A model generated the notes under the pieces. The model did no database searches and was not told the DNA's origin. It worked only from the letters and a program-made list of their open reading frames with translations. DNA of 64,000 nucleotides, taken from positions 62,001 through 126,000 of the forward strand of contig NZ_AVCS01000008.1 in NCBI RefSeq assembly GCF_000498495.1. The letters are read 5' to 3'. A program made the translations under genes and the position numbers. Every line of letters starts with the position of its first letter. Within the stretch, counting starts at the first letter, position 1. This document shows positions 1 to 64,000 of this stretch, piece by piece. The DNA comes from Flavobacterium enshiense DK69 (GTDB taxonomy: Bacteria > Bacteroidota > Bacteroidia > Flavobacteriales > Flavobacteriaceae).

Positions 1-2409
1 ATCATAACGGTAGAATGGAAGTCTTGGAGCATAAGTTGCACCAGTAGCAGTAGCATTACAGTCGAAAGCAGCTCCTTGATCATCAAATACTGCATTCAAA
101 TTAGAAGAGGTAGCTGCACATCCCGAGGTTGGCCCGTCAAAAGCAACTACTTCAATTAGATTAGAGTTTGGTTTTACTAATCCGAAAGATACCTGGTTTG
201 TTTGCGCTGCCGTACTAACTACTTTTAACTTTGAAGAAGAAACGGTAAAATTGTCGGTAATGGCAGGGAAAGTATAACCTGACCATGTTGCAGTCATCGT
301 TTGAGCAGGGCTGAAAGTTTTTACGTAATCCGTACAAACAGATGTTACAGAATATCCGATTGCAATGGGTTTCATGTTTACGTTAAAGAAAATGTTTCCA
401 GATGCTTTAACCATAATTCTACAGTTTGTAGCAGCAATGTTTGGAACTGTGATATTTGCTGAACCGTTATTAGGAATGTTTGTCGCTAAAGTAGTTGAGA
501 ATGTTTGTCCACCATCTGTAGATAGTAAGATGTCTACATTGGCACCACCGTTAATTGAATTAGTATTGTTTACGGCCCATGTAATTGTTTGTGTTGATCC
601 TTGTGCCCATGAAATATTGTTTGTTTTCTGAGAGGTAACAAAAAATGGCCCTTTAGTGTCATCTACGGTAACTACCATATCGTCAAAACTGGTTTGTGCC
701 ACTTTTGCAGGAGATGCAACATAGGCTGCATTGTCTCTAACGGTTAGTCTGAAGTTTAAGGTTCTGGCAACAGAACTTAACGCTTCAACATTGACTTCTG
801 AACCTCGAGTAATAGTTGAACCGGTTAGTACAGTACTCATAACAGGTAAATAACGAAACGGAGAACTTGAAGGAGCATAATCTCTAAAGTTAGGTCCTGT
901 GGCTTTTGTTGAAGAAGCTGTAGAAGCAGAACCGGTTTGTGTTGAACCCATGATGTCGATTTGTTCCCACATATACGTTAAGGCATCACCTGCATTAGCA
1001 TCTGTTGCCGACCCAGTTAGCTTAAACGGGGTGCTTCTCGGAATAGTATAATCTACACCTGCGTTGGCTACTGGTGTAGCATTGGTTGTTGAAATTGATG
1101 CTAAAGTCGGACACGATTTTCCGGCTAAATTTGTCTGAATCTGAACAATCGATACACCGTGGAAAGCATCAAGAGAGTGGGGAGCAACGTTTAGTCCTTG
1201 GGTAACACCTGCATAGCCCATGATGGATATCCCGGAAGCTACTTCTACTTGAACAGTACTGCCTTCGTATGCATGTGAGAAAGTGTGTCTGGCTCCTAAC
1301 TGGTGACCTACTTCGTGAACAACAAAGTCGATATCGAAATTGTCACCTTGAGGGATGTCGTCAGCCGGTGAAGTATATCCGCTTCCCTTATTTTTGTCTG
1401 CAGTATCATCTGTGTCATCTACACAAACGCATCCGATACAGCCTGCATTTCCACCGCCGCCGGATGCACCAAATAAGTGACCGATGTCATATGCGGCATT
1501 GTTATTTGCTAATGAAGAGAATACTCCTGTTAGTTTAGTACTTAAAGTGTTTTGTAATTGGGTATTCCAAGCTCCTGCAGCTCCAGTTGCGGCATCTGAA
1601 TACGGGTCGGTTGCAGGGTTATAGTAAAATACGTTGGTAGACTGAGAAATTAGGTTTAAGTGTAATCCTAAGTCTTTCTCATATACCCCGTTACAACGAG
1701 TCAATGTGTTGTTGATAGCAGCTAAAACTAAATTCGCCTGTGCAGCACTCGTTGCTCCGAAATAATTAGAATATTCACCGGTAACTGATTGTGCTAATCT
1801 CATGGTGCGCAACTTTCCGTCACTTAATCTTCCTGCAACGTTTTGTACTTTTGGATTAATCTCTGCGAACATTTCATTGTCCTTTGCAGAACAAGCCCAA
1901 GGCAAACTTCCTTTGTCTCTTTGCGATTTGAAAACCGCATATATTCTATGATCTTGAGAATAAGGCTCAATAAATTCATTAGGTTTGTCGGTTCTGAAAA
2001 CCATTGTCTGAATTCCTTGTGGAGAAATACTTAGTTTTAAAGTGGCATATTTATCCGTGATCCCTTTACCTGAATAAGCTCTGATTTCTGGGAATTGTGC
2101 TTGAAGATCTGCTTCGAAGTTAGAAGCTTCATACATTTCAAATTGCTCTAACCCACCATTAACATTAGGTAAAGTAATGATTACTTTTTGGCCTGATACT
2201 CTGTTTTGGGTTGCTAGCAATGTTTGTTTAATATGATCTAAGTTTAGTTCATATAAATCAAATTGCTTTGGGAACGAAAGGCGAGCAACTCCCTTATCTG
2301 TAGTGAGTTTACCGCTATCTCCTTTGTAGGAGGACCAGAACTTGTCGTTTTGCGCGTATCCGTTGGATATTGCAAAAGCAGCAATGGCTAGGAGTAAAAT
2401 TTTTTTCAT
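1..2409 (-). CDS. Reprolysin-like zinc metalloprotease, secreted; 3' end outside window
   Basis: This reading frame starts at an ATG at 2409 and stays open for 803 codons to base 1, so the C-terminus is missing. It begins with a signal peptide (MKKILLLAIAAFAISNGYAQ) and is followed by a propeptide-like region. The catalytic domain has the zincin motif HEVGHQLGARH, a downstream IMGYAG Met-turn and a cysteine cluster (GCIGCVCVDD). After the protease come PKD/Ig-like segments. It is a close paralogue of the gene at 3111-6470 over the whole visible length and should end in a T9SS type A sorting domain like that protein. It probably degrades extracellular protein. The family call is firm; the substrate is unknown. 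Confidence 0.9.
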   Translation of the reverse strand, partial: MKKILLLAIAAFAISNGYAQNDKFWSSYKGDSGKLTTDKGVARLSFPKQFDLYELNLDHIKQTLLATQNRVSGQKVIITLPNVNGGLEQFEMYEASNFEADLQAQFPEIRAYSGKGITDKYATLKLSISPQGIQTMVFRTDKPNEFIEPYSQDHRIYAVFKSQRDKGSLPWACSAKDNEMFAEINPKVQNVAGRLSDGKLRTMRLAQSVTGEYSNYFGATSAAQANLVLAAINNTLTRCNGVYEKDLGLHLNLISQSTNVFYYNPATDPYSDAATGAAGAWNTQLQNTLSTKLTGVFSSLANNNAAYDIGHLFGASGGGGNAGCIGCVCVDDTDDTADKNKGSGYTSPADDIPQGDNFDIDFVVHEVGHQLGARHTFSHAYEGSTVQVEVASGISIMGYAGVTQGLNVAPHSLDAFHGVSIVQIQTNLAGKSCPTLASISTTNATPVANAGVDYTIPRSTPFKLTGSATDANAGDALTYMWEQIDIMGSTQTGSASTASSTKATGPNFRDYAPSSSPFRYLPVMSTVLTGSTITRGSEVNVEALSSVARTLNFRLTVRDNAAYVASPAKVAQTSFDDMVVTVDDTKGPFFVTSQKTNNISWAQGSTQTITWAVNNTNSINGGANVDILLSTDGGQTFSTTLATNIPNNGSANITVPNIAATNCRIMVKASGNIFFNVNMKPIAIGYSVTSVCTDYVKTFSPAQTMTATWSGYTFPAITDNFTVSSSKLKVVSTAAQTNQVSFGLVKPNSNLIEVVAFDGPTSGCAATSSNLNAVFDDQGAAFDCNATATGATYAPRLPFYRYD

Positions 2410-2439
2410 TTTGTTTTTTATGTATTGTTAAGTTTATGA

Positions 2440-2469
2440 CAAAATTATGGCTTCTTTATAAAAACTCAA
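2440..2469 (-). promoter_or_regulatory. Bacteroidetes-type promoter of the first metalloprotease
   Basis: On the minus strand TTG (2467-2469), a 19-base spacer and TAATTTTG (2440-2447) match the Bacteroidetes -33/-7 consensus TTG-N19-TAnnTTTG. The start codon is about 30 bases downstream. This is the best match to the consensus seen in the window. Confidence 0.7.
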
Positions 2470-2560
2470 ATATTAATAAGTTAAATAAAGAAAGTTATCA
2501 ATATTTATAACTTTTTTTTGCGAAATTGATAATTTTAAAGTAAGTTTTTTTTTACTTAAT

Positions 2561-2788
2561 TTATGTTTTACTTTTCCGTCTCCTTACTGAACGATTACCA
2601 TGGAAAACCCTACCTATATTGTTAGGTTTAATATTTTGGTTAAAGAGTTCTGAATTTTGATTTTTTTTAAAAACGAACCGAGCTCTAATATCACGAACCT
2701 CTATTTTAACATTGTTTCCTGTATAGAATCTGAATTGTGCATTGAGGTTTCCATTGTTAGGATGCGGATACGAAGAAAAGTCTTCCAT
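2561..2788 (-). pseudogene. Relic of a T9SS type A sorting domain (metalloprotease copy)
   Basis: The translated segment follows the last ~75 residues of the intact protease at 3111-6470 almost position by position: YPHPNNGNLNAQF against YPNPNNGNFNVQF, NNVKIEVRDI against NNIKINVYDI, and SELFNQNIKPNN against GFFNQNIQLNN. After NN the frame is lost and the terminal KRIVIK sequence is not preserved. No protease body precedes it: the 320 bases up to 3111 contain only stops and a terminator. It therefore looks like the tail of another tandem copy, left after deletion or recombination. It is unlikely to be expressed. Confidence 0.7.
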
Positions 2789-3070
2789 GCTAAAGCTTTC
2801 GGGAGCTTATGTTTAAGGTAATCTCAAGTATCTGTCTGTTGATAATAAGATGTCAGCAGACTCATGTATGAAATTTAATTAATGTCGTTTCAGGCTCAAG
2901 TTATGGTTTGCGGAGTGTAATGTGCTCATGAAACTGTTGTAGTGCTTTGTGATGTTGCGTTTAATGTTTTTTGTGTCGTAAGCCGTGACAACAATATTAC
3001 TAAATCGGTTTGCTTCAATTGGGTGCCTGCCTCATGGACAGTGTAATTCGCTTAATTAAAAGAATAAAAA

Positions 3071-3090
3071 AAGCGCCAGAATTGGCGCTT
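3071..3090 (-). terminator. Rho-independent terminator after the second metalloprotease
   Basis: An 8-bp perfect stem AAGCGCCA/TGGCGCTT with a 4-base loop is flanked by A and T tracts, 20 bases after the stop of the 3111-6470 gene. It also separates that gene from the sorting-domain relic. Confidence 0.85.
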
Positions 3091-3110
3091 TTTTATTAGA
3101 ATGTGGTTTG

Positions 3111-6100
3111 TTACTTTATTACGATACGTTTTGTCGTTTGCTTGTCTCCGTCCAATACAGTAATTAAATAAACACCGGTTTGTGCATTGTTTAGTTGAAT
3201 GTTTTGGTTGAAGAAGCCGCTGTTTTGATAAGATTTTTCGAAAATTATTCTTCCGCTTATATCGTAGACATTAATCTTAATGTTGTTGCTTGAATTGGAT
3301 TCGAACTGAACATTAAAATTACCATTGTTTGGGTTAGGGTAAATGGTAAAATTCTTCAGATTGTTGTCTGCAACGCTTGCTGTTTGTACCGTACAGATGT
3401 TCAAACTCCAGCTGTTAATTGTTCCTGCATCGTTTGTAGCCTGATCGATTACTCTCAAAGTCCAGGTTCCTGTAGAATTTTGTCCATTAAATGCAGAAAG
3501 TGCTTGTGCAGGAATAACCGTTCCCGTAATTCCAGGACAGATCGGGGTAACTCCTGCGTCGTCAAAAGTTGCATTGATGTTTGCATTGGTTGCTTCGTTA
3601 TCACACGGTCTGCTGAATAATTGAACAACAGTTCCGGATGGACTTGTTAACCTTCCAACTGTATCACCAATCCAATCGTGGCTAGCATTCAATGTAATGT
3701 TTACATCGGCTATAGTTCCGCCATTTGCAATAACGATTGTGGAAGTTCCTGTTCCGTTATCAGGAATGGCAACTGGAACGTTTGTAGAATTGGTTGTAGC
3801 ACATGATAAAACGCCGGTTTTAAATTTGAAAACAGGGCTATAAGTTCCGCTGCAGCCTGCGTTTTTAGGCATAACTCTCCAATAATAATTAGTGGCTTCT
3901 GACAATCCTGATAAACTGTAAGAAGTTGTTGTTGTGTTTCCTGAACTGATAATGTTTGTGAAAGCAAGATCTGTGGCAACCTGAACATCATATGATGAAG
4001 CATTGGTGTTTGCTGCCCAAGTCAGATTTAAATTCAAGCTTTGTCCAACAGCATTATTAGCAGGCGCATTTAATGTCATTGCTGGAAAAGTTGAATTTAA
4101 TAAATCCAAATAATAAGAAACCTTTTTGCTTGTAGCTCCTGAAGTTGCAGTTACAATTATATTGCTAATGCCAACAGGGCTTCCAGAAGTGTTGCTAACG
4201 GTCATGGTAACGGTGCCGTTTGTACTGCTCATAGTTGTTGGAGAGAAGGTAACCGTTGATCCTGTTGGCTTTCCGGCAGAAGTAAATGTTGTTGTTCCGC
4301 TGAAACCACCAAATGCCTTGTAATCAATAGTGTAAGAGACGCTTGAACCTTTACAAGCAGATTTAAATTGCTGGCCGGCTACACCGTTGAATGCAACCGA
4401 AAAAGATGAAGTAGGAGCTGCAATTGTAAAGTTTACGTTTGAGATGTCAAAGAAAATGTGGTTATTTCCTCTAACCATGATTCGATTTGTTGTTCCTATG
4501 TTATTTGGAACAGTTATCGTTTCTGTCCCGTCATTCGGAACTTTGCTTGCCAATAAAATAGAGTAAGTATTTCCTCCGTCAGTAGATAAATAAATGTCAA
4601 CATAATTACAGTTTATTCCGTTAGCAGTGGTTCCTGAAACATTCCATGTAACATTTTGATTAGTTCCTACTGCCCATGAAAGAGCTGCATTAGGAGCGGT
4701 AACCGCGAAAGGTCCGGCAGCTGAGCTAACGGTAACTCTCATGTCGTCATAGCTTGTTTGTCCCACTGTAATTGGTGCGGAAGAGCTGTAAGGAGCATTA
4801 TCTCTTACTGTTAATCGGAAATTCAGGGTTCTCGCAACAGAGCTTAACGCTTCAACAAGAATTCCGTCGTTTCCAGTTCCTGTAGTAGTTGTTCTATTGG
4901 CGATAATACTTGGCAAAGTAGGCATATATCTGAATGGTGAAACTGTCGGGTTCCATGATCTCCAGTTTGGCCCGCTAGTTTTGGTTGCGCTGGCTACGCT
5001 ATTGCCAGCAGTTAGAGAGCCAGCATCATCATTTTGTTCCCAGCAGTAAGTTAAGGCGTCACCCGCATTTGCATCGGTAGCCGAACCTGTAAGGATAAAA
5101 GGGGTGCTTTTCGGAATCGTGTAATCAGGACCGGCATTAGCAACAGGTGTGGCATTATTTCCTGCCAATGAAGTTGTTACCGGACAGGATTTGCCTGCCA
5201 GGTTTGCCTGAATCTGAGCAATGGATGCTTGATGGTAAATTGCTATTGAATGCGGAGCAACATCTTGATCTGTAATTCCGGCATATCCCATGATAGTTAC
5301 CCCTGAGCCTACTTCCTTATTTACTCCGGCACCTTCGTTGTCGACTGAAAAAGTATGATTGCCTCCTAATTGGTGTCCAACTTCATGTACTACATAATCA
5401 ATGTCAAAGTTGTCTCCCATTGGTACACCATCAGCTGGTGAAGTGATTCCGGCGCCTTTGTTCTGGTCTGAGGTGCTGTCGGTGTCATCAACGCACACAC
5501 ATCCAATACAGCCCGCATTTCCACCGCCACCGCTTGCTCCGAACATGTGACCAATATCATAAGCAGCATTATTCGCTGCTAAAGAAGTTGAAGGACCGGT
5601 AAGATTGTTACTCAAAGTGTTTTGCAATTGAGCATTCCATTGGCCTAAGTTGGCAGAATATGGGTCTGTTGACGGATTACAGTAAATAACGTTTGTAGTG
5701 CTGGCAACAAGGTTAAGGTGTAAAGCTAAATCTTTCTCGTAAACTCCGTTGCAACGTGAAAGGGTTGCGTTGAAAGCGGCAAGTACTATAGCTTTATCAG
5801 CATCGTTTCCTGCAGTGCTTGCTCCAAAATAAGCGGCATATTCTCCATTACAGGATTGAGCCAAACGCATCGTTTTTAATTGTCCGGCACTTGATTTATT
5901 GGTGTTTGGAATTTGTTTGTCAATGCTGGTCATCATGCCATGATCATCTGTGGAGCAAGTCCATGATAATCGTCCTCTTTCTCTTTCAGAATTGAAAACG
6001 GCGTAGGTTTTTCCGTCAACAGAATAAGGTTCCATGAATTCATTTTCGTTGTCGGTTCTGAAAACCATTGTCTGGATTCCCTGTGGTGATATGCTCAGTT

Positions 6101-6470
6101 TTATAGTGGCATATCTGTCAGTAATTCCTTTTCCTGAAAAAGCTCTGATTTGCGGATACTTTGCCTGTAAATCCTGTTCGAAATTTGAGGCTTCATACAT
6201 TTCAAATTGCTCCAGTTCTCCTTTGGTGTTGGGCAATGAAATAATGACAGAATGTTTTGACGATTTATCAACAACAGAAAATAAAGCTTCCCTAACAGTG
6301 GAAATGTTTAAATCGTATAAGTCAAACTTTTTTGGGAAAGAGAGCCTTTTTACGTTTTTGGAAGCCTCGATTTTTTCACCCGAACTGCGTTTCCACGCAT
6401 TGTCGGTCTGTGCTTCTGCAGAGAGGGTCCCCATAAAAGCAACGAGCGAACAAAGTAAAATTCTTTTCAT
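3111..6470 (-). CDS. Reprolysin-like zinc metalloprotease, T9SS type A cargo
   Basis: This 1119-residue secreted protease has a signal peptide at 1-20, a propeptide-like region to about 200 and a reprolysin-type catalytic domain. The zinc site HEVGHQLGGNH lies at 362-372 and the Met-turn IMGY near 394. Then follow a PKD/REJ-like segment (about 442-600), further Ig-like segments, a fibronectin III domain (about 805-890) and a proprotein-convertase P domain (about 895-1035). A T9SS type A sorting domain (about 1042-1119: YPNPNNGNF, YDISGRI, basic KRIVIK end) closes it. T9SS cargo of this type is exported across the outer membrane and its C-terminal domain cleaved. It is the upstream member of a tandem duplication with the gene at 1-2409. 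Confidence 0.93.
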   Translation of the reverse strand: MKRILLCSLVAFMGTLSAEAQTDNAWKRSSGEKIEASKNVKRLSFPKKFDLYDLNISTVREALFSVVDKSSKHSVIISLPNTKGELEQFEMYEASNFEQDLQAKYPQIRAFSGKGITDRYATIKLSISPQGIQTMVFRTDNENEFMEPYSVDGKTYAVFNSERERGRLSWTCSTDDHGMMTSIDKQIPNTNKSSAGQLKTMRLAQSCNGEYAAYFGASTAGNDADKAIVLAAFNATLSRCNGVYEKDLALHLNLVASTTNVIYCNPSTDPYSANLGQWNAQLQNTLSNNLTGPSTSLAANNAAYDIGHMFGASGGGGNAGCIGCVCVDDTDSTSDQNKGAGITSPADGVPMGDNFDIDYVVHEVGHQLGGNHTFSVDNEGAGVNKEVGSGVTIMGYAGITDQDVAPHSIAIYHQASIAQIQANLAGKSCPVTTSLAGNNATPVANAGPDYTIPKSTPFILTGSATDANAGDALTYCWEQNDDAGSLTAGNSVASATKTSGPNWRSWNPTVSPFRYMPTLPSIIANRTTTTGTGNDGILVEALSSVARTLNFRLTVRDNAPYSSSAPITVGQTSYDDMRVTVSSAAGPFAVTAPNAALSWAVGTNQNVTWNVSGTTANGINCNYVDIYLSTDGGNTYSILLASKVPNDGTETITVPNNIGTTNRIMVRGNNHIFFDISNVNFTIAAPTSSFSVAFNGVAGQQFKSACKGSSVSYTIDYKAFGGFSGTTTFTSAGKPTGSTVTFSPTTMSSTNGTVTMTVSNTSGSPVGISNIIVTATSGATSKKVSYYLDLLNSTFPAMTLNAPANNAVGQSLNLNLTWAANTNASSYDVQVATDLAFTNIISSGNTTTTSYSLSGLSEATNYYWRVMPKNAGCSGTYSPVFKFKTGVLSCATTNSTNVPVAIPDNGTGTSTIVIANGGTIADVNITLNASHDWIGDTVGRLTSPSGTVVQLFSRPCDNEATNANINATFDDAGVTPICPGITGTVIPAQALSAFNGQNSTGTWTLRVIDQATNDAGTINSWSLNICTVQTASVADNNLKNFTIYPNPNNGNFNVQFESNSSNNIKINVYDISGRIIFEKSYQNSGFFNQNIQLNNAQTGVYLITVLDGDKQTTKRIVIK

Positions 6471-6498
6471 TTTTTAAGTTAGATTGTTAGTTTAGGCC

Positions 6499-6531
6499 CA
6501 AAAATACATTTATTTTTTATTTTTTTAACAA
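6499..6531 (-). promoter_or_regulatory. Promoter of the second metalloprotease
   Basis: On the minus strand TATTTTTG (6499-6506) fits the TAnnTTTG -7 element. A TTG sits 22 bases upstream (6529-6531), at the long end of the accepted spacing. The start codon is about 30 bases downstream, as for the paralogue. Confidence 0.5.
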
Positions 6532-6598
6532 AAATGGCATTCTTTTTTGGTTACAATGAATTGGGAGTCAGAAAATAAAAACAATCGGGTATCTTATT

Positions 6599-6627
6599 TT
6601 GAAATAGAATTACAATAATTACCTTTG
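6599..6627 (+). promoter_or_regulatory. Promoter of ribF
   Basis: TTG (6599-6601), an 18-base spacer and TACCTTTG (6620-6627) match the Bacteroidetes consensus. The upstream candidate TTG start at 6625 lies inside this -7 element, so translation should begin later, at TTG 6643. Confidence 0.6.
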
Positions 6628-6642
6628 CGCAAACATCATCTA

Positions 6643-7578
6643 TTGAAAATAGTTTCATCCATACAGGAATTCAGTACATCGGCCGGAACCGTTGTTACTT
6701 TGGGTACTTTTGACGGCGTTCATATAGGGCATCAGAGTATATTGGATAAAGTAATATCTTCAAGTAAAAAATTGGGATGCGAAAGTTTAGTGCTTACTTT
6801 TTTTCCACACCCAAGAATGGTACTGCAGCATGATTCTGAAATTAAGCTATTAAACACCATAGAAGAAAAATCGCTTCTGCTTGAAAAAGCAGGAATCGAT
6901 AATCTGGTCATTCATCCTTTCGATCAGACTTTTTCACAACTCACAGCAGAAGAGTTTGTCAAGGATATATTGGTGAACCGATTTAGAGTCAAAAAAATTA
7001 TTATAGGGCATGACCATCGTTTTGGAAAAAACCGTACAGCTACTATTGATGACTTAATTCGATTCGGCATGGAATATGGCTTCGAAGTGGAACAGATATC
7101 TGCACAGGAAGTAGATGCTGTTTCGGTCAGTTCCACTAAAGTACGAACTGCTCTGGATGAGGGGAATGTTGCCTTGGCCAGTCAGTATTTGGGTTATGAT
7201 TACTTTTTTTCCGGAACGGTTGCCGAGGGCAGAAAACTCGGACGTACTATCGGGTATCCTACGGCAAACATCAAAATTGATGAAAGTTACAAGTTAATCC
7301 CTAGAAATGGCGTTTACATTGTTTCATCCGAAATCGGCGGTGAAAAGGTTTACGGTATGATGAATATAGGTATCAATCCGACCGTTGGCGGAACTGCCCA
7401 AAGTATTGAAGTGTATTTCTTTGATTTCGATCAGGATTTGTACGGTAAAAGGATAACAGTTACCGTTTATGAAAAAATCCGTGATGAACAGAAATTCGCT
7501 TCGGTAGATGAATTACGAATGCAATTGGGTAAAGACCAAGATGTTTCGTTTAAGTACATAGCAAACCGGTTTTCGTGA
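6643..7578 (+). CDS. ribF: Bifunctional riboflavin kinase / FAD synthetase
   Basis: RibF phosphorylates riboflavin to FMN and adenylates FMN to FAD in the cytoplasm. The N-terminal nucleotidyltransferase half shows TLGTFDGVHIGH, FFPHPR and IIGHDHRFG. The C-terminal flavokinase half shows EGRKLGRTIGYPTANI and the YGMMNIGINPT segment. From TTG 6643 the protein has 311 residues and begins MKIVSSIQ, like other flavobacterial RibF proteins. The longer frame from TTG 6625 overlaps the -7 promoter element and is rejected. The stop overlaps the next start by one base, so it is probably co-transcribed with the HTTM gene. Whole-family match, high certainty. Confidence 0.95.
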   Translation: MKIVSSIQEFSTSAGTVVTLGTFDGVHIGHQSILDKVISSSKKLGCESLVLTFFPHPRMVLQHDSEIKLLNTIEEKSLLLEKAGIDNLVIHPFDQTFSQLTAEEFVKDILVNRFRVKKIIIGHDHRFGKNRTATIDDLIRFGMEYGFEVEQISAQEVDAVSVSSTKVRTALDEGNVALASQYLGYDYFFSGTVAEGRKLGRTIGYPTANIKIDESYKLIPRNGVYIVSSEIGGEKVYGMMNIGINPTVGGTAQSIEVYFFDFDQDLYGKRITVTVYEKIRDEQKFASVDELRMQLGKDQDVSFKYIANRFS

Positions 7579-8897
7579 TGACTTCCCGATTGTTCAAATC
7601 CATAGATAATGCCCCGTTAATTGTTTTCCGTATTTTCTTCGGATTATTGTTTGCGTGCGAAACTTTTGGCGCTATTTTAACCGGATGGGTAAGGGCTAAT
7701 TTCATTCGTCCCGAATTTACATTTTCACATATTGGCATGGATTGGCTGCAGCCGTTACCTGGATATGGAATGTATTTCTATTTTGGTATCATGGGGTGTT
7801 TGTCTTTGGCTGTAATGCTGGGGTATAAATACCGTTACAGTCTTGGTTTGCTTACGCTGTTTTGGGCCGGAGCCTATTTTATGCAGAAAACGTCCTACAA
7901 CAATCACTACTATCTGTTGTTGCTTATCTCTTTTATTATGCTTTTTCTTCCGGCCAACCGATATGCTTCTCTCGATGTGAAGCAAAATCCCGGACTGGAA
8001 AAATTCTCCATGCCCGCCTGGTGCTCCTGGGTACTGGTTTTTCAGGTAGCGATAGTTTATTTTTTTGCGACTGCTGCCAAATTATATCCGGATTGGCTTG
8101 ACGGGACATATACAGGACTTTTGTTTTCTGAAATCAATACCCTTCCACTGATAGAAAAACTGTTTCGTAATCCTGGTTTCCATATTTTCATTGCTTATGC
8201 CGGAATTGCCTTCGACGGGTTAATCGTTCCCTTGCTGCTTTGGAAACGGACAAGAACCTTAGCGCTTATTGCTTCTTTTCTGTTTCATCTTTTTAATTCC
8301 ATCTTCCTAAAAATTGGGATATTCCCTTATTTTGCTCTGAGTTTTGCTGTTTTTTTCTATCCGCCGGAAACTATCCGTGGTGTTTTTTTCAAACACAAGC
8401 CGGTTGTTGTTTCTGAAATTGAAGGTGGCAACCTTTTGGGGAGATCATTGTTTTATTTTTTCTTTATTCCTTATTTTATTGTTCAGTTGGCGTTGCCTAT
8501 TCGTCATTGGTTTATAAAAGGCGATGTTTTATGGACTGAAGAAGGTCATCGTTTGAGTTGGCGGATGATGTTGCGTGAACGAAGCGGCACAATTAATTTC
8601 CGGGTTATCGATAAGAAAACTAAAAACCGCATTTTTTATCCGTTTGAAAGCCATTTGACACACAAGCAATTGGAAGGGGTGTCTACCAAGCCGGATATGA
8701 TTTGGCAAATGGCACAGCGCATTAAGTCGGAATTTCTGAAAAAAGGAATTCAGGTCAGTATTTATGCCGATTGCTACGTTTCGATTAACCGAAAAATCCC
8801 CCTAGCTCTAATAGATCCGAATGTTGATTTGGCGTCAGCTCCTTGGGATTACTTCCTCCATAATGACTGGATATTGCTTCCCAAAGGCGGCAAATAG
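7578..8897 (+). CDS. HTTM (vitamin-K-dependent gamma-carboxylase-like) membrane protein
   Basis: This 439-residue protein has several hydrophobic segments in its first 300 residues and a soluble C-terminal part. The N-terminal half matches the HTTM family: IVFRIFFGLLFACE at the start, the QKTSYNNHYYLLLL segment, and a YFFATAAKLYPDWL segment resembling the putative active region of gamma-carboxylases. Bacterial members are integral membrane proteins whose reaction is mostly unknown. The ATG at 7578 is preferred over the adjacent GTG at 7575; it overlaps the ribF stop by one base. The family is secure, the activity is not. Confidence 0.85.
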   Translation: MTSRLFKSIDNAPLIVFRIFFGLLFACETFGAILTGWVRANFIRPEFTFSHIGMDWLQPLPGYGMYFYFGIMGCLSLAVMLGYKYRYSLGLLTLFWAGAYFMQKTSYNNHYYLLLLISFIMLFLPANRYASLDVKQNPGLEKFSMPAWCSWVLVFQVAIVYFFATAAKLYPDWLDGTYTGLLFSEINTLPLIEKLFRNPGFHIFIAYAGIAFDGLIVPLLLWKRTRTLALIASFLFHLFNSIFLKIGIFPYFALSFAVFFYPPETIRGVFFKHKPVVVSEIEGGNLLGRSLFYFFFIPYFIVQLALPIRHWFIKGDVLWTEEGHRLSWRMMLRERSGTINFRVIDKKTKNRIFYPFESHLTHKQLEGVSTKPDMIWQMAQRIKSEFLKKGIQVSIYADCYVSINRKIPLALIDPNVDLASAPWDYFLHNDWILLPKGGK

Positions 8898-9010
8898 ATT
8901 AGGCTGTAATTTTTAAATTCGTATCGTAAATTTTTGTAACTTAGTAATTGGCTGAGAATTAAGTTTTTATGGTTTTCAGAACTTCTTTGTTTAACTAAAA
9001 ATTTACTATC

Positions 9011-9475
9011 ATGTTCAACAGAAAAGAATTTAAAAACGGGTTTATTATTTTCCTTGGAATCGGACTTTATTTTCTGGTAATGGAGATGTTAGGTCTGGCC
9101 GGTCATTTGTATTTGCGATTTTTTAATATTTTCATCGTTCTTTACGGTGCCAGCAGAACCATCAGAGCTAATTATGCTGAGGGGAAATACGAATACATGA
9201 ATAATTTCATGTCCAGTGTCTTAACATGTGCAATCGGGGTAGCTTTGAGTGTTTTTGGGTTGATGGTATATATCCATGCTCGCGGTGGTGAGGCCTATCT
9301 GGCTAACCTTTCCGATGGGTTTATATTCGCCGGAGGTAAAGCACGTATTAACGAATATTGCATTGGACTACTGTTTGAAGGTATTGCTTCTTCTCTCGTT
9401 GGTAGTTTATTGCTGATGCAATACTGGCATGGAAAAATTCCACACGCTCATCACAACGCTCACGATCAGTGGTAG
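9011..9475 (+). CDS. Small hypothetical membrane protein
   Basis: This 154-residue protein has about four hydrophobic segments (roughly 11-30, 34-48, 68-90, 118-138) and a histidine-rich tail (HAHHNAHDQW). No enzymatic motif is visible and I do not recognise the family. A likely promoter-containing gap of about 110 bases separates it from the HTTM gene. Its 3' end overlaps the convergent lpxH gene by 10 bases, so both proteins share those bases in different frames. Confidence 0.7.
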   Translation: MFNRKEFKNGFIIFLGIGLYFLVMEMLGLAGHLYLRFFNIFIVLYGASRTIRANYAEGKYEYMNNFMSSVLTCAIGVALSVFGLMVYIHARGGEAYLANLSDGFIFAGGKARINEYCIGLLFEGIASSLVGSLLLMQYWHGKIPHAHHNAHDQW

Positions 9476-10224
9476 AATCGTTTCAATTCGAAGTTGGTGC
9501 CGTCAAAGACGCCATAAGAATAATAACCAATCCAATCGCCCAGGTTAAAGTAATGGGAGCCCTCTTTTAGTAAAATCTCAAGAGGTAGATGTCTGTGGCC
9601 AAAAACGAAGAAATCATAATGTTTGGTTTCCAGTTTTTTCTTTGCGTACTGATACAGCCATTCGTTCTCTTTGCCTAAATATTTTACATCTTCTGCGCCC
9701 GAAATCAACTTGTTTTTTACCGAAAGGTATTGGGCAAGCTTAACTCCTAAATCCGGATGTAGCCAACGGAAAAGCCATTTCGAAAAAGGATTGGTAAAAA
9801 CTTTTTTCATTCGTTTGTAGCCTACATCGCCCGGGCCCAAACCATCACCGTGACCGATAAAAAATTCTTTGCCGTTAATGGTGAAATGCTTCGGTTTGTG
9901 GTATACCGGTATGTTTAGCTCTTTTTCAAAATAATCATACATCCACAAATCGTGGTTTCCTACGAAGAAAAAAATCTGTATCCCGCTGTCACGAAGTTCG
10001 GCCAGTTTTCCAAGAACCCTCACAAATCCTTTTGGGACCACCGTTTTGTATTCGAACCAAAAATCAAATAAATCACCTAACAGGAATAAGGCATCGGCAT
10101 CCTTCTTGATTTCGTCAAGCCAGGCTACGAATTTTTGTTCCCTTGGGAAACTTATTTCAGCGGTGGGAGCGCCAAAATGCTGATCTGAGGCGAAATAAAC
10201 TTTTTTGGCATTTGGAAGCTTCAT
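9466..10224 (-). CDS. lpxH: UDP-2,3-diacylglucosamine diphosphatase (lipid A synthesis)
   Basis: LpxH hydrolyses UDP-2,3-diacylglucosamine to lipid X and UMP at the inner membrane. The calcineurin-like phosphoesterase metal motifs are all present in order: SDQHFG (D14, H16), GDLFDFWF, GNHDLW, GHGDGLG and FGHRH. Length is 252 residues, normal for the family. An aromatic and basic patch near 140-165 fits membrane contact. A TATATTTG -7 element lies on the minus strand at 10244-10251, with an inverted repeat just upstream. The downstream end overlaps a convergent gene by 10 bases. Confidence 0.92.
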   Translation of the reverse strand: MKLPNAKKVYFASDQHFGAPTAEISFPREQKFVAWLDEIKKDADALFLLGDLFDFWFEYKTVVPKGFVRVLGKLAELRDSGIQIFFFVGNHDLWMYDYFEKELNIPVYHKPKHFTINGKEFFIGHGDGLGPGDVGYKRMKKVFTNPFSKWLFRWLHPDLGVKLAQYLSVKNKLISGAEDVKYLGKENEWLYQYAKKKLETKHYDFFVFGHRHLPLEILLKEGSHYFNLGDWIGYYSYGVFDGTNFELKRFYH

Positions 10225-10243
10225 AGGTGTAATGATGAAAAAT

Positions 10244-10274
10244 CAAATATAGATAATGTAAATTATTATTTACA
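10244..10274 (-). promoter_or_regulatory. lpxH promoter -7 element with operator-like inverted repeat
   Basis: TATATTTG on the minus strand (10244-10251) is followed, in the -12 to -30 zone, by the inverted repeat TGTAAAT-N4-ATTTACA (10257-10274). No TTG -33 element is seen at normal spacing. The repeat lies where a repressor or activator dimer could bind; the regulator is unknown. Confidence 0.4.
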
Positions 10275-10378
10275 CTGAATTCGTTTAAAGTCAAATAAAA
10301 GAGTTGAGAAACGTTCAGCCGGGTTTTCAGAATTTCTTGTTTTTCAAGAAAACTTTTGAAAGCCCTGTTTTGAAAATA

Positions 10379-10828
10379 TTAATTGTCGGAATGATACCAT
10401 TCTGCAAAAGACGACTCGGTTTCCTGTAGTTTCAGCGAATGCAAGCGAATATCTTGTGGCAATCGACTTTTTATTTTTTCGGCAAAATCAATCACCATAT
10501 TTTCACTCGTCGGCTGATAATCGACTAAGATCACATGATGGCCTCTGTTTTTAAGTTCGTTGGCCAGTTCAATATGCGGTGTGTTTTTGTTGAAAACCGT
10601 AGCATGGTCGAACAGATCAACAATTTCTTCTTTAACGATTTTTTTCAGATCGCCAAAATCAATCACCATTCCGTATTTCACATTTGACGTGTCGGTTATG
10701 GGTTTTCCGATTACGGTAACCGAAAGTTTGTAACTGTGACCGTGAACGTTTTTGCACTTTCCGTCATAACCGTATAAGGCATGACCGGTTTCGAAAGAAA
10801 ATTGTTTTGTGATTCTGATGTTGCTCAT
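10379..10828 (-). CDS. queD: 6-carboxytetrahydropterin synthase / 6-pyruvoyl-tetrahydropterin synthase family
   Basis: QueD converts dihydroneopterin triphosphate to 6-carboxy-tetrahydropterin, the second step of queuosine precursor synthesis. Zinc ligands H16, H29 and H31 and the catalytic C25 are visible in the ETGHALYGYDGKC and NVHGHSYKL segments. A downstream DHATVFN segment and QETESSFAEW complete the family pattern. The 149 residues are slightly longer than E. coli QueD. A minus-strand TAAATTTG element at 10847-10854 is a plausible promoter. Genuine PTPS activity cannot be excluded from sequence alone. Confidence 0.88.
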   Translation of the reverse strand: MSNIRITKQFSFETGHALYGYDGKCKNVHGHSYKLSVTVIGKPITDTSNVKYGMVIDFGDLKKIVKEEIVDLFDHATVFNKNTPHIELANELKNRGHHVILVDYQPTSENMVIDFAEKIKSRLPQDIRLHSLKLQETESSFAEWYHSDN

Positions 10829-10846
10829 CGCGCTTTATTTAGAGGA

Positions 10847-10854
10847 CAAATTTA
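10847..10854 (-). promoter_or_regulatory. Probable -7 element of queD
   Basis: TAAATTTG on the minus strand, about 20 bases from the queD start, fits TAnnTTTG. No well-placed TTG -33 element was found. Confidence 0.4.
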
Positions 10855-10893
10855 GTAAATTAATTCGAGCGAGGCATTTTGAGTTTTTCATCC

Positions 10894-10901
10894 TATCTTT
10901 G
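10894..10901 (+). promoter_or_regulatory. Probable -7 element of the 2OG oxygenase gene
   Basis: TATCTTTG lies 20 bases before the start at 10921. A TTG is present only 12 bases upstream, closer than the usual spacing, so only the -7 element is well supported. Confidence 0.4.
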
Positions 10902-10920
10902 GTAGTATAAATACGAATCT

Positions 10921-11544
10921 ATGACCGATTTTGAAATCAACCCGAAGTATGAGATGATTATTGATGATTTGATGAATCAAAAATTCAGTATCGCTGATAA
11001 TTTTTTTGCGCCCGATGAGGTAGCATTGCTGAGGAAAAACCTCTTAAGAAAGTTCGATGAAAGGAACTTTAAAAAATCAGCCATCGGAAATCAGGACAGG
11101 GAACAGATTGCGGAAGAAGTACGTGGTGACTTTATTCTTTGGTTGGATGAGCAGAATGCAGATGAAGCAGAGCAATTATATTTTGAACGAATCAATGATT
11201 TTGTCCGCTATCTGAACAGGACTTGTTTTTTAGGGATTCAGGATATGGAATTCCACTATGCATTGTATCCGGAAGGGACTTTTTATAAACGACATCTGGA
11301 TACCTTTCAAAACGATAGCCGGCGGAAACTTTCCATGGTTTGTTATTTGAACGAAGAACATTGGCAAATGGATTATGGCGGAGAACTGACGATTTACAAA
11401 AATGAAGACGGAAACGAAACGGAACTCAATGTCGTTCCGGTCCAGGGAAGAATGGTGATTTTTGAAAGCCAGGTGTTAGAGCACGAAGTCAAGCCGGTAC
11501 GACAGCCTCGTTTAAGCATAACCGGTTGGTTAAAGACGCGGTAA
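10921..11544 (+). CDS. 2-oxoglutarate-Fe(II) dioxygenase, prolyl 4-hydroxylase-like
   Basis: This 207-residue protein belongs to the double-stranded beta-helix 2OG-Fe(II) oxygenases. The iron ligands H125, D127 (KRHLDTF) and H188 (VLEHEV) and the 2-oxoglutarate-binding R197 (QPRLSITGW) are in the expected order and spacing. YGGELTIY is the conserved strand in between. The family includes SM-20/EGL-nine-like prolyl hydroxylases that modify ribosomal or elongation-factor prolines; the substrate here is not known. It stands alone between oppositely oriented genes. Confidence 0.85.
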   Translation: MTDFEINPKYEMIIDDLMNQKFSIADNFFAPDEVALLRKNLLRKFDERNFKKSAIGNQDREQIAEEVRGDFILWLDEQNADEAEQLYFERINDFVRYLNRTCFLGIQDMEFHYALYPEGTFYKRHLDTFQNDSRRKLSMVCYLNEEHWQMDYGGELTIYKNEDGNETELNVVPVQGRMVIFESQVLEHEVKPVRQPRLSITGWLKTR

Positions 11545-11546
11545 TA

Positions 11547-11723
11547 TTATTGGTTGTTTTCTTTTTTTCTGGCGCGATAATACATCCAGTAAGCGATGCC
11601 TGCCAGAACAACGAAAGGGAGGAAAGTGCCTATGAATACGCCTATTTCATAACTCGAATCGGGTGCGTTTTTTATTTTTTCCTCGATAGCTGTATTTTGT
11701 GTTAAAAGAAAGAAATGTTTCAT
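11547..11723 (-). CDS. 58-residue single-span membrane protein
   Basis: The frame from ATG 11723 to TAA 11547 encodes 58 residues. The N-terminal half is polar, with a conserved-looking SSYEIGVFIG segment. One hydrophobic segment follows (about 28-48, ending AGIAYWMYY), then a basic tail (RARKKENNQ). Clean codon use, a good start, and a strong terminator on the other side suggest a real small gene. I do not recognise the family with certainty. The stop lies two bases from the convergent oxygenase stop. Confidence 0.6.
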   Translation of the reverse strand: MKHFFLLTQNTAIEEKIKNAPDSSYEIGVFIGTFLPFVVLAGIAYWMYYRARKKENNQ

Positions 11724-11760
11724 TTGCTATAATAATTTATCGGCATAAACAAAGTTAATC

Positions 11761-11791
11761 AAAAAGGGACAGCTTTAAACTGTCCCTTTTT
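11761..11791 (-). terminator. Strong terminator after the type B sorting protein
   Basis: A 12-bp stem AAAAAGGGACAG/CTGTCCCTTTTT with a 7-base loop lies 22 bases after the stop of the 11813-15262 gene. It separates that transcript from the small membrane gene, which points the same way. Confidence 0.85.
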
Positions 11792-11812
11792 GATTTGTCA
11801 ATAAATGATTAG

Positions 11813-14800
11813 TTATCGTTTTAAGGAGAAATGACTTCTGAACTCGTTTCGGGCATTATTTACAGTGAACTCAATTTTGAACCAATAATCGGTTGCCGGA
11901 AGTGCAGTTCCGTTGAATGTGCCATCCCATCCGGCTCCGTTCGGACTGATTTCTTTTATCAGTTTGCCATATCGGTCGAAAATATAAATATTAGCTTCAT
12001 ATGATGGCAGCAGATTGTCGATTTTCCAAGTGTCATTATAACCGTCACCATTAGGAGTGAAGAAATTCGGATAGGTTACTGTATGAACTGTATTGGAAAC
12101 CTTTATGCCGCATTCGGATTTGTCCCGTACTGTAATGGTATAACTTCCGTTGGTAAGTCCGGTGAAAATATTACTGCTCTGCCAGTTACTGCCGTCTATA
12201 CTGTATTCATAAGTCCCATATCCACCAAATGCTGTAGCCTGGATGCTTGCAAGTCCGCTTGAAAACAAAGGGGTTATAAGTACAGCCGAAACGGAAAGAG
12301 GCTCAGATGATGCATCAATAATAATACTGTCTGAGTTGGTACAACCCGTTGTAGCTTCGGTCACTATTACAGAATAAGTGCCTGCCTGTGTTACATTGTA
12401 AATTGCGCTTTGGTTTCCATTGCTGTCAACATCAGGGTTGCTCGGGTTCCAAGCATATTGGAAATTTCCTGGATTTGATGGAGTGGCATCTATGTTTTGA
12501 GAGCCTATACCAGTTGAAGGGTCCAAGCAAAGCGAAAAATTATCGCCCAACTCTGTCTTTGGGAGCGGATTTGCCACAAGTTTCAAAAAAGGACCTAGTC
12601 CAACGCAATCATTGTTTAGGTTGCTGTCTACGCGGATATAAAGGGTTTGTGTGTTTGCAGCTATATTTCGGTATGGGTTTGTTGCTGTTCCGCTAATTGC
12701 ATTTTCTTCAGCAAGTGCATCATTTAAAGTTTCATAATAGGTAACTGTGAGGTTTTGGCTATTGGTAAAGGAGTTTAAAATAGCGGTAGTAGCCGAATCA
12801 AAATTAAAATACGCATATCCATCATTTGCAGGATTGGTCTGGTCGATATGCACATCGCATTCTTCTAATGTTTGTGTCATTGAAGCGTTTATCTGTGTCG
12901 CTGATACAACAAGTGTTGTCGCTGCAATACGGAAACATCCATTGGAATTGGTGACTCTGATCCAGATGATTTCTCCTCCGGATGTATAGCTGGTGAAATT
13001 GCTTATAGGATTTGTGTTCGCCTGAGCATTCGCATTGGTTCTAAAATATCCAAATTGTACATTCGGATCAGTACTTATTAAGGAATTGGCTTCTGTTAAA
13101 TTGAAAATGGTGATTGCATCCTGGTCGTCATCACATTGTTTTAGCGTGATAGTGCTGTTTATAGTCGGTAAAGGCTGCACAATCAGGTTGAATGATGATG
13201 TTGCAAAACAGTTTGAAGATGAATTTGTTACGCGTACATATATTGTTCTGTCATTGGTGTTTAAGGTTGTTTGAGGATTGTTTCCGGTGTTTGCGTCCCC
13301 TTGATTTAAATGATAACTGACCTGAAAACTAGTCTGTTCGTTTAAGATCTCACTTGTTTTTGTGCTTAAATTAAACGTGGCGAATCCGTTGGCGTCGTCC
13401 CCGTCTAGATTATCATCACAGGTTTTATAATCCGATATAGTGGCAATGGTTGGGGCAGGATTCACTGTTACCGTTACAGTAGCGGAAACAGCGGCGCAAG
13501 CATTATTCTCTGCTAAAGTGTAGGTGTAAACTCCCGAAGGATCAACAGCAGGATTGAAAATTGATGAACCGCTCGCCAAAACTGGCGACCAAGTTCCTCC
13601 TGTGTTGGCGGTTGGTCCCAGAAGTGTAAATAAGTCTAAGGTTGGGGAGTTCTTGCAAACATCAATTTGTGCATTGTTCCCTGGATTCTGTGCCTGTTGC
13701 ACAGTTACCGTAACCTGAACGTTAACGATTTCACAAAGCCCCGTAAAGTTATAATTGTACACTCCCGGTGCATCTACTGCCGGGTCAAAAACTCCGGTTC
13801 CACTTGCTAAAGCAGGTGTCCATGTGCCCCCCGGATCCGGATTTCCTTCAATTTTGGTGAATAAATCGGTAGTGGTATTGGAGCAAACAGTTACATCGGT
13901 ATCTTTTGGTTCGGAACCAAAACCAGAGTAATATGCAGCAAAACCAACTGCGCCGCTTGATCCAAATATTCCAACAGCTAACGGGCCGGTTGATTCTACT
14001 TTAATATTTCCGTTGTACCCCTGGAGCCTGTAGGTAACCCATTGTGAGTTGCCTAAAACGGGTTGTGGTTGTGCTGAGATATTATTTCCGTTTATTTTTA
14101 GAGTTGAACCAGTATAGGTCACGGCAATTATTTCACTGGTGTAAGTTGCTGTTCCAATGGAATTAATGCTAGGAATTAAATCCACGGTTTTTTGGAAAAA
14201 ACAACTTAGAGGAGGGATGAAATTTAAACCTGATGTGGCATCGGATGAAGAACCTCCTAATATCTGATACATGTATATCGGTTTGGAAGAGGTAATGTAC
14301 ATGTTTTTGTTGTTTGTTCCCTGATACATTGAGGTAGGTAACAATACATAATCGCCGGCATTAATTGTTGTAAATGCTGTTGTTGATCCATTGATAAAAA
14401 TTTGAGTGTTATCTTCTGTGGCAATGGCCAAAGGATGTTCAACATTATCGCTTCCATTTCCTTTTACAACGATGTATTCCGTTCCAACTTCTTCTATCGG
14501 TACAATCTGGTCAAAAGTAAAGTCCTGACCTTCTTGGGGGCTGGACATACCGGCGAGTGCGTTTCCGGTATTTACGGCTATAGGTTTGTTAGAGGTAACT
14601 AGCGCTCCAATAAACCCGGTTAAGTTACCCGGATAATCAGTATAGCCTGATACTGTAACAGACTCTCCGGCATTCATTGTGAATGTCTGGGTACTGGGAT
14701 TTATTGTGTTGCCATCCATTGAAAAAACAACATCAGGCGAGTAATCTGAAATAGTGACGGTTGTATTGTTTTCAGTCGCCATAAAACTGGCGAAAAAATT

Positions 14801-15262
14801 TCGAATAGTATTATCTTGGCTCTGAGGTAGACTTCCAAGACGAAATTGTGTTCCGATGCCCTGATATCCTTTGGCAACTAAAATTTCGGCATGATTTTCT
14901 GCACGGACTTTAAAAGTTGCGTAGAATTCTTTACTGCCTTCTAGGATTAGCCCTTTTTCTTGTTTCACGATATTTAGGTCGTTGTTTGACAAAAACATTA
15001 TTGAAGGCTGCCTAGAGCCTATGGAAACAATCTCTGGGTTGCCGCTGGAGATAGTAAACGGAGAGCCGGGTATGGGAGTTCCATCTCCTCCTGTAATGGA
15101 AACCTGAAATGGCGTTGTTTCCGGAGTAGATAGGTAGACATAGTGATCAGCAACGAAATTTTCGCCGCCTCGAGCATGAATTGGAGGGATCCAATGCTTT
15201 TTGCTGAGCTGTGCACTCGTTATATTGTAAGTGATTAATAATATTAAAAGTAAAAGTCTCAT
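11813..15262 (-). CDS. Large secreted protein with IgGFc-binding-like region and T9SS type B sorting domain
   Basis: This 1149-residue protein begins with a signal peptide (about 1-18). The N-terminal third resembles the IgGFc-binding region found in many Bacteroidetes surface proteins, with repeated segments such as KPIAVNTGN and SKPIYMYQILGG. The middle holds several Ig/PKD-like repeats with spaced cysteines and segments of the form GGTWSP.LASG.G.F.P. The last ~85 residues are a gliding-motility-associated type B domain (FFTPNGDGYNDTW, IFDRYGKLI, GWDGTFNG). Type B proteins are T9SS cargo and often need a PorP/SprF-like partner; none is next to it here. A role in adhesion or gliding is inference. 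Confidence 0.9.
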   Translation of the reverse strand: MRLLLLILLITYNITSAQLSKKHWIPPIHARGGENFVADHYVYLSTPETTPFQVSITGGDGTPIPGSPFTISSGNPEIVSIGSRQPSIMFLSNNDLNIVKQEKGLILEGSKEFYATFKVRAENHAEILVAKGYQGIGTQFRLGSLPQSQDNTIRNFFASFMATENNTTVTISDYSPDVVFSMDGNTINPSTQTFTMNAGESVTVSGYTDYPGNLTGFIGALVTSNKPIAVNTGNALAGMSSPQEGQDFTFDQIVPIEEVGTEYIVVKGNGSDNVEHPLAIATEDNTQIFINGSTTAFTTINAGDYVLLPTSMYQGTNNKNMYITSSKPIYMYQILGGSSSDATSGLNFIPPLSCFFQKTVDLIPSINSIGTATYTSEIIAVTYTGSTLKINGNNISAQPQPVLGNSQWVTYRLQGYNGNIKVESTGPLAVGIFGSSGAVGFAAYYSGFGSEPKDTDVTVCSNTTTDLFTKIEGNPDPGGTWTPALASGTGVFDPAVDAPGVYNYNFTGLCEIVNVQVTVTVQQAQNPGNNAQIDVCKNSPTLDLFTLLGPTANTGGTWSPVLASGSSIFNPAVDPSGVYTYTLAENNACAAVSATVTVTVNPAPTIATISDYKTCDDNLDGDDANGFATFNLSTKTSEILNEQTSFQVSYHLNQGDANTGNNPQTTLNTNDRTIYVRVTNSSSNCFATSSFNLIVQPLPTINSTITLKQCDDDQDAITIFNLTEANSLISTDPNVQFGYFRTNANAQANTNPISNFTSYTSGGEIIWIRVTNSNGCFRIAATTLVVSATQINASMTQTLEECDVHIDQTNPANDGYAYFNFDSATTAILNSFTNSQNLTVTYYETLNDALAEENAISGTATNPYRNIAANTQTLYIRVDSNLNNDCVGLGPFLKLVANPLPKTELGDNFSLCLDPSTGIGSQNIDATPSNPGNFQYAWNPSNPDVDSNGNQSAIYNVTQAGTYSVIVTEATTGCTNSDSIIIDASSEPLSVSAVLITPLFSSGLASIQATAFGGYGTYEYSIDGSNWQSSNIFTGLTNGSYTITVRDKSECGIKVSNTVHTVTYPNFFTPNGDGYNDTWKIDNLLPSYEANIYIFDRYGKLIKEISPNGAGWDGTFNGTALPATDYWFKIEFTVNNARNEFRSHFSLKR

Positions 15263-15671
15263 TTTGTGGTGGTTGATTTTAGCTACGCAAAAATAGAAGA
15301 ATATTGCAATTTTTTAGCATTTGGTTATAAACTAATGGGGAGTTTTTGTTGTTTTCTTGCAGATTATCAGTTATTTTGTGTTAGAAGCAGGTTTTGATGT
15401 TTTAATTTTGATAATTTTTGTAAGAAATTAACAATATATTTTTTAATAAAATAAGGGCAATAAATTTTTTACTGATTTTAGTATGTTGCTTGCAGATGAA
15501 ATTTCATTTAAACCGTCTTTAGAAAAAGCGGAATGGCATAAAATGATTAAAAAGTAGTGATTTGTTTAAATAAAAAAGTCCCTAATTTCCGGGACTTTTT
15601 GTTATTGTGTTGATCTCCTTTTGTTTATTTCCTTAGAAATGTTGGAGAGTATTTGTTATTTTTGATTTAGC
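15263..15671. other. Intergenic stretch with a 24-codon open frame
   Basis: This 409-base gap is mostly AT-rich. A short plus-strand frame at 15483-15557 encodes MLLADEISFKPSLEKAEWHK and a few more residues. It reads like real protein, but no domain can be assigned, so it may be a micro-gene or a relic. The rest holds the leader of the type B gene and the terminator at 15573-15600. Confidence 0.4.
15573..15600 (-). terminator. Terminator after the OlsF-like acyltransferase
   Basis: Stem AAAAAGTCCC/GGGACTTTTT with an 8-base loop, about 70 bases beyond the acyltransferase stop. Confidence 0.75.
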
Positions 15672-17480
15672 CTAGTGGTTTTCTCCTTTTTCTGCCAGTT
15701 TACGCTCTAATTCGGCTTGAAATTCCTCGATAACTGGTTTCATTGTGCTTTCAGGGATGTCGGCTATGCGGATATACATCAATCCATCAACTGCATTGTT
15801 GAATAATGGGTCAACATTGAAAGCAACTACACGAGCATTCTGCTTAATGTATTTCTTGATCAATACAGGCAAACGCAAACTTCCCGGTTCCAATTCGTCA
15901 ATAATCTTGTCAAACTTGTTCAAATCGGATTCAGCTTCATCAAAAATGAAATCTTTGTCGGCGTCTTTTAATTTTACCTTGTATTCCTTTTTAGGGTGTA
16001 CATATTGAGCAATATATGGATCGTAATAATTCGACTTCATGAATTCAATCATCAGCGATTTCGAAAATTCCGAAAACTGGTTACTGATACTTACGCCGCC
16101 GATAAGGAATTTATGCTCCGGATAGTGTAATGTTGTGTGAACAATACCTTTCCAAAGCAAAAACAAAGGCATTGGTTTCTGTTGGAATTCTTTGATGATG
16201 AATGCGCGACCCATTTCGATGGATTTACTCATCATGTCAAACAATTCGGGTTCAAATCGGAATAACTCCTGAAGGTAAAAACCGTCGATGCCATATTTGG
16301 CAAAAATCTGTGATCCTAATCCCATGCGGTAAGCTCCTGCAATCTGCTTAGTATCTTCATCCCACAAAAACATGTGGTGGTAATAGTTGTCATATTTGTC
16401 CAGATCGATGGCTTCATTGGTTCCTTCGCCGACTTCACGGAACGTAATTTCTCGCAGACGCCCTATCTCATGAAGGATGTTCGGAATCTTATCTGCTGTT
16501 ACAAAAAAAACTTCGTAATTCTTGCTTTGCAGAAAACGATAGTCTCCCTTTCGCAGTTCGGTTATTTCCTGAATGATCAGGTCCTGTTTAGCAGGGGTTA
16601 CAATCTGTTTCGGATTTTTCGGTAATTTTAAACTTGGAGCTGAAAGCAGTTTGGTTTCTGTTTCGAATGCATTGGCTAGTATATAGGTCTTGCGGCGTAA
16701 AAAATCGGAATAAGCATCCAGCGATTCGTATTCGTTTTGTTCAGCCACCGAAATTGGTTTTCCGATGCGGACTTTGATTACGCGGTCTTTTTGTGTCAAT
16801 AACTCCGAAGGTAATTTTGCCGTGCGAAGTGTGTCGTTTATTTGGGAAAGCAAATAAAATAACCTGCTGTTTTTGGCATGAAAATAAATCGGGACTACAG
16901 GAACCTGTGCTTTTCGGATGACTTTGATAGCGCCTTCTTCCCAAGGTTTGTCTACTACCAGCTGACCGTCTTTGTAAGTTGAAACCTCTCCGGCAGGAAA
17001 CATGCCTAATGGTTTTCCATCGCTTAAATGACGAAGTGTTTCTTTGATTCCGATAACGCTTGATTTTGCATCCTTGTGATTTTCAAACGGATTCACCGGC
17101 ATGATATACGGTTTCATCGGTTCGATGCGGTGCAACAAGAAATTGGCAATGATTTTGAAATTCGGTTCTCTTTCGAGCATTAATTTTAAAAGTAAAATGC
17201 CGTCAATTCCGCCTAGGGGATGGTTGGAAACCGTGATATAAGGTCCTTCTTTCGGTAATCGTTTTAAGTCTTCTTCCGGAATTTCAAATTTAATCTGAAA
17301 TTCATCCAATATGGCATTCAGGAATTCAAGATCTTTTAAGTGCTTGTTCCTGTTGTAAATTTTGTTCAGGGTGGAAATTTTAAGTGCCTTCATCAGTAAC
17401 CAGCCTGAGAAGGTTCCTAAAAAGCCGTATTTATCAGCATTTATTGCTTTTGCAACTTCTTTAGCAGTAACTAAACCCAT
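15672..17480 (-). CDS. Two-domain acyltransferase, OlsF-like (PlsC + GNAT)
   Basis: The 602-residue protein joins an N-terminal PlsC-type O-acyltransferase domain (about 60-280) to a C-terminal GNAT/hemolysin-type N-acyltransferase domain (about 320-510). The O-acyltransferase motif is NHPLGGID (H87, D93), that is five residues between His and Asp rather than the usual four, followed by the glycerol-phosphate-site-like FPAGEVST. The GNAT half shows REITFREVGEG, AGAYRMGLG and LQELFRF. Known OlsF enzymes make ornithine or glycine-type aminolipids by acylating the amino acid and then the hydroxyl. The same product class is likely here; the amino acid is not predictable. Confidence 0.85.
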   Translation of the reverse strand: MGLVTAKEVAKAINADKYGFLGTFSGWLLMKALKISTLNKIYNRNKHLKDLEFLNAILDEFQIKFEIPEEDLKRLPKEGPYITVSNHPLGGIDGILLLKLMLEREPNFKIIANFLLHRIEPMKPYIMPVNPFENHKDAKSSVIGIKETLRHLSDGKPLGMFPAGEVSTYKDGQLVVDKPWEEGAIKVIRKAQVPVVPIYFHAKNSRLFYLLSQINDTLRTAKLPSELLTQKDRVIKVRIGKPISVAEQNEYESLDAYSDFLRRKTYILANAFETETKLLSAPSLKLPKNPKQIVTPAKQDLIIQEITELRKGDYRFLQSKNYEVFFVTADKIPNILHEIGRLREITFREVGEGTNEAIDLDKYDNYYHHMFLWDEDTKQIAGAYRMGLGSQIFAKYGIDGFYLQELFRFEPELFDMMSKSIEMGRAFIIKEFQQKPMPLFLLWKGIVHTTLHYPEHKFLIGGVSISNQFSEFSKSLMIEFMKSNYYDPYIAQYVHPKKEYKVKLKDADKDFIFDEAESDLNKFDKIIDELEPGSLRLPVLIKKYIKQNARVVAFNVDPLFNNAVDGLMYIRIADIPESTMKPVIEEFQAELERKLAEKGENH

Positions 17481-17646
17481 TTATTTTTCGGTTTTTGGGA
17501 AAAAACAAAGATAGGAATAATAGTCTAATCGTTAAAATGTTTCAGAAGTATAAATGTAAAATCTGAATCCTTTGTTGTTATTTATTTGAGGGTTAATTGT
17601 TTATAAGTAATTGAAAATAGTGTTTCGAATTTGATGGTTTTTTCTA

Positions 17647-17654
17647 TACATTTG
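17647..17654 (+). promoter_or_regulatory. Probable -7 element of the exonuclease III gene
   Basis: TACATTTG lies about 20 bases before the ATG at 17675 and fits TAnnTTTG. A TTG occurs 13 bases upstream, shorter than the usual spacing. Confidence 0.4.
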
Positions 17655-17674
17655 GGAAAAAGATTAACCCTAAA

Positions 17675-18436
17675 ATGAAGATTATATCCTATAACGTCAA
17701 CGGAATACGTGCTGCCATTACTAAAGGTTTTATCGAGTGGCTGCAAAGCGCTAATCCCGACGTGATTTGCCTGCAGGAAATTAAAGCTACTCCCGAACAG
17801 ATTCCTACGTTGGATATCGAACTTTCCGGTTATCCTTACCATTATTGGTTTCCTGCCGAAAAGAAGGGGTACAGCGGGGTGGCCATTCTTTCAAAAGTAG
17901 CGCCTAAGAATGTGGTGTACGGAACTGGAATAGACTATATGGACAAGGAAGGACGGAACCTAAGAATTGATTTCGATGATTTTTCGGTGATGAGCCTGTA
18001 TTTGCCTTCGGGAACGAACATAGACCGTTTGGATCATAAGTTTCAGTACATGGACGACTTTCAGGCCTATGTCAATAATCTGAAAAAAGAAATTCCAAAT
18101 CTGATTATCGGCGGAGATTATAATATCTGTCATGAGGCAATTGATATTCATGATCCAATCCGAAATGCAAAAGTATCCGGGTTTTTACCCGAAGAACGTG
18201 CTTGGCTGGATAATTTCATGAAGAACGGTTTCATCGATAGTTTCCGTCATTTTAATAAGGAACCGCATAATTATAGCTGGTGGAGTTACCGCGCCAATGC
18301 CCGTAACAATAACAAAGGCTGGAGAATCGATTACAATTTGGTGAGTGAGCCGATGAAAAACCGTTTAAAACGCGCTGTGATTTTACCGGAAGCCAAGCAC
18401 TCCGATCATTGCCCAGTAGTAGTAGAAATCGAATAA
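17675..18436 (+). CDS. Exodeoxyribonuclease III / AP endonuclease
   Basis: This 253-residue Mg-dependent nuclease of the EEP fold repairs abasic sites and 3'-blocked ends. Motifs in order: SYNVNGIRAA, CLQEIKA (metal-binding Glu), YSGVAILSK, GGDYNICH (catalytic Asp and Asn), GWRIDYNLV and the terminal HSDHCPVVVEIE with catalytic His. Length and motif order are typical of the xth/exoA family. The OmpA-like lipoprotein gene follows after 22 bases, so the two are probably transcribed together although functionally unrelated. Confidence 0.93.
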   Translation: MKIISYNVNGIRAAITKGFIEWLQSANPDVICLQEIKATPEQIPTLDIELSGYPYHYWFPAEKKGYSGVAILSKVAPKNVVYGTGIDYMDKEGRNLRIDFDDFSVMSLYLPSGTNIDRLDHKFQYMDDFQAYVNNLKKEIPNLIIGGDYNICHEAIDIHDPIRNAKVSGFLPEERAWLDNFMKNGFIDSFRHFNKEPHNYSWWSYRANARNNNKGWRIDYNLVSEPMKNRLKRAVILPEAKHSDHCPVVVEIE

Positions 18437-18458
18437 TAACAATAAATACCACGAAAAT

Positions 18459-19424
18459 ATGATAAAACATGTGTCTGCGGGAATTTTGGCGTTAGCCTTA
18501 ACAACCTCTTGTGTTTCTAAAAAAATGTATACCGATTTAGAAACCAAATTCGCCGATTTAAAGAAAGAAAACCGCCAGTTGGCCGATGATAATGCTACAT
18601 TGTCTACAGCAAAAACCCAATTGGAGAATGATAAAACCACTTTGCAGTCGGAATTGGATAAACTGAAGGCCGAAAGAGATAAATTGGCTTCTGATTATGC
18701 TGCCGCAAGCAATAATTTGAAAACGTTGCAGTCTTCGTATAATGCTCTTGAAAAAAACAGCGACGAAGCTTTGAAAGCTAATATGGATAAAAACCGCGAT
18801 TTGTTGGCTCAACTGGAGGCGAAAGAAAAAGCCCTGGCTGCAGAAAGAACGCGTTTGGACAAATTAAACAAAGACCTGAAGGATCGTTCTGACCGTGTAA
18901 ACGAATTGGAAAGCATGATTGCTGCCAAAGAAGCGGCTATGAATAAGCTGAAAGAAACGCTGTCAAAATCGTTAAAAGCGTTTGAAGGAAAAGGTCTTAC
19001 TGTACAGCAAAAAGATGGTAAAGTATATGTTTCAATGGAAAACAAATTGCTTTTCCAATCCGGAAGTTGGGTGGTAAATCCTGATGGAAAAAAGGCGGTG
19101 GACTTAGTTGGGAAAGTATTGGGTGACAATCCGGATATTTCTGTTTTAATTGAAGGACATACTGATAACGACAAGATAAATGGAGCTATTGGCGGAGGTG
19201 TGGAAAGCAATTGGGATCTGTCTACTAAGCGTGCCACGGCTATCGTTAATATCCTTACATCAAATGGTATGGTTAGAAAAGAAAATTTAACCGCAGCAGG
19301 TCGTGGGGAATATTCACCTTTAATGAGCAACGAAACAGCAGAAGGTAAAGCGAAAAACCGTAGAATTGAAATCATCTTAACGCCAAAATTGGATGAAATC
19401 ACCAAGATGTTAAACGAAATTTAA
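18459..19424 (+). CDS. OmpA-family lipoprotein with coiled coil
   Basis: This 321-residue protein starts with a lipoprotein signal ending in the lipobox TTSC (C18). A long alpha-helical coiled coil follows, about 25-165, rich in Lys, Glu, Leu and Asp heptads. The C-terminal OmpA-like peptidoglycan-binding domain (about 190-315) shows IEGHTDN and the KAKNRRIEIIL end. It probably anchors the outer membrane to peptidoglycan from the periplasmic side. The coiled coil may act as a spacer or dimeriser. A strong terminator follows. Confidence 0.88.
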   Translation: MIKHVSAGILALALTTSCVSKKMYTDLETKFADLKKENRQLADDNATLSTAKTQLENDKTTLQSELDKLKAERDKLASDYAAASNNLKTLQSSYNALEKNSDEALKANMDKNRDLLAQLEAKEKALAAERTRLDKLNKDLKDRSDRVNELESMIAAKEAAMNKLKETLSKSLKAFEGKGLTVQQKDGKVYVSMENKLLFQSGSWVVNPDGKKAVDLVGKVLGDNPDISVLIEGHTDNDKINGAIGGGVESNWDLSTKRATAIVNILTSNGMVRKENLTAAGRGEYSPLMSNETAEGKAKNRRIEIILTPKLDEITKMLNEI

Positions 19425-19452
19425 TGAAACTGAACTAAGGTTCTGAGATACA

Positions 19453-19480
19453 AAGACTCTAAGGTAATTCTTAGGGTCTT
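19453..19480 (+). terminator. Terminator after the OmpA lipoprotein
   Basis: An 11-bp stem AAGACTCTAAG/CTTAGGGTCTT (one G-T pair) with a 6-base loop and a long T tract, 28 bases after the stop. Confidence 0.85.
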
Positions 19481-19501
19481 TTTTTTTGGATTCAACCTTT
19501 G

Positions 19502-19509
19502 TACATTTG
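19502..19509 (+). promoter_or_regulatory. Probable -7 element of the aldo/keto reductase gene
   Basis: TACATTTG lies 26 bases before the ATG at 19536. TTG occurs 13 bases upstream, within the T tract of the preceding terminator. Confidence 0.4.
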
Positions 19510-19535
19510 TGCCTCAGTACCTCAAATCTTAAAGA

Positions 19536-20576
19536 ATGAACTATACTATTTTACCTCATACCGATTTAAAAGTAAGCGAAATATGCCTTGGGACGATGAC
19601 CTTCGGAAACCAGAATACGGAAGCCGAGGCACATTCTCAGTTGGATTATGCCATAGAAAGAGGAATTAATTTCATCGATACGGCCGAGATGTACCCGATT
19701 GGAGGCAATGAACATATTTTTGGAAGTACCGAGCGTTTTATCGGAAGTTGGATCAATAAAATAGGAAAAAGCAAAAGGGAAGAATTGATTGTGGCGACTA
19801 AAATCGCAGGGCCTAACCGTGGATTGGGCTATATCCGTCAGCCGTTAGATTTCTCAAAGAAAAGCATACACGAAGCGGTTGATTTGAGCCTGAAAAACCT
19901 ACAGACGGATTACATCGATTTATATCAGATGCATTGGCCGGAACGCGTGATGAACATGTTCGGAAAACGGGGTGTTTCGGAAATTGACAACCAATGGAAT
20001 GAAAATATTTTCGAGGTATTGATGGTTTTTGATGGTTTAATCAAAGAAGGCAAAATCAAACATATAGGGGTTTCCAATGAAAATCCATGGGGAGTGATGA
20101 AGTTTTTAAGTGAAAGCGAAAAGCATAATTTACCGCGAATTGCCACGATTCAGAATCCTTTTTCACTTTTGAACCGTTTGTTCGAAGTAGGGCTATCTGA
20201 AATCTGCATGCGTGAGAAAGTCGGTTTGCTGGCTTATTCGCCACTTGGCTTCGGATTTATTACCGGAAAGCACCTGAACGGAATTGTGCCAAATTCTCGC
20301 CTGGATTTATTTCCTCAATTTACCCGTTATACGAATGAAAATTGTTATAAGGCAACCCGATTATATCAGGAATTGGCGAATGATAGCGGTATGACGCTAA
20401 CGGAAATGGCGATTGCTTTTGTATATCAACAGCAATTCGTAACATCAACAATTATCGGAGCTACAACAATGAGTCAATTGGAAGAAAATATTAATGCGTT
20501 CAGTACGGTTCTTTCCGATGCTGTATTGAACGAAATCAATAAAATTCAGGAATTGGTTCCGAATCCGGCTCCTTAA
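19536..20576 (+). CDS. NADP(H)-dependent aldo/keto reductase, Tas-like
   Basis: A 346-residue TIM-barrel oxidoreductase. The catalytic tetrad is visible: Asp and Tyr in FIDTAEMYP, Lys in VATKIAGP and His in LYQMHWPER. The C-terminal cofactor site is IIGATTMSQLEENI. Length and the NENPWGVMKF segment resemble E. coli Tas rather than the shorter AKR subfamilies. The physiological carbonyl substrate is unknown. It is monocistronic and convergent with the next gene, with two bases between the stops. Confidence 0.88.
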   Translation: MNYTILPHTDLKVSEICLGTMTFGNQNTEAEAHSQLDYAIERGINFIDTAEMYPIGGNEHIFGSTERFIGSWINKIGKSKREELIVATKIAGPNRGLGYIRQPLDFSKKSIHEAVDLSLKNLQTDYIDLYQMHWPERVMNMFGKRGVSEIDNQWNENIFEVLMVFDGLIKEGKIKHIGVSNENPWGVMKFLSESEKHNLPRIATIQNPFSLLNRLFEVGLSEICMREKVGLLAYSPLGFGFITGKHLNGIVPNSRLDLFPQFTRYTNENCYKATRLYQELANDSGMTLTEMAIAFVYQQQFVTSTIIGATTMSQLEENINAFSTVLSDAVLNEINKIQELVPNPAP

Positions 20577-20578
20577 TT

Positions 20579-21235
20579 TTATTTCACTAGCTTGAAGTTG
20601 AAAGCATTGCTGCCCGTAGCACCATAAATTCTCAGCCATAACGGTAAGTAGCCTTCTGTTCCGCGGGCGGCCGAAATGTCTCCGAGGTCGAGGATGTTTT
20701 CTTTTTTCCATCCCATTTCGACGAGTAATGCCATTACTTTTGATTTGGCTTCTGCATCATTGCCGCTAATGTAATTGATGTGGTCACCGTTTCCAATAAG
20801 TGTTGGGTTTACCATCAGGCCGTTCCACATCGTATTTAGTGTTTTAACCACTTTTGCTTCCGGATATGCTTTTTGGATTTCCTCCCCCAAAGAAGTGGAA
20901 TTGCTCAATGAAGGAATCAGTGTTGGTGGCATTCCCTGACTAAAATCCAAGGGATTGGCCAAGTCAACCAGTATTTTTCCTTTTAGACCAGTGCCAGCTA
21001 ACTGCAAAGCGTCCAATGAATGTTCTCCTTTGGTACAGTTAAATACGATTTCACCAAAAACTGTCGCCTCAGCAAAGGTGCCTGAGCTGGTTTGGCCTGA
21101 ATTCTTGTTTACAAATTCAAGGGCTTTTTCATTGTTTTTTGTTCGGCTTCCAATCATAACATCGTGTCCCAATGCTGCCAATTTCGAACCGATGGTTTCT
21201 CCCACTATTCCGGTCCCTAAAACTGCTATTTTCAT
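20579..21235 (-). CDS. NADP-binding reductase, F420-dependent oxidoreductase-like
   Basis: The 218-residue protein has an N-terminal Rossmann fold (AVLGTGIVGETIGSKL, then MIGSRTKN, a pattern fitting NADP preference). It belongs to the family named after NADPH:F420 oxidoreductase. The ILVDLANPLDF and VKTLNTMWNGLM segments are typical. Members in organisms without F420, as expected here, are NADPH reductases of unknown substrate. Its start lies 3 bases after the stop of the upstream Hhip-like gene, so the two are almost certainly one operon. Confidence 0.8.
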   Translation of the reverse strand: MKIAVLGTGIVGETIGSKLAALGHDVMIGSRTKNNEKALEFVNKNSGQTSSGTFAEATVFGEIVFNCTKGEHSLDALQLAGTGLKGKILVDLANPLDFSQGMPPTLIPSLSNSTSLGEEIQKAYPEAKVVKTLNTMWNGLMVNPTLIGNGDHINYISGNDAEAKSKVMALLVEMGWKKENILDLGDISAARGTEGYLPLWLRIYGATGSNAFNFKLVK

Positions 21236-21238
21236 AAT

Positions 21239-22633
21239 TTAAAATTTATTTGAGACCATAATTTTTTGCGTATAAATCTGCCCTAGATTGCTTTTTATTT
21301 CCAAAAGATACCATCCGGAAGCAAAGTTTCCGGTGTTTACGGAATTTATCGGCTCGTTCTCTGTTTTTTTCGAAAGCATTTTTTTACCCATGCTGTCAAA
21401 TAGGGTTATGGCAGTAGCGAAAACACCTTCATCGTCAGTTTGAATGAAGAATTCGGATTTTGAAGGGTTTGGATAAATTTTAATTTTTTTTTTAGTTGAT
21501 TTCACAACGCTCAATGAACTGTCAATTAATTTGTAAATGACTCCGTTATTAATGGAACCTGCATAAAGTTCGCCATTCATATCTTCCCCGAAGGTTACAA
21601 ATCTATTACCGCTGAAGGTTTGGGAGAAAGTAACGTTTCCGGAACTGTCCACCATGCCTATTTTAGCTAGACAATAGTCGGAAAAGAAATATTTGCCCTG
21701 AAAATTAGGATAACTAGGTCCACGGTAAACATAGCCTCCGGTTATGGAACAAGCTCCCGAGGTATGATTTGTAACGACCAAAGGCATTTTCATAGAGCTC
21801 TGCGTGGGACAACCGGAAGAATTGTAAGCCGTGTTCCCTTCATAACAACGCCAACCATAATTAAGGCCGGCTTGGGTTCCTCCAGCTCGATTGACTTCTT
21901 CGTATTGGTTCTGACCCACATCGGCAATCCATAAATCGCCATTTTGTCTGTCGAACGAAAATTTCCATGGATTCCGAAGTCCGATAGCCCAGATTTCATC
22001 TGCTCCTGCCGCGCCCGCATAGGGATTGCCTGGCGGAATTCCATAGGGCGAACCTGAGTTGACATCAATACGAAGCATTTTTCCCAACAGTTCATTGATG
22101 TTTTGCGCTCGGTTTTCAGGATCGCCTGCGCCACCGCCGTCACCCATACCGATGTATAGGTAGCCGTCAGGACCAAATTTTAATGAACCACCATTATGGT
22201 TGGAATAGGGTTGCGGTATGGTTAATAGGATGGTGGCAGTTGGATTGGCTACATTGGGATTGCCGGAACTTACCGAATATCGGGCTATGATCGTTGCCCC
22301 ATCACTGACTCTGGTGTAATTCACATAAAAATAACCATTTGAAGCATAATTGGGATGAAACGCCAATCCGAGTAATCCTTGTTCTCCACTGGCATTAGTT
22401 AAGGATGAAAGGTTTAAAAAAGGAGTTGGATTTGTAGTCCCGTTAGGATTCAGGATTTTGATAAGACCATCTTGTTCCGCCACAAAGAGTCTGCTGTCGC
22501 CACAATGCGTAATTTCCACTGGAGAGGAAAACCCTGTTCCAAAACTTTGTAATCCAATTACTGCGGGACCTGTTTGGGAATGCTGTGTGCATTGGATAAA
22601 GACCAAAGCAATTAATAGGAATACTGTTCTCAT
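21239..22633 (-). CDS. Secreted PQQ-dependent sugar dehydrogenase-like beta-propeller, T9SS type A cargo
   Basis: 464 residues: signal peptide (1 to about 18), a six-bladed beta-propeller of the soluble glucose/sorbosone dehydrogenase family (about 25-375), and a T9SS type A sorting domain (about 385-464; IYPNPSKSEFF, LFDSMGKKM, TQKIMVSNKF). Family hallmarks include GEQGLLGLAFHP, NHNGGSLKFGPDGYLYIGMGDGG and GLRNPWKFSFD. The cofactor would be PQQ, but propellers of this family can also lack redox activity. It is the first gene of a two-gene unit with the NADP reductase. Confidence 0.88.
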   Translation of the reverse strand: MRTVFLLIALVFIQCTQHSQTGPAVIGLQSFGTGFSSPVEITHCGDSRLFVAEQDGLIKILNPNGTTNPTPFLNLSSLTNASGEQGLLGLAFHPNYASNGYFYVNYTRVSDGATIIARYSVSSGNPNVANPTATILLTIPQPYSNHNGGSLKFGPDGYLYIGMGDGGGAGDPENRAQNINELLGKMLRIDVNSGSPYGIPPGNPYAGAAGADEIWAIGLRNPWKFSFDRQNGDLWIADVGQNQYEEVNRAGGTQAGLNYGWRCYEGNTAYNSSGCPTQSSMKMPLVVTNHTSGACSITGGYVYRGPSYPNFQGKYFFSDYCLAKIGMVDSSGNVTFSQTFSGNRFVTFGEDMNGELYAGSINNGVIYKLIDSSLSVVKSTKKKIKIYPNPSKSEFFIQTDDEGVFATAITLFDSMGKKMLSKKTENEPINSVNTGNFASGWYLLEIKSNLGQIYTQKIMVSNKF

Positions 22634-22665
22634 GCTTTAATGGTTTGATTGTCATAAATTTATAA

Positions 22666-22694
22666 AAAAATCCCGACATATAGCCGGGATTTTT
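22666..22694 (-). terminator. Terminator after the VWA/toroid operon
   Basis: Stem AAAAATCCCG/CGGGATTTTT with a 9-base loop, about 20 bases after the VWA gene stop. Confidence 0.75.
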
Positions 22695-22711
22695 ATTAAG
22701 AAAATTAATGC

Positions 22712-23872
22712 TTACTTTTCTACCGTGTACCCTTTGGTTTTGGCAAAAGCAATCACCGAACTGTTGATTGCTCCGCCCAAATCGTCTTGGGTATTACTTT
22801 TCTTCATTTCAGCATCGATGTAGGATTGACGTTTTTTTGCCAATTCGCCAATTTCTTTCTGGATGGCTTCACGCTCTTTTGCCTTTTTATCAACGTAAAC
22901 TTTGATTTCGGCTTTGGACTTGTTTTGCAGTTCTCTTGGCAATTCCTCTTTTTTGAGTTTATCAATAGCTCTTTCATCGTCTTTTATTTTATCCACCAAA
23001 TCCCAGCTGTCGTTTTTGTAAACTGCTTTTGACTTACTCACGGCGCGTTCTGTATAATTCGCTGCGGAAACTCTTTGCGCATTGGAATCCTGCATTTCCT
23101 GGTTTCTTTTTTTAGCATTTCCCATAGCGCCATAACTGATGTAGGTTGTATTGATTTGGGCATTGCACTCCGAAATACGGACATCATAAGGCGTGGCAAT
23201 GTAAATAACGGCTTTATTGGAATCAATGTTGAAGTATTTTCCCTTCCCGGCATCGGCACCATCTTTCCAAAAAGTTCGGATGCCTTCTTCCTGATTCCCG
23301 CAGAAAATGGTGTTCACATAAATATCCTTTTTCAGTGCATCACTGATGGCTTCTTTATAATTAATGTTGCCTTGGTTGAAAGGTTCGTTCCCTGCAATGT
23401 ACAATAGTTTCATGTTTGATTTGTCCTTGCCCCAATTCAGTTGATTGGTCGCATCGGCAATTACAGCACCGCAATATTCCGAGCCGCCGTTGGTACGAAG
23501 GGAGAACAGTTTTTCGGAAATAAGGTCCAAATCGGTTGTCAATGGAGCCACTTGACGGATGTAATTGGATTGAGCCGATAAACCGTCGTTGCCGTATTCA
23601 TATAAACCGATTTCGATATCCGGAGTTTTGCCGTGGTATTTCAAAGTGGTCAAAGTGTTAACGATGTTCCACAAACGGGATTTTGCCTGTTCGATCAACC
23701 CGTCCATACTGTTGGAGGTATCCAGAAGAATGGCTACCTGGATTTTGGTATTCTCGGTTTTGACCTTCTTCTCAGTTGCCATTGGAATTCTTTCGTTACT
23801 CTTGGCATTAGTACAGTTTGCAAAAGATAATGCGGTTGCAAAAAGACTGGATATGATGAATGTGTTTCGCAT
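22712..23872 (-). CDS. VWA-domain lipoprotein
   Basis: The 386-residue protein starts with a lipoprotein signal; a cysteine in SFANC (C20) is the likely lipid site. A von Willebrand factor A domain occupies about 45-250, with an intact MIDAS start DTSNS (DxSxS). The C-terminal third is Lys/Glu-rich and probably helical (about 275-370). VWA domains bind proteins through a metal ion. The gene follows the toroid gene by 17 bases in the same direction, so both products probably work together at the cell envelope. The partner and ligand are unknown. Confidence 0.82.
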   Translation of the reverse strand: MRNTFIISSLFATALSFANCTNAKSNERIPMATEKKVKTENTKIQVAILLDTSNSMDGLIEQAKSRLWNIVNTLTTLKYHGKTPDIEIGLYEYGNDGLSAQSNYIRQVAPLTTDLDLISEKLFSLRTNGGSEYCGAVIADATNQLNWGKDKSNMKLLYIAGNEPFNQGNINYKEAISDALKKDIYVNTIFCGNQEEGIRTFWKDGADAGKGKYFNIDSNKAVIYIATPYDVRISECNAQINTTYISYGAMGNAKKRNQEMQDSNAQRVSAANYTERAVSKSKAVYKNDSWDLVDKIKDDERAIDKLKKEELPRELQNKSKAEIKVYVDKKAKEREAIQKEIGELAKKRQSYIDAEMKKSNTQDDLGGAINSSVIAFAKTKGYTVEK

Positions 23873-23889
23873 GGTATTTGTTTTTTAGA

Positions 23890-25194
23890 TTATTGTTGTA
23901 AGGTTTTGATATCGTTTTCTATGGTTAAGATCAGTAAGCAGGTTGCCGTACAGAACACCGGGCTGGTGATACAGTGGTGACCATTCCAACTGCCGTTCTC
24001 GTTCTGTATTTTGATGATCTTGCCGCTTACGTTGTCGTACCAGTGTTTCCAGTCGGAGTCTTTTTTCACCATCAGGGATTCCCCGGTTTGTAAAAAGCTC
24101 ATGAATTCTTCCCCGCCGTTGTTGCCGAAACCATTCATCACATTGTTGTCCATCGCCTGTACTTTGGCCGCTTTGTAAACTTTATCCGCTACTTCATAGC
24201 TGGCAGCTTTTTCCTTCGGAATCCCTATTTTCTCCAGATTATCACGGTTTAAAACTGCTTTTTTATCGATTTTGCCCGAAGCTTTGGCTTCTTCAAATAC
24301 GGTTTCTGCTTCTTTGGCTTCCGCGGCGCTTCCACGTACAGAACTACTTACAGCATATAGCATGATTCCGGCCCCATCATCGGTTTTGGCGGTTTTGCTG
24401 TCGGCATCGTAATTGCCTTTTTGGTAGTTTCGGGCGGCATCGATTTTGTCTTTGTCGACTTTGATGTTTTTGTTTTTGGAAGCCTGCTCCAATCCGGCAT
24501 TGGCAAACGACGATTGTAACACGCCTGCCCAACCGGCTCCGCTTACTCTTCCGCTGGCATCATACGATTTTTCGATTTTGTCCACGCAAATTTGTATGGC
24601 ATTTTCGACTCTTTTTTTAAGGGTTCCGTTCGGTAAAGTCGGAACAACCTGATTTAAAAATTGTAAAGTCAGCGCGGCATCGATGTTTTGGCCGAGTTTG
24701 GTTTGAATTTGGGTTCCGCGCACTTGGGTTATGTAGTCGTTGTTTTTGTTTTTCTCCACTTCGGATAATAAAAAATCAAGTGCATTTTTAAGTTGTTGTC
24801 TGTATTTTCCTTTTTCGATGGAGTAGCCCATACGGTACAGTGCCATGGAAGCCATAGCCGTAGTGGCCGGATCTGAACTTACGGCATGTGGGTTCATTTC
24901 GCCCTGATTGCTGTGGGAACCTGCTCCCCAACCACCATCAGAGTTTTGGGCGTCTATTAACCATTTTTCACCTTGGTCTATTGCAGATGCTGTTTTGGAA
25001 TCATTTTTGTATTTGGCATAATCGGTTACAGATTGTTCACCCATGACCGACATAAATACGCAGGGTTTCTCTTCCGATACAGGTTTTTCATGAGTTGTGA
25101 TAAATCTGTTTTCAGTTGTGAATTTATCTTTCAGAATGATGCCTGTAACCAGTGCCGTGGCACTTAATACTATTGCTAAATTTTCCGTTTTCAT
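23890..25194 (-). CDS. Alpha/alpha-toroid (prenyltransferase/squalene cyclase-like) envelope protein
   Basis: 434 residues, with an N-terminal hydrophobic anchor or signal (about 5-24). Toroid-type helical repeats carry the QW-like segments QNSDGGWGAGS and ENGSWNGHHC, and STA-type repeats such as DPATTAMASMALYRMG. These folds occur in terpene cyclases, protein prenyltransferases and alpha-2-macroglobulin thioester domains. No DXDD cyclase acid motif is visible, so a catalytic terpene role is unlikely. It shares an operon with a VWA lipoprotein and is divergent from a LytS/LytTR pair. Function unknown. Confidence 0.65.
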   Translation of the reverse strand: MKTENLAIVLSATALVTGIILKDKFTTENRFITTHEKPVSEEKPCVFMSVMGEQSVTDYAKYKNDSKTASAIDQGEKWLIDAQNSDGGWGAGSHSNQGEMNPHAVSSDPATTAMASMALYRMGYSIEKGKYRQQLKNALDFLLSEVEKNKNNDYITQVRGTQIQTKLGQNIDAALTLQFLNQVVPTLPNGTLKKRVENAIQICVDKIEKSYDASGRVSGAGWAGVLQSSFANAGLEQASKNKNIKVDKDKIDAARNYQKGNYDADSKTAKTDDGAGIMLYAVSSSVRGSAAEAKEAETVFEEAKASGKIDKKAVLNRDNLEKIGIPKEKAASYEVADKVYKAAKVQAMDNNVMNGFGNNGGEEFMSFLQTGESLMVKKDSDWKHWYDNVSGKIIKIQNENGSWNGHHCITSPVFCTATCLLILTIENDIKTLQQ

Positions 25195-25344
25195 GATTTT
25201 TTGGTTTAAGATTCTATTTCAAAATTATCCTTAGAATCGGCACCTTTTTTGCAGAATGGGTGAAACCGGGTTTTGACTTGGTGAAACAGCTTGCGGGACC
25301 GTTTTTAAAATATTTACTTTACATTTACATAGAAACACTGTAGT

Positions 25345-27174
25345 ATGTCACTGAAAAAGGCTCTTTTCACTCTTATTTTTTTACTGTTGAACCTCACGTT
25401 TGAGGCTTCAGCGCAGGATACTATTCAGCCATCTGCAGTAAAAAGTAAAAAGGCGGCATCATATAAAATAAGCAGAGCGGCTGATGATTTGAAAGAGTCT
25501 TTGGATGCTAACGATGAGGTCGAAATTGCCAAGAATTATGAAAAGCTGGCCGAGGGGTTCATCGAAAGAGGCGACAACGCCAAAGCGGAAGAATACCTAA
25601 AAAAAGCATTGGCTACGTATACGAAACTAAAACGCAATCGCGATCAGACGAGAGTTACAAGAAGTTTGGCCAAAGTGCAGGAATCGCAAAAGAAAATCAG
25701 TTCGGCAATTCAGAATTATGAAGCGGCAGGAGCAGCTTCTATGGAGAAAAGTGAAGAGCAGGTAAACAGAAACGATGCCAATCGCTTGCGAAGTGCCAAT
25801 AGTCCGGCGGCTCAGATGAATTATTCCAATGCGAATATTAAGTTGTTGGAAAAAGAAGATAAAAAAGCTGAAGTGGCCGATGCTTATGTGCAACAGGCAG
25901 AAGCCAATCTTCAGCAAAAAAACAAGGAAGTAGCTATTGAGAGCTATGAAAAAGCAATTTCCTACGTGAAAGACAAACCGGAAGAAGTCGTGAAACTGAA
26001 AACGGAAATAGCGAAAGTATATGCTTCCGACAACCAGTTCGATAAGGCATTGGGGATAAGTGAAAAATTACTGGCCGAAGCTGAAAAAACGAACGATTTC
26101 GATACACAAATCAAACAGTTGCAAACGCTGGCGACGATTTATTTTAAGAAGAACGAACCAGAAAAAGCGATTCAGTGTTTGAAACAAGCCTATCAGTTGG
26201 CATTGCGGCAAGGGAAAACTGCTGAGGTGAAAACAAGTGTGCTGCAGTTGCTGCAGTATTACAAAGCCAATGGCAAGGACAAGGAAAGCATCGCCTTGTA
26301 CGACGATTTCTTTCAGAATTTCGACAAGCTGATCCGCAACGACAGTTCTTTAATAGATGAAAAGACCTTTCAGGTAACCGAAGAGAAAATCCGTCAGCTT
26401 GAAAAGGAAAAAGCCCTGAAAGACGAACTCATCGCTAAGAAAAATACCTTCAATTATGTGTTGATGGGTTCATTATTGTTGTTGCTTTTGCTGGTGGGGT
26501 TAATTGTGAAGGCGCTGTATTCCATCAAAACCAAGAACAAGGAAATTGCCTTGCAGTCGCTGCGCCGTGAAATGAACCCGCATTTTATTTTCAACAGCCT
26601 GAACAGTGTGAATCAGTTCATTTCCCAAAACAAGGAGCTGGAAGCTAATAAATACCTGACTTCCTATTCGCATCTGATGCGTAACATGATGGAAAACTCG
26701 AACAAGGATTTCATCAGTTTGAGCAGTGAAATTGAACAACTGAAAAAGTATCTGGATTTAGAACACTTGCGTTTTCAGGACAAATTCGACTATCAGATTG
26801 TAGTTGATGATGCGTTAGATACAGAAACGACCTTCGTGCCCAACATGCTCATCCAACCACATCTGGAAAACGCAATTTGGCACGGGCTGCGTTATAGAGA
26901 AACTAAAGGGTTGTTGTTGTTGAAATTCGAACTGAACCGTGGAAAAGTATCCGTGATAGTTGACGATAATGGTATCGGCCTGACCGAAAGTGCCGCACTG
27001 AAAACTCGCAACCAGAAAGTACACCAGTCGCGCGGGGTGACCAACACCAGTGAACGCATCAGTTTGTTGAATGGACTGTACAAAACGCAAATCGATTTTT
27101 CCATTACCGAAAAGAACAGCGGGACCACAGGAACCTTAGTGACGATAACCTTTCCATTGTTAGATAAAATATGA
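25345..27174 (+). CDS. TPR-containing LytS-type sensor histidine kinase
   Basis: 609 residues: signal peptide (1-24), periplasmic tetratricopeptide-like repeats with coiled coil (about 40-365), one membrane span (371-391), then a His_kinase domain with the phospho-acceptor H413 in NPHFIFNS. The ATPase domain has the N box QPHLENAIWHGL (504-515) and G box DNGIG (541-545). Kinases of this class phosphorylate LytTR regulators. The regulator follows immediately, its ATG overlapping this stop. The periplasmic TPR array suggests sensing through protein contacts. The VWA/toroid operon is divergent 150 bases away and is a natural candidate target or sensor partner. Confidence 0.9.
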   Translation: MSLKKALFTLIFLLLNLTFEASAQDTIQPSAVKSKKAASYKISRAADDLKESLDANDEVEIAKNYEKLAEGFIERGDNAKAEEYLKKALATYTKLKRNRDQTRVTRSLAKVQESQKKISSAIQNYEAAGAASMEKSEEQVNRNDANRLRSANSPAAQMNYSNANIKLLEKEDKKAEVADAYVQQAEANLQQKNKEVAIESYEKAISYVKDKPEEVVKLKTEIAKVYASDNQFDKALGISEKLLAEAEKTNDFDTQIKQLQTLATIYFKKNEPEKAIQCLKQAYQLALRQGKTAEVKTSVLQLLQYYKANGKDKESIALYDDFFQNFDKLIRNDSSLIDEKTFQVTEEKIRQLEKEKALKDELIAKKNTFNYVLMGSLLLLLLLVGLIVKALYSIKTKNKEIALQSLRREMNPHFIFNSLNSVNQFISQNKELEANKYLTSYSHLMRNMMENSNKDFISLSSEIEQLKKYLDLEHLRFQDKFDYQIVVDDALDTETTFVPNMLIQPHLENAIWHGLRYRETKGLLLLKFELNRGKVSVIVDDNGIGLTESAALKTRNQKVHQSRGVTNTSERISLLNGLYKTQIDFSITEKNSGTTGTLVTITFPLLDKI

Positions 27175-27920
27175 TGACCATCCAGAAAATAAAAGCCGTA
27201 ATTGTTGAAGACGAAGTAGCTGCCCGCGAAGTGCTCAAAAATTATTTGGGCAAGTATTGCCCGCAGGTGGAAGTTATCGGCGAAGCACAAAACATAAAAG
27301 AAGCGGTTCCGCTACTGCATGAAGTGACTCCGCAACTGGTTTTTCTGGATGTAGAAATGCCTTTCGGGAATGCCTTTGATGTATTGGAAGCTTGTAAAGA
27401 TTTACATTTTGAAACGATTTTCGTGACTGCTTTTTCCGAGTATTCACTGAAAGCCCTCAATCAAAGTGCGGCGTATTATCTGTTGAAACCCATCAGTATT
27501 GAAGAATTGATCATGGCGGTCAACAAAGTACAGCAGCATATTTTGAACCATGAGCTTTTCAATAGGAATAAAATCATCGTTGAGAATTTCAGGGAAACCC
27601 AACCTGAAAAGAAGCAGGTCATCCTCCCTACATTGGAAGGTTTCGAGGTGGTAAAAATGGAAGACATCGTCCGATTGCGGGGCAATGGCAACTTCACCGA
27701 TTTACACTTGGCCGACGGAAGCAAAAAAATGGTCTGCCGTTTTCTGAAACATTTTTCGGAGATCCTGCCGTTTCCTTTTTTACGCGTCCACAAATCGCAC
27801 ATCATCAACATCAATTTCGTGAAATCGTACAACAAAGGCGGTTACATCATGCTGAATGACGGAGCCGAAATCGAAATTTCGCCAACTTATAAAGAAGAAT
27901 TTTTGAGAAATTTTAAGTAG
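27171..27920 (+). CDS. LytTR-family response regulator
   Basis: 249 residues. The receiver domain (about 7-125) has acidic residues near 13-14, the phospho-acceptor D60 in VFLDVEMP, and the LLKP lysine. A LytTR DNA-binding domain (about 147-249) follows, with the RLRGNGNFTDLHL and FLRVHKSHIIN segments typical of the fold. It overlaps the kinase gene by 4 bases, marking a co-translated two-component pair. LytTR proteins usually bind paired direct repeats upstream of targets. Confidence 0.92.
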   Translation: MMTIQKIKAVIVEDEVAAREVLKNYLGKYCPQVEVIGEAQNIKEAVPLLHEVTPQLVFLDVEMPFGNAFDVLEACKDLHFETIFVTAFSEYSLKALNQSAAYYLLKPISIEELIMAVNKVQQHILNHELFNRNKIIVENFRETQPEKKQVILPTLEGFEVVKMEDIVRLRGNGNFTDLHLADGSKKMVCRFLKHFSEILPFPFLRVHKSHIININFVKSYNKGGYIMLNDGAEIEISPTYKEEFLRNFK

Positions 27921-28033
27921 GAATAGCAATTCTATGGCACGCGGATAACGCTGATTTTGCAGATTACCGCAGATTTGTAATAAGGAGCCTAAAAAAAGTT
28001 AGATCCTTAGCTTCTCAATACTTTATACCTTCC
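27921..28033. repeat. Short degenerate GxGGATT-type repeat
   Basis: At 27939-27978 the unit GCxGATT recurs about every 9-11 bases four times (GCGGATA, GCTGATT, GCAGATT, GCAGATT). It lies between convergent genes. Similar degenerate arrays occur between genes in other Flavobacterium genomes, from memory and not checked here. Confidence 0.35.
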
Positions 28034-29998
28034 CTAAAAATCAAACTCATCCGCCAAATTCGTTTCGGCAGGAATAGTATCCTGAACCACTTTTATCTTT
28101 AAAAACGATCGGGCACGGCCGGAAATGTAAATTGGAGCCGATTGTCCAATGGTGTCTTCCGAGGTAATCAACGCGCGGCGCAGCATCAGGTTTTTAATGT
28201 AGTTCTGATTTTTTTGAGCGTATGATTTCTGATTGCCTTCATCGTCAAATTGCCACATGAATTTCTTTGGTTTTGGTACGATGGAAGCAAGGTACAAACA
28301 CTCGTTCAGTGTTAAGTCACTCGGACTTTTCTGGAAATAAAAATGCGCCGCTTCCCCGATGCCATATACATTCGGGCCCCATTCAATCACGTTGAAATAG
28401 ACTTCCAGCATTCTGGATTTGGTAGCGATTCGGTTGTTTTCCAAAACATAGACCAACAGGATTTCTTCCAGTTTACGGGAAAGTGTTTTTTCGCGGGTCA
28501 GAAATACGTTTTTCACGAGCTGCATGCTGATGGTACTTGCGCCTCGGGCAAATTTTTTGGTTCGGATGTTTTTGACAATCGACTGTTTAAAGGCTTCGTT
28601 GATAAAACCGTGGTGACGGCGAAATGAAGGATCCTCGTTGGTTAAAACGGCTTTTTCCAGGTAAGGTGAAATCTGATCCAGCGGCGTATAATTCGGATTG
28701 CCGGCTCCTACCAAAATAGGACGTTGTTCGACATCGTTTTCAATGGCACGATAGGTGAATTCTCCGTTGAGTTTCGCAAGATTCGCTTCACCGTATTTCA
28801 CGATGCGGAGGTTTTCCTTATTGAGTTTGACGTCGAAAATTAGATTGTCCGGTTTCTTCTTGTTGTATTCGAAATTCAGTTTGTAGTCAAAATTCCCTTC
28901 AGCTTCCATCCCTTCAAAATGCGTAAACAAACCTTGTGGAAGCGAGGTAATGAAATCCTGTGCTTTCATTTTTGGGATGCGGATTTTCAGCTTGTAAATC
29001 GTGTCTTCTTCGGTATTGTATTCGGCAAAAGGATGTACTTTGATGTGGTTTAGTTGTGCCGATGAGGTGCTGTCAATTGAAATAAAATCACGTCCCAAAA
29101 GGAAACGGTAGTCGAAACGGGCATTTTTAATAACTACATCTTTTTTGGCAATTTTCGGATGGTTGATAGTGAAATTTTCAATCGAAGTAAAGCCATCGAT
29201 GTGCAGCTCACCACTTTCCATTTCCAGTTTGTCCAGCTTTATGTGGATGTTGTCGAAGCTTGATTTGAGTCCGAAACGCTCGTCAATATAAGGCAGCTGA
29301 ATTTTGGAAGTATCACTGTTGAAGAATTTCAGATCGGCTTTTTTCTCGCGGGGATTGGCAAAACCCTTGATGTTCCAGTTTTGCGAGAATGTATTGGTTT
29401 TTACATTGATGGCGGTTTGCAGCTGATGGTCTTCCAAGCGCAAATCGTTCATGTGTAACGTTACTTTACGTCCCATGTCGTCCATGCGTAACGACAGGTT
29501 TTTCAGTTTCATTTCCGTCGGAACCAGGTTCAGTGCTTTCGACAATAGTCGGTAGACCAATTTGGCGTAATTGCGTTTTTCATTCGATTTTTCCTCTTTA
29601 TGGCCGTTGAGAAAAGCGTCGAAATTGCGTCCGTTTTTATTTTTAACGAGTTGAATAAAACCGTTGTTCATTTCGAGGTTCTTCAGTTGAATATCCCCTG
29701 TAAGCAACTCCAAAATATTATAACTGGTTTTTATATTCTGAACCGATAAAAGCGTGTCAGCTTCTTTCGGGATCAGGACAATATCATGAAGTTCTACACC
29801 AGTAGCTCCTATGAAAGCTGCCTTTTTAACTGAAAAATGGCAATTGTATTCGCTGTCGAATTTGGATTTTACTTTGGCGATTGCTTTTTGCAATAACATA
29901 TCACGGAAGAAATACATTCCAGCCATGGCCAGCAGTAACAGTGCTGCCAGGATTTTCAGGAAAAGAAAAAACTTTTGCTTTCTGGATCGTAGTGCCAT
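28034..29998 (-). CDS. AsmA-like / glycosyltransferase 51 fusion (peptidoglycan transglycosylase)
   Basis: 654 residues. One N-terminal membrane anchor (about 10-30) precedes a long AsmA-like periplasmic region (about 40-430) of beta-rich repeats. The C-terminal GT51 domain (about 440-620) polymerises lipid II glycan strands. GT51 motifs are present: EDPSFRRHHGF with the catalytic Glu, RGASTISMQLVKN, RKLEEILLVYVLE and EVYFNVIEWGPNVYGIGEAA. No transpeptidase domain follows, so this is a monofunctional transglycosylase carrying a lipid-transport-like region. The same architecture is known in other Bacteroidetes; its biological reason is unclear. Confidence 0.85.
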   Translation of the reverse strand: MALRSRKQKFFLFLKILAALLLLAMAGMYFFRDMLLQKAIAKVKSKFDSEYNCHFSVKKAAFIGATGVELHDIVLIPKEADTLLSVQNIKTSYNILELLTGDIQLKNLEMNNGFIQLVKNKNGRNFDAFLNGHKEEKSNEKRNYAKLVYRLLSKALNLVPTEMKLKNLSLRMDDMGRKVTLHMNDLRLEDHQLQTAINVKTNTFSQNWNIKGFANPREKKADLKFFNSDTSKIQLPYIDERFGLKSSFDNIHIKLDKLEMESGELHIDGFTSIENFTINHPKIAKKDVVIKNARFDYRFLLGRDFISIDSTSSAQLNHIKVHPFAEYNTEEDTIYKLKIRIPKMKAQDFITSLPQGLFTHFEGMEAEGNFDYKLNFEYNKKKPDNLIFDVKLNKENLRIVKYGEANLAKLNGEFTYRAIENDVEQRPILVGAGNPNYTPLDQISPYLEKAVLTNEDPSFRRHHGFINEAFKQSIVKNIRTKKFARGASTISMQLVKNVFLTREKTLSRKLEEILLVYVLENNRIATKSRMLEVYFNVIEWGPNVYGIGEAAHFYFQKSPSDLTLNECLYLASIVPKPKKFMWQFDDEGNQKSYAQKNQNYIKNLMLRRALITSEDTIGQSAPIYISGRARSFLKIKVVQDTIPAETNLADEFDF

Positions 29999-30454
29999 TG
30001 GTAAATGATGTTATTGGGAGAGCGAAGCTACTAAAATTTCCGTTTTTAAATTCTCTGGGAGGGTATTTTCTTGCATTTCCGAAATTTTTCCTTGCGCATC
30101 ATAGGGTTTACGATTTAAAGGGTTTCGGATTAAGGCTCCTGATATTTAAATCAATAAGCTAATTTACGACTTTTTTTCTTCCTGAACATGTTCCATATTT
30201 TTTGGATTAATGAGGGTTTATTTGTTGCTGTTCAATGATTTTACAAAAGGGATTTATTTTTTTAAAATTATTAAGAAATTTCTACTAATTTTGTTTTTTG
30301 TAGCTGAATTCCCTAAAATGTTTTGAAACCTGTATAAATAATTGTGTATGAGTGTTCCTACTTTTAGTCGAAAAGAAGCAAAAACAGTTAACAAAAACAG
30401 TGAGAATCTAAGATCCTTAAAAACAGGAAAGTATAATAATTATTAATCAAATAA
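29999..30454. other. AT-rich intergenic stretch with a 32-codon frame
   Basis: A 456-base gap. A TAATTTTG element near 30286 may be the promoter of the downstream T9SS gene. A small plus-strand frame at 30348-30446 encodes 32 residues (MSVPTFSRKEAKTV onward) just before the 30455 gene. It could be a leader peptide or chance. Nothing else is recognised. Confidence 0.35.
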
Positions 30455-31630
30455 ATGAAAAAAGAAACACAAAACATTTTCGGAACAAGAAAAAACAAAA
30501 TTACCACTGTAGCAGTGTTGTTCATGTGTCTTATATTTAGTTCAAATTCATTTGGACAGAATCTTCTGTCGCAAATAGCTGAGAACTGGGTGGATGGAAA
30601 TTGGAAAAATTATTATAGGTCACTGTATGCTTATGATAACAATAATCATTTGATAAACTATCAAAATCAAACTTGGGATGTGTCTTCAAATACCTGGAAA
30701 AATTTCATCCAAGATATTTATGTAAATAATTCTAACGGAACTGTAAATAATTCTATACGTCAAGATTGGAGCAGCGGAACCAATGCGTGGAATAATCAGT
30801 TTAGATATGTGCATTCCTATAATTCGGCTGGAGCAGAGCTTATGAAAGTAGTAGAAGCATGGACAAATGGTAACTGGCAGACTTCAGGCAGATTGCTATC
30901 TACTTATGATAACAATAATTATATGACACATTATCTATATCAAACTTGGGAAACTGGTACAAATTCCTGGCAAAATTTCTTTCAATATAATTATGTAAAT
31001 AATGCTAACGGAACTATAAATAATTATACACAGCAAAATTGGGACATCACACTTAATGCTTGGAAAAATACTCTAAGAATGACGCATACATATGATGTTG
31101 CAGGTAATCTTCAAACGATAGTTACGGAAGCATGGGCAAATGACAGTTGGCAGAATTCATATAAGCAAGTATATGTTTATGATGGGAATAATTATGTTAT
31201 AAATTATCAATTTCAGATTTGGGATGTGTCTTCAAATACCTGGAAAAATTCTTCTCAAATTAATTATTCCCTTAATCCTGATGAAACCTATAGCCATTAC
31301 ATTTATCAAATGTGGGACAACGAAACCAATGCATGGAAAAATTATCAAAGAGTAACATATACTTATGGATCAACGTTAGGAATCGATAACTTTAATTATC
31401 GAAAAGATTTTACGGTATATCCAAATCCGGCAACAAATAATATTACTATAAAATCAGAGGATAATAATGGTGCAGTTTATTGTATCATCGATCAACTGGG
31501 CAGGCAAGTTTTGAATGGTAGATTAAATGGCAGCGAAACGGTTGTTGATATCGACCAATTATCGAAAGGTGCTTATTTTATCCAAATGGGACAAGAGAAG
31601 CCACAGACAATAAAAATAATAAAACAATAA
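30455..31630 (+). CDS. Tryptophan-rich repeat protein with T9SS type A sorting domain
   Basis: 391 residues. An extended signal region (about 1-36) precedes seven to eight imperfect repeats of about 35 residues built on W...(S/T)N.W.N followed by a tyrosine-rich strand (Y.Y...NNY). They resemble YD-like beta repeats. The last ~75 residues are a type A sorting domain (VYPNPATNNITI, IIDQLGRQV). The protein is therefore exported by the T9SS. No enzymatic motif is seen; a binding or structural role is inference. Asn-rich composition sets it apart from its neighbours. Confidence 0.8.
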   Translation: MKKETQNIFGTRKNKITTVAVLFMCLIFSSNSFGQNLLSQIAENWVDGNWKNYYRSLYAYDNNNHLINYQNQTWDVSSNTWKNFIQDIYVNNSNGTVNNSIRQDWSSGTNAWNNQFRYVHSYNSAGAELMKVVEAWTNGNWQTSGRLLSTYDNNNYMTHYLYQTWETGTNSWQNFFQYNYVNNANGTINNYTQQNWDITLNAWKNTLRMTHTYDVAGNLQTIVTEAWANDSWQNSYKQVYVYDGNNYVINYQFQIWDVSSNTWKNSSQINYSLNPDETYSHYIYQMWDNETNAWKNYQRVTYTYGSTLGIDNFNYRKDFTVYPNPATNNITIKSEDNNGAVYCIIDQLGRQVLNGRLNGSETVVDIDQLSKGAYFIQMGQEKPQTIKIIKQ

Positions 31631-31653
31631 ATCGCAAACCATCATATTGTATA

Positions 31654-31684
31654 AAAAAGGCTGTCCGACAAAGGCAGCCTTTTT
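31654..31684 (+). terminator. Terminator after the Trp-repeat T9SS protein
   Basis: Stem AAAAAGGCTG/CAGCCTTTTT with an 11-base loop, about 25 bases after the stop and before bioF. Confidence 0.85.
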
Positions 31685-31712
31685 TTGTAAAACGGCAAAC
31701 CCAAAAGATGTT

Positions 31713-31720
31713 TATCTTTG
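31713..31720 (+). promoter_or_regulatory. -7 element of bioF
   Basis: TATCTTTG ends four bases before the bioF ATG. With the usual start site about seven bases after the element, the bioF mRNA would be leaderless or nearly so. Confidence 0.45.
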
Positions 31721-31724
31721 AACC

Positions 31725-32861
31725 ATGAAACATTTCCCAAAATCATTAGCAGGTAAACTTAATCAAAGGATTCAGAGCCATTCGCTCCGTAAGTTATCGG
31801 AACCAAATTCGCTGATTGATTTTTCTTCCAATGATTATCTCGGTTTTTCCAAAAGTGAGTTCATTTTTGATGCCACCCATCAACTGTTATCGGAAAGGAA
31901 TTTAAAAAGTAACGGGGCTACCGGTTCACGTTTGCTTTCTGGGAATCATATTTTGTATTCGGAGGCTGAGGAGTTTATCGCAAAATTCCACGAATCGGAA
32001 AGTGCTTTGATTTTTAATTCGGGTTATGATGCCAATGTTGGGTTTTTCAGTTCCGTGCCACAACGAAGTGATGTGATTTTGTATGACGAGTTGAGTCATG
32101 CATCTATTCGCGACGGGATTCAGTTGTCGAATGCCAAATCCTATAAGTTCGAGCACAATGATTTTGAAGCGCTTGAAAAATTGATCCTTCGATTTAAAAA
32201 TGACAATTCAGAAATCTATATCGTAACCGAAAGCGTTTTTTCCATGGATGGCGATTGCCCTAACATGGAAGAATTAATTGCTTTATGTGAAAAATACCGA
32301 TGCCTTTTAGTACTTGACGAAGCGCACGCTCTGGGTGTTTTTGGTGAAAAAGGCGAAGGATTGGTGCAAAGCATGAACCTGCAGGATAAGGTTTTTGCCC
32401 GAATCATGACTTTCGGTAAAGGCTTGGGTTGTCATGGAGCGGCCGTTTTAGGAAGTGCCGAATTGAAAAATTACCTTGTAAATTTCGCACGAAGTTTTAT
32501 TTATACTACCGGACTTTCCCCACATTCCGTAGCGACTATTCTGATGTCCTATCAGCAATTGGAAACGGAAAATATCGACCAACTTCGAGAGAATATAGTG
32601 TATTTCAATCAGCAGAAAAATCTGTTGGGATTGAAACAGTTATTCGTTAGAAGTAAATCGGCCATACAGTCGGCCATAATTCCTGGAAACGAAAAAGTGA
32701 AAGCCATTGCGCATCAATTGCAGGAAAGCGGTTTTGATGTTAAGGCGATTTTATCACCCACAGTGCCACAAGGACAGGAACGCCTTCGTTTTTGTCTGCA
32801 CAGCTACAATTCGAAAGAAGAAATTTCGTCTGTATTTGCCTGTATTTCCTCACTTTTGTAA
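31725..32861 (+). CDS. bioF: 8-amino-7-oxononanoate synthase
   Basis: BioF condenses pimeloyl-thioester with alanine to give 8-amino-7-oxononanoate, the first committed step of biotin ring assembly. This 378-residue PLP enzyme of the alpha-oxoamine synthase family shows GSRLLSGNH, DELSHASIRDG, VLDEAHALGVFG (198-209) and the PLP lysine K232 in TFGKGLGCHGAA. The other biotin genes are at 35206-37118 and 44414-45514, interrupted by unrelated genes. It could in principle be another alpha-oxoamine synthase, but context and length favour BioF. Confidence 0.92.
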   Translation: MKHFPKSLAGKLNQRIQSHSLRKLSEPNSLIDFSSNDYLGFSKSEFIFDATHQLLSERNLKSNGATGSRLLSGNHILYSEAEEFIAKFHESESALIFNSGYDANVGFFSSVPQRSDVILYDELSHASIRDGIQLSNAKSYKFEHNDFEALEKLILRFKNDNSEIYIVTESVFSMDGDCPNMEELIALCEKYRCLLVLDEAHALGVFGEKGEGLVQSMNLQDKVFARIMTFGKGLGCHGAAVLGSAELKNYLVNFARSFIYTTGLSPHSVATILMSYQQLETENIDQLRENIVYFNQQKNLLGLKQLFVRSKSAIQSAIIPGNEKVKAIAHQLQESGFDVKAILSPTVPQGQERLRFCLHSYNSKEEISSVFACISSLL

Positions 32862-32937
32862 AAAATATAAAAATTTTCTGTAACGTTTTGTACTTTCGAT
32901 TACTTACGAATCGTAAACCAATAAAAACAAAACGATT

Positions 32938-33135
32938 ATGAAAACAGAAATCACTTCAAACAAAGTAAAAACGTACGCTACTATTGTTTTAATCTTATTG
33001 TCATCCTTTCTTTTAAGTTTTTCTCTTGTAAGATATTTTGTATTTGATAAAGAAATTTCTGCACCAGTATTGATTATTTCGGCTATTGTTTTTGGCAACA
33101 GTATGATGTCAATGTATAAAATGCGAAATAAATAA
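32938..33135 (+). CDS. Small two-span membrane protein
   Basis: 65 residues with two hydrophobic segments (about 11-32 and 40-56) and basic ends. It stands between bioF and the GumN gene, about 50 bases from the latter. I do not recognise a family. A TACTTTCG near-match to the -7 element lies upstream at about 32890. Probably a real small membrane protein. Confidence 0.6.
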   Translation: MKTEITSNKVKTYATIVLILLSSFLLSFSLVRYFVFDKEISAPVLIISAIVFGNSMMSMYKMRNK

Positions 33136-33184
33136 ATGTCGGCGTTTCAATTATCAATCAAAAAACATCAAAAAATCAATCAAA

Positions 33185-34039
33185 ATGAGAAACACAATTA
33201 AATCAGTCATCGTAATTATTGCCTCAGTCATCGGTTTCGGCGCCAATGCTCAAACAAAATCGGAATCGAATTCCTTGTTGTGGGAAGTATCAGGGAACGG
33301 ATTGGCAAAATCATCGTATTTGTATGGAACCATGCACATGATGTGTGAAAAGGATTTTATGATACCCGAAAAGGCTAAGAAAGCATTTGGGAAATCAGAC
33401 AAATTGGCTTTGGAGATTGATTTGGATGATCCGGCAGAACTACAGTACATGCAGAAAATGAGTCTGGCAAATGAACCGTTATCCAAGGTGTTGTCCAAAG
33501 AAGAGTATCAGAAATTGGATGGATTTTTAAAAGAAACGGTAGGCGTGGGAGCCAGTCAGTTTGAAAATTCCAATATGCTGAGCATAATGAGTGTCGTCAT
33601 GATGAAAGCGCTGAGCTGTCCGCCAAAAATGTTCGAAATGGAATTCCTGCAAATGGCAATCCAACGAAAGATGGAAACTATCGGATTGGAGAAAATTCAG
33701 GACGAAGTTACTGCTTTTGACAAATCGTATTCTAATGAAGAGTTTATCGAACAATTAAAATATTACGATTCGAAACTTTTTCAGGATATGTCGAAGGTGT
33801 ATAATAGCGAAAAGCTGGACGAACTGTATGCTATGGTGATTGATAAAAAATTTATGGATGATAACACCAGACATTGGATGTTGGATTTCAGAAATGAAAA
33901 CTGGATGAAAAGCATTCCGGAGTTAATGAAAAAGGAAAGTGTGTTTTTTGCTGTGGGAGCTGGCCATTTGGCTGGAGAAAAGGGACTGATCATGTTATTG
34001 AGAAAAGCAGGTTATACTTTAAAACCGGTAATGAAATAA
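33185..34039 (+). CDS. TraB/GumN family protein
   Basis: 284 residues with a signal peptide (1-22). The family's two GxxH-type motifs are present: YLYGTMHMM near the start and VGAGHLAGEKG near the end, together with EIDLDDP. They form the metal-dependent active site of the TraB/Tiki peptidase-like fold. The protein is probably periplasmic or outer-membrane facing. The ECF sigma factor follows after 7 bases, so the three genes 33185-35151 look like one operon. The substrate is unknown. Confidence 0.85.
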   Translation: MRNTIKSVIVIIASVIGFGANAQTKSESNSLLWEVSGNGLAKSSYLYGTMHMMCEKDFMIPEKAKKAFGKSDKLALEIDLDDPAELQYMQKMSLANEPLSKVLSKEEYQKLDGFLKETVGVGASQFENSNMLSIMSVVMMKALSCPPKMFEMEFLQMAIQRKMETIGLEKIQDEVTAFDKSYSNEEFIEQLKYYDSKLFQDMSKVYNSEKLDELYAMVIDKKFMDDNTRHWMLDFRNENWMKSIPELMKKESVFFAVGAGHLAGEKGLIMLLRKAGYTLKPVMK

Positions 34040-34046
34040 GACCATT

Positions 34047-34550
34047 TTGAAAGCTAAAGAACAGGAATTTTTAACTCGCATCGAGCAACATAAGGGCATA
34101 CTTTATAAGGTTTCCAAAATGTATATGGATAATCTTGACGATCAACAGGATTTGTTTCAGGAAATAGTCTGCCAGTTGTGGAAATCGAATGACACTTTTA
34201 AGGGAGAGAGCCAATTTTCGACCTGGATGTATCGGGTGGCAATCAATACTTCGATTGTTTTTCTGAAAAAAGAAAAGCGAAAGGTGGATAAATATGAAAT
34301 AGCGTCAGACAATATTCGGGAGGAAGATTGTGATGCCCATATTAAGGAAAGTCAGTTGGAGCATTTTTATAGAGCTGTTCAGAAACTGGAAAAAATCGAC
34401 AAGGCCATCATATTTTACCAACTCGAAGGCTTCTCACATAAGGAAATTGGTGAAAGCTTGGGTATTTCCGAAGGAAATGCGAGGGTGAAATTAAACAGGG
34501 CCAAAGAAAAATTAAAAGAAATTATAAAAAATCAAGGATATGGATTTTAA
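34047..34550 (+). CDS. ECF-type RNA polymerase sigma factor
   Basis: 167 residues, starting at TTG 34047; no ATG lies upstream in frame. Region 2 (about 10-80) has DDQQDLFQEIVCQLWKS and the STWMYRVAIN helix. Region 4 (about 110-160) has AIIFYQLEGFSHKEIGESLGISEGNARVKLNRAKEKL, the DNA-binding helix-turn-helix. It belongs to the group 4 sigma factors. It sits between a GumN gene and an overlapping membrane protein, the usual place for an anti-sigma factor. Confidence 0.9.
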   Translation: MKAKEQEFLTRIEQHKGILYKVSKMYMDNLDDQQDLFQEIVCQLWKSNDTFKGESQFSTWMYRVAINTSIVFLKKEKRKVDKYEIASDNIREEDCDAHIKESQLEHFYRAVQKLEKIDKAIIFYQLEGFSHKEIGESLGISEGNARVKLNRAKEKLKEIIKNQGYGF

Positions 34551-35151
34551 CGATATACAATCAGCATGGAATAACGAAAAAACCGAGAATGTTGTTATTC
34601 CCACTAATTTAGAAAAACTGCAATCGGCCAATACGCCATTGGATAAGATTAGAAAAAACCTGAAAAATGAATTTGTTTACCAGATTATTTCGATAGTACT
34701 CCTTGGGTTTGTCCCTTTTGTGCACAATCTGCCAACGAAGTTTTTTGCACCATATTATTTGTTGTTCACCATTTTTGTGGCAGTTTGCGCTTACTATCTG
34801 GTGAAATTATACATCTTTTATAAGAGATTAAATAAAACAACGTTGAATACCAAAGACAGTTTATACGAAACCTATTTTGATATCCGACTCAATATGGAAC
34901 TGTATAAAACGTTTGGTTTTGCCTTAACCCCGTTTTTGGTTTTGTTTATGTTGGGATTTCTGTATTTGGGATTTTCCAAAACATTAGATCTTTCAACCGG
35001 TTTGAGTAATTTTCATTTGGCGACTTTGTTTGCTGTGGTTGCCTCTACGATTTTATTGATGGGACTGGCACTCGAATGGTGGGTACACTATTTTTATGGG
35101 AAGTATGCTAAAGACATCCGAAAAGTAATTGATGAATTAAAAGAAGAATAA
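34540..35151 (+). CDS. Membrane protein, probable anti-sigma partner
   Basis: 203 residues that overlap the sigma gene by 11 bases. A soluble N-terminal part (1-45, starting MDFNDIQSAWNNEK) precedes four hydrophobic segments (about 50-65, 70-95, 125-147, 160-180) and a basic/acidic tail. The overlap with an ECF sigma gene and the membrane topology suggest an anti-sigma factor. It lacks the classical zinc-anti-sigma motif HxxxCxxC. The role is inferred from position only. Confidence 0.65.
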   Translation: MDFNDIQSAWNNEKTENVVIPTNLEKLQSANTPLDKIRKNLKNEFVYQIISIVLLGFVPFVHNLPTKFFAPYYLLFTIFVAVCAYYLVKLYIFYKRLNKTTLNTKDSLYETYFDIRLNMELYKTFGFALTPFLVLFMLGFLYLGFSKTLDLSTGLSNFHLATLFAVVASTILLMGLALEWWVHYFYGKYAKDIRKVIDELKEE

Positions 35152-35152
35152 T

Positions 35153-35175
35153 AAAAGCCCGTCTTTAAGATGGGT
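35153..35175 (+). terminator. Terminator after the sigma/membrane operon
   Basis: Hairpin of the form CCCGTCTT/AAGATGGG with a T tract, immediately after the stop at 35151. Confidence 0.65.
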
Positions 35176-35179
35176 TTTC

Positions 35180-35187
35180 TATTTTTG
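35180..35187 (+). promoter_or_regulatory. -7 element of bioD
   Basis: TATTTTTG lies 19 bases before the bioD start, just after the preceding terminator. No clear TTG at normal distance. Confidence 0.4.
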
Positions 35188-35205
35188 CGTAAAGTTTACT
35201 AAATC

Positions 35206-35826
35206 ATGAAAATCTTCATCACGGGAATTGGAACCGATGTTGGGAAAACCATAGCCTCCGCCATCATAACCGAAGCATTGGAAGCGGATTACTGGAAACC
35301 AGTTCAGGCTGGCGACTTGGGGCATTCCGACAGTCATAAAGTCCAGGAATATATTTCCAACGGAAAAACAAAATTCTATCCGAACACGTATGCACTAAAC
35401 ACACCGGCCAGTCCCCATTTGGCAGCCGAATTGGACGGAATCACTATCGACATAAAAAACATTAAAGAACCAAAAACCAAGAATCATCTTGTGATAGAAG
35501 GAGCAGGCGGTATTTTTGTACCGTTGAATGATACGGACTGCATTATCGATTTGATTCAACCTGATCATAAAGTGGTGGTCGTTTCCCGTCATTACTTGGG
35601 AAGTATCAATCATACTTTGTTGACGGTGGAAGCTTTAAAAAGCCGAAAGTTAGATATTGCCGGGATCGTTTTTAATGGTGATGAAAATAAGGCTTCGGAA
35701 GAAATTATCCTGAAGAAAACAGGATTAAAAATGATCGGACGCATCGAAAATGAACCGTATTTTGATTCAAATGTAATCCGATATTATGCCGATAAATTTA
35801 GAGGGAACTTGCTCGAATTGTCGTAA
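35206..35826 (+). CDS. bioD: Dethiobiotin synthetase
   Basis: BioD closes the ureido ring of biotin from 7,8-diaminononanoate, CO2 and ATP. The P-loop GIGTDVGKT is near the N-terminus, then WKPVQAG, VIEGAGGIFVPL and VVVSRHYLGSINHTLLT, all canonical. 206 residues is normal. bioA begins 20 bases downstream in the same direction. Confidence 0.94.
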   Translation: MKIFITGIGTDVGKTIASAIITEALEADYWKPVQAGDLGHSDSHKVQEYISNGKTKFYPNTYALNTPASPHLAAELDGITIDIKNIKEPKTKNHLVIEGAGGIFVPLNDTDCIIDLIQPDHKVVVVSRHYLGSINHTLLTVEALKSRKLDIAGIVFNGDENKASEEIILKKTGLKMIGRIENEPYFDSNVIRYYADKFRGNLLELS

Positions 35827-35846
35827 TTTATAATTCGTAATTGAAA

Positions 35847-37118
35847 ATGAACCTATCCGAAAGAGATATACAGTACAACTGGCACCCGTATACCCAGCAT
35901 AAGACGGCACAAACGCATATTGCCATTGCTAAGGGCGAAGGTGCTTTGTTGTGGGATGAAAACGGTAAAGAATATATTGATGCCATTGCGTCCTGGTGGG
36001 TGAACCCTTACGGGCATTCCAATAAGTTTATTGCCGATGCGATTTACAAGCAGTTAACCACTTTAGAGCATGTTTTGTTTGGCGGTTTTACACACGAACC
36101 AGCAGTTCAGGTAGCGGAAAAACTGATTCCGATGTTGCCGGATAATCAGAAGAAATTGTTCTATTCTGATAATGGGTCGACTGCCGTGGAAATTGCGATT
36201 AAAGTGGCTTTGCAGTTTTTTTACAACAAAGATGAAAAGCGTACCAAAATCATCGCCTTCGAAAATGCATTTCACGGAGATACCTTTGCGGCTATGGCAG
36301 CCAGCGGGATTTCCTTTTTTACGGAAGCGTTCAGGGGCTCGCTGATTGAAGTGGTTCGGATTCCCGTTCCGACACAAGGAAATGAACAGGCGAGCTATGA
36401 TGCTTTAGAAGCTTTGGCGAAAACGGGTGAATTTGCCGGATTTATCTTTGAACCTTTAGTGCAAGGAGCGGCCGGAATGGTGATGTATGATGCCGCTGAA
36501 CTGGATAAACTCATGGCGATTTGCAAAAAGCACCAAGTGTTTACCATTGCCGATGAGGTCATGACCGGATTTGGAAAAACAGGAAAAAATTTCGCTTGCG
36601 ATTACCTGACAGAACAACCTGATATGATGTGTTTGTCGAAAGCCTTGACTGGCGGAACCATCCCGATGGCAATAACGACATTTACTCAGGAGTTGTTTGA
36701 TGGTTTTTATGACGACGATGTAAACAAAGCGTTGTTTCACGGACATACCTTTACGGCTAATCCGACCGGATGCGCAGCTGCTCTGGCAAGCATGCAGTTA
36801 TTGGAAGCCGAAGAAATGCAGCAAAACATTAAGCGTATAAACCGTCAGCATTTGGAGTTTCAACAAAAGATTCAAAATCATGCAAGGGTGACAACTACAA
36901 GGGTGCTGGGAGTAATTTTTGCTTTGGAAATCAAAACGGGCGAAGCGGAAAGCTACTACGGAAATTTCAGGAACAAACTGTATAATTTCTTCATAGGGAA
37001 AGGAGTTATTCTCCGTCCTGTGGGAAATATTGTTTATGTTTTGCCGCCTTACATTATTTCGGACGCGCAATTGGAAAAAATTTACCAAACCGTTGAAGAA
37101 GCATTGGAGGAATGTTAA
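35847..37118 (+). CDS. bioA: Adenosylmethionine-8-amino-7-oxononanoate aminotransferase
   Basis: BioA transfers the amino group of S-adenosylmethionine to 8-amino-7-oxononanoate. 423 residues from ATG 35847; an in-frame TTG two codons earlier is less likely. Hallmarks: WHPYTQHK, SWWVNPYGHSN, SDNGSTAVEIAIKVA, FHGDTFAAM, IADEVMTGFGKTG and the PLP lysine K265 in LSKALTGG. The trailing stop codon is part of the promoter of the next gene. Confidence 0.95.
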   Translation: MNLSERDIQYNWHPYTQHKTAQTHIAIAKGEGALLWDENGKEYIDAIASWWVNPYGHSNKFIADAIYKQLTTLEHVLFGGFTHEPAVQVAEKLIPMLPDNQKKLFYSDNGSTAVEIAIKVALQFFYNKDEKRTKIIAFENAFHGDTFAAMAASGISFFTEAFRGSLIEVVRIPVPTQGNEQASYDALEALAKTGEFAGFIFEPLVQGAAGMVMYDAAELDKLMAICKKHQVFTIADEVMTGFGKTGKNFACDYLTEQPDMMCLSKALTGGTIPMAITTFTQELFDGFYDDDVNKALFHGHTFTANPTGCAAALASMQLLEAEEMQQNIKRINRQHLEFQQKIQNHARVTTTRVLGVIFALEIKTGEAESYYGNFRNKLYNFFIGKGVILRPVGNIVYVLPPYIISDAQLEKIYQTVEEALEEC

Positions 37119-37123
37119 CTTTG
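37116..37123 (+). promoter_or_regulatory. -7 element of the ketosynthase gene, on the bioA stop
   Basis: TAACTTTG begins with the bioA stop codon (TAA 37116-37118) and fits TAnnTTTG. The start site would fall near 37130, compatible with a TTG start at 37136 or 37142. Confidence 0.45.
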
Positions 37124-37141
37124 CAAAAAAAATAATTGATT

Positions 37142-38299
37142 TTGAAACCGATTGCCATTACTGCCTTAGCTTCTTTTTCGCCTCTGGGAAATCAACCGGA
37201 AGGTATTTGGGAAGAATATCTTAAAAATACACCCTTAATTGCAGAAAAGGAAATAGGCAGCCAAAAAGTTCCGGTGGCTTCGTTACCTGAATCATTACAG
37301 CAATTGGTGGCTGATTTAAAAGCCTCTGATTATAAATACAAACCCTTGGATAGTTCTGTTTTATATGCGATGTTGGCTTCAAGACAAGCGGTAGAGCAGG
37401 CAGGCTGGTCAGAAGCGGATGTTTTTGGAATCAATATCGGTTCCTCACGCGGGGCAACCGAGTTGTTTGAAAATTATTTTGAAGAATTCCTGACTACCGG
37501 CAAGACATCAACACTATCTTCGCCCACAACCACCTTAGGGAATATTTCTTCGTGGGTAGCCCATGATTTAAAGGCTAACGGACCTGAAATTTCACATTCC
37601 ATTACATGCTCAACAGCACTTCATGCCTTGTTGAATGGTGTGGCATGGCTTCGTTCCGGTATGGCCGATAAGTTTTTGGTGGGTGGTAGTGAAGCGTCAT
37701 TAACGCCTTTTACCATTGCACAAATGCAGGCACTGAAGATTTATTCAAAAGAAAATTCCGAATTTCCATGCAGGGCCTTCGATTTCGAAAAAGATAAAAA
37801 CACTATGGTTTTAGGGGAAGGTGCTGCGGTGGTTTGCCTTGAAGCCGGTATCAGTGACAAGGCATTGGCCTATGTAGAAGGCGTGGGGTATGCCACGGAT
37901 ATACTGGAGCACGGTATTTCCATTTCTACGGAAGCAGAATGTTTCAAAAAATCCATGCGAATGGCTATAGGGTCTGTTCCTTTGGAGGAAATTGATGCGA
38001 TAGTAATGCACGCTCCAGGCACCATCAAAGGTGATTTATCGGAGTATAAAGCCATTCAGAGCATATTTGGGGAAGAACTTCCGATGCTGACTACGAATAA
38101 ATGGAAAATAGGCCACACTTTCGGTTCTTCCGGGATTTTGAGTATGGAAATGGCTCTTATGATGATTCAGTATCAAAAGTTTATCGATGTTCCTTTTGTA
38201 CCTGTGCAACCAAAACGAAAAGCCATTCGCAAAGTACTTGTTAATGCTGTTGGGTTTGGAGGTAATGCGGTAAGTGTTTTGATTTCGAAGTCGGTTTAA
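37142..38299 (+). CDS. Beta-ketoacyl-ACP synthase-like protein of the biotin locus
   Basis: 385 residues counted from TTG 37142 (MKPIAITALAS); a TTG at 37136 is the alternative. The thiolase-fold Cys-His-His set is intact: C156 in TCSTALH, H290 in MHAPGT and H325 in KIGHTFG, plus the terminal GFGGNA loop. The histidine loop MHAPGTIKGD departs from the usual AHGTGTxxND. The sequence fits an elongating FabF/FabB-type enzyme, divergent in the region around 100-150. Position directly after bioD-bioA suggests it helps build the pimeloyl chain for biotin; that role is inference. Its 3' end overlaps recX by 4 bases. Confidence 0.8.
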   Translation: MKPIAITALASFSPLGNQPEGIWEEYLKNTPLIAEKEIGSQKVPVASLPESLQQLVADLKASDYKYKPLDSSVLYAMLASRQAVEQAGWSEADVFGINIGSSRGATELFENYFEEFLTTGKTSTLSSPTTTLGNISSWVAHDLKANGPEISHSITCSTALHALLNGVAWLRSGMADKFLVGGSEASLTPFTIAQMQALKIYSKENSEFPCRAFDFEKDKNTMVLGEGAAVVCLEAGISDKALAYVEGVGYATDILEHGISISTEAECFKKSMRMAIGSVPLEEIDAIVMHAPGTIKGDLSEYKAIQSIFGEELPMLTTNKWKIGHTFGSSGILSMEMALMMIQYQKFIDVPFVPVQPKRKAIRKVLVNAVGFGGNAVSVLISKSV

Positions 38300-38784
38300 T
38301 CTTCGTATTCCGACAAATCGTTTATTTTTTCTAAAATCAGATTGCTTTCGAAACCTTTACGAAGAAAGTAATCACAAAATTTCTTTTTCTTTTTTTGAGG
38401 GTTTCTTTCTTTGATGGATTCCCACTGTCTTTCGGCTAATTCATGAAAGTTTTTTAAGTATTCTTCCGTTGGGATTTCTTTCAAAGCCCTCTCTATGTTG
38501 TATTTAGATATCTGACGAAATTTAAGCTCGTTCACAATACGTACTTTTCCCCAATTCTTAATATTGTGCTTTCCGCGAGCAAAACTCAAGGCAAAACGCT
38601 CTTCATTCAGGAAATTATTTTCGATAAGATGAACGGCAATAGCGTCAATTGCCTGTGGGATCATATTAAGTGATTTTAGCTTTTCCACCACCTCGTAATG
38701 ACAACGGTCCTGATAGCTGCAATAAAACTCCAATTTGCGCTTGGCTTCTTCTACTGTATAGGTTTTTAAAGTATTGTTCTTCAT
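38296..38784 (-). CDS. recX: RecX family regulatory protein
   Basis: RecX binds RecA filaments and limits their activity. 162 residues from ATG 38784; starts at 38805 and 38817 would add a poorly conserved leader. Three-helix repeats are visible: YTVEEAKRKLEFYCSYQDRC, LNEERFALSFARGKHNIKNWG, IVNELKFRQIS and DYFLRKGFESNLILEKI. The convergent 4-base overlap with the ketosynthase gene is harmless. No recA is in the window. Confidence 0.9.
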   Translation of the reverse strand: MKNNTLKTYTVEEAKRKLEFYCSYQDRCHYEVVEKLKSLNMIPQAIDAIAVHLIENNFLNEERFALSFARGKHNIKNWGKVRIVNELKFRQISKYNIERALKEIPTEEYLKNFHELAERQWESIKERNPQKKKKKFCDYFLRKGFESNLILEKINDLSEYED

Positions 38785-38845
38785 AAGCTGCTCATAACTT
38801 AACATTAATTTAATCACAATAACTTAAAGTTTTGTGATAAATACA

Positions 38846-38853
38846 TATCTTTG
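38846..38853 (+). promoter_or_regulatory. -7 element of the type C T9SS gene
   Basis: TATCTTTG lies 77 bases before the start at 38930. The leader between them has no obvious riboswitch structure. Confidence 0.35.
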
Positions 38854-38929
38854 GTGCCCGATTTTTTGATTTATAACGGGGAAACCGTGTTAAATATAGG
38901 AATTTGTTTAAAAACTTATCTCAAATTAT

Positions 38930-41900
38930 ATGAAAATAAAATTACTCTTGTTGCCTTTTTTGCTCTCAGCAGCTTTGAGTTGGGGACAGGTGACAATTGT
39001 TTCAGACGGTTTGAACAATGCCACAACTTTGTTCACATTGACAAGTGGGCTTTATTATAATGGAAATTCAACAGTAGGTGACCGTCCAGCATCTTCTCCG
39101 TTTGCTTCTGAAGGCACGCATTCAAGAGGAGTTTCAAATGCTTCGGCGACATTGTTAAGTTCAAATATAAATACTACTAGTTATACCAGTGTGTTTATGT
39201 CATTTAAGTTGGCCTCTTTTTCTATTGGAAGTACTGGAAATGGAGTGGATGGAGGTGACATAGTTACTGTTGAGGTCAGTCCTGATGGAGGAACAAGCTG
39301 GTATAGTACGGCTAGGATTTTGGGGAATTCAAATGCGTATTGGGTCTATAGTGCTGCCGGAAGTGCCAGTACGGCTTATGACGGTGATGCCACTCCGGTT
39401 GATTTTCAGCCATCTGGAGGCGGAAGCAGAACGACAGACGGTTATTCAACAGTAAGTGTTACAGGGTTGCCATCTGTCGCCAATTTAAAATTTAAAATAA
39501 CATTGCTGAATAATGATGTAAAGGAAAGTTGGGTTTTGGATGATTTTAAGGTGCAGGGGACTCTTTCTTGTACTGCTCCGACAATAACAGCTAATCCTGG
39601 TGATCAGACGATTTGTGCAGGATCTTTAACAAGTTTTACAGTTGCTACTTCTGCAGGTTCTCCTTCCTATCAATGGGAAATGAGTGCTAATGGGTCGACT
39701 GGTTGGACCAATGTTGTAAGTGGTACTCCTTCGGGTGTTACTTATAGTAATGCGACTACGGCTGTACTTGATGTGACAGGTTCATCTGCAGTAAGTCAGT
39801 ATTATTACAGAGCTAAAGTTACTGCGGGTGGGTGTGATGGCTTGTCAAGTTTTGCTAAACTAATCATAAATGCTCCGGCTTCTTTTGCAACACAACCAAC
39901 TGCTCAAGCAGTAACCGAACCTTTAACGGCTAATTTTACGATTGTTGCCTCAGGTGCCGGTACAACATATCAATGGCAGGTTTCAACTGACGGAGGAGGA
40001 AGTTGGAATAATGTTTCAACTGGTAGTGGAGGAACAACGTTGTCTTATACAACTGCAGCTACGACAGTGGTTATGAATGGTTATTTGTATCGTTGTGTTG
40101 TAAACACACCATCGCCTTGTTCTAATAGTATAACATCAAACAGTGTTGGGTTAGATGTTGCTATGGGACCATGCGTGGATGAAAATTTCAATTCGTTTAC
40201 AGGAGCTTCCTTTGGAAGTTGGAATGCAACAGGGATGTCAATTTACAACACTGCAGGAAGTTCTGGACTAGCAGCAAATTCGGCACAATTTAATGATGCC
40301 GGAGATGTTCTTCTCTCCCCGACATTTACCAATGCCACAGAGTTGTCTTTCTGGATTAAGGGGAATGGAACTGATTCTGCTTCTGCTCTTTTGGTGGAAG
40401 GTTATAATGGTTCAACTTGGGTGACTATTCAGAATATTACGAATTCATTGCCAACTACAGGGACTACAAAAACATATAATGCTTCTTCCACTCCTGCATT
40501 GCCTGTAAACCTGACACGTTTTAGATTTACCTATACTAAAAGTTCTGGGAATTTAGCTTTTGATGATGTGAAAGTGTATTGCGGTACTCCTGTTGCCCCT
40601 TGTACGACACCAACTACACAACCAACAGCATTAAATTTCTCAGGAACCACTTCGTCTGCTTCGAATGGATCTTACTCGATTGCAGCAGTACCTGGTGCAA
40701 CAGGATATTTGGTTGTCTACAGTACAAACAGTGTGTTGTCTGCTTCTGATTTGCCATCCGATGGCGTTACTTATACCGTAGGAACAGCTGTTGGCGATGG
40801 TGCCGTTGCTTATGTCGGAACCGGAACTGCTTTTTCGCTTTCCGGATTGTCTAGTTCAACGACTTATTACGTTTTTGTGTTCGCATATAATTCGGGTTCT
40901 TGTGCTATTGCTTATAATACAGTTTCTCCATTAGCAGGATCAGTCACAACAATGGCAGCTTATTGTACTTCAAACGGTAATACTTTATTTAAGACTTCAG
41001 TTACTAATGTTACTTTAAATACGATAAACAATACATCCGCGAAACCTTCCGGATATTCCGATTATACTGCTATTTCGACCAATCTGCAACAAGGGGTGAG
41101 TTATCCTTTGTCGGCAAAAATCAATACAGACGGAAATTATACGATACTGGCTTTTGCCTGGATAGATTTCAACCATGATATGGATTTTAATGATGTTGGT
41201 GAGGCTTTCGACTTAGGTTCGGTAAACAATATGGCAAGCGGTTTGACTTCTTCTTCTCCACTTGCAATCACTGTTCCTTTAACAGCGGTTGTAGGTCCTA
41301 CAAGGATGCGTGTGATTGCTACTTATGAAGGAGATTCATCATCATGTTTAACCGGTTTTGACGGTGAGGTAGAAGATTATACGGTAAATATTATTGCAGC
41401 CTGCGTTCCAACACATGCCGTAGCTGGCTTTGCGCCAACATCAGGACCGGCCGGAACCGAAGTAATTATAGCAGGTACCGGCTTCACAACAGGAACAACG
41501 GTTATGTTTAATGGAATTTCTGCGGCAGTGACTTATGTTAATTCAACCACAATCGTTGCTACGGTGCCTGCAGGCCAGACAACGGGAGCAATTACGGTTA
41601 TGGAAGCTGGATGTAAAATAGGAACGGCGTCTGATTTTACAGAAATTAAACAAACGGGAACTTGTTCTGCCGGAAATAATTTAACCGATTTGATTATTTC
41701 GGAAACCTATGATTCGGTCGGGGGTAATTCCTGGTATGTCGAATTATTCAATCCAACCGGAAGTTCTATTGATTTAAATGCTTTGGGGGCAAATTATAAA
41801 ATAGTACGTTACGGAGATATTGGAACCACCAACGGTCTGCGATCGGTAGATATTTCAGGGGTTATTCCTGCAGGTGGAGTTTATATTGCTGATTTAGGTT

Positions 41901-44134
41901 CGGACAGTTCGTGTGATCCTATGACATATAATTACATAAACAAAGGAAACGGTATTAATGAAAATGACGAAATAAGACTGACTAAAAATGATGTGACAGT
42001 CGATATTGTTAATTGCCCTAATGAAAAAGGCTATGTGATAAGAAGGAATGCGGCAGCTGTCGGGCCTTCGGCTTCTTATAATGCGGGTGATTGGACTTCG
42101 TTGTTAACAGAAACTTGTGCGAACTTAGGAACTGTCCCATTTTCATTTACCAATAATATGCCGACGGTAAATACAAATCCATCTGATGCAACAATCTGTG
42201 GGACTACGGCAAGTTTTACAATTTTGGCGACTCCGTCCGGAGCAGGAGTGTTGACATATCAGTGGTTTTACAATAACGGAGTTGCTTCTGGATGGACAGC
42301 AGTTGCAGCTGGTTCATTTGTAGGAGTTACGGCTTCAGGTTTTAATTCTGGTTCGCTGTACCTGAATGGAACGATTGTTAATTTGAACGGATATCAGTTT
42401 TATTGTCAGGTAACTCAGGGAGGGACATGTTCTGTTGCTTCTGATGCTGCTCAGTTGAAAGTAAATTCGACAACCTGGAACGGAACAGCATGGTCAAACG
42501 GAGTTCCTGTATTAACAAAGCTGGCAGTAATCAACGGAAATTATAATACGGCCACCAATGGTGATTTCGAATGTTGCAGTTTGATAATCAACAGTCCTTT
42601 TATGTTGGATATTAAGGATACGGATTATGTGTTAATTCAGAATGATTTAACTGTTAATGGGACGCTGGAAGTGCAAAATCAAGGTTCTTTAGTGATGGTG
42701 AGCGATGACGGAGTTGTAACTAATAACGGAACGACAACTGTTCGTAAAATGAGCACGCCATTCGATCGATATGATTATACTTTCTGGTCTTCACCGATTG
42801 GTAATGCTCCTGTAAGTGTGTTTAGTCAATGGCAGGCTAATCGTATTTATAAATTAAATACATCGGTCTACAGGGACGATAATAATGATTCACATGACGA
42901 TAATATGGATGCATGGGTGTTAACTCCGCAAGCAGAAATAATGTCGCCGGGAAGAGGATATGCGGTGATGGGTAAAATAAATCAGGCATACCCGGCCCAA
43001 CAGGGTTCGGTTTATAATGGAGTTGTAAATAATGGCTTGATAACACAGTCTATTGCTTTGAGTTTAGATAATACAAAGGCAAATGACGATTTTAACCTGA
43101 TTGGGAATCCCTATCCATCTGCCATCAGTGCCGACGCATTCATATTAGCCAATCCGGATATTTCAGGAACATTATATTTTTGGACCCATGAAGGGAACAT
43201 TCAGGTAGCTGCTATTAATCCGGGACCTATGGCTATGAATTTCAGTCCCGATGATTTTGCATATTATAATTTGGTTGGAGGTACAGGTACAAGAGCTGGT
43301 TTGCTTTCAGGAAACGGAAACAGCAATGCGCCGAATGGGTTTGTAGCTTCCGGGCAAGGATTTCAGGTTGATGCTGATGCTGCTACTTCGGTGATTTTTA
43401 ATAATAGCATGAGAAATAAGACCTATGTTAATACAAACTTCTACAAAACAGTGTCCGGACCGACAGAAAAAGACAGATTATGGCTGAATTTAACTAATTC
43501 AGAGGGTATTTTTAATCAGCAGTTAATTGGTTTCTTCCCTCAGGCGACTATGGGGGTTGATAGAGGTTATGATGGTTTTTATTCCAAATCACCCACCTAT
43601 GCAGCTTTTTATTCTATTATTGATGGTAAGCCATACAAGATTCAGGGCAGAAGTGCTTTTGATGTAAATGACAGGGTTCCGCTTGGATTCCGTTCTGTTT
43701 ATGAAAAAACATATTCTATCGCTATTGGGGATGTCGAAGGGGTGCTTCGAAATCAGAATGTTTACATTGAAGATTTACAGTTGCATATCATTCATGATTT
43801 AAAATTGTCAAATTATGTTTTCTCCACTCCGGCTGGTGAATTTAATAATCGTTTCGTGTTACGCTTTGCAAATGCTACATTAGGGAACGCTGATTTTGAA
43901 ACTAATGTTGATTCGGTTCTTGTTTATGCTAATGAAGGCATTAATGTGAGTTCCTCTTCGGAACGAATTAAAGATGTTTTTGTGTATGATGTTTTGGGAA
44001 GATTGGTTGCAGAAAGAAAAGAGGTGAATACTACTTCGGTTTCGCTGCAGAATGTCAGAAAAACACAGGGAGCTCTTTTGGTAAAGGTGGTTTTGGACAA
44101 TGGACAAACCACAACTAAGAAGGTTCTTTATTAA
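38930..44134 (+). CDS. 1734-residue multidomain secreted protein, T9SS type C sorting domain
   Basis: Signal peptide 1-20. Then, roughly: a lectin/choice-of-anchor-like region (20-210), two Ig-like segments with YQW cores (215-405), a second anchor-type region (405-555), a fibronectin III-like segment (555-660), a GEVED domain (660-830), an IPT/TIG domain (830-910, FAPTSGPAGTEVIIAGTGF), a lamin-tail-like domain (915-1070), an Ig-like segment, and a long beta-helix-like region (1185-1660). The end (about 1660-1734) has VFVYDVLGRLVAE and TTKKVLY of the ChiA-type type C signal. It is probably a surface adhesin or glycan binder; no catalytic motif was found. Confidence 0.85.
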   Translation: MKIKLLLLPFLLSAALSWGQVTIVSDGLNNATTLFTLTSGLYYNGNSTVGDRPASSPFASEGTHSRGVSNASATLLSSNINTTSYTSVFMSFKLASFSIGSTGNGVDGGDIVTVEVSPDGGTSWYSTARILGNSNAYWVYSAAGSASTAYDGDATPVDFQPSGGGSRTTDGYSTVSVTGLPSVANLKFKITLLNNDVKESWVLDDFKVQGTLSCTAPTITANPGDQTICAGSLTSFTVATSAGSPSYQWEMSANGSTGWTNVVSGTPSGVTYSNATTAVLDVTGSSAVSQYYYRAKVTAGGCDGLSSFAKLIINAPASFATQPTAQAVTEPLTANFTIVASGAGTTYQWQVSTDGGGSWNNVSTGSGGTTLSYTTAATTVVMNGYLYRCVVNTPSPCSNSITSNSVGLDVAMGPCVDENFNSFTGASFGSWNATGMSIYNTAGSSGLAANSAQFNDAGDVLLSPTFTNATELSFWIKGNGTDSASALLVEGYNGSTWVTIQNITNSLPTTGTTKTYNASSTPALPVNLTRFRFTYTKSSGNLAFDDVKVYCGTPVAPCTTPTTQPTALNFSGTTSSASNGSYSIAAVPGATGYLVVYSTNSVLSASDLPSDGVTYTVGTAVGDGAVAYVGTGTAFSLSGLSSSTTYYVFVFAYNSGSCAIAYNTVSPLAGSVTTMAAYCTSNGNTLFKTSVTNVTLNTINNTSAKPSGYSDYTAISTNLQQGVSYPLSAKINTDGNYTILAFAWIDFNHDMDFNDVGEAFDLGSVNNMASGLTSSSPLAITVPLTAVVGPTRMRVIATYEGDSSSCLTGFDGEVEDYTVNIIAACVPTHAVAGFAPTSGPAGTEVIIAGTGFTTGTTVMFNGISAAVTYVNSTTIVATVPAGQTTGAITVMEAGCKIGTASDFTEIKQTGTCSAGNNLTDLIISETYDSVGGNSWYVELFNPTGSSIDLNALGANYKIVRYGDIGTTNGLRSVDISGVIPAGGVYIADLGSDSSCDPMTYNYINKGNGINENDEIRLTKNDVTVDIVNCPNEKGYVIRRNAAAVGPSASYNAGDWTSLLTETCANLGTVPFSFTNNMPTVNTNPSDATICGTTASFTILATPSGAGVLTYQWFYNNGVASGWTAVAAGSFVGVTASGFNSGSLYLNGTIVNLNGYQFYCQVTQGGTCSVASDAAQLKVNSTTWNGTAWSNGVPVLTKLAVINGNYNTATNGDFECCSLIINSPFMLDIKDTDYVLIQNDLTVNGTLEVQNQGSLVMVSDDGVVTNNGTTTVRKMSTPFDRYDYTFWSSPIGNAPVSVFSQWQANRIYKLNTSVYRDDNNDSHDDNMDAWVLTPQAEIMSPGRGYAVMGKINQAYPAQQGSVYNGVVNNGLITQSIALSLDNTKANDDFNLIGNPYPSAISADAFILANPDISGTLYFWTHEGNIQVAAINPGPMAMNFSPDDFAYYNLVGGTGTRAGLLSGNGNSNAPNGFVASGQGFQVDADAATSVIFNNSMRNKTYVNTNFYKTVSGPTEKDRLWLNLTNSEGIFNQQLIGFFPQATMGVDRGYDGFYSKSPTYAAFYSIIDGKPYKIQGRSAFDVNDRVPLGFRSVYEKTYSIAIGDVEGVLRNQNVYIEDLQLHIIHDLKLSNYVFSTPAGEFNNRFVLRFANATLGNADFETNVDSVLVYANEGINVSSSSERIKDVFVYDVLGRLVAERKEVNTTSVSLQNVRKTQGALLVKVVLDNGQTTTKKVLY

Positions 44135-44186
44135 TTATTTTATGTATTAGTACTTCTGTTATTAATAAATTTGGTTAAGTTGAATG

Positions 44187-44210
44187 ATCCCGACAGTTCG
44201 CCGTCGGGAT
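44187..44210 (+). terminator. Terminator after the type C protein
   Basis: Stem ATCCCGAC/GTCGGGAT, 8-base loop and T tract, about 50 bases after the stop. Confidence 0.85.
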
Positions 44211-44333
44211 TTTTTATTTGGAGATGTTTAGGTTAGGTAATAGGTGTGTAAATCTTTTTTGAAAATGGTTTTTACACGTTCGATTTCGGTAAACTATAAC
44301 TTCATGTTCCGTAATTAAAATTGTTTGAAAAAA

Positions 44334-44360
44334 AATACTCCCAGCATGGCCGGGAGTATT
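44334..44360 (-). terminator. Terminator after bioB
   Basis: Stem AATACTCCC/GGGAGTATT with a 9-base loop; on the minus strand it is followed by an A-rich to T-rich run, about 55 bases beyond the bioB stop. Confidence 0.8.
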
Positions 44361-44413
44361 TTAAAGAAAAAACCTTTGTATTAGGGTAAAATATATTTTG
44401 TATAAAGCAGAGT

Positions 44414-45514
44414 TTATTTCTGTATTTCTTTTCCTTTTGCCTGAGCTTCAAGGTTTCTTTCGATTTTGTGTTCAGGACGCGACCATTTTGGTTTTTCACC
44501 TAATGCCTGGAATTTAGAATCTTCAGCTTCTACGGTTTCCGGTTGCATCAATTTGATGAACGGTTTTTGCGGTTGTAAACCTAATAATTCAAACATTTTC
44601 ATGTCTTCATTTACATCCGGGTTTGGAGTAGTTAATAATTTATCTCCGGCGAAAATAGAGTTTGCACCGGCAAAGAAGCACATTGCCTGTCCTTCTCTCG
44701 ACATCTGCGTTCTTCCTGCAGAAAGACGCACCTGAGTTTCCGGCATTACGATACGTGTAGTGGCAACCATACGGATCATTTCCCAGATTTCAACCGGTTT
44801 TTCATCTTCCATCGGAGTTCCTTCTACGGCTACCAAAGCGTTAATTGGCACAGATTCAGGTTGTGGGTTTAATGTGGATAAAGCTACCAACATTCCTGCG
44901 CGGTCTTCGATGCTTTCGCCCATTCCGATGATTCCGCCACTACAAACCGTTACATTCGTTTTGCGGACGTTTTCGATGGTTTGCAAGCGGTCTTCAAATC
45001 CGCGTGTTGAAATAACTTCTTTATAATATTCTTCTGAAGTGTCTAAATTGTGGTTGTAAGCATACAAACCGGCTTCGGCTAAACGTTGTGCCTGGTTTTC
45101 GGTTAGCATTCCAAGCGTACAACATACTTCCATATCCAGTTTGTTGATGGTACGCACCATTTCCAATACTTGATCAAATTCCGGTCCGTCTTTCACGTTT
45201 CTCCAAGCCGCACCCATACATACACGGGATGAGCCGCTGGATTTAGCTCTTAAGGCCTGTGCTTTTACCGTTGAAACCGACATTAGGTCGTTGCCTTCAA
45301 CATCTGTATGATAACGGGCTGCCTGTGGGCAATATCCGCAATCTTCCGGGCAACCTCCTGTTTTGATTGATAATAAAGTGGAAACCTGAACCACATTTGG
45401 GTCGTGATTTACTCTGTGGATTGAAGCTGCTTCGAAAAGCAAATCCATTAGAGGTTTGTTGTATATCGCGATGATTTCTTCCTTCGTCCAGTTGTGTCTA
45501 GTTGTTGTACTCAT
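44414..45514 (-). CDS. bioB: Biotin synthase
   Basis: BioB is a radical-SAM enzyme that inserts sulfur into dethiobiotin. The SAM iron-sulfur cysteines C55, C59 and C62 (CPEDCGYC) are followed by the conserved YCPQAARYHT. Further family segments are VCMGAAWRN, YNHNLDTSEEYY, CSGGIIGMGE and RLSAGR, the last holding the arginine ligand of the second cluster. 366 residues. A TATTTTTG element on the minus strand (45534-45541) is the likely promoter. It is away from bioD-bioA and on the opposite strand. Confidence 0.96.
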   Translation of the reverse strand: MSTTTRHNWTKEEIIAIYNKPLMDLLFEAASIHRVNHDPNVVQVSTLLSIKTGGCPEDCGYCPQAARYHTDVEGNDLMSVSTVKAQALRAKSSGSSRVCMGAAWRNVKDGPEFDQVLEMVRTINKLDMEVCCTLGMLTENQAQRLAEAGLYAYNHNLDTSEEYYKEVISTRGFEDRLQTIENVRKTNVTVCSGGIIGMGESIEDRAGMLVALSTLNPQPESVPINALVAVEGTPMEDEKPVEIWEMIRMVATTRIVMPETQVRLSAGRTQMSREGQAMCFFAGANSIFAGDKLLTTPNPDVNEDMKMFELLGLQPQKPFIKLMQPETVEAEDSKFQALGEKPKWSRPEHKIERNLEAQAKGKEIQK

Positions 45515-45533
45515 ACTACATTTTTTGATGGGT

Positions 45534-45541
45534 CAAAAATA
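45534..45541 (-). promoter_or_regulatory. -7 element of bioB
   Basis: TATTTTTG on the minus strand, 20 bases before the start. No clear TTG -33 element is found at the expected distance. Confidence 0.4.
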
Positions 45542-45668
45542 GGTAATTCAAAACGAAGTAAAAAATTTTGTTGATGCCTGATTTGCACGAGTGTAAATCT
45601 TTGCTTTAAAGACGGAACCTTTCTTGTTTTGAAGTTATTGTTTGGTCGGATTGGTTTTGTGCAGATAG

Positions 45669-45926
45669 ATGTTCAGCGAAAAGGAATCGGTCCAGGCTCT
45701 AAGGCTTGACATCACCGAAATGGACTTTAGGAAATATGACTCTACTATCGGACGTTTCTATGGTATGGATTTATTGTCTGAATCAAGTTATGAAATGTCG
45801 CCATTCCATTTTGAAGGGAATAATCCAAATTATGCTTAGTGACGCTTCTGGATTGAAAATGTTGGCATATAGTTCCCGTGAGCCATATGCGATTTCCCCT
45901 GGTCAACCAGGAGGTGGCTTTTTAGA
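45669..45926 (+). pseudogene. Frameshifted RHS-repeat core relic
   Basis: The frame from 45669 reads MDFRKYDSTIGRFYGMDLLS then YEMSPFHFEGNNPNYA and stops at 45839. This matches the conserved RHS core (Y.ARxYDxxxGRWxxxDPLAE..., SPYxFxxNNPI). The next core segment, MLSDASGLKMLA (usual SDPSGL), appears at once in another frame, so one frameshift breaks it. The upstream RHS repeats and a downstream toxin domain are both missing. It is a remnant of an RHS gene, not a working polymorphic toxin. It ends against the convergent repeat lipoprotein. Confidence 0.75.
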
Positions 45927-46973
45927 TTATTTTACAAAAACAGAGACGGCAGCAGCTTCATTTGTGCCATCAGTAAGATTTGTCGCTACTCCGTTTTTCC
46001 AGATTTTTGCTGCATAATCTATTCCACTTCTTTCAATGCCTGCAACATGTACATCGCTACCAGACACAAAAACAGAAAAAGCATAAGCATTTTTTGTACC
46101 ATCGGTAAGGTTGGTGGATACCCCATTTTTCCAGATTTTGGCTACGTATCTGTTCCCGTTGAATGCAAAGCCTGCAACATATACATCGCTACCAGATACA
46201 AAAACAGAGCGGGCGCTAGCAGTGTTTGCACCATCGGTAAGGTTGGTGGATGCCCCATTTTTCCAGATTTTGGCTATATTTTCTGTCCCGTTGGATTCAC
46301 TGCCTGCAACATATACATCGCTCCCAGATACAAAAACAGAGAAGGCGGCAGCATTTTTTGTGCCATCGGTAAGATTTGTCGCTACTCCGTTTTTCCAGAC
46401 TTTTGCTACATTTTTTGTCCCGTTGAATTCATAGCCTGCAGCATATACATCGGTGCCTGATACAAAAACAGAAAAGGCGTCAGCGGGAAGTGTACCATCG
46501 GTAAGGTTGGCGGATACTCCGTTTTTCCAGACTTTTACTATTGCTGTATAACCTGTCCCACTTGTACCAGTAATTTCAATTCCTGCAGCATATACATCAC
46601 TGCCAGACACAAAAACAGAGGAAGCATAAGTATTTTCTGCACCATCGGAAAGGATAATAGTGGACACCCCGTTTTTCCAGACTTTTGCTACATCTTTTGT
46701 CCCATTGGATTCATAGCCTGCAACATATACATCGCTCCCAGATACAAAAACAGAGGAGGCGGCAGCATTTTTTGTACCATCGGTAAGGTTGGTAGACACT
46801 CCGTTTTTCCAGATTTTGGCTACATATCCTGGTCCGTTTAATTCATATCCCGCTACATATACTGATGCCGATGGTTTGGTATTAGAATCGGTAGTGCTGT
46901 CTTTTTCGCAACTAAACAGGCTTACTGTTAATAATACGAATAGGATTGATCTAAATAGTAAGCGTTTTTTCAT
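45927..46973 (-). CDS. Lipoprotein of seven near-identical 44-residue repeats
   Basis: 348 residues. A lipoprotein signal ends at C22 (SLFSC). From about 38 to the end run seven repeats of about 44 residues (one of 49), each VYVAGYE.NGT..VAKIWKNGVSTNLTDGT...A.SVFVSGSD. Each unit has a Val-Tyr strand, a K-W-K-N-G turn and an LTDG turn, like propeller blades, so a seven-bladed propeller on the outer surface or periplasm is a reasonable guess. The high repeat identity, and its place beside an RHS relic, suggest recent expansion. Function unknown. Confidence 0.85.
   Translation of the reverse strand: MKKRLLFRSILFVLLTVSLFSCEKDSTTDSNTKPSASVYVAGYELNGPGYVAKIWKNGVSTNLTDGTKNAAASSVFVSGSDVYVAGYESNGTKDVAKVWKNGVSTIILSDGAENTYASSVFVSGSDVYAAGIEITGTSGTGYTAIVKVWKNGVSANLTDGTLPADAFSVFVSGTDVYAAGYEFNGTKNVAKVWKNGVATNLTDGTKNAAAFSVFVSGSDVYVAGSESNGTENIAKIWKNGASTNLTDGANTASARSVFVSGSDVYVAGFAFNGNRYVAKIWKNGVSTNLTDGTKNAYAFSVFVSGSDVHVAGIERSGIDYAAKIWKNGVATNLTDGTNEAAAVSVFVK
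45940..46860 (-). repeat. Tandem coding repeat of about 132 bases, seven copies
   Basis: The seven protein repeats are also repeated at DNA level, unit about 132 bases (one copy 147). They fill almost the whole mature part of the lipoprotein gene. Unit 3 has a five-residue insertion (GTSGTGYTA). The array is a likely site of slippage or recombination and so of copy-number change between strains. Confidence 0.8.
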
Positions 46974-47020
46974 TTTTGAAATAATTTTATGTTTTACGAT
47001 TCAAATGACAGAAAACTAAG

Positions 47021-47040
47021 AATCCTTTTTCAAAAGGATT
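47021..47040. other. Palindrome upstream of the repeat lipoprotein
   Basis: AATCCTTTT-TC-AAAAGGATT is a 9-bp inverted repeat with a 2-base centre, 48 bases upstream of the lipoprotein start. It could be a regulator site or part of a short hairpin; no evidence of use. Confidence 0.35.
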
Positions 47041-47135
47041 GAAGGACAAACTTATAGGGAAGGATGATTAACTTATTGGTAATTAAGTAAATAACTACAT
47101 AAAGGTAAAGATTTATTACCGAAAAGCCAAATTAA

Positions 47136-47418
47136 TTTCGGGAATATGAAACTGGAATTGTTGCCGGTGATAGACCTAATGGAAAAGGTTGGAAGAAATT
47201 TAGTTTTCTGAAATTATTTGGCTAAATAGTGTGGTCAAACTACGAAAATTCGGGATGGGTCTCAATAGGATAAATGGAGTTAAAATCATCTTGAAGCATA
47301 TGATTCGGCGAAGAAAATATCTAAATGCCCATTACTTGGCTTTTATATTGTCTATGCAAAAACATCAAATAAACCTTTAAAAAGTTGTGGTTTTTGTTCT
47401 TTAGGAATGATACATTGA
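47136..47418 (+). pseudogene. Possible decayed coding fragments
   Basis: Two short open frames look like genuine protein: 47136-47225 (FREYETGIVAGDRPNGKG..., 29 codons) and 47284-47418 (HLEAYDSAKKISKCPLL..., ending SLGMIH). They have stops just upstream, no start codons, and lie in different frames. They may be remains of a gene once linked to the RHS locus, such as an immunity gene. No family can be named. Confidence 0.3.
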
Positions 47419-47500
47419 AAATTTCACCATTGGATTTGTGGTGTAGTTGGAATGTGTTCTGAATGCAAATCCACGCTATCAGAATATCAAAAATAAAAAA

Positions 47501-47522
47501 AACCTCTCATTGCTGAGAGGTT
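47501..47522 (-). terminator. Terminator after tRNA-Leu
   Basis: Stem AACCTCTC/GAGAGGTT with a 6-base loop and a T tract on the minus strand, directly after the tRNA 3' end. Confidence 0.85.
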
Positions 47523-47525
47523 TAG

Positions 47526-47605
47526 TACCCGGAGTGGGAATCGAACCCACACACCTAAGTACACGAGTTTGAGTCGTGCGCGTCTACCAATTCCGCCATC
47601 CGGGC
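47526..47605 (-). tRNA. tRNA-Leu (CAA anticodon)
   Basis: The minus strand folds to a tRNA of 80 bases: acceptor GCCCGGA/TCCGGGT, D-loop with GGTAGACGC, anticodon stem CACGA/TCGTG around loop CTCAAAC (anticodon CAA), a variable arm, and GTGGGTTCGATTCCCAC as T arm. Discriminator A, CCA not encoded. It reads leucine codon TTG. Confidence 0.93.
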
Positions 47606-47662
47606 TTCGGACTGAGAAGCTTTTTAAAAGCGTCTCGAAAATTGATTGTTTCAATCTGGGTG

Positions 47663-47690
47663 CAAATGTAAATAAAAAATATTCAAACAA
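47663..47690 (-). promoter_or_regulatory. Promoter of tRNA-Leu
   Basis: On the minus strand TTG (47688-47690), a 17-base spacer and TACATTTG (47663-47670) fit the Bacteroidetes consensus, about 58 bases upstream of the tRNA. Confidence 0.5.
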
Positions 47691-47722
47691 TCAAATTTAA
47701 CTTGAAAAAATATCTGAAAAAA

Positions 47723-47756
47723 TTGCTTTCAGAGTTGAATTTAATTTCTAAATTTG
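47723..47756 (+). promoter_or_regulatory. Promoter of prs
   Basis: TTG (47723-47725) and TAAATTTG (47749-47756) with a 23-base spacer; the start codon is 52 bases downstream. The spacing is at the long limit. Confidence 0.45.
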
Positions 47757-47807
47757 CACCGCGTTACAGCAACACAACACTAAGTAACTACATAACAACG
47801 AATTAAG

Positions 47808-48749
47808 ATGTCGCACATTGAACCGGAAGCAAAAATTTTTGCATGTTCGCAAAGTACCTACCTTGCTGAAAAGATAGCAAAGCACTATGGAGCAGAGCTG
47901 GGTAAGGTAACGTTCTCAACATATAGTGATGGTGAGTTTCAGCCGTCATTTGAAGAGTCAATCCGCGGATTGCGCGTGTTTTTGATCTGTTCAACATTCC
48001 CAAGTTCTGATAATTTAATGGAACTTTTGTTGATGATCGATGCAGCCAAAAGAGCATCGGCTAGACACATCACTGCTGTAATCCCTTATTTCGGATGGGC
48101 TCGTCAGGACAGAAAAGATAAACCAAGAGTTCCGATAGGAGCAAAATTGGTTGCAAAATTATTGGAAAGCGCTGGAGCGACCCGAATCATGACCATGGAT
48201 TTACATGCGGATCAGATTCAGGGATTCTTCGAAAAACCGGTAGACCACCTGTTTGCATCGACCATTTTCTTACCATATGTAGAGAGCTTGAATTTAGAGA
48301 ACCTTACTATTGCATCGCCGGATATGGGTGGTTCAAAAAGAGCTTATGCATATTCTAAATTTTTAGAATCGGATGTGGTAATCTGTTACAAGCAAAGAAA
48401 AGCGGCTAACGTAATCGATACGATGGAGCTGATCGGAGATGTAAAAGGGAGAAACGTAATTTTGGTAGACGACATGATCGATACTGGTGGTACGTTAACA
48501 AAAGCGGCCGACATGATGATGGAAAGAGGAGCGTTAAGCGTGAGAGCGATTTGTACGCATGCAATTTTATCAGGTGAGGCAATTGAGAGAATTGAAAACT
48601 CAAAAATTCAGGAATTGATCGTAACCGATTCAATTCCATTGAAACGAGAAAGTGCTAAGATAAAAGCGGTAAGCTGTGCTCCATTGTTTGCAGAAGTAAT
48701 GCACATGGTACAGAACAACAACTCTATCAGTAGCAAATTTTTAATGTAG
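47808..48749 (+). CDS. prs: Ribose-phosphate pyrophosphokinase
   Basis: Prs makes PRPP from ribose-5-phosphate and ATP for nucleotide, histidine and NAD synthesis. 313 residues. Motifs: FSDGEFQP-like substrate region (YSDGEFQPSFEESIRG), PYFGWARQDRK in the ATP loop, MDLHADQIQGFF and the PRPP-binding VDDMIDTGGT. The L25 gene follows 29 bases later, and the two may be co-transcribed, as in many Bacteroidetes. Confidence 0.96.
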   Translation: MSHIEPEAKIFACSQSTYLAEKIAKHYGAELGKVTFSTYSDGEFQPSFEESIRGLRVFLICSTFPSSDNLMELLLMIDAAKRASARHITAVIPYFGWARQDRKDKPRVPIGAKLVAKLLESAGATRIMTMDLHADQIQGFFEKPVDHLFASTIFLPYVESLNLENLTIASPDMGGSKRAYAYSKFLESDVVICYKQRKAANVIDTMELIGDVKGRNVILVDDMIDTGGTLTKAADMMMERGALSVRAICTHAILSGEAIERIENSKIQELIVTDSIPLKRESAKIKAVSCAPLFAEVMHMVQNNNSISSKFLM

Positions 48750-48778
48750 TATTTTATTAATTTTTTTAAATATTTCAA

Positions 48779-49387
48779 ATGAAATCAATTACGATTAAAG
48801 GATCAGAAAGAGAAAGCGTGGGCAAAGCTTCAACGAAAGCGGTACGTAATGCTGGAATGGTTCCTTGCGTGTTATACGGAGGAGATCAGCCAGTACATTT
48901 TTCAGCTGAAGAAAAGGCATTTAAAGGTTTGGTTTACACTCCTAACGTACACACTGTTGTGGTTGAGTTAGAAGGCGGAAAATCATACAGCGCAATTCTT
49001 CAGGACATTCAGGTACACCCTGTATCTGACAAAATTTTACACATCGATTTCTATCAGTTACATGACGAGAAAGAAATCACTATGGAAGTGCCGGTTAAAG
49101 TTACAGGAACTTCTCCAGGTGTATTATTAGGAGGTGTTTTACGTTTAAACCAACGTAAACTTAAAGTTAGAGCTTTACCTGCTAACTTACCTGACTTCGT
49201 AGAGGCTGATATTACTCCTCTTGAAATGGGTAACAAATTGTATGTGACTAAAATCCCTACAAACAACTTCAGATTATTACACCCAGACAACACTGTGGTT
49301 TGTCAGGTGAGAATCTCACGTGCTGCTATGAAAGCTGCTCAAGAAGCTGCAAAAGCAGAAAAAGGTGGAGGAAAAAAGAAAAAATAA
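48779..49387 (+). CDS. rplY: 50S ribosomal protein L25 / general stress protein Ctc
   Basis: L25 of the long (CTC) form binds 5S rRNA. 202 residues: the 5S-binding N-terminal barrel (about 1-90, [17 protein letters not shown]) and a C-terminal TL5 domain (about 95-185). The tail is a Lys/Ala-rich stretch with no fixed structure. Typical length for this family; a strong terminator follows 25 bases downstream. Confidence 0.95.
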
Positions 49388-49410
49388 TTTCAATTTTTCG
49401 AAATATCAGA

Positions 49411-49434
49411 AAGTCCCGGTTTATATCGGGACTT
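49411..49434 (+). terminator. Terminator after rplY
   Basis: Stem AAGTCCCG/CGGGACTT with an 8-base loop and a ten-base T tract. Confidence 0.9.
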
Positions 49435-49479
49435 TTTTTTTGGTTTTTTGAAGCGAATGGTTCGGGAATTATCAATAAA

Positions 49480-49552
49480 CCCTTTTTCCGCTGTCCGTTG
49501 CAATCTGTCTTGTTGAAAACAAGACAGGATTTCCACTCCCATCGGGGCTATG
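49480..49552. repeat. Dispersed Flavobacterium intergenic repeat with hairpin
   Basis: A conserved-looking block, CCCTTTTTCCGCTGTCCGTT then a hairpin and ATTTCCACTCCCATCGGGGC, surrounds a perfect 10-bp stem CTGTCTTGTT/AACAAGACAG with a 3-base loop (49505-49527). From memory, near-identical blocks with changing hairpin stems recur in Flavobacterium intergenic regions. Not verified here; only one copy is in this window. Confidence 0.5.
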
Positions 49553-49630
49553 AGGCAAACTGGATTGCTTTTTTGAAAACATTTCTAAATTTCAAATTCG
49601 CAAATTTCCAAATTGCATTACTTTTGCCGT

Positions 49631-50305
49631 ATGAAATGGTTGACACAATTATTTAAAAAAGAAAAAACAGTTACAGATACGATTGATCCCATGAAATCGG
49701 AGATTCTGCGAACTCAACAAAACAATATAAAAGAAGTGAGCAAAAAGTTTTTAATTGTAGGTTTAGGCAACATCGGCGCCGAATATGTTAACACCCGACA
49801 CAACATCGGATTTAAAGTAGTGGACCATTTGGCGAAACAGGAAAGCGTTTCTTTCGAAACAGTAAAGTTAGGGACACTGGCCGAATGCAAAATAAAAGGC
49901 AGAACACTTTTACTGCTGAAACCGAACACCTACATGAACCTGAGTGGGAAAGCACTTCAGTACTGGATGGAAAAAGAAAAAATCGCCAAAGAAAACGTAT
50001 TGGTTATAACAGACGATTTGAACCTGCCCTTTGGAACGATCCGCATCAAGCCCAAAGGCAGCGATGGCGGTCACAACGGTTTAAAAAGTATTCAGCAGAC
50101 TCTAAATTCGGCAGACTATCCCCGTTTCCGTTTCGGCATCAGTGACGAGTTCAAAAAAGGAAAACAGGTCGATTATGTGCTTGGTGAGTGGGATGATCAT
50201 GAGAAAGCGGCTTTACCGGAACGTTTGGATATGGCGACCGAAGCGGTTAAGTCTTTTGTCTTGGCCGGTTTAGGAAATACGATGAGCGATTTTAACGGAA
50301 AGTAA
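49631..50305 (+). CDS. pth: Peptidyl-tRNA hydrolase
   Basis: Pth releases peptides from peptidyl-tRNA. 224 residues from ATG 49631; the longer frame from TTG 49613 is rejected because it covers the TACTTTTG -7 element at 49619-49626. The core begins near residue 45: KFLIVGLGNIGAEY, TRHNIGFKVVD (catalytic His), LKPNTYMNLSGKA, LNLPFGTIRIKPKGSDGGHNGLKSI. The extra N-terminal 45 residues are basic and probably flexible. With only five bases after the -7 element the mRNA may be nearly leaderless. Confidence 0.93.
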   Translation: MKWLTQLFKKEKTVTDTIDPMKSEILRTQQNNIKEVSKKFLIVGLGNIGAEYVNTRHNIGFKVVDHLAKQESVSFETVKLGTLAECKIKGRTLLLLKPNTYMNLSGKALQYWMEKEKIAKENVLVITDDLNLPFGTIRIKPKGSDGGHNGLKSIQQTLNSADYPRFRFGISDEFKKGKQVDYVLGEWDDHEKAALPERLDMATEAVKSFVLAGLGNTMSDFNGK

Positions 50306-50312
50306 GTCCACT

Positions 50313-50888
50313 ATGAAAAAAATATTCTTTTTTTTGATGCTTTTGGTGTCGACTATTGTGCCAGCACAGCGATTCGAACTTTTGGAAGGCGATTTGAAGA
50401 ACGTTAGGGGGATCAATGCTTATAACGTGACCTTTGATTATTCCCAAATGAAAGTACATGGTTATGAAACCGAAGAAGCGTTCTTAACTGACAAGATGAG
50501 TATAAGAAAGGGGGATAAAGCTGAGAAATTCAAAGAGGAATGGTTTTCTGATCGTGAGAACAGATATGAGCCGAGTTTCATAGCCTATTTCAATAAGAGG
50601 TTTCCAAATGGCGAAATCAAAGTAGAGAAGAATCCGGAAGTAAAATATACGATGAATGTCAGTACAATCTGGGTATATCCGGGATATGTAGTGGAACCGG
50701 CCAAAATCAGTGCGATCATCACCATTTCCGAAACAGGTAACCCTCAGAAGATCTTGGCGAAATTGCAATTTGATAAATCTATCGGGCTGGAAGAAAATCA
50801 ATACAACGGCCATCGGGGCGACCGAATGGCTGGAGCCTATGAAAAGCTTGCCAAAAACATGGTCATTCAGCTAAAAAGATTTTTATAA
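50313..50888 (+). CDS. Secreted protein of unknown function, paralogue 1
   Basis: 191 residues with a signal peptide (1-18). The mature protein shares the segments FDYS..KV.G.ETEEAFL.DKM, WFSDRE.RYEP.FI..FNKRF and TIWVYPGY with the next gene but one. The pair define a small family I do not otherwise recognise. A terminator follows. It starts 7 bases after pth, so it may be co-transcribed with it. No enzymatic residues are evident. Confidence 0.75.
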   Translation: MKKIFFFLMLLVSTIVPAQRFELLEGDLKNVRGINAYNVTFDYSQMKVHGYETEEAFLTDKMSIRKGDKAEKFKEEWFSDRENRYEPSFIAYFNKRFPNGEIKVEKNPEVKYTMNVSTIWVYPGYVVEPAKISAIITISETGNPQKILAKLQFDKSIGLEENQYNGHRGDRMAGAYEKLAKNMVIQLKRFL

Positions 50889-50890
50889 AT

Positions 50891-50917
50891 AAAACCCCGG
50901 TAATTTGCCGGGGTTTT
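50891..50917 (+). terminator. Terminator between the two paralogues
   Basis: Stem AAAACCCCGG/CCGGGGTTTT with a 7-base loop, immediately after the first paralogue. Confidence 0.85.
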
Positions 50918-51084
50918 AATTTTTGATTCAAGAATAGGTTTATTGATTTGATAGTGCTACTAAGTAGGTGTGTGTGGTTTGTTAAATTGCTTGTAATGAG
51001 TTTCTTGTGTGCAATGGTTGAAGGAATGCAGGGTGGAATGATAAATTAGTGGGGGAGTATTTATTTTTAATAAAGAAATGGATT

Positions 51085-51118
51085 GTTAAACTAAAAAAAT
51101 TATAATTATATATTTGCT
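51085..51118 (+). promoter_or_regulatory. Promoter of the second paralogue
   Basis: TTG (51085-51087), 23-base spacer and TATATTTG (51111-51118); the ATG follows at 51139. Preceded by the terminator of paralogue 1, so the second copy is transcribed on its own. Confidence 0.45.
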
Positions 51119-51138
51119 TAGATTTATAACTATAATTT

Positions 51139-51732
51139 ATGAAAAAAATTGCAATAATTGTTTTGCTATTGGCGTCTGGAGTAACAATGGCTCAAAAGAA
51201 AAGAATTCTTTCAGGGGATTTTAAAAATTTAAAAGGAATTACAGAATTTAATTTAGTTTTTGATTACACTGATTTGAAAGTCGATAAGTTTGAAACTGAA
51301 GAGGCTTTTTTGGAAGATAAAATGAAGAAGAGAGAAGAAAAGGGAACTGCTGAAGATTTTAAAAAATCATGGTTTTCTGATAGAGAAGAAAGATATGAAC
51401 CTAAATTTATTGAATCTTTCAACAAAAGATTTGATGGAGAGATAAAAGTTGATAAAAAATTATCTTCGGCGAAATATACAGTAAAAATACAAACGCTTTG
51501 GATTTATCCTGGATATAATGTAGGGGTGGTGAGACAGTCGTCAAAGTTGAATGCAATTATTAAAATTGTGGAGATTGGAAATCCAGATAATATATTATTG
51601 TCAGTTGGCTATGAAAAGGTTTTAGGTAAAGGAGCGGCTGGTTTCGATTATAATTCAGGTTATAGAATTTCAGAAGCATATGCTAAATTAGCAAAAGAGT
51701 TTGCAGCAGAATTAAAGAAGGTAAATAAATAG
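51139..51732 (+). CDS. Secreted protein of unknown function, paralogue 2
   Basis: 197 residues, signal peptide 1-18, alignable over its whole length with the protein at 50313-50888 (ETEEAFLEDKM, WFSDREERYEPKFI, WIYPGYN). Its codon use is visibly more AT-rich at third positions than that of the first copy (AAA, GAA, TTT, ATT dominate). This may reflect older divergence or separate origin. It has its own promoter and a terminator shared with the convergent halogenase-like gene. Confidence 0.72.
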   Translation: MKKIAIIVLLLASGVTMAQKKRILSGDFKNLKGITEFNLVFDYTDLKVDKFETEEAFLEDKMKKREEKGTAEDFKKSWFSDREERYEPKFIESFNKRFDGEIKVDKKLSSAKYTVKIQTLWIYPGYNVGVVRQSSKLNAIIKIVEIGNPDNILLSVGYEKVLGKGAAGFDYNSGYRISEAYAKLAKEFAAELKKVNK

Positions 51733-51743
51733 GTTTTCTTAAA

Positions 51744-51770
51744 AAAAAACCCGGATTATTCCGGGTTTTT
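51744..51770. terminator. Bidirectional terminator containing the halogenase stop codon
   Basis: Stem AACCCGG/CCGGGTT with a 6-base loop and A/T tracts on both sides. The stop codon of the minus-strand halogenase (51756-51758) is in the loop, so the hairpin also serves the convergent paralogue gene. Confidence 0.75.
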
Positions 51771-53015
51771 TAATGTCTGTTCTTTTTCAAGATTTAACAG
51801 GTAGGCCATGTTTTTGATTACACTATCGTGTTTCTTTACAAATGGATTCTCCTGATCCCAAACATAACCGGCTAAAACAGCACATATTTTTCTTTTTACA
51901 TCCGGGTTTTCAGGCTGGTGGAAGAATAACGTCTGTAGGTTTCCGGTGTACCATTCTTTTACATAAGTGGTGAAAACGCCGATACCGCTTTTCATGTATT
52001 CTGTGAACTCTACTTCCCAATCAATTTTTTCGCCATTCAGTTGACGGTGAACCAATTTTGCTGACAACATTCCGGATTCCGTTGCAAAAGCTACTCCGGA
52101 AGAGAAAACAGGATCCAAAAACTCAGAGCTGTTTCCTGTCAACGCAAACCCATCGCCATACATTTTTTTTACCGAGCGTGAATAGTTTTCCAATTTTACC
52201 GGTTCGAATAAAAATTCCACACCGCCAAAACGTTTGATGTAATAATCCGACAATTGGATAGCGTTTTTCAAGGCTACCGCATTGTCTTTGTTTTCGGAAA
52301 GCGAATTGATAAAGGATGTAGGGCCAACAACTCCTAAGCTTGTGTTTCCGTTAGAGAAGGGAATTACCCATAGCCATACTTCGGTTTCCAGAATGTCAAA
52401 AGAAATCAAAGTGCCTTCTTCGCCTACCGGACGGTTAATGTCTTTTACGTGTGTGAATATAGAGGAGTGCGGGTCTAATTTGGAAGGTGTATCCAGATCT
52501 AACAAACGCGGTAAAACACGTCCGTATCCGCTGGAATCAATAATGAATTTCGCGTGAATTTCCTTGATATTGCCGTCTTTGTCTTTAACCGTTGTGATAG
52601 AGTCGCTTCCGTTGAATTTAACATCCAGAACTTCGCTTTCAAACTCCAGATCAATTCCTTTTCGGATTACTTCCTGAGCCAAAGTGTTGTCGAAGTCGGC
52701 TCTTGGTACCTGCCAGGTCCAGTCCCAGCCCTCAGAGAATTTATTGCTGAAGTCAAAAACGCAGATTTCTTCTCCCCGGATAAAACGCGCACCTAATTTC
52801 TTCTCGAAATTCATAGCGTCAAGTGCGGGGAATAAACCTGCTTCGTCAAAATGGTCCATTACCCTTGGAATGAGGCTTTCTCCTACTACCAATCGTGGGA
52901 ATTTTGTTTTTTCGACTACTTTAACTTTTGTTCCGTTATTGTGTAGGTAAGATGCTGAAACACAGCCTGAAGGACCGGCTCCGATAACGAGTACATCTAC
53001 GAATTCCTGTTTCAT
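51756..53015 (-). CDS. Flavin-dependent halogenase-like oxidoreductase of the flexirubin cluster
   Basis: 419 residues from ATG 53015 (MKQEFVDVLVIGAGPSG). The FAD-binding GAGPSG is at 12-17. The halogenase signature WLWVIP (WxWxIP) is at 214-219, and GESLIP follows the FAD site. A second W.W segment, WDWTWQVP, is near 97-104. The longer frame to 53117 would add 34 poor residues. Family members chlorinate aromatic or polyene products, and some flexirubins are chlorinated, so ring chlorination is the natural guess. A monooxygenase of the same fold is the alternative. It diverges from the TAL operon. Confidence 0.8.
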   Translation of the reverse strand: MKQEFVDVLVIGAGPSGCVSASYLHNNGTKVKVVEKTKFPRLVVGESLIPRVMDHFDEAGLFPALDAMNFEKKLGARFIRGEEICVFDFSNKFSEGWDWTWQVPRADFDNTLAQEVIRKGIDLEFESEVLDVKFNGSDSITTVKDKDGNIKEIHAKFIIDSSGYGRVLPRLLDLDTPSKLDPHSSIFTHVKDINRPVGEEGTLISFDILETEVWLWVIPFSNGNTSLGVVGPTSFINSLSENKDNAVALKNAIQLSDYYIKRFGGVEFLFEPVKLENYSRSVKKMYGDGFALTGNSSEFLDPVFSSGVAFATESGMLSAKLVHRQLNGEKIDWEVEFTEYMKSGIGVFTTYVKEWYTGNLQTLFFHQPENPDVKRKICAVLAGYVWDQENPFVKKHDSVIKNMAYLLNLEKEQTLKNPE

Positions 53016-53044
53016 ATTTTTCTTTTTTCTTTTTGAGAATATGT

Positions 53045-53068
53045 TACCTTTGCAGGCATTCAAAAGTA
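53045..53068. promoter_or_regulatory. Divergent promoters of TAL and halogenase-like gene
   Basis: TACCTTTG on the plus strand (53045-53052) serves the tyrosine ammonia-lyase operon. TACTTTTG on the minus strand (53061-53068) serves the halogenase-like gene. The two -7 elements are only eight bases apart, so the two RNA polymerase sites overlap and a single regulator could govern both. Confidence 0.55.
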
Positions 53069-53130
53069 AATACATAAATTCAATTATTAAATAAAATTGC
53101 TTATAATATTTAAGCAAAAAAACAACCTTA

Positions 53131-54651
53131 ATGAGTACTATAAACGAATATTTAAGCCTGGAAGAATTCGCTGGAATTGTCTTTAAAGATAAAAAAGTAG
53201 ATGTTAGCGATGCGGTGATAAGCAGAGTAGAAGCCAGTTTTAATTTTTTAAAGGAATTTTCAGGGAATAAAGTAATTTATGGTGTTAATACCGGTTTTGG
53301 ACCAATGGCTCAATACCGAATTAAGGATGAAGACAGATTGCAGTTGCAATATAATTTAATACGAAGTCATTCTTCGGGTACCGGAAAGCCTTTGAGTCCG
53401 GTTTGCGTGAAATCGGCTATCTTGGCTAGGTTAAACACGCTTTCATTGGGGAATTCAGGTGTGCATCCGTCAGTAATTCACTTAATGAAAGAATTTATAA
53501 ACAGGGACATTACGCCGCTTATCTTCGAACATGGTGGAGTAGGGGCCAGTGGTGATTTGGTTCAGTTGGCTCACTTGGCTTTAACGCTAATCGGAGAGGG
53601 AGAGGTTTTTTATAAAGGAGAACGCAGAGCGACCAAGGAAGTTTTTGAACTGGAAAATCTGCAGCCAATCAATGTGGAAATTCGCGAAGGACTGGCATTG
53701 ATGAACGGAACCTCAGTGATGACCGGAATCGGAATCGTGAACGTACACAACGCCGAAAAGGTTTTGGACTGGGCCGTAAAATGTTCTTGTGCTATTAATG
53801 AAATCGTTCAGGCTTACGACGACCATCTGTCGGCCGAATTAAATAATACGAAACGTCACTTCGGGCAGCAGGAAATCGCCAAAAGAATGCGCGAAAACCT
53901 TGCTGATAGTACGTTGGTTAGAAAAAGGGAAGATCACCTGTACACGGGAGAAAACACGGAAGAAGTTTTCAAGGAAAAGGTACAGGAGTATTATTCGTTG
54001 CGTTGCGTGCCTCAGATTTTAGGCCCGGTTTTGGATACCATTAATGCGGTTGCCGATGTGATGGAAAACGAGATCAATTCTGCTAACGATAATCCGATTG
54101 TAGATGTGAAAAACCAACATGTTTACCATGGCGGGAATTTCCATGGGGATTATATTTCACTTGAAATGGATAAGCTGAAGCTGGTTGTGGCTAAGCTGAC
54201 TATGCTGGCAGAACGTCAGTTGAATTATTTGTTGAATTCCAAATTGAATGAGATTCTTCCTCCGTTTGTGAATTTAGGGACGCTAGGGTTTAATTTCGGA
54301 ATGCAGGGAGTTCAGTTTACGGCAACGTCAACCACGGCGGAAAGTCAAATGCTGTCAAATTCCATGTATGTGCACAGTATTCCAAACAATAATGACAATC
54401 AGGATATTGTAAGTATGGGTACCAATGCTGCAGTGATTACCGGAAAAGTAATTGAAAATGCCTTTGAAGTTTTGGCCATCGAATTAATAACGATCGTACA
54501 GGCGATAGATGCTTTAGGGTATAAGGATCAGGTTTCTTCGGTAACGCGAAAAATGTATGATGAAGTGCGAAATATAATTCCTGAATTCAAAGAAGATCAG
54601 GTGATGTATCCGTTTGTACAACAAGTGAAAGATCATTTAATGGCCGAATAA
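53131..54651 (+). CDS. Tyrosine ammonia-lyase (flexirubin starter)
   Basis: TAL removes ammonia from tyrosine to give 4-coumarate, the aryl start of flexirubin. 506 residues of the HAL/PAL/TAL family. The self-made MIO cofactor comes from A139-S140-G141 in GVGASGDLVQLAHLAL. GVNTGFGP near 51-58 carries the catalytic Tyr region, and NLIRSHSSGTGKPL holds the histidine typical of TAL rather than PAL. The sequence agrees closely with the F. johnsoniae TAL as I remember it. It leads the plus-strand cluster. Confidence 0.93.
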   Translation: MSTINEYLSLEEFAGIVFKDKKVDVSDAVISRVEASFNFLKEFSGNKVIYGVNTGFGPMAQYRIKDEDRLQLQYNLIRSHSSGTGKPLSPVCVKSAILARLNTLSLGNSGVHPSVIHLMKEFINRDITPLIFEHGGVGASGDLVQLAHLALTLIGEGEVFYKGERRATKEVFELENLQPINVEIREGLALMNGTSVMTGIGIVNVHNAEKVLDWAVKCSCAINEIVQAYDDHLSAELNNTKRHFGQQEIAKRMRENLADSTLVRKREDHLYTGENTEEVFKEKVQEYYSLRCVPQILGPVLDTINAVADVMENEINSANDNPIVDVKNQHVYHGGNFHGDYISLEMDKLKLVVAKLTMLAERQLNYLLNSKLNEILPPFVNLGTLGFNFGMQGVQFTATSTTAESQMLSNSMYVHSIPNNNDNQDIVSMGTNAAVITGKVIENAFEVLAIELITIVQAIDALGYKDQVSSVTRKMYDEVRNIIPEFKEDQVMYPFVQQVKDHLMAE

Positions 54652-54675
54652 GTCGGTATTTAAAATCGAAAACAT

Positions 54676-55791
54676 ATGATTAAAAAAATACTCTTTTTAC
54701 TGATAGTGTGCTTTCAGTTTGCTGCAGCCCAAGAATTGGCGCTGGTAAGACAAGGAGGGAAGTTTGGCTATATTTCCAAAACGGGCGAATTTGTCATTCA
54801 GCCTAAGTTTAAAGTGGCCAAAAATTTTTCTGAAGGATTGGCGGCAGCCGAAGATAATGGTGTGTGGGGTTTTATTAATCCGAAAGGAGAATGGGTGATT
54901 CAGCCTTCTTTCGCAGATGTCAAATACTTTAACAGCGGAATCTGTGTGGTTCAAAAAGACAATCAATGGTTTTATATCGATAAGAAAGGTGGAACTTTGA
55001 AAATGCCGGCTTCTGAAAAAGTTTATGATTTTGAGGACGGTGTAGCTTTTATCAAGCAAAATGATAAAATCGGTTTGATAAACGTCAAAGGAGAAGTGAT
55101 TCTTCAGCCAACGTATCAGATTATCAAATCGTTTGAGGACGGTTTTGCCCGAGTGAAAAACAATGATCAATGGGGGATTATTGACAATAAAGGAAAGGTT
55201 GTTGTTAATGTGGAATACAATGAGATTGGTAATTTTTTTAAAAATACAACCTGGGCTAAAAAAGGAGAACAGTTTGGTCTAGTTTCCGCTAACAAATTTA
55301 TGGCTATCGAAGGGGTAGATAAAATTTGGGATTTTGATTTTCAGGAGGTGACTTATGCCCGAAAAAATGATAAGATTGGATTTATAGATTTAAAAGGGAA
55401 TTGGGTTGTGGAACCTAAATTTGACAAGGCAAGGGCTTTCGTTAGGAATATGGCTCCAATTTGCGAAGGTAAAAAATGGGGATACATCAATATGAAGGGA
55501 GAATATGTGGTAAAGCCAATGTACAGCGATGCTGAGATTTTCAGTGCCGACGGATTGGCTCCTGTAAAAGATAAAGAATGGGGTTTTGTTGATGTTAATG
55601 GAAAACAGGTAATTGAATCAAAATATCAGATAACGGCCGGAGGTTTTGTTAGCTTATTCAGAAAAAGCGATAAAGGGTTTCTTAATGGTGTAGCTAGGGT
55701 TAAATCAGGAAAACAGTGGGGATACATCAAAACGGACGGAAGTGTTTTGGGCGGTCAATGGTATGAAAATGCCGAATTATTTCAAAAATAA
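54676..55791 (+). CDS. WG-repeat secreted protein
   Basis: 371 residues with a signal peptide (1-19). About fourteen WG repeats follow (pattern WG(F/Y)I...G.(W/Y)VI.P.(F/Y)......F..G.A.V). These are about 22-25 residues each and probably form a beta-rich bundle. No catalytic residues are apparent. It sits 25 bases after TAL and 7 bases before fabG, in the operon, although WG proteins have no known biosynthetic role. It may simply be a passenger gene. Confidence 0.85.
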   Translation: MIKKILFLLIVCFQFAAAQELALVRQGGKFGYISKTGEFVIQPKFKVAKNFSEGLAAAEDNGVWGFINPKGEWVIQPSFADVKYFNSGICVVQKDNQWFYIDKKGGTLKMPASEKVYDFEDGVAFIKQNDKIGLINVKGEVILQPTYQIIKSFEDGFARVKNNDQWGIIDNKGKVVVNVEYNEIGNFFKNTTWAKKGEQFGLVSANKFMAIEGVDKIWDFDFQEVTYARKNDKIGFIDLKGNWVVEPKFDKARAFVRNMAPICEGKKWGYINMKGEYVVKPMYSDAEIFSADGLAPVKDKEWGFVDVNGKQVIESKYQITAGGFVSLFRKSDKGFLNGVARVKSGKQWGYIKTDGSVLGGQWYENAELFQK

Positions 55792-55797
55792 GAAACT

Positions 55798-56529
55798 ATG
55801 AAATGTGCTCTAATAACAGGTGGTTCCCGTGGAATAGGAAGTGCCATCTGTCAAAAATTAGCTGAAAGTAAAAAGTATCATATATTGATTAATTATCAGT
55901 ACAATCAGGAAGCTGCCGAAAAAACTTTGGAAGAAGTGGTAAAAAAAGGAGCGACCGGAGAGATAATTCAATTCAATGTCTCCGATTCGGAAGAAGTAAA
56001 ATGTGTATTGACTGCCTGGCAGGAAGCTAATCCCGATGCCGTGGTGGAAGTCATTGTGAACAATGCCGGAATTACGCGTGATGGTTTGTTCATGTGGATG
56101 ACGCATGAAGATTGGAACAATGTGATCAATACGAGTTTGAACGGCTTTTTTAACGTGACGAATTTCTTTATTCAAAGAATGTTGCGTAATAAATATGGCC
56201 GTATTGTAAATATGGTTTCCGTGTCGGGAGTAAAAGGTACGGCAGGACAAACGAATTATTCTGCTGCTAAGGGCGCAGTGGTTGCGGCTACAAAAGCTTT
56301 GGCTCAGGAAGTGGCAAAACGCAATATAACGGTTAATGCTGTGGCGCCGGGCTTTATCCGCACAGATATGACCAGCCAGCTTGATGAAAAAGAACTGATT
56401 AAAATGGTGCCGGCCAATCGTTTTGGAGAAGCCGAAGAAGTAGCCGAATTAGTTGGCTTTTTAGCATCCGATAAAGCGGGTTACATTACCGGAGAAGTTA
56501 TCAATATAAACGGAGGAATTTATTCTTAA
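55798..56529 (+). CDS. 3-oxoacyl-ACP reductase, FabG-like
   Basis: Short-chain dehydrogenase of 243 residues: NADP-binding TGGSRGIG, NNAGITRDGL, catalytic Ser in VSVSGVKG, and YSAAKG (Tyr-Lys pair). It reduces the ketone formed by the ketosynthase in each polyene extension round. The position between TAL and the ketosynthase/ACP pair supports a dedicated reductase; a general fatty-acid fabG would normally be elsewhere. Confidence 0.9.
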   Translation: MKCALITGGSRGIGSAICQKLAESKKYHILINYQYNQEAAEKTLEEVVKKGATGEIIQFNVSDSEEVKCVLTAWQEANPDAVVEVIVNNAGITRDGLFMWMTHEDWNNVINTSLNGFFNVTNFFIQRMLRNKYGRIVNMVSVSGVKGTAGQTNYSAAKGAVVAATKALAQEVAKRNITVNAVAPGFIRTDMTSQLDEKELIKMVPANRFGEAEEVAELVGFLASDKAGYITGEVININGGIYS

Positions 56530-56603
56530 ATAGACAGTCAGGTTAAAAAAATATACTGGTTTACAGGTTTTTAATCTAAATTTGGATTCACAGAGATAAT
56601 AAA

Positions 56604-57830
56604 ATGAGCAGAAGAGTAGTAATTACCGGAATGGGAATTTATTCCTGTATTGGAACTTCAATAGAAGAGGTGAAGCAATCACTTTATGAAGGGAAGTCGG
56701 GAATAGTGTATGATGAGGAGAGAAAAGAATTTGGTTTTCAGTCGGCCATAACAGGTATGGTTCCGAAACCAAATCTGAAAAACCTGTTGAATCGTCGTCA
56801 GCGTATTAGCGTGGGGGAAGAAACCGAATACGCTTATATGGCCACCATAGAAGCATTGAAAAATGCCAAGATTGAAGATAGTTATTTCGATGAAAACGAA
56901 GTAGGGATCTTGTATGGAAACGATAGTGTTTCCAAGGCGATTATTGAAGCTACTGATATAATACGTGATAAGAAAGATACGGCATTAATAGGTTCGGGAG
57001 CGATTTTCAAATCGATGAACTCTACCGTAACCATGAATTTGTCAACCATTTTTAGGTTGCGCGGTGTAAATATGACCATTAGTGCCGCCTGTGCGAGTGG
57101 ATCACATTCTATAGGTTTAGGGTTTTTGCTGATCCAAAGCGGAATGCAGGATATGATTATTTGTGGCGGTGCTCAGGAAATCAATAAATATGCTATGGCC
57201 AGTTTCGACGGCTTGGGTGTTTTTGCCGCTAACGAAGCCGAGCCGGCTAAAGCATCCCGTCCTTTTGATTCAGCTCGAAACGGATTGGTGCCAAGTGGTG
57301 GAGGTGCAACATTAATTATTGAAAGTTATGAGTCGGCGGTAAAACGCGGAGCTCCCATAATAGCCGAGATCATCGGGTACGGTTTTTCTTCTAACGGAGG
57401 TCATATCTCGACTCCAAATGTGGAAGGTCCTGCGACAGCCATGCGTCGTGCTTTGGAACAGGCTGGCATTCAGCCGCATGAAGTGGGTTACATTAACGCG
57501 CATGCAACATCAACACCATTGGGGGATGCTAACGAAGCGAAAGCTATCCATGAGGTTTTTGGTGGCAGTAACCCGTATGTGAGTTCGACAAAATCGATGA
57601 CGGGCCACGAGTGTTGGATGGCGGGAGCCAGTGAAGTGATTTATTCAACCATTATGATGCAGAATGATTTCATTGCACCTAATATCAATTTCGAAAACCC
57701 TGATGAGGATTCAAAAAAGTTAAATATTGCGACTGAGACTGTAAATAAAAATTTTGACATATATTTGTCGAATTCTTTTGGATTTGGTGGAACAAATTCA
57801 GCAGTAGTGGTTAAAAAATTTAAAGAATAG
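56604..57830 (+). CDS. Beta-ketoacyl-ACP synthase of polyene assembly
   Basis: 408 residues, FabF/FabB fold. Catalytic residues C163 (SAACASGSH), H300 (INAHATSTPLGD) and H335 (SMTGHECWMAGA) are present. It elongates aryl-primed acyl-ACP with malonyl-ACP. The ACP gene begins 2 bases later. The second ketosynthase/chain-length-factor-like partner found in aryl polyene systems is not in this window and may lie to the right. Confidence 0.9.
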   Translation: MSRRVVITGMGIYSCIGTSIEEVKQSLYEGKSGIVYDEERKEFGFQSAITGMVPKPNLKNLLNRRQRISVGEETEYAYMATIEALKNAKIEDSYFDENEVGILYGNDSVSKAIIEATDIIRDKKDTALIGSGAIFKSMNSTVTMNLSTIFRLRGVNMTISAACASGSHSIGLGFLLIQSGMQDMIICGGAQEINKYAMASFDGLGVFAANEAEPAKASRPFDSARNGLVPSGGGATLIIESYESAVKRGAPIIAEIIGYGFSSNGGHISTPNVEGPATAMRRALEQAGIQPHEVGYINAHATSTPLGDANEAKAIHEVFGGSNPYVSSTKSMTGHECWMAGASEVIYSTIMMQNDFIAPNINFENPDEDSKKLNIATETVNKNFDIYLSNSFGFGGTNSAVVVKKFKE

Positions 57831-57832
57831 TT

Positions 57833-58084
57833 ATGGAAGCAGATTTGATTTTAGAGAAGATTAATGAGATTTTAGTTGATGAATTTGAAGTAGATGCTGA
57901 TATTATCTCCCCGGAATCAAACCTTAAAGATACATTGGGGTTAGACAGTTTGGATTATGTGGATTTGGTTGTGGCGATTGAATCTAATTTCGGTGTAAAA
58001 CTGGGAGAAGCAGATTTTGTAGGGATTTCTACGTTTAGTGATTTTTATAAACTGATAGAGACTAAAATTCAGAACAAGAACTAA
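57833..58084 (+). CDS. Acyl carrier protein
   Basis: 83 residues, four-helix ACP fold, strongly acidic. The phosphopantetheine serine is in LGLDSLDYVDLV near residue 41. It is adjacent to the ketosynthase with 2 bases between, which fits a dedicated ACP of the polyene pathway rather than the housekeeping one. Confidence 0.92.
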   Translation: MEADLILEKINEILVDEFEVDADIISPESNLKDTLGLDSLDYVDLVVAIESNFGVKLGEADFVGISTFSDFYKLIETKIQNKN

Positions 58085-58090
58085 TGTGCC

Positions 58091-58972
58091 ATGAGTCAGT
58101 GGGATGGTAAGTCCAAAGGGACTCTTTTAGGGTATAAAATATTTGTTTTTTGCATAAAAAAGCTCGGAATCAAAACAGCTTATTCTGTTTTGATTTTTGT
58201 AGCTTTTTATTATTTTATGTTCGAACGGAATTCCAATCGGGCAATGTTTTATTACTTCCGCAATCGACTGGGATATTCTTTTTTTAAATCGAAAGTAATG
58301 GTTTATAAAAGCTATTTTACTTTCGGTCAGACACTGATTGATAAAACGGCAATTGCCGCCGGTTTACGCGATAAATTCACCTATGAGTTTGATGGGATTG
58401 AATTGCTGCACGAGCTTTTAGCAGAAAAAAAAGGAGGCGTTTTAATTAGTGCACACCTTGGGAATTTTGAAATAGCCGATCGCTTTTTTGAGGAAATTGA
58501 TTTCGATTGCCAAATCAATCTGGTTACTACAGACATGGAACATTCCCAAATAAAAGAATATCTGGAAAGCGTTACAAAGAAATCTTCCGTGAAATTTATT
58601 ATCGTTAAAGAGGATCTGTCTCATATCTTCGAAATTAACAACGCGCTCTCAAATAATGAACTCATATGTTTTACCGGAGATCGCTATTTCGAAGGGACCA
58701 AATTCATGACAGAAACGCTTCTAGGAGCAGAGGCCAATTTTCCGGCTGGCCCCTTTTTGATAGCTTCCCGTTTAAAAGTCCCGGTTGTTTTTGTCTACGT
58801 AATGAAAGAGCCAAATCTTCATTATCATCTTTATGCCAGAAAAGCAAATGTTAAGCAACGTGACGAAAAAGGACTTTTAAAGGCTTATACCGAAAGCGTT
58901 GAAAGTATGCTTCTGAAATATCCATTACAGTGGTTCAATTACTTTATGTTTTGGAACCAATCTGAAAAATAA
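58091..58972 (+). CDS. LpxL/HtrB-like acyltransferase
   Basis: 293 residues. An N-terminal hydrophobic segment (about 20-45) is followed by an LPLAT domain with the HX4E motif HLGNFE (ISAHLGNFEIA). Later segments include GDRYFEGTKF and FPAGPFLIASRLKVPVVFV, typical of the lipid A acyltransferase family. In lipid A synthesis such enzymes use acyl-ACP. In this operon the natural idea is transfer of the aryl-polyene chain from ACP to the resorcinol or another acceptor. Immediately downstream lies a terminator. Confidence 0.85.
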   Translation: MSQWDGKSKGTLLGYKIFVFCIKKLGIKTAYSVLIFVAFYYFMFERNSNRAMFYYFRNRLGYSFFKSKVMVYKSYFTFGQTLIDKTAIAAGLRDKFTYEFDGIELLHELLAEKKGGVLISAHLGNFEIADRFFEEIDFDCQINLVTTDMEHSQIKEYLESVTKKSSVKFIIVKEDLSHIFEINNALSNNELICFTGDRYFEGTKFMTETLLGAEANFPAGPFLIASRLKVPVVFVYVMKEPNLHYHLYARKANVKQRDEKGLLKAYTESVESMLLKYPLQWFNYFMFWNQSEK

Positions 58973-58983
58973 AGCAATTTTTT

Positions 58984-59016
58984 AAAAAACCGATTTAGTA
59001 TTTCAATCGGTTTTTT
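58984..59016 (+). terminator. Terminator within the flexirubin cluster
   Basis: A perfect 12-bp stem AAAAAACCGATT/AATCGGTTTTTT with a 9-base loop. It splits the polyene-extension genes from darA-darB, so the cluster has at least two transcription units or partial read-through. Confidence 0.8.
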
Positions 59017-59123
59017 ATTTTGATTCCGCTCCGAATAAAATGCCTATTTTTATGGCCCGAAAAGATAATGCAGGGAGAGTTTTATATAATTCGGCATTGT
59101 CTTTCAATAATATAAAAAGACCA

Positions 59124-60026
59124 ATGAAAAATGTACTCGTAGTTTATTATTCACAATCCGGACAACTGGAAGAAATTGCGCGAACCATTGCAAAACCTTT
59201 AATGGAGGATACTGAAGTTTCAGTTACTTTCTGTCCTATCGTATTGGAAAAATCATTTCCTTTCCCATGGAAAAAAGAAGCTTTTTTCGATGCTTTTCCC
59301 GAGTCGTTTCTTCAGGTCCCGTCTAAAATTGTTGCGCCTTCTGAGGAGGTTCTGGCTAAAAAATATGATTTGGTTCTTTTGGCTTATCAGGTATGGTATT
59401 TATCACCTTCCATTCCTGTAAATTCTTTTTTGAAAAGTGATTTTGCTAAACGATTGTTGGAAAATACATCCGTGATTACGATTATCGGCTGCCGTAATAT
59501 GTGGGCTTTGGCGCAGGAAAAAATGAAGAAGCTGTTGCAGGGAACTGGTGCACAATTGGTCGGTAATGTGGCTTTGGTCGACAGGCATATCAATCACATT
59601 AGTGTCATAACTATCGTGAAATGGATGTTTTCGGGGGAAAAGAAGAAATATCTGGGGATTTTCCCTAAGCCGGGTGTGTCAGAAAAAGATATTCTGGAGT
59701 CTTCAAAATTCGGAAAAATAATTTTGAAATACTTAAAAATCAATTCTTATAGCAATTTGCAGACCGAACTTGTCGCAAACGATGCTGTAGAGATTCGTCC
59801 GTTTTTAATTGAAATGGATAAAAAAGCCAACAAAATGTTCAAAATATGGGCAAATTTAATAATTGGAAAGACCAATTCACGTCCTGCTTGGCTTAAAGGT
59901 TTTAATGTTTATTTGTTAGTGGCGATTTGGGTAATGTCACCAATTGTCTATATCTTGCACCTTTTTACATATCCTTTGAAATTTGTCAAAATAAGAAAAG
60001 AAAAAGCTTATTTTCAAGGGGTTTAA
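59124..60026 (+). CDS. darA: DarA: dialkylresorcinol-forming enzyme
   Basis: 300 residues from ATG 59124 (MKNVLVVYYSQSG); the frame from 59040 would add 28 residues with no family signature. The N-terminal flavodoxin-like fold has the FMN-site-like YYSQSGQLEEIART. C-terminal hydrophobic segment about 275-290. Together with DarB it is assigned to making 2,5-dialkylresorcinols from two acyl units, the alcohol part of flexirubin. The chemistry of DarA itself is inference from that family. Confidence 0.85.
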   Translation: MKNVLVVYYSQSGQLEEIARTIAKPLMEDTEVSVTFCPIVLEKSFPFPWKKEAFFDAFPESFLQVPSKIVAPSEEVLAKKYDLVLLAYQVWYLSPSIPVNSFLKSDFAKRLLENTSVITIIGCRNMWALAQEKMKKLLQGTGAQLVGNVALVDRHINHISVITIVKWMFSGEKKKYLGIFPKPGVSEKDILESSKFGKIILKYLKINSYSNLQTELVANDAVEIRPFLIEMDKKANKMFKIWANLIIGKTNSRPAWLKGFNVYLLVAIWVMSPIVYILHLFTYPLKFVKIRKEKAYFQGV

Positions 60027-60043
60027 AAGAATTTTAGAATACT

Positions 60044-61177
60044 ATGTTTGAAGTCTACATAACAAAATCCGGGAAATATTTACCTAACGAAGCGGTTTCG
60101 AATGACGAAATGGAAACGTTTCTCGGACTAATAAATAATACTGCCTCAAAAGCAAGAAGAATAATCCTAAGAAATAACGGAATTGCTTCTCGCTACTATG
60201 CATTAGACAAGGAAGGAAACCCTACACATACTAATGCCCAATTGACAAACAATGCGATAAAGACTCTTTTTGATACAACTTTTACGGCTAATGATGTAGA
60301 ACTGCTTTCGTGCGGGACATCTACACCGGATACTTTGTTGCCATCACATGCAGCCATGGTGCACGGATTGATGAAAAATAAATCCGTAGAACTGAATTCT
60401 TCTTCCGGAGTTTGTAATGCGGGGATGAACGCTCTTAAATTCGGATATCTTTCCGTAAAATCTGGAAATACTAAAAATGCCGTTTGCTCCGGTTCGGAAA
60501 GAGTGTCTACCTGGATGCTTGCTGATAAGTTTAAAAACGAAGTTGCTAACCTTAAAAGCCTTGAGGAACAACCGATAATAGCATTCAAAAAAGATTTTTT
60601 GCGTTGGATGTTGTCTGACGGAGCAGCTGCTTTCTTGCTTGAAAACAAACCCAGAGGTGAAAATTCTTTGAAGATTGAATGGATGGAAGCCTTTTCCTAT
60701 GCCCATGAATTGGAAGCCTGTATGTATGCGGGTGGGGATAAGCTGGAAAATGGTGAAATTAAACCTTGGAGTGATTACAGTTCAACCGAATGGTTGTCGG
60801 AGTCCGTTTTTTCGATTAAACAGGATGTAAAACTTCTGGACAGCAATATTCTTGAAAAGGGTGCTGAAAGTATGAAGGCTGCCATGGACAAAAATAATAT
60901 TACAGCCGAAGATATTACTCATTTCCTGCCACATGTTTCTTCTCACTATTTTGTGGAAGGATTGGCGAAATCACTTGCTGAAAGAGGTATTGATATCCCA
61001 AGTGAAAAATGGTTCATGAACCTGAAAAAAGTGGGTAACGTGGGTTCGGCATCCATCTATCTGATGTTGGAAGAATTAATGAATTCAGGAAAACTGGTTA
61101 AGGGCGATAAAGTAATGTTGTCGGTACCTGAAAGCGGACGATTTTCTTATGCTTATGCTTATTTAACCGTATGCTAA
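60044..61177 (+). CDS. darB: DarB: KAS III-like ketosynthase
   Basis: 377 residues, FabH-like fold. The catalytic C124 (SSSGVCNAGM), H297 (HFLPHVSSHY) and an Asn-containing GNVGSAS (about 331-337) are present. It condenses acyl units with no ACP-linked malonate in the DarA/DarB system to give the resorcinol ring precursor. Start ATG 60044, 17 bases after darA. Its stop overlaps the next gene by 7 bases. Confidence 0.9.
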   Translation: MFEVYITKSGKYLPNEAVSNDEMETFLGLINNTASKARRIILRNNGIASRYYALDKEGNPTHTNAQLTNNAIKTLFDTTFTANDVELLSCGTSTPDTLLPSHAAMVHGLMKNKSVELNSSSGVCNAGMNALKFGYLSVKSGNTKNAVCSGSERVSTWMLADKFKNEVANLKSLEEQPIIAFKKDFLRWMLSDGAAAFLLENKPRGENSLKIEWMEAFSYAHELEACMYAGGDKLENGEIKPWSDYSSTEWLSESVFSIKQDVKLLDSNILEKGAESMKAAMDKNNITAEDITHFLPHVSSHYFVEGLAKSLAERGIDIPSEKWFMNLKKVGNVGSASIYLMLEELMNSGKLVKGDKVMLSVPESGRFSYAYAYLTVC

Positions 61178-61611
61178 TGGAAAATGTGCTTCCCATAAAT
61201 GATAAAGTTTTTGTCGGTAATCTTATACCGCAGAAATTCCCATTTGTGATGGTGGATAAACTACTGTCTTTTTCAGAAAATGAAGTGATAGCAGGTTTAA
61301 CCGTTACTGAGGATAATATTTTCGTAAGCGGAGATTTGTTTCAGGAATCGGGTGTAATCGAGCATATGGCGCAATCCGTAGCTTTGTATACCGGTTACCA
61401 GTTTTATTTAAAAAACGAACAAGCACCAACAGGATATATAGGTTCCATAAAGTCGATTGAAATAACAACTTTGCCTAAATTAGGTGATACACTTGTAACC
61501 ACGGTTAATGTGCTTCATGAATTCATGGGGGTTACATTGGTCGATATAGTGACGAAAGTAAATGATAATGAAATAGCCCGTGGGCAGATGAAAACGGTTT
61601 TAGCATCTTAA
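61171..61611 (+). CDS. Hotdog-fold dehydratase-like protein (ApeP-type), histidine replaced
   Basis: 146 residues of the ApeP/FabZ-like hotdog superfamily. The first conserved segment reads LIPQKFPFVMVD, with Gln where relatives have PHR, and the helix has ESGVIEHMAQS with the conserved Glu. FabZ's usual catalytic GHFPG is absent. It overlaps darB by 7 bases and is joined, with no gap, to the next hotdog gene. A two-subunit dehydratase is likely (see the finding). Confidence 0.82.
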   Translation: MLMENVLPINDKVFVGNLIPQKFPFVMVDKLLSFSENEVIAGLTVTEDNIFVSGDLFQESGVIEHMAQSVALYTGYQFYLKNEQAPTGYIGSIKSIEITTLPKLGDTLVTTVNVLHEFMGVTLVDIVTKVNDNEIARGQMKTVLAS

Positions 61612-62076
61612 ATGATGGAGCAATTCGAAAATGTAATCGATATAAAATTGTTTTTACCACATCGTGAACCGATGCTCATGGTAGATTATATATTAGAGCT
61701 GACTCAGACCGAAGTTAAAACGATTTTTGAAATCAAAGAAGACAATCTTTTTGTTGCCGATGGTTTTTTTTCGGAAACAGGGCTTGTTGAAAACGGAGCT
61801 CAGACTTGTTCTTCCATTGTTGGACAATTCTTTTTTTTAGATGAAAACCAACAAGTAAAAGAAGATGTCGAAGTAATCGGTTTTATCAGTGGCATAAAAA
61901 AAATAACAGTGCATGAATTGCCAAAGGTTGGAAGTGTCATTACGACCAATGGTGTTTTGCTCTCCCGTTTTGACACAGATGAGTACAGTATTGGTACGAT
62001 GGTGTGTCAAACGTTTTGTGAGGAAGTGTTGCTTTTCGAAGCAGAAATAAATTTATTCATTCAGGAGAAAAGATAG
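61612..62076 (+). CDS. Hotdog-fold dehydratase-like protein (ApeP-type)
   Basis: 154 residues. The conserved segment LPHREPMLMVD is intact and the helix carries ETGLVENGAQT. Like its neighbour it lacks the FabZ GHFPG. It starts one base after the previous stop. It would dehydrate 3-hydroxyacyl-ACP intermediates to leave the conjugated double bonds of the polyene. Confidence 0.82.
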   Translation: MMEQFENVIDIKLFLPHREPMLMVDYILELTQTEVKTIFEIKEDNLFVADGFFSETGLVENGAQTCSSIVGQFFFLDENQQVKEDVEVIGFISGIKKITVHELPKVGSVITTNGVLLSRFDTDEYSIGTMVCQTFCEEVLLFEAEINLFIQEKR

Positions 62077-62481
62077 ATGAAGAAGGAAGAAGTACCGCAG
62101 GACAAAAGCAATCTTTCAGTAAGTAATATGAAAGAGCTTTGTTACGCAACCGATGAAAACGGAAACTATACCACGGCTTTAAGTTCGGGTTGGGAACCAA
62201 AGACGATTGCTCTTGAAAATTCCATTCAGGATATCAATGAAAGGGTGGAACAAGCCAGGAATGATGTAAAAGCAGGTATTTACAGTCCGATTGTGTACTT
62301 TATGGAAGTGCATAAAATGGATTGGAATATTTTGGCAAGTTATGTAGGTATGTGGGTTTGGCGTGTAAAACGTCACGGAAAACCGTCGGTATTTAAAAAA
62401 TTGAATGATAAAATTATGGCGAATTACGCTGAAGCCTTCGAAATTTCAGTGGAAACGCTAAAAAACTATAAAGGAGACTAA
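62077..62481 (+). CDS. Small conserved cluster protein, function unknown
   Basis: 134 residues, no signal peptide or membrane span. The N-terminal part is polar; a C-terminal helical part (about 65-134) contains VYFMEVHKMDWNILASYVGM and KKLNDKIMANYAEAF, suggestive of a compact helical domain of the helix-turn-helix type. It overlaps both neighbours at single bases in the operon. A regulator or assembly factor is possible. Confidence 0.7.
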   Translation: MKKEEVPQDKSNLSVSNMKELCYATDENGNYTTALSSGWEPKTIALENSIQDINERVEQARNDVKAGIYSPIVYFMEVHKMDWNILASYVGMWVWRVKRHGKPSVFKKLNDKIMANYAEAFEISVETLKNYKGD

Positions 62482-63476
62482 TGGAAACCAATTTCATCCA
62501 TCATCAGTCCGCACACTGCGAAAATGGAGTAGCCTCCAATTTGCTTAAGCATCACGGAATCAATATCAGCGAACCGATGGTTTTCGGTATTGGATCGGGG
62601 CTTTTCTTTTTCTATCTGCCGTTGCTGAAAGTCAATCATGCGCCGGCAATCAGTTACCGTCCCATGCCTGGTTCTATTTTCAATAAAGCCGCCAAGCGAT
62701 TGGGAATCAAAGTAAAAAGAGTAAAATTTTCCAATCCGCAATCGGCGCAAAAAGCGCTGGAGGAAAATCTTAAAAACAATATACCGTCGGGATTACAGGT
62801 TGGTGTTTATAATTTAACCTATTTCCCCGACGAATACCGCTTTCATTTCAATGCACACAATCTGGTTGTGTATGGAAAAAATGAAGGTAATTTTTTAATC
62901 AGTGACCCGGTAATGGAAACCGTTACCACGCTGACTGAAAAAGAACTTGAGAAAGTGCGTTTTGCTAAAGGAGCTTTGGCACCTAAAGGACAAATGTATT
63001 ACCCAACTGCAATTCCGGAGAATATCGACTGGGAAACCGCTATCAGGAAAGGGATAAAAAATACCTGCAACGATATGCTTGCTCCTATGCCGATTATTGG
63101 CGTAAGAGGAATGCGATATGTGGCGTCCAGTATCCGAAAATGGCCGGTTAAGAAAAATCCAAGAGTCGCAAATCATTATCTTGCTCAGATGGTGCGTATG
63201 CAGGAAGAAATCGGTACAGGAGGCGGTGGTTTCAGGTTCATTTATGCTGCTTTTCTTCAGGAAGCATCCGTTATTCTTAAAAATGATTCGCTGAAGGGAC
63301 TTTCTCTTGAAATGACTGCTATCGGAGATCAATGGCGTGATTTCGCCGTAAACGCTGCCCGTGTTTATAAAAAGAGAAGTAATCAGACGGATGTTTACAA
63401 CAGCCTGGCTGATGAACTACTTCAATTAGCTGATTTAGAAGAAGCTTTTTTTAAAAAACTTAAAAAAGCGATATAA
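62481..63476 (+). CDS. BtrH-like cysteine acyltransferase
   Basis: 331 residues. The N-terminal papain/C39-like fold of the BtrH family has a candidate catalytic Cys in SAHCENGVASN (C13), His in FNAHNLVVYG and Asp in FLISDPVM. BtrH moves an acyl group from an ACP to an aminoglycoside in butirosin synthesis. Here the likely reaction is transfer of the finished polyene from ACP to its partner alcohol. The start overlaps the preceding stop by one base. Confidence 0.8.
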   Translation: METNFIHHQSAHCENGVASNLLKHHGINISEPMVFGIGSGLFFFYLPLLKVNHAPAISYRPMPGSIFNKAAKRLGIKVKRVKFSNPQSAQKALEENLKNNIPSGLQVGVYNLTYFPDEYRFHFNAHNLVVYGKNEGNFLISDPVMETVTTLTEKELEKVRFAKGALAPKGQMYYPTAIPENIDWETAIRKGIKNTCNDMLAPMPIIGVRGMRYVASSIRKWPVKKNPRVANHYLAQMVRMQEEIGTGGGGFRFIYAAFLQEASVILKNDSLKGLSLEMTAIGDQWRDFAVNAARVYKKRSNQTDVYNSLADELLQLADLEEAFFKKLKKAI

Positions 63477-63482
63477 ATTCTT

Positions 63483-64000
63483 ATGAATGAGCCGATAATA
63501 CATATCACCGAACTTTATAAGAAGTACAAAGAGGCCGATGATTTTTCAGTGAACAACCTGAGTCTGTTGATTGAAAGAAGCGAAATCTTTGGTTTGCTGG
63601 GACCTAACGGAGCTGGTAAAACCACTTTGATTTCAATGTTGTGCGGACTGATAAAGCCAACTTCAGGAAAGTTTACGATTGACGGACTCTCATACGACAA
63701 AAATGCCACTTTAATTAAGGAGACAATCGGTGTTGTCCCGCAGGAATATGCTTTGTATCCTACGTTGACGGCACGTGAAAACCTGCGATATTTTGGAAGT
63801 ATGTATGGTTTGAAAGGGAAAAACCTGCACGATAAAGTGGATGAGGCTCTGGAGCATTTGGGCTTGTTAAAATTTGCCGGTAAAAGAATTGAAACGTTCT
63901 CCGGAGGAATGAAGCGACGGGTAAACCTGATTGCCGGAATCCTGCATGAGCCTTCGGTTTTGTTTTTGGATGAGCCTACTGTTGGGGTTGATGTACAATC
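63483..64000 (+). CDS. ABC transporter ATP-binding subunit; 3' end outside window
   Basis: Open from ATG 63483 to the right edge (172 complete codons). Walker A GPNGAGKTT, Q-loop VVPQEYALYP, signature SGGMKRRVN and Walker B VLFLDEPTVGVD are in order. It resembles the CcmA/NatA-type exporters. Its place in the cluster suggests export of flexirubin or an intermediate to the outer membrane. The permease should be downstream. Confidence 0.92.
   Translation, partial: MNEPIIHITELYKKYKEADDFSVNNLSLLIERSEIFGLLGPNGAGKTTLISMLCGLIKPTSGKFTIDGLSYDKNATLIKETIGVVPQEYALYPTLTARENLRYFGSMYGLKGKNLHDKVDEALEHLGLLKFAGKRIETFSGGMKRRVNLIAGILHEPSVLFLDEPTVGVDVQ

Follow-up and report, generated by a model that had tools for sequence, protein, structure and literature searches.

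The window, a 64,000-nucleotide stretch of the Flavobacterium enshiense DK69 genome, carries two divergent gene pairs, and all four open reading frames reported in a first-pass annotation of this DNA were found in place. On the minus strand, a gene for a toroid protein (23890..25194; 434 amino acids, with a membrane or signal segment and an (alpha/alpha) toroid) is followed after 17 nucleotides by a gene for a VWA-domain lipoprotein (22712..23872; 386 amino acids). A terminator-like hairpin with a T-run lies 3' of the VWA gene on the same strand (22666..22694; dG -16.5 kcal/mol, z -4.55); it was not among the matches of a simple terminator scan. The short gap, the shared strand and the strong T-run hairpin after the VWA gene fit a two-gene operon, as the first-pass annotation had proposed. 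On the plus strand, the gene for a TPR-LytS histidine kinase (25345..27174; 609 amino acids) ends within the start of a gene for a REC-LytTR response regulator (27171..27920; 249 amino acids), the two overlapping by 4 nucleotides. The toroid and kinase starts diverge across a gap of exactly 150 nucleotides (25195-25344), the distance that had been annotated.

The kinase matched the Pfam families His_kinase (PF06580; 4.5e-20, 72.1 bits against a cut-off of 25.2) and TPR_12 (2.7e-15), with His413 located in MNPHFIFN. It contains a single strong hydrophobic segment (19-mers starting at 367-379). Because an N-terminal signal-like stretch fell below the hydrophobicity cut-off used, we infer a periplasmic location of the TPRs only as the likely one. 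The regulator matched Response_reg (9.7e-16, 58.4 bits; cut-off 30.2) and LytTR (2.3e-11, 44.2 bits; cut-off 22.6), and stayed below two NCBIfam cut-offs, those of BtsR (95.7 of 246 bits) and LytR (82.8 of 375). Across Flavobacterium loci, identity to the window proteins was 54-89% for the kinase and 81-98% for the regulator.

The VWA protein scored 28.8 bits against PF00092 (1.7e-6; cut-off 23.8). Its predicted metal site, the MIDAS motif DTSNS at residues 51-55, was invariant at D51, S53 and S55 (DxSxS) in nine aligned sequences, as was the lipoprotein cysteine, Cys20; the lipobox in the window is imperfect (A-N-C). A model of the protein (pLDDT 66.7) matched BatB (3ibs) with Z 18.4 and 22% identity, a Z equalled by many VWA folds. 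Many relatives have DUF4139 after VWA, and no match to DUF4139 was found in the F. enshiense genome.

Residues 57-434 of the toroid protein form an (alpha/alpha) toroid in its AlphaFold2 model (mean pLDDT 81 over the whole model). The Pfam family SQHop_cyclase_C matched residues 65-126 only (5.6e-7, 29.3 bits; cut-off 26.1), and the score against NCBIfam TIGR01787 lay below the cut-off (33.2 of 322.7 bits). The 434-residue protein has no match to the DxDD catalytic motif, bearing out the earlier description of a toroid that lacks the cyclase acid motif; it has no CxEQ thioester motif, and its TED_complement score of 18.5 bits is under the cut-off of 22. The motifs GWAGVLQS, GFGNNGGEEF and NGSWNGHHCITSP are conserved among aligned relatives. 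GH76 (Z 21.9) and squalene-hopene cyclase (Z 21.8) were the top structural matches, and with several toroid families tied to within one Z unit, no family is diagnostic. The best Foldseek match was AprG (E 1.5e-4, 10% identity); Foldseek and VIA matches were kept out of family assignment.

Linkage of the genes was analysed across genomes. Among 101 Flavobacterium genomes, VWA and the regulator occurred together in 19, VWA alone in one and the regulator alone in one, a tally that assumes that the 101 are nested in the 398-genome survey, whose misses are partly listed. In all 19 genomes with both, the two genes lay on one contig, on opposite strands and with a gap of at most 3.4 kb. A regulator orthologue (E <= 1e-60) was detected in 20 of 36 chosen genomes, which had yielded 19 to 82 regulator candidates each by a loose first look; all 20 have VWA (17 of the 48 VWA genomes described below, plus G009, G011 and G098), and there was no orthologue in 13 Flavobacterium genomes lacking VWA or in three toroid-only genomes. 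As judged from gene content, the kinase and regulator are co-inherited with the divergent VWA gene. The first-pass annotation had proposed linkage of all four families, and this held for VWA, kinase and regulator; the toroid did not follow, being present in only 5 of 395 Bacteroidota genomes (VWA in 48, both in two) and in 4 of the 101 Flavobacterium genomes sampled. Misses in the VWA, toroid and 398-genome surveys are less certain than those in the 36- and 101-genome searches, because the best four or six first-look candidates were scored per genome.

The regional analysis covered 32 of the 48 VWA genomes plus three toroid-only genomes. A divergent kinase was present in 21 of the 32 VWA regions; at L079 the regulator, lying a little beyond the stretch, was detected by genome search. 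Ten of the 32, of which nine lie outside the class, lack the kinase-regulator pair; VWA can therefore function in its absence. In Flavobacterium, VWA was seen in the absence of the kinase pair at one locus only, L137, and at L090 a plain His_kinase lies near VWA, with no regulator found. G033 (locus L136) has the pair and operator sites without VWA or toroid, and the genome of L009 has kept kinase, regulator and operator, VWA being absent. Matching contig coordinates identify L005 with G011, L007 with G098, L036 with G009, and L012 and L098 with G385. Neither VWA nor the kinase or regulator was present in the stretch covered at 16 of 32 toroid loci, some of these stretches being short. Outside Flavobacterium, neighbours of the toroid gene include an M2 peptidase, a metallo-lactamase fold, an fn3-CXXCH protein, an aminotransferase, SecA and a met-zincin, among which no common theme was found. 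The toroid is an optional passenger of the locus, with unrelated neighbours elsewhere, and given its rarity and other contexts the four-gene set was rejected as a conserved unit.

Between the operon and the kinase gene lies a tandem direct repeat of GACTTGGTGAAA-like sequence with a period of 21 nucleotides (25254-25287), which has the shape of a LytTR operator. Its candidate half-sites on the plus strand are GAATGGGTGAAAC (25254..25266) and, 21 nucleotides on, GACTTGGTGAAAC (25275..25287), the latter conserved in relatives. According to the accessible text of PMC4847170, a LytTR target site consists of two repeats of 9-11 nucleotides separated by 11-13 nucleotides, and YpdB of the YpdA/YpdB system recognises a direct repeat within the promoter it targets; the predicted operator, with 9-nucleotide halves and a 12-nucleotide spacer, has these dimensions. 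A direct repeat of at least 8/9 at period 21 was present in 22 of 33 loci, compared with 0-6 loci at other periods and a mean of 1.07 (maximum 3) in a resampled control. This count leaves out the near-identical L016, L018, L078 and L098, and L083, L085, L086, L087 and L096, where the kinase start was misassigned, were recut by hand. With up to three mismatches, the pattern gave 41 sites in 32 sequences, at least one per sequence and 40 of them intergenic, versus three sites with the reversed pattern; because related species do not contribute independent sites, these counts overstate the number of events. At L009 the toroid has its own operator site away from the kinase, while no operator site was found at L137, the VWA locus without the pair. 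More distant genera, in which the regulator is only 43-45% identical, keep the 21-nucleotide period with another half-site, ACTCATT; L085 has no clear 21-nucleotide repeat (7/11).

The putative -7 element of the toroid-VWA operon, TAATTTTG (25220..25227, minus strand), lies 29 nucleotides from the site pattern (25257-25286); the Bacteroidetes -7 box consensus is TAnnTTTG (accessible text of PMC6847099). A -7 box (at least 5/6) was found 29-30 nucleotides beyond the repeat in 38 of 39 selected sites, versus 11 of 1950 other positions, the exception being the first site of L079. The 39 sites leave out the near-duplicates L016, L018, L036, L078 and L098 and one coding site of L008, and include five added sites of L136, L138 and L139. 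No -33 motif stood out by eye in the consensus of the promoter sites, from which we infer that the regulator would be mainly an activator. Several loci have -7-like boxes on the kinase side, approximately 26-33 nucleotides from the site; as their position is variable, autoregulation of the pair is a possibility only. In the far genera represented by L083, L086 and L096, -7-like boxes (only 5/6 in L083 and L086) lie 35 nucleotides from the second ACTCATT copy. By hand count, the equivalent distance in the near group is 34 nucleotides, close to that value.

Matches away from the locus were also collected. In the F. enshiense genome, this locus is the sole full operator-promoter unit with no mismatch, and the other five matches listed have three mismatches. 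The 18-base pattern with one mismatch occurred off the locus in three genomes with the pair (G300, G182 and G404), always inside genes, and five times in genomes without it (G268, G029, G412, G471 and G435). Among the off-locus matches listed for the full unit, one without mismatch falls within a repeat array in a predicted ORF of G493, and one with a single mismatch is intergenic in G117, before a 670-residue exported-like ORF that could be a further target. Totals versus reversed controls, on-locus sites included, were 119 versus 71 for the 18-base pattern and, hand-summed among the matches listed, 348 versus 322 for the full unit; the patterns are too noisy for genome-wide use outside the locus. 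A match in the window at 17091 (three mismatches) was rejected as a site; it resembles three-mismatch matches in G009, G439 and G060 and was judged to be coding conservation or chance.

The conserved repeat and fixed -7 spacing, together with the absence of a site at L137, make a good sequence-level case that the pair regulates the operon. Control of the operon by the regulator had been suggested before, and the conserved operator-promoter unit inside 25195-25344 argues for it. At L009 the toroid gene carries the unit too, although the kinase gene is not its neighbour there. The unit precedes non-homologous genes in different loci: those for the toroid, VWA, SIMPL, a second VWA, rhodanese-DUF4139 and tiny lipoproteins. 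We consider it probable that the locus encodes a LytS/LytTR two-component switch with a mainly or wholly local regulon and envelope-response outputs. The periplasmic TPR domain of the kinase would sense an envelope state, and the phosphorylated regulator would bind the repeat and recruit RNA polymerase, switching on genes for secreted proteins or lipoproteins, most often VWA; in the window lineage the order would be toroid first and VWA second. Between species, the output genes would be swapped while the switch and promoter unit are retained. Judged by where the outputs are predicted to lie and by their families, the likely purpose is an envelope-damage or envelope-maintenance response: the genes that the switch would control or carry along are those for SIMPL, L,D-transpeptidase, DUF4139, VWA and lipoproteins. 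More tentatively, the kinase, regulator and rigid promoter unit might form a fixed switch with an output slot whose contents, genes for secreted proteins or lipoproteins that are unrelated to one another (VWA, toroid, SIMPL, second VWA, rhodanese-DUF4139 and duplicated 67-residue lipoproteins), are replaced from species to species, perhaps under arms-race pressure from phages, predators or toxins that act at the cell surface.

Other explanations of the locus were considered. The first-pass annotation proposed that all four partners would meet at the envelope, possibly as a contact-sensing or self-monitoring system. In such a system, direct binding of the toroid or VWA protein to the TPR domain would let the kinase report on the state of that protein. 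All products but the regulator are indeed predicted to be membrane-bound or extracytoplasmic, TPRs bind proteins, and the kinase diverges faster than the regulator, as a sensor of variable partners might. The same switch, however, lacks the toroid at most loci, VWA in the genome of L009 and both at L136, yet kinase, regulator and operator remain; no support for contact sensing or kinase-toroid binding was found, and such a complex appears quite unlikely. Binding of the repeat by a different regulator, with the kinase pair just a stable neighbour, is also very doubtful. Direct repeats are readable by any dimeric regulator, and single good pattern matches do occur elsewhere, but the 9-nucleotide repeats and 12-nucleotide spacer fit LytTR sites (accessible text of PMC4847170), the half-site differs where the regulator has diverged to 43-45% identity, and no site was found at L137, where VWA occurs without the pair. 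Furthermore, among the off-locus matches examined (four in genomes with the pair, and G117), only that of G117 is intergenic.

The toroid could instead be an enzyme, terpene-cyclase-like or glycosidase-like, in a metabolic operon with VWA as a scaffold. This is suggested by the very strong conservation of the pocket-like motifs NGSWNGHHCITSP and GFGNNGGEEF and by the best structural matches, GH76 and squalene-hopene cyclase, being enzymes. Against it, DxDD is absent, the tied toroid families leave none diagnostic, the toroid occurs in unrelated contexts, and the switch found elsewhere without a toroid would be left unexplained; we regard a metabolic operon as unlikely. An enzymatic toroid is compatible with the toroid as one output of the switch.

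The first-pass annotation had suggested that the system could be undescribed, and we found no published account of the locus in the open-access journal literature; there is none in the accessible text of PMC4847170, PMC11347149, PMC10197871, PMC10057207, PMC6847099 and PMC11237479. Nor did that literature yield a Bacteroidetes paper with a mapped site for a LytTR regulator of this kind. In F. johnsoniae lines coevolved with B. thailandensis, five of five were mutated in the LytTR protein FJOH_RS09515 or the histidine kinase FJOH_RS09520 (accessible text of PMC10197871, in which the two are numbered next to each other). Scaled from one genome position in that text, the FJOH pair is expected at approximately 2.2 Mb, whereas the window-type regulator of single-contig genomes of comparable size lies at 0.94 Mb (G708, 6.0 Mb), 0.89 Mb (G042, 5.9 Mb) and 5.46 Mb (G723, 6.4 Mb); identity of the two pairs is a lead only. 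With a concrete predicted operator, a spacing rule, a -7 box, a 150-nucleotide interval and natural losses and gains in hand, one Bacteroidetes LytTR regulon is testable at once. Families of unclear role (VWA, SIMPL, DUF4139 and the toroid) are placed under one predicted envelope signal, and Bacteroidetes genomes are rich in candidate relatives of the regulator.

LytS/LytTR systems include YpdA/YpdB and BtsS/BtsR of E. coli, AlgZ/AlgR and AgrC/AgrA. The window pair has in common with such systems a PF06580 His_kinase, a REC-LytTR regulator and a pair of short direct repeats that lie upstream of the target promoter, roughly two helix turns from each other. It differs in its sensor, which has a TPR domain and one strong hydrophobic segment, in its predicted site, with the half-site GACTTGGTGAAA and a Bacteroidetes -7 box, and in its predicted outputs, secreted proteins or lipoproteins that belong to unrelated families and vary from species to species. 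BatA and BatB are VWA proteins of Bacteroides aerotolerance operons; a Bacteroidetes VWA domain is common to them and the window protein, but the latter is predicted to be a lipoprotein, has a C-terminal part that is helical and lies beside a TPR-LytS/LytTR pair. With squalene-hopene and terpene cyclases, the toroid protein shares the fold and a short Pfam match, whereas it lacks DxDD, scores far below NCBIfam cut-offs and has a hydrophobic N-terminal segment resembling an anchor or signal.

All four genes that the first-pass annotation had joined into one envelope system were found as open reading frames at the positions it gave: the VWA lipoprotein gene (22712-23872) and the toroid gene (23890-25194) on the reverse strand, and those for the TPR-LytS histidine kinase (25345-27174) and its REC-LytTR response regulator (27171-27920) on the forward strand, with 150 nt between the divergent toroid and kinase starts. 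Its domain assignments agreed with a Pfam search of the window proteins. Because a strong hairpin with a T-run lies 3' of VWA, toroid and VWA probably form a two-gene operon; each has a single match in its own genome at E <= 0.001. Downstream of the hairpin, a reverse-strand gene kept in many loci (21239-22633) encodes a protein that resembles sorbosone dehydrogenase and carries a type IX secretion tail. A reverse-strand gene at 28034-29998, a conserved regulator neighbour in many Flavobacterium loci, encodes a 654-aa protein combining an AsmA/DUF748-like N-terminal part (AsmA and DUF748 scores below their cut-offs) with a GT51 peptidoglycan transglycosylase domain.

The four-gene linkage proposed across Bacteroidetes held for VWA, kinase and regulator and failed for the toroid. 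Of 395 Bacteroidota genomes, 48 had VWA and 5 had the toroid, including 2 with both. Of the 48 VWA regions, 32 were fetched, together with 3 toroid-only regions; VWA was divergent from a LytS-type kinase and its regulator in 21 of the 32 (including L079, whose regulator was seen in a separate regulator search), one region (L090) was ambiguous, and the pair was missing from 10, nine of them outside the class. Toroid relatives were analysed at 32 loci taken from the genome collection. The toroid was divergent from kinase and regulator at 15 of these (L005-L018 and L036, nearly all Flavobacterium), with VWA also present at all except L009. A further locus, L034, had parts of both toroid and VWA on a fragmented contig. 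The remaining 16 lacked VWA, kinase and regulator alike in the examined stretch (some stretches being short), with neighbours that differed among them. In a genus sample of 101 Flavobacterium genomes, the toroid occurred in 4 and VWA in 20, and all four toroid genomes had VWA (hypergeometric p 0.0012).

Other neighbourhoods were also recorded. Outside the class, at L089 (4248-6452, reverse strand), the VWA family adjoins a VIT-VWA (inter-alpha-trypsin-like) protein, with no kinase pair in the examined stretch. Toroid orthologues of some other Flavobacteriaceae (L020, 4917-6732, and relatives) lie near fn3-cytochrome-like and LTXXQ (Spy-like, below cut-off) proteins, and the orthologue of a Chitinophaga-labelled metagenome genome (L029) has an M2 peptidase nearby.

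Inheritance of the regulator followed that of VWA. A regulator orthologue (E <= 1e-60) was detected in 20 of 36 chosen genomes: all 20 with VWA, none of 13 Flavobacterium without VWA and none of 3 toroid-only genomes. The 20 VWA genomes included in this search comprised 17 of the 48 Bacteroidota VWA genomes and 3 from the 101-genome sample. At E <= 1e-100 the regulator was found in 82 of 398 Flavobacterium genomes. Within the 101-genome sample, 19 genomes had both genes, always on one contig, on opposite strands and no more than 3.4 kb apart; G090 had VWA only and G033 the regulator only.

Genes around the pair were variable. Depending on the locus, VWA and kinase were direct neighbours or were separated by the toroid, by a SIMPL or second VWA gene, or by other genes. 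An L,D-transpeptidase (YkuD_2) and/or DUF4139 gene followed VWA in many Flavobacterium, and DUF4349 or PorP/SprF genes lay nearby in other genera of the family. DUF4139/DUF4140-type proteins were seen near VWA or toroid at L005, L009, L011-L013, L015, L036, L071-L073, L075, L076, L079, L098, L104, L105, L137 and L139 (Pfam-checked for L005, L009 and L079); a DUF4139 search of the window's genome gave no match.

The interval 25195-25344, proposed earlier as the control region for a reporter fusion, does hold a candidate operator-promoter element: a 13-nt direct repeat in two copies (25254-25266 and 25275-25287) spaced by 21 nt, with the core TTGGTGAAA, 12 nt, TTGGTGAAA. Sites of LytTR regulators are described in PMC4847170 as typically a pair of 9-11-nt repeats, direct or inverse, with 11-13 nt between them and without common consensus; PMC11347149 gives a similar account. 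At period 21, direct repeats scoring 8/9 or better were present in 22 of 33 dereplicated kinase upstream regions. The other periods between 10 and 40 gave 0-6 regions, and 30 resampled controls averaged 1.07, with a maximum of 3. Allowing up to 3 mismatches, the operator pattern matched 41 times in 512 kb (32 sequences), with all but one match intergenic, against 3 matches for its reverse. All 40 intergenic sites had one orientation relative to the output gene, and 32 lay 58-73 nt upstream of its assigned start codon, the other eight at 39, 80 (twice), 110, 116, 158, 268 and 303 nt. Other genera of the family, whose regulators are only 43-45% identical, carry the repeat ACTCATT with the 21-nt period kept (L083, L086 and L096; L087 with one change).

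The Bacteroidetes promoter consensus, as given in PMC6847099, is TTTG/TAnnTTTG at -33/-7. Of 39 dereplicated sites, 38 have a -7 box of 5/6 or better (29 perfect) towards the output gene at a distance of precisely 29 or 30 nt; elsewhere in the same stretches such a box occurred at 11 of 1950 positions. This operator-promoter unit precedes mutually unrelated genes: toroid, VWA, SIMPL, second VWA and rhodanese-DUF4139. At L136, in a genome that has the kinase pair and gave no VWA match, one copy precedes each member of a near-identical tandem gene pair encoding tiny acidic lipoproteins (11509-11712 and 11922-12125; 67 aa each from ATG). At L009 a separate site precedes the toroid, 1 kb from the one on the kinase side, and no VWA match was obtained in that genome, of unstated completeness. 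L137 has VWA and DUF4139, with neither pair nor site. A scan of the window's own genome listed a single mismatch-free copy of the full unit and five further matches with 3 mismatches. Off-locus matches also occur in other genomes; of five inspected among those listed, four lay inside genes or ORFs; the fifth (G117; L140 1857-1922, forward strand, one mismatch) is intergenic, before a 670-aa ORF beginning like an exported protein, and might be a second target of the switch. These operator and promoter observations are independent of the four-gene hypothesis.

The predicted fold of the toroid protein is an (alpha/alpha) toroid. Its model, mostly confident at residues 57-434 (whole-model mean pLDDT 81), matched GH76 (Z 21.9, rmsd 3.6, 296 residues) and squalene-hopene cyclase (Z 21.8, rmsd 3.4, 279 residues) in structure comparisons; searches of the protein for the DxDD and CxEQ motifs found neither. 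Strong conservation of motifs in an alignment of its relatives suggests a binding or catalytic pocket, with no family assignable. The weaker VWA model (pLDDT 67) matched the integrin beta3 VWA domain (Z 19.5, 182 residues) and BatB 3ibs (Z 18.4).

Sequence comparison shows the linkage, the operator form, the spacing rule and the presence of one unit before several output genes. In the mechanism that we propose, the TPR part of the kinase would lie outside the cytoplasm and sense envelope state, and the regulator would bind the tandem repeat. It would act as an activator, because the unit is directly upstream of the -7 box and no -33 motif is prominent in the consensus, as judged by eye rather than by a scan. 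No description of the locus was found in the open-access library that was searched; a published F. johnsoniae experiment (PMC10197871) may touch a candidate pair of this kind. In type, the mechanism is that of a LytS/LytTR system; as far as we found, the novelty would lie in a family of TPR sensors for which a Bacteroidetes operator-promoter unit is defined, and in the swapping of unrelated envelope outputs behind the switch.
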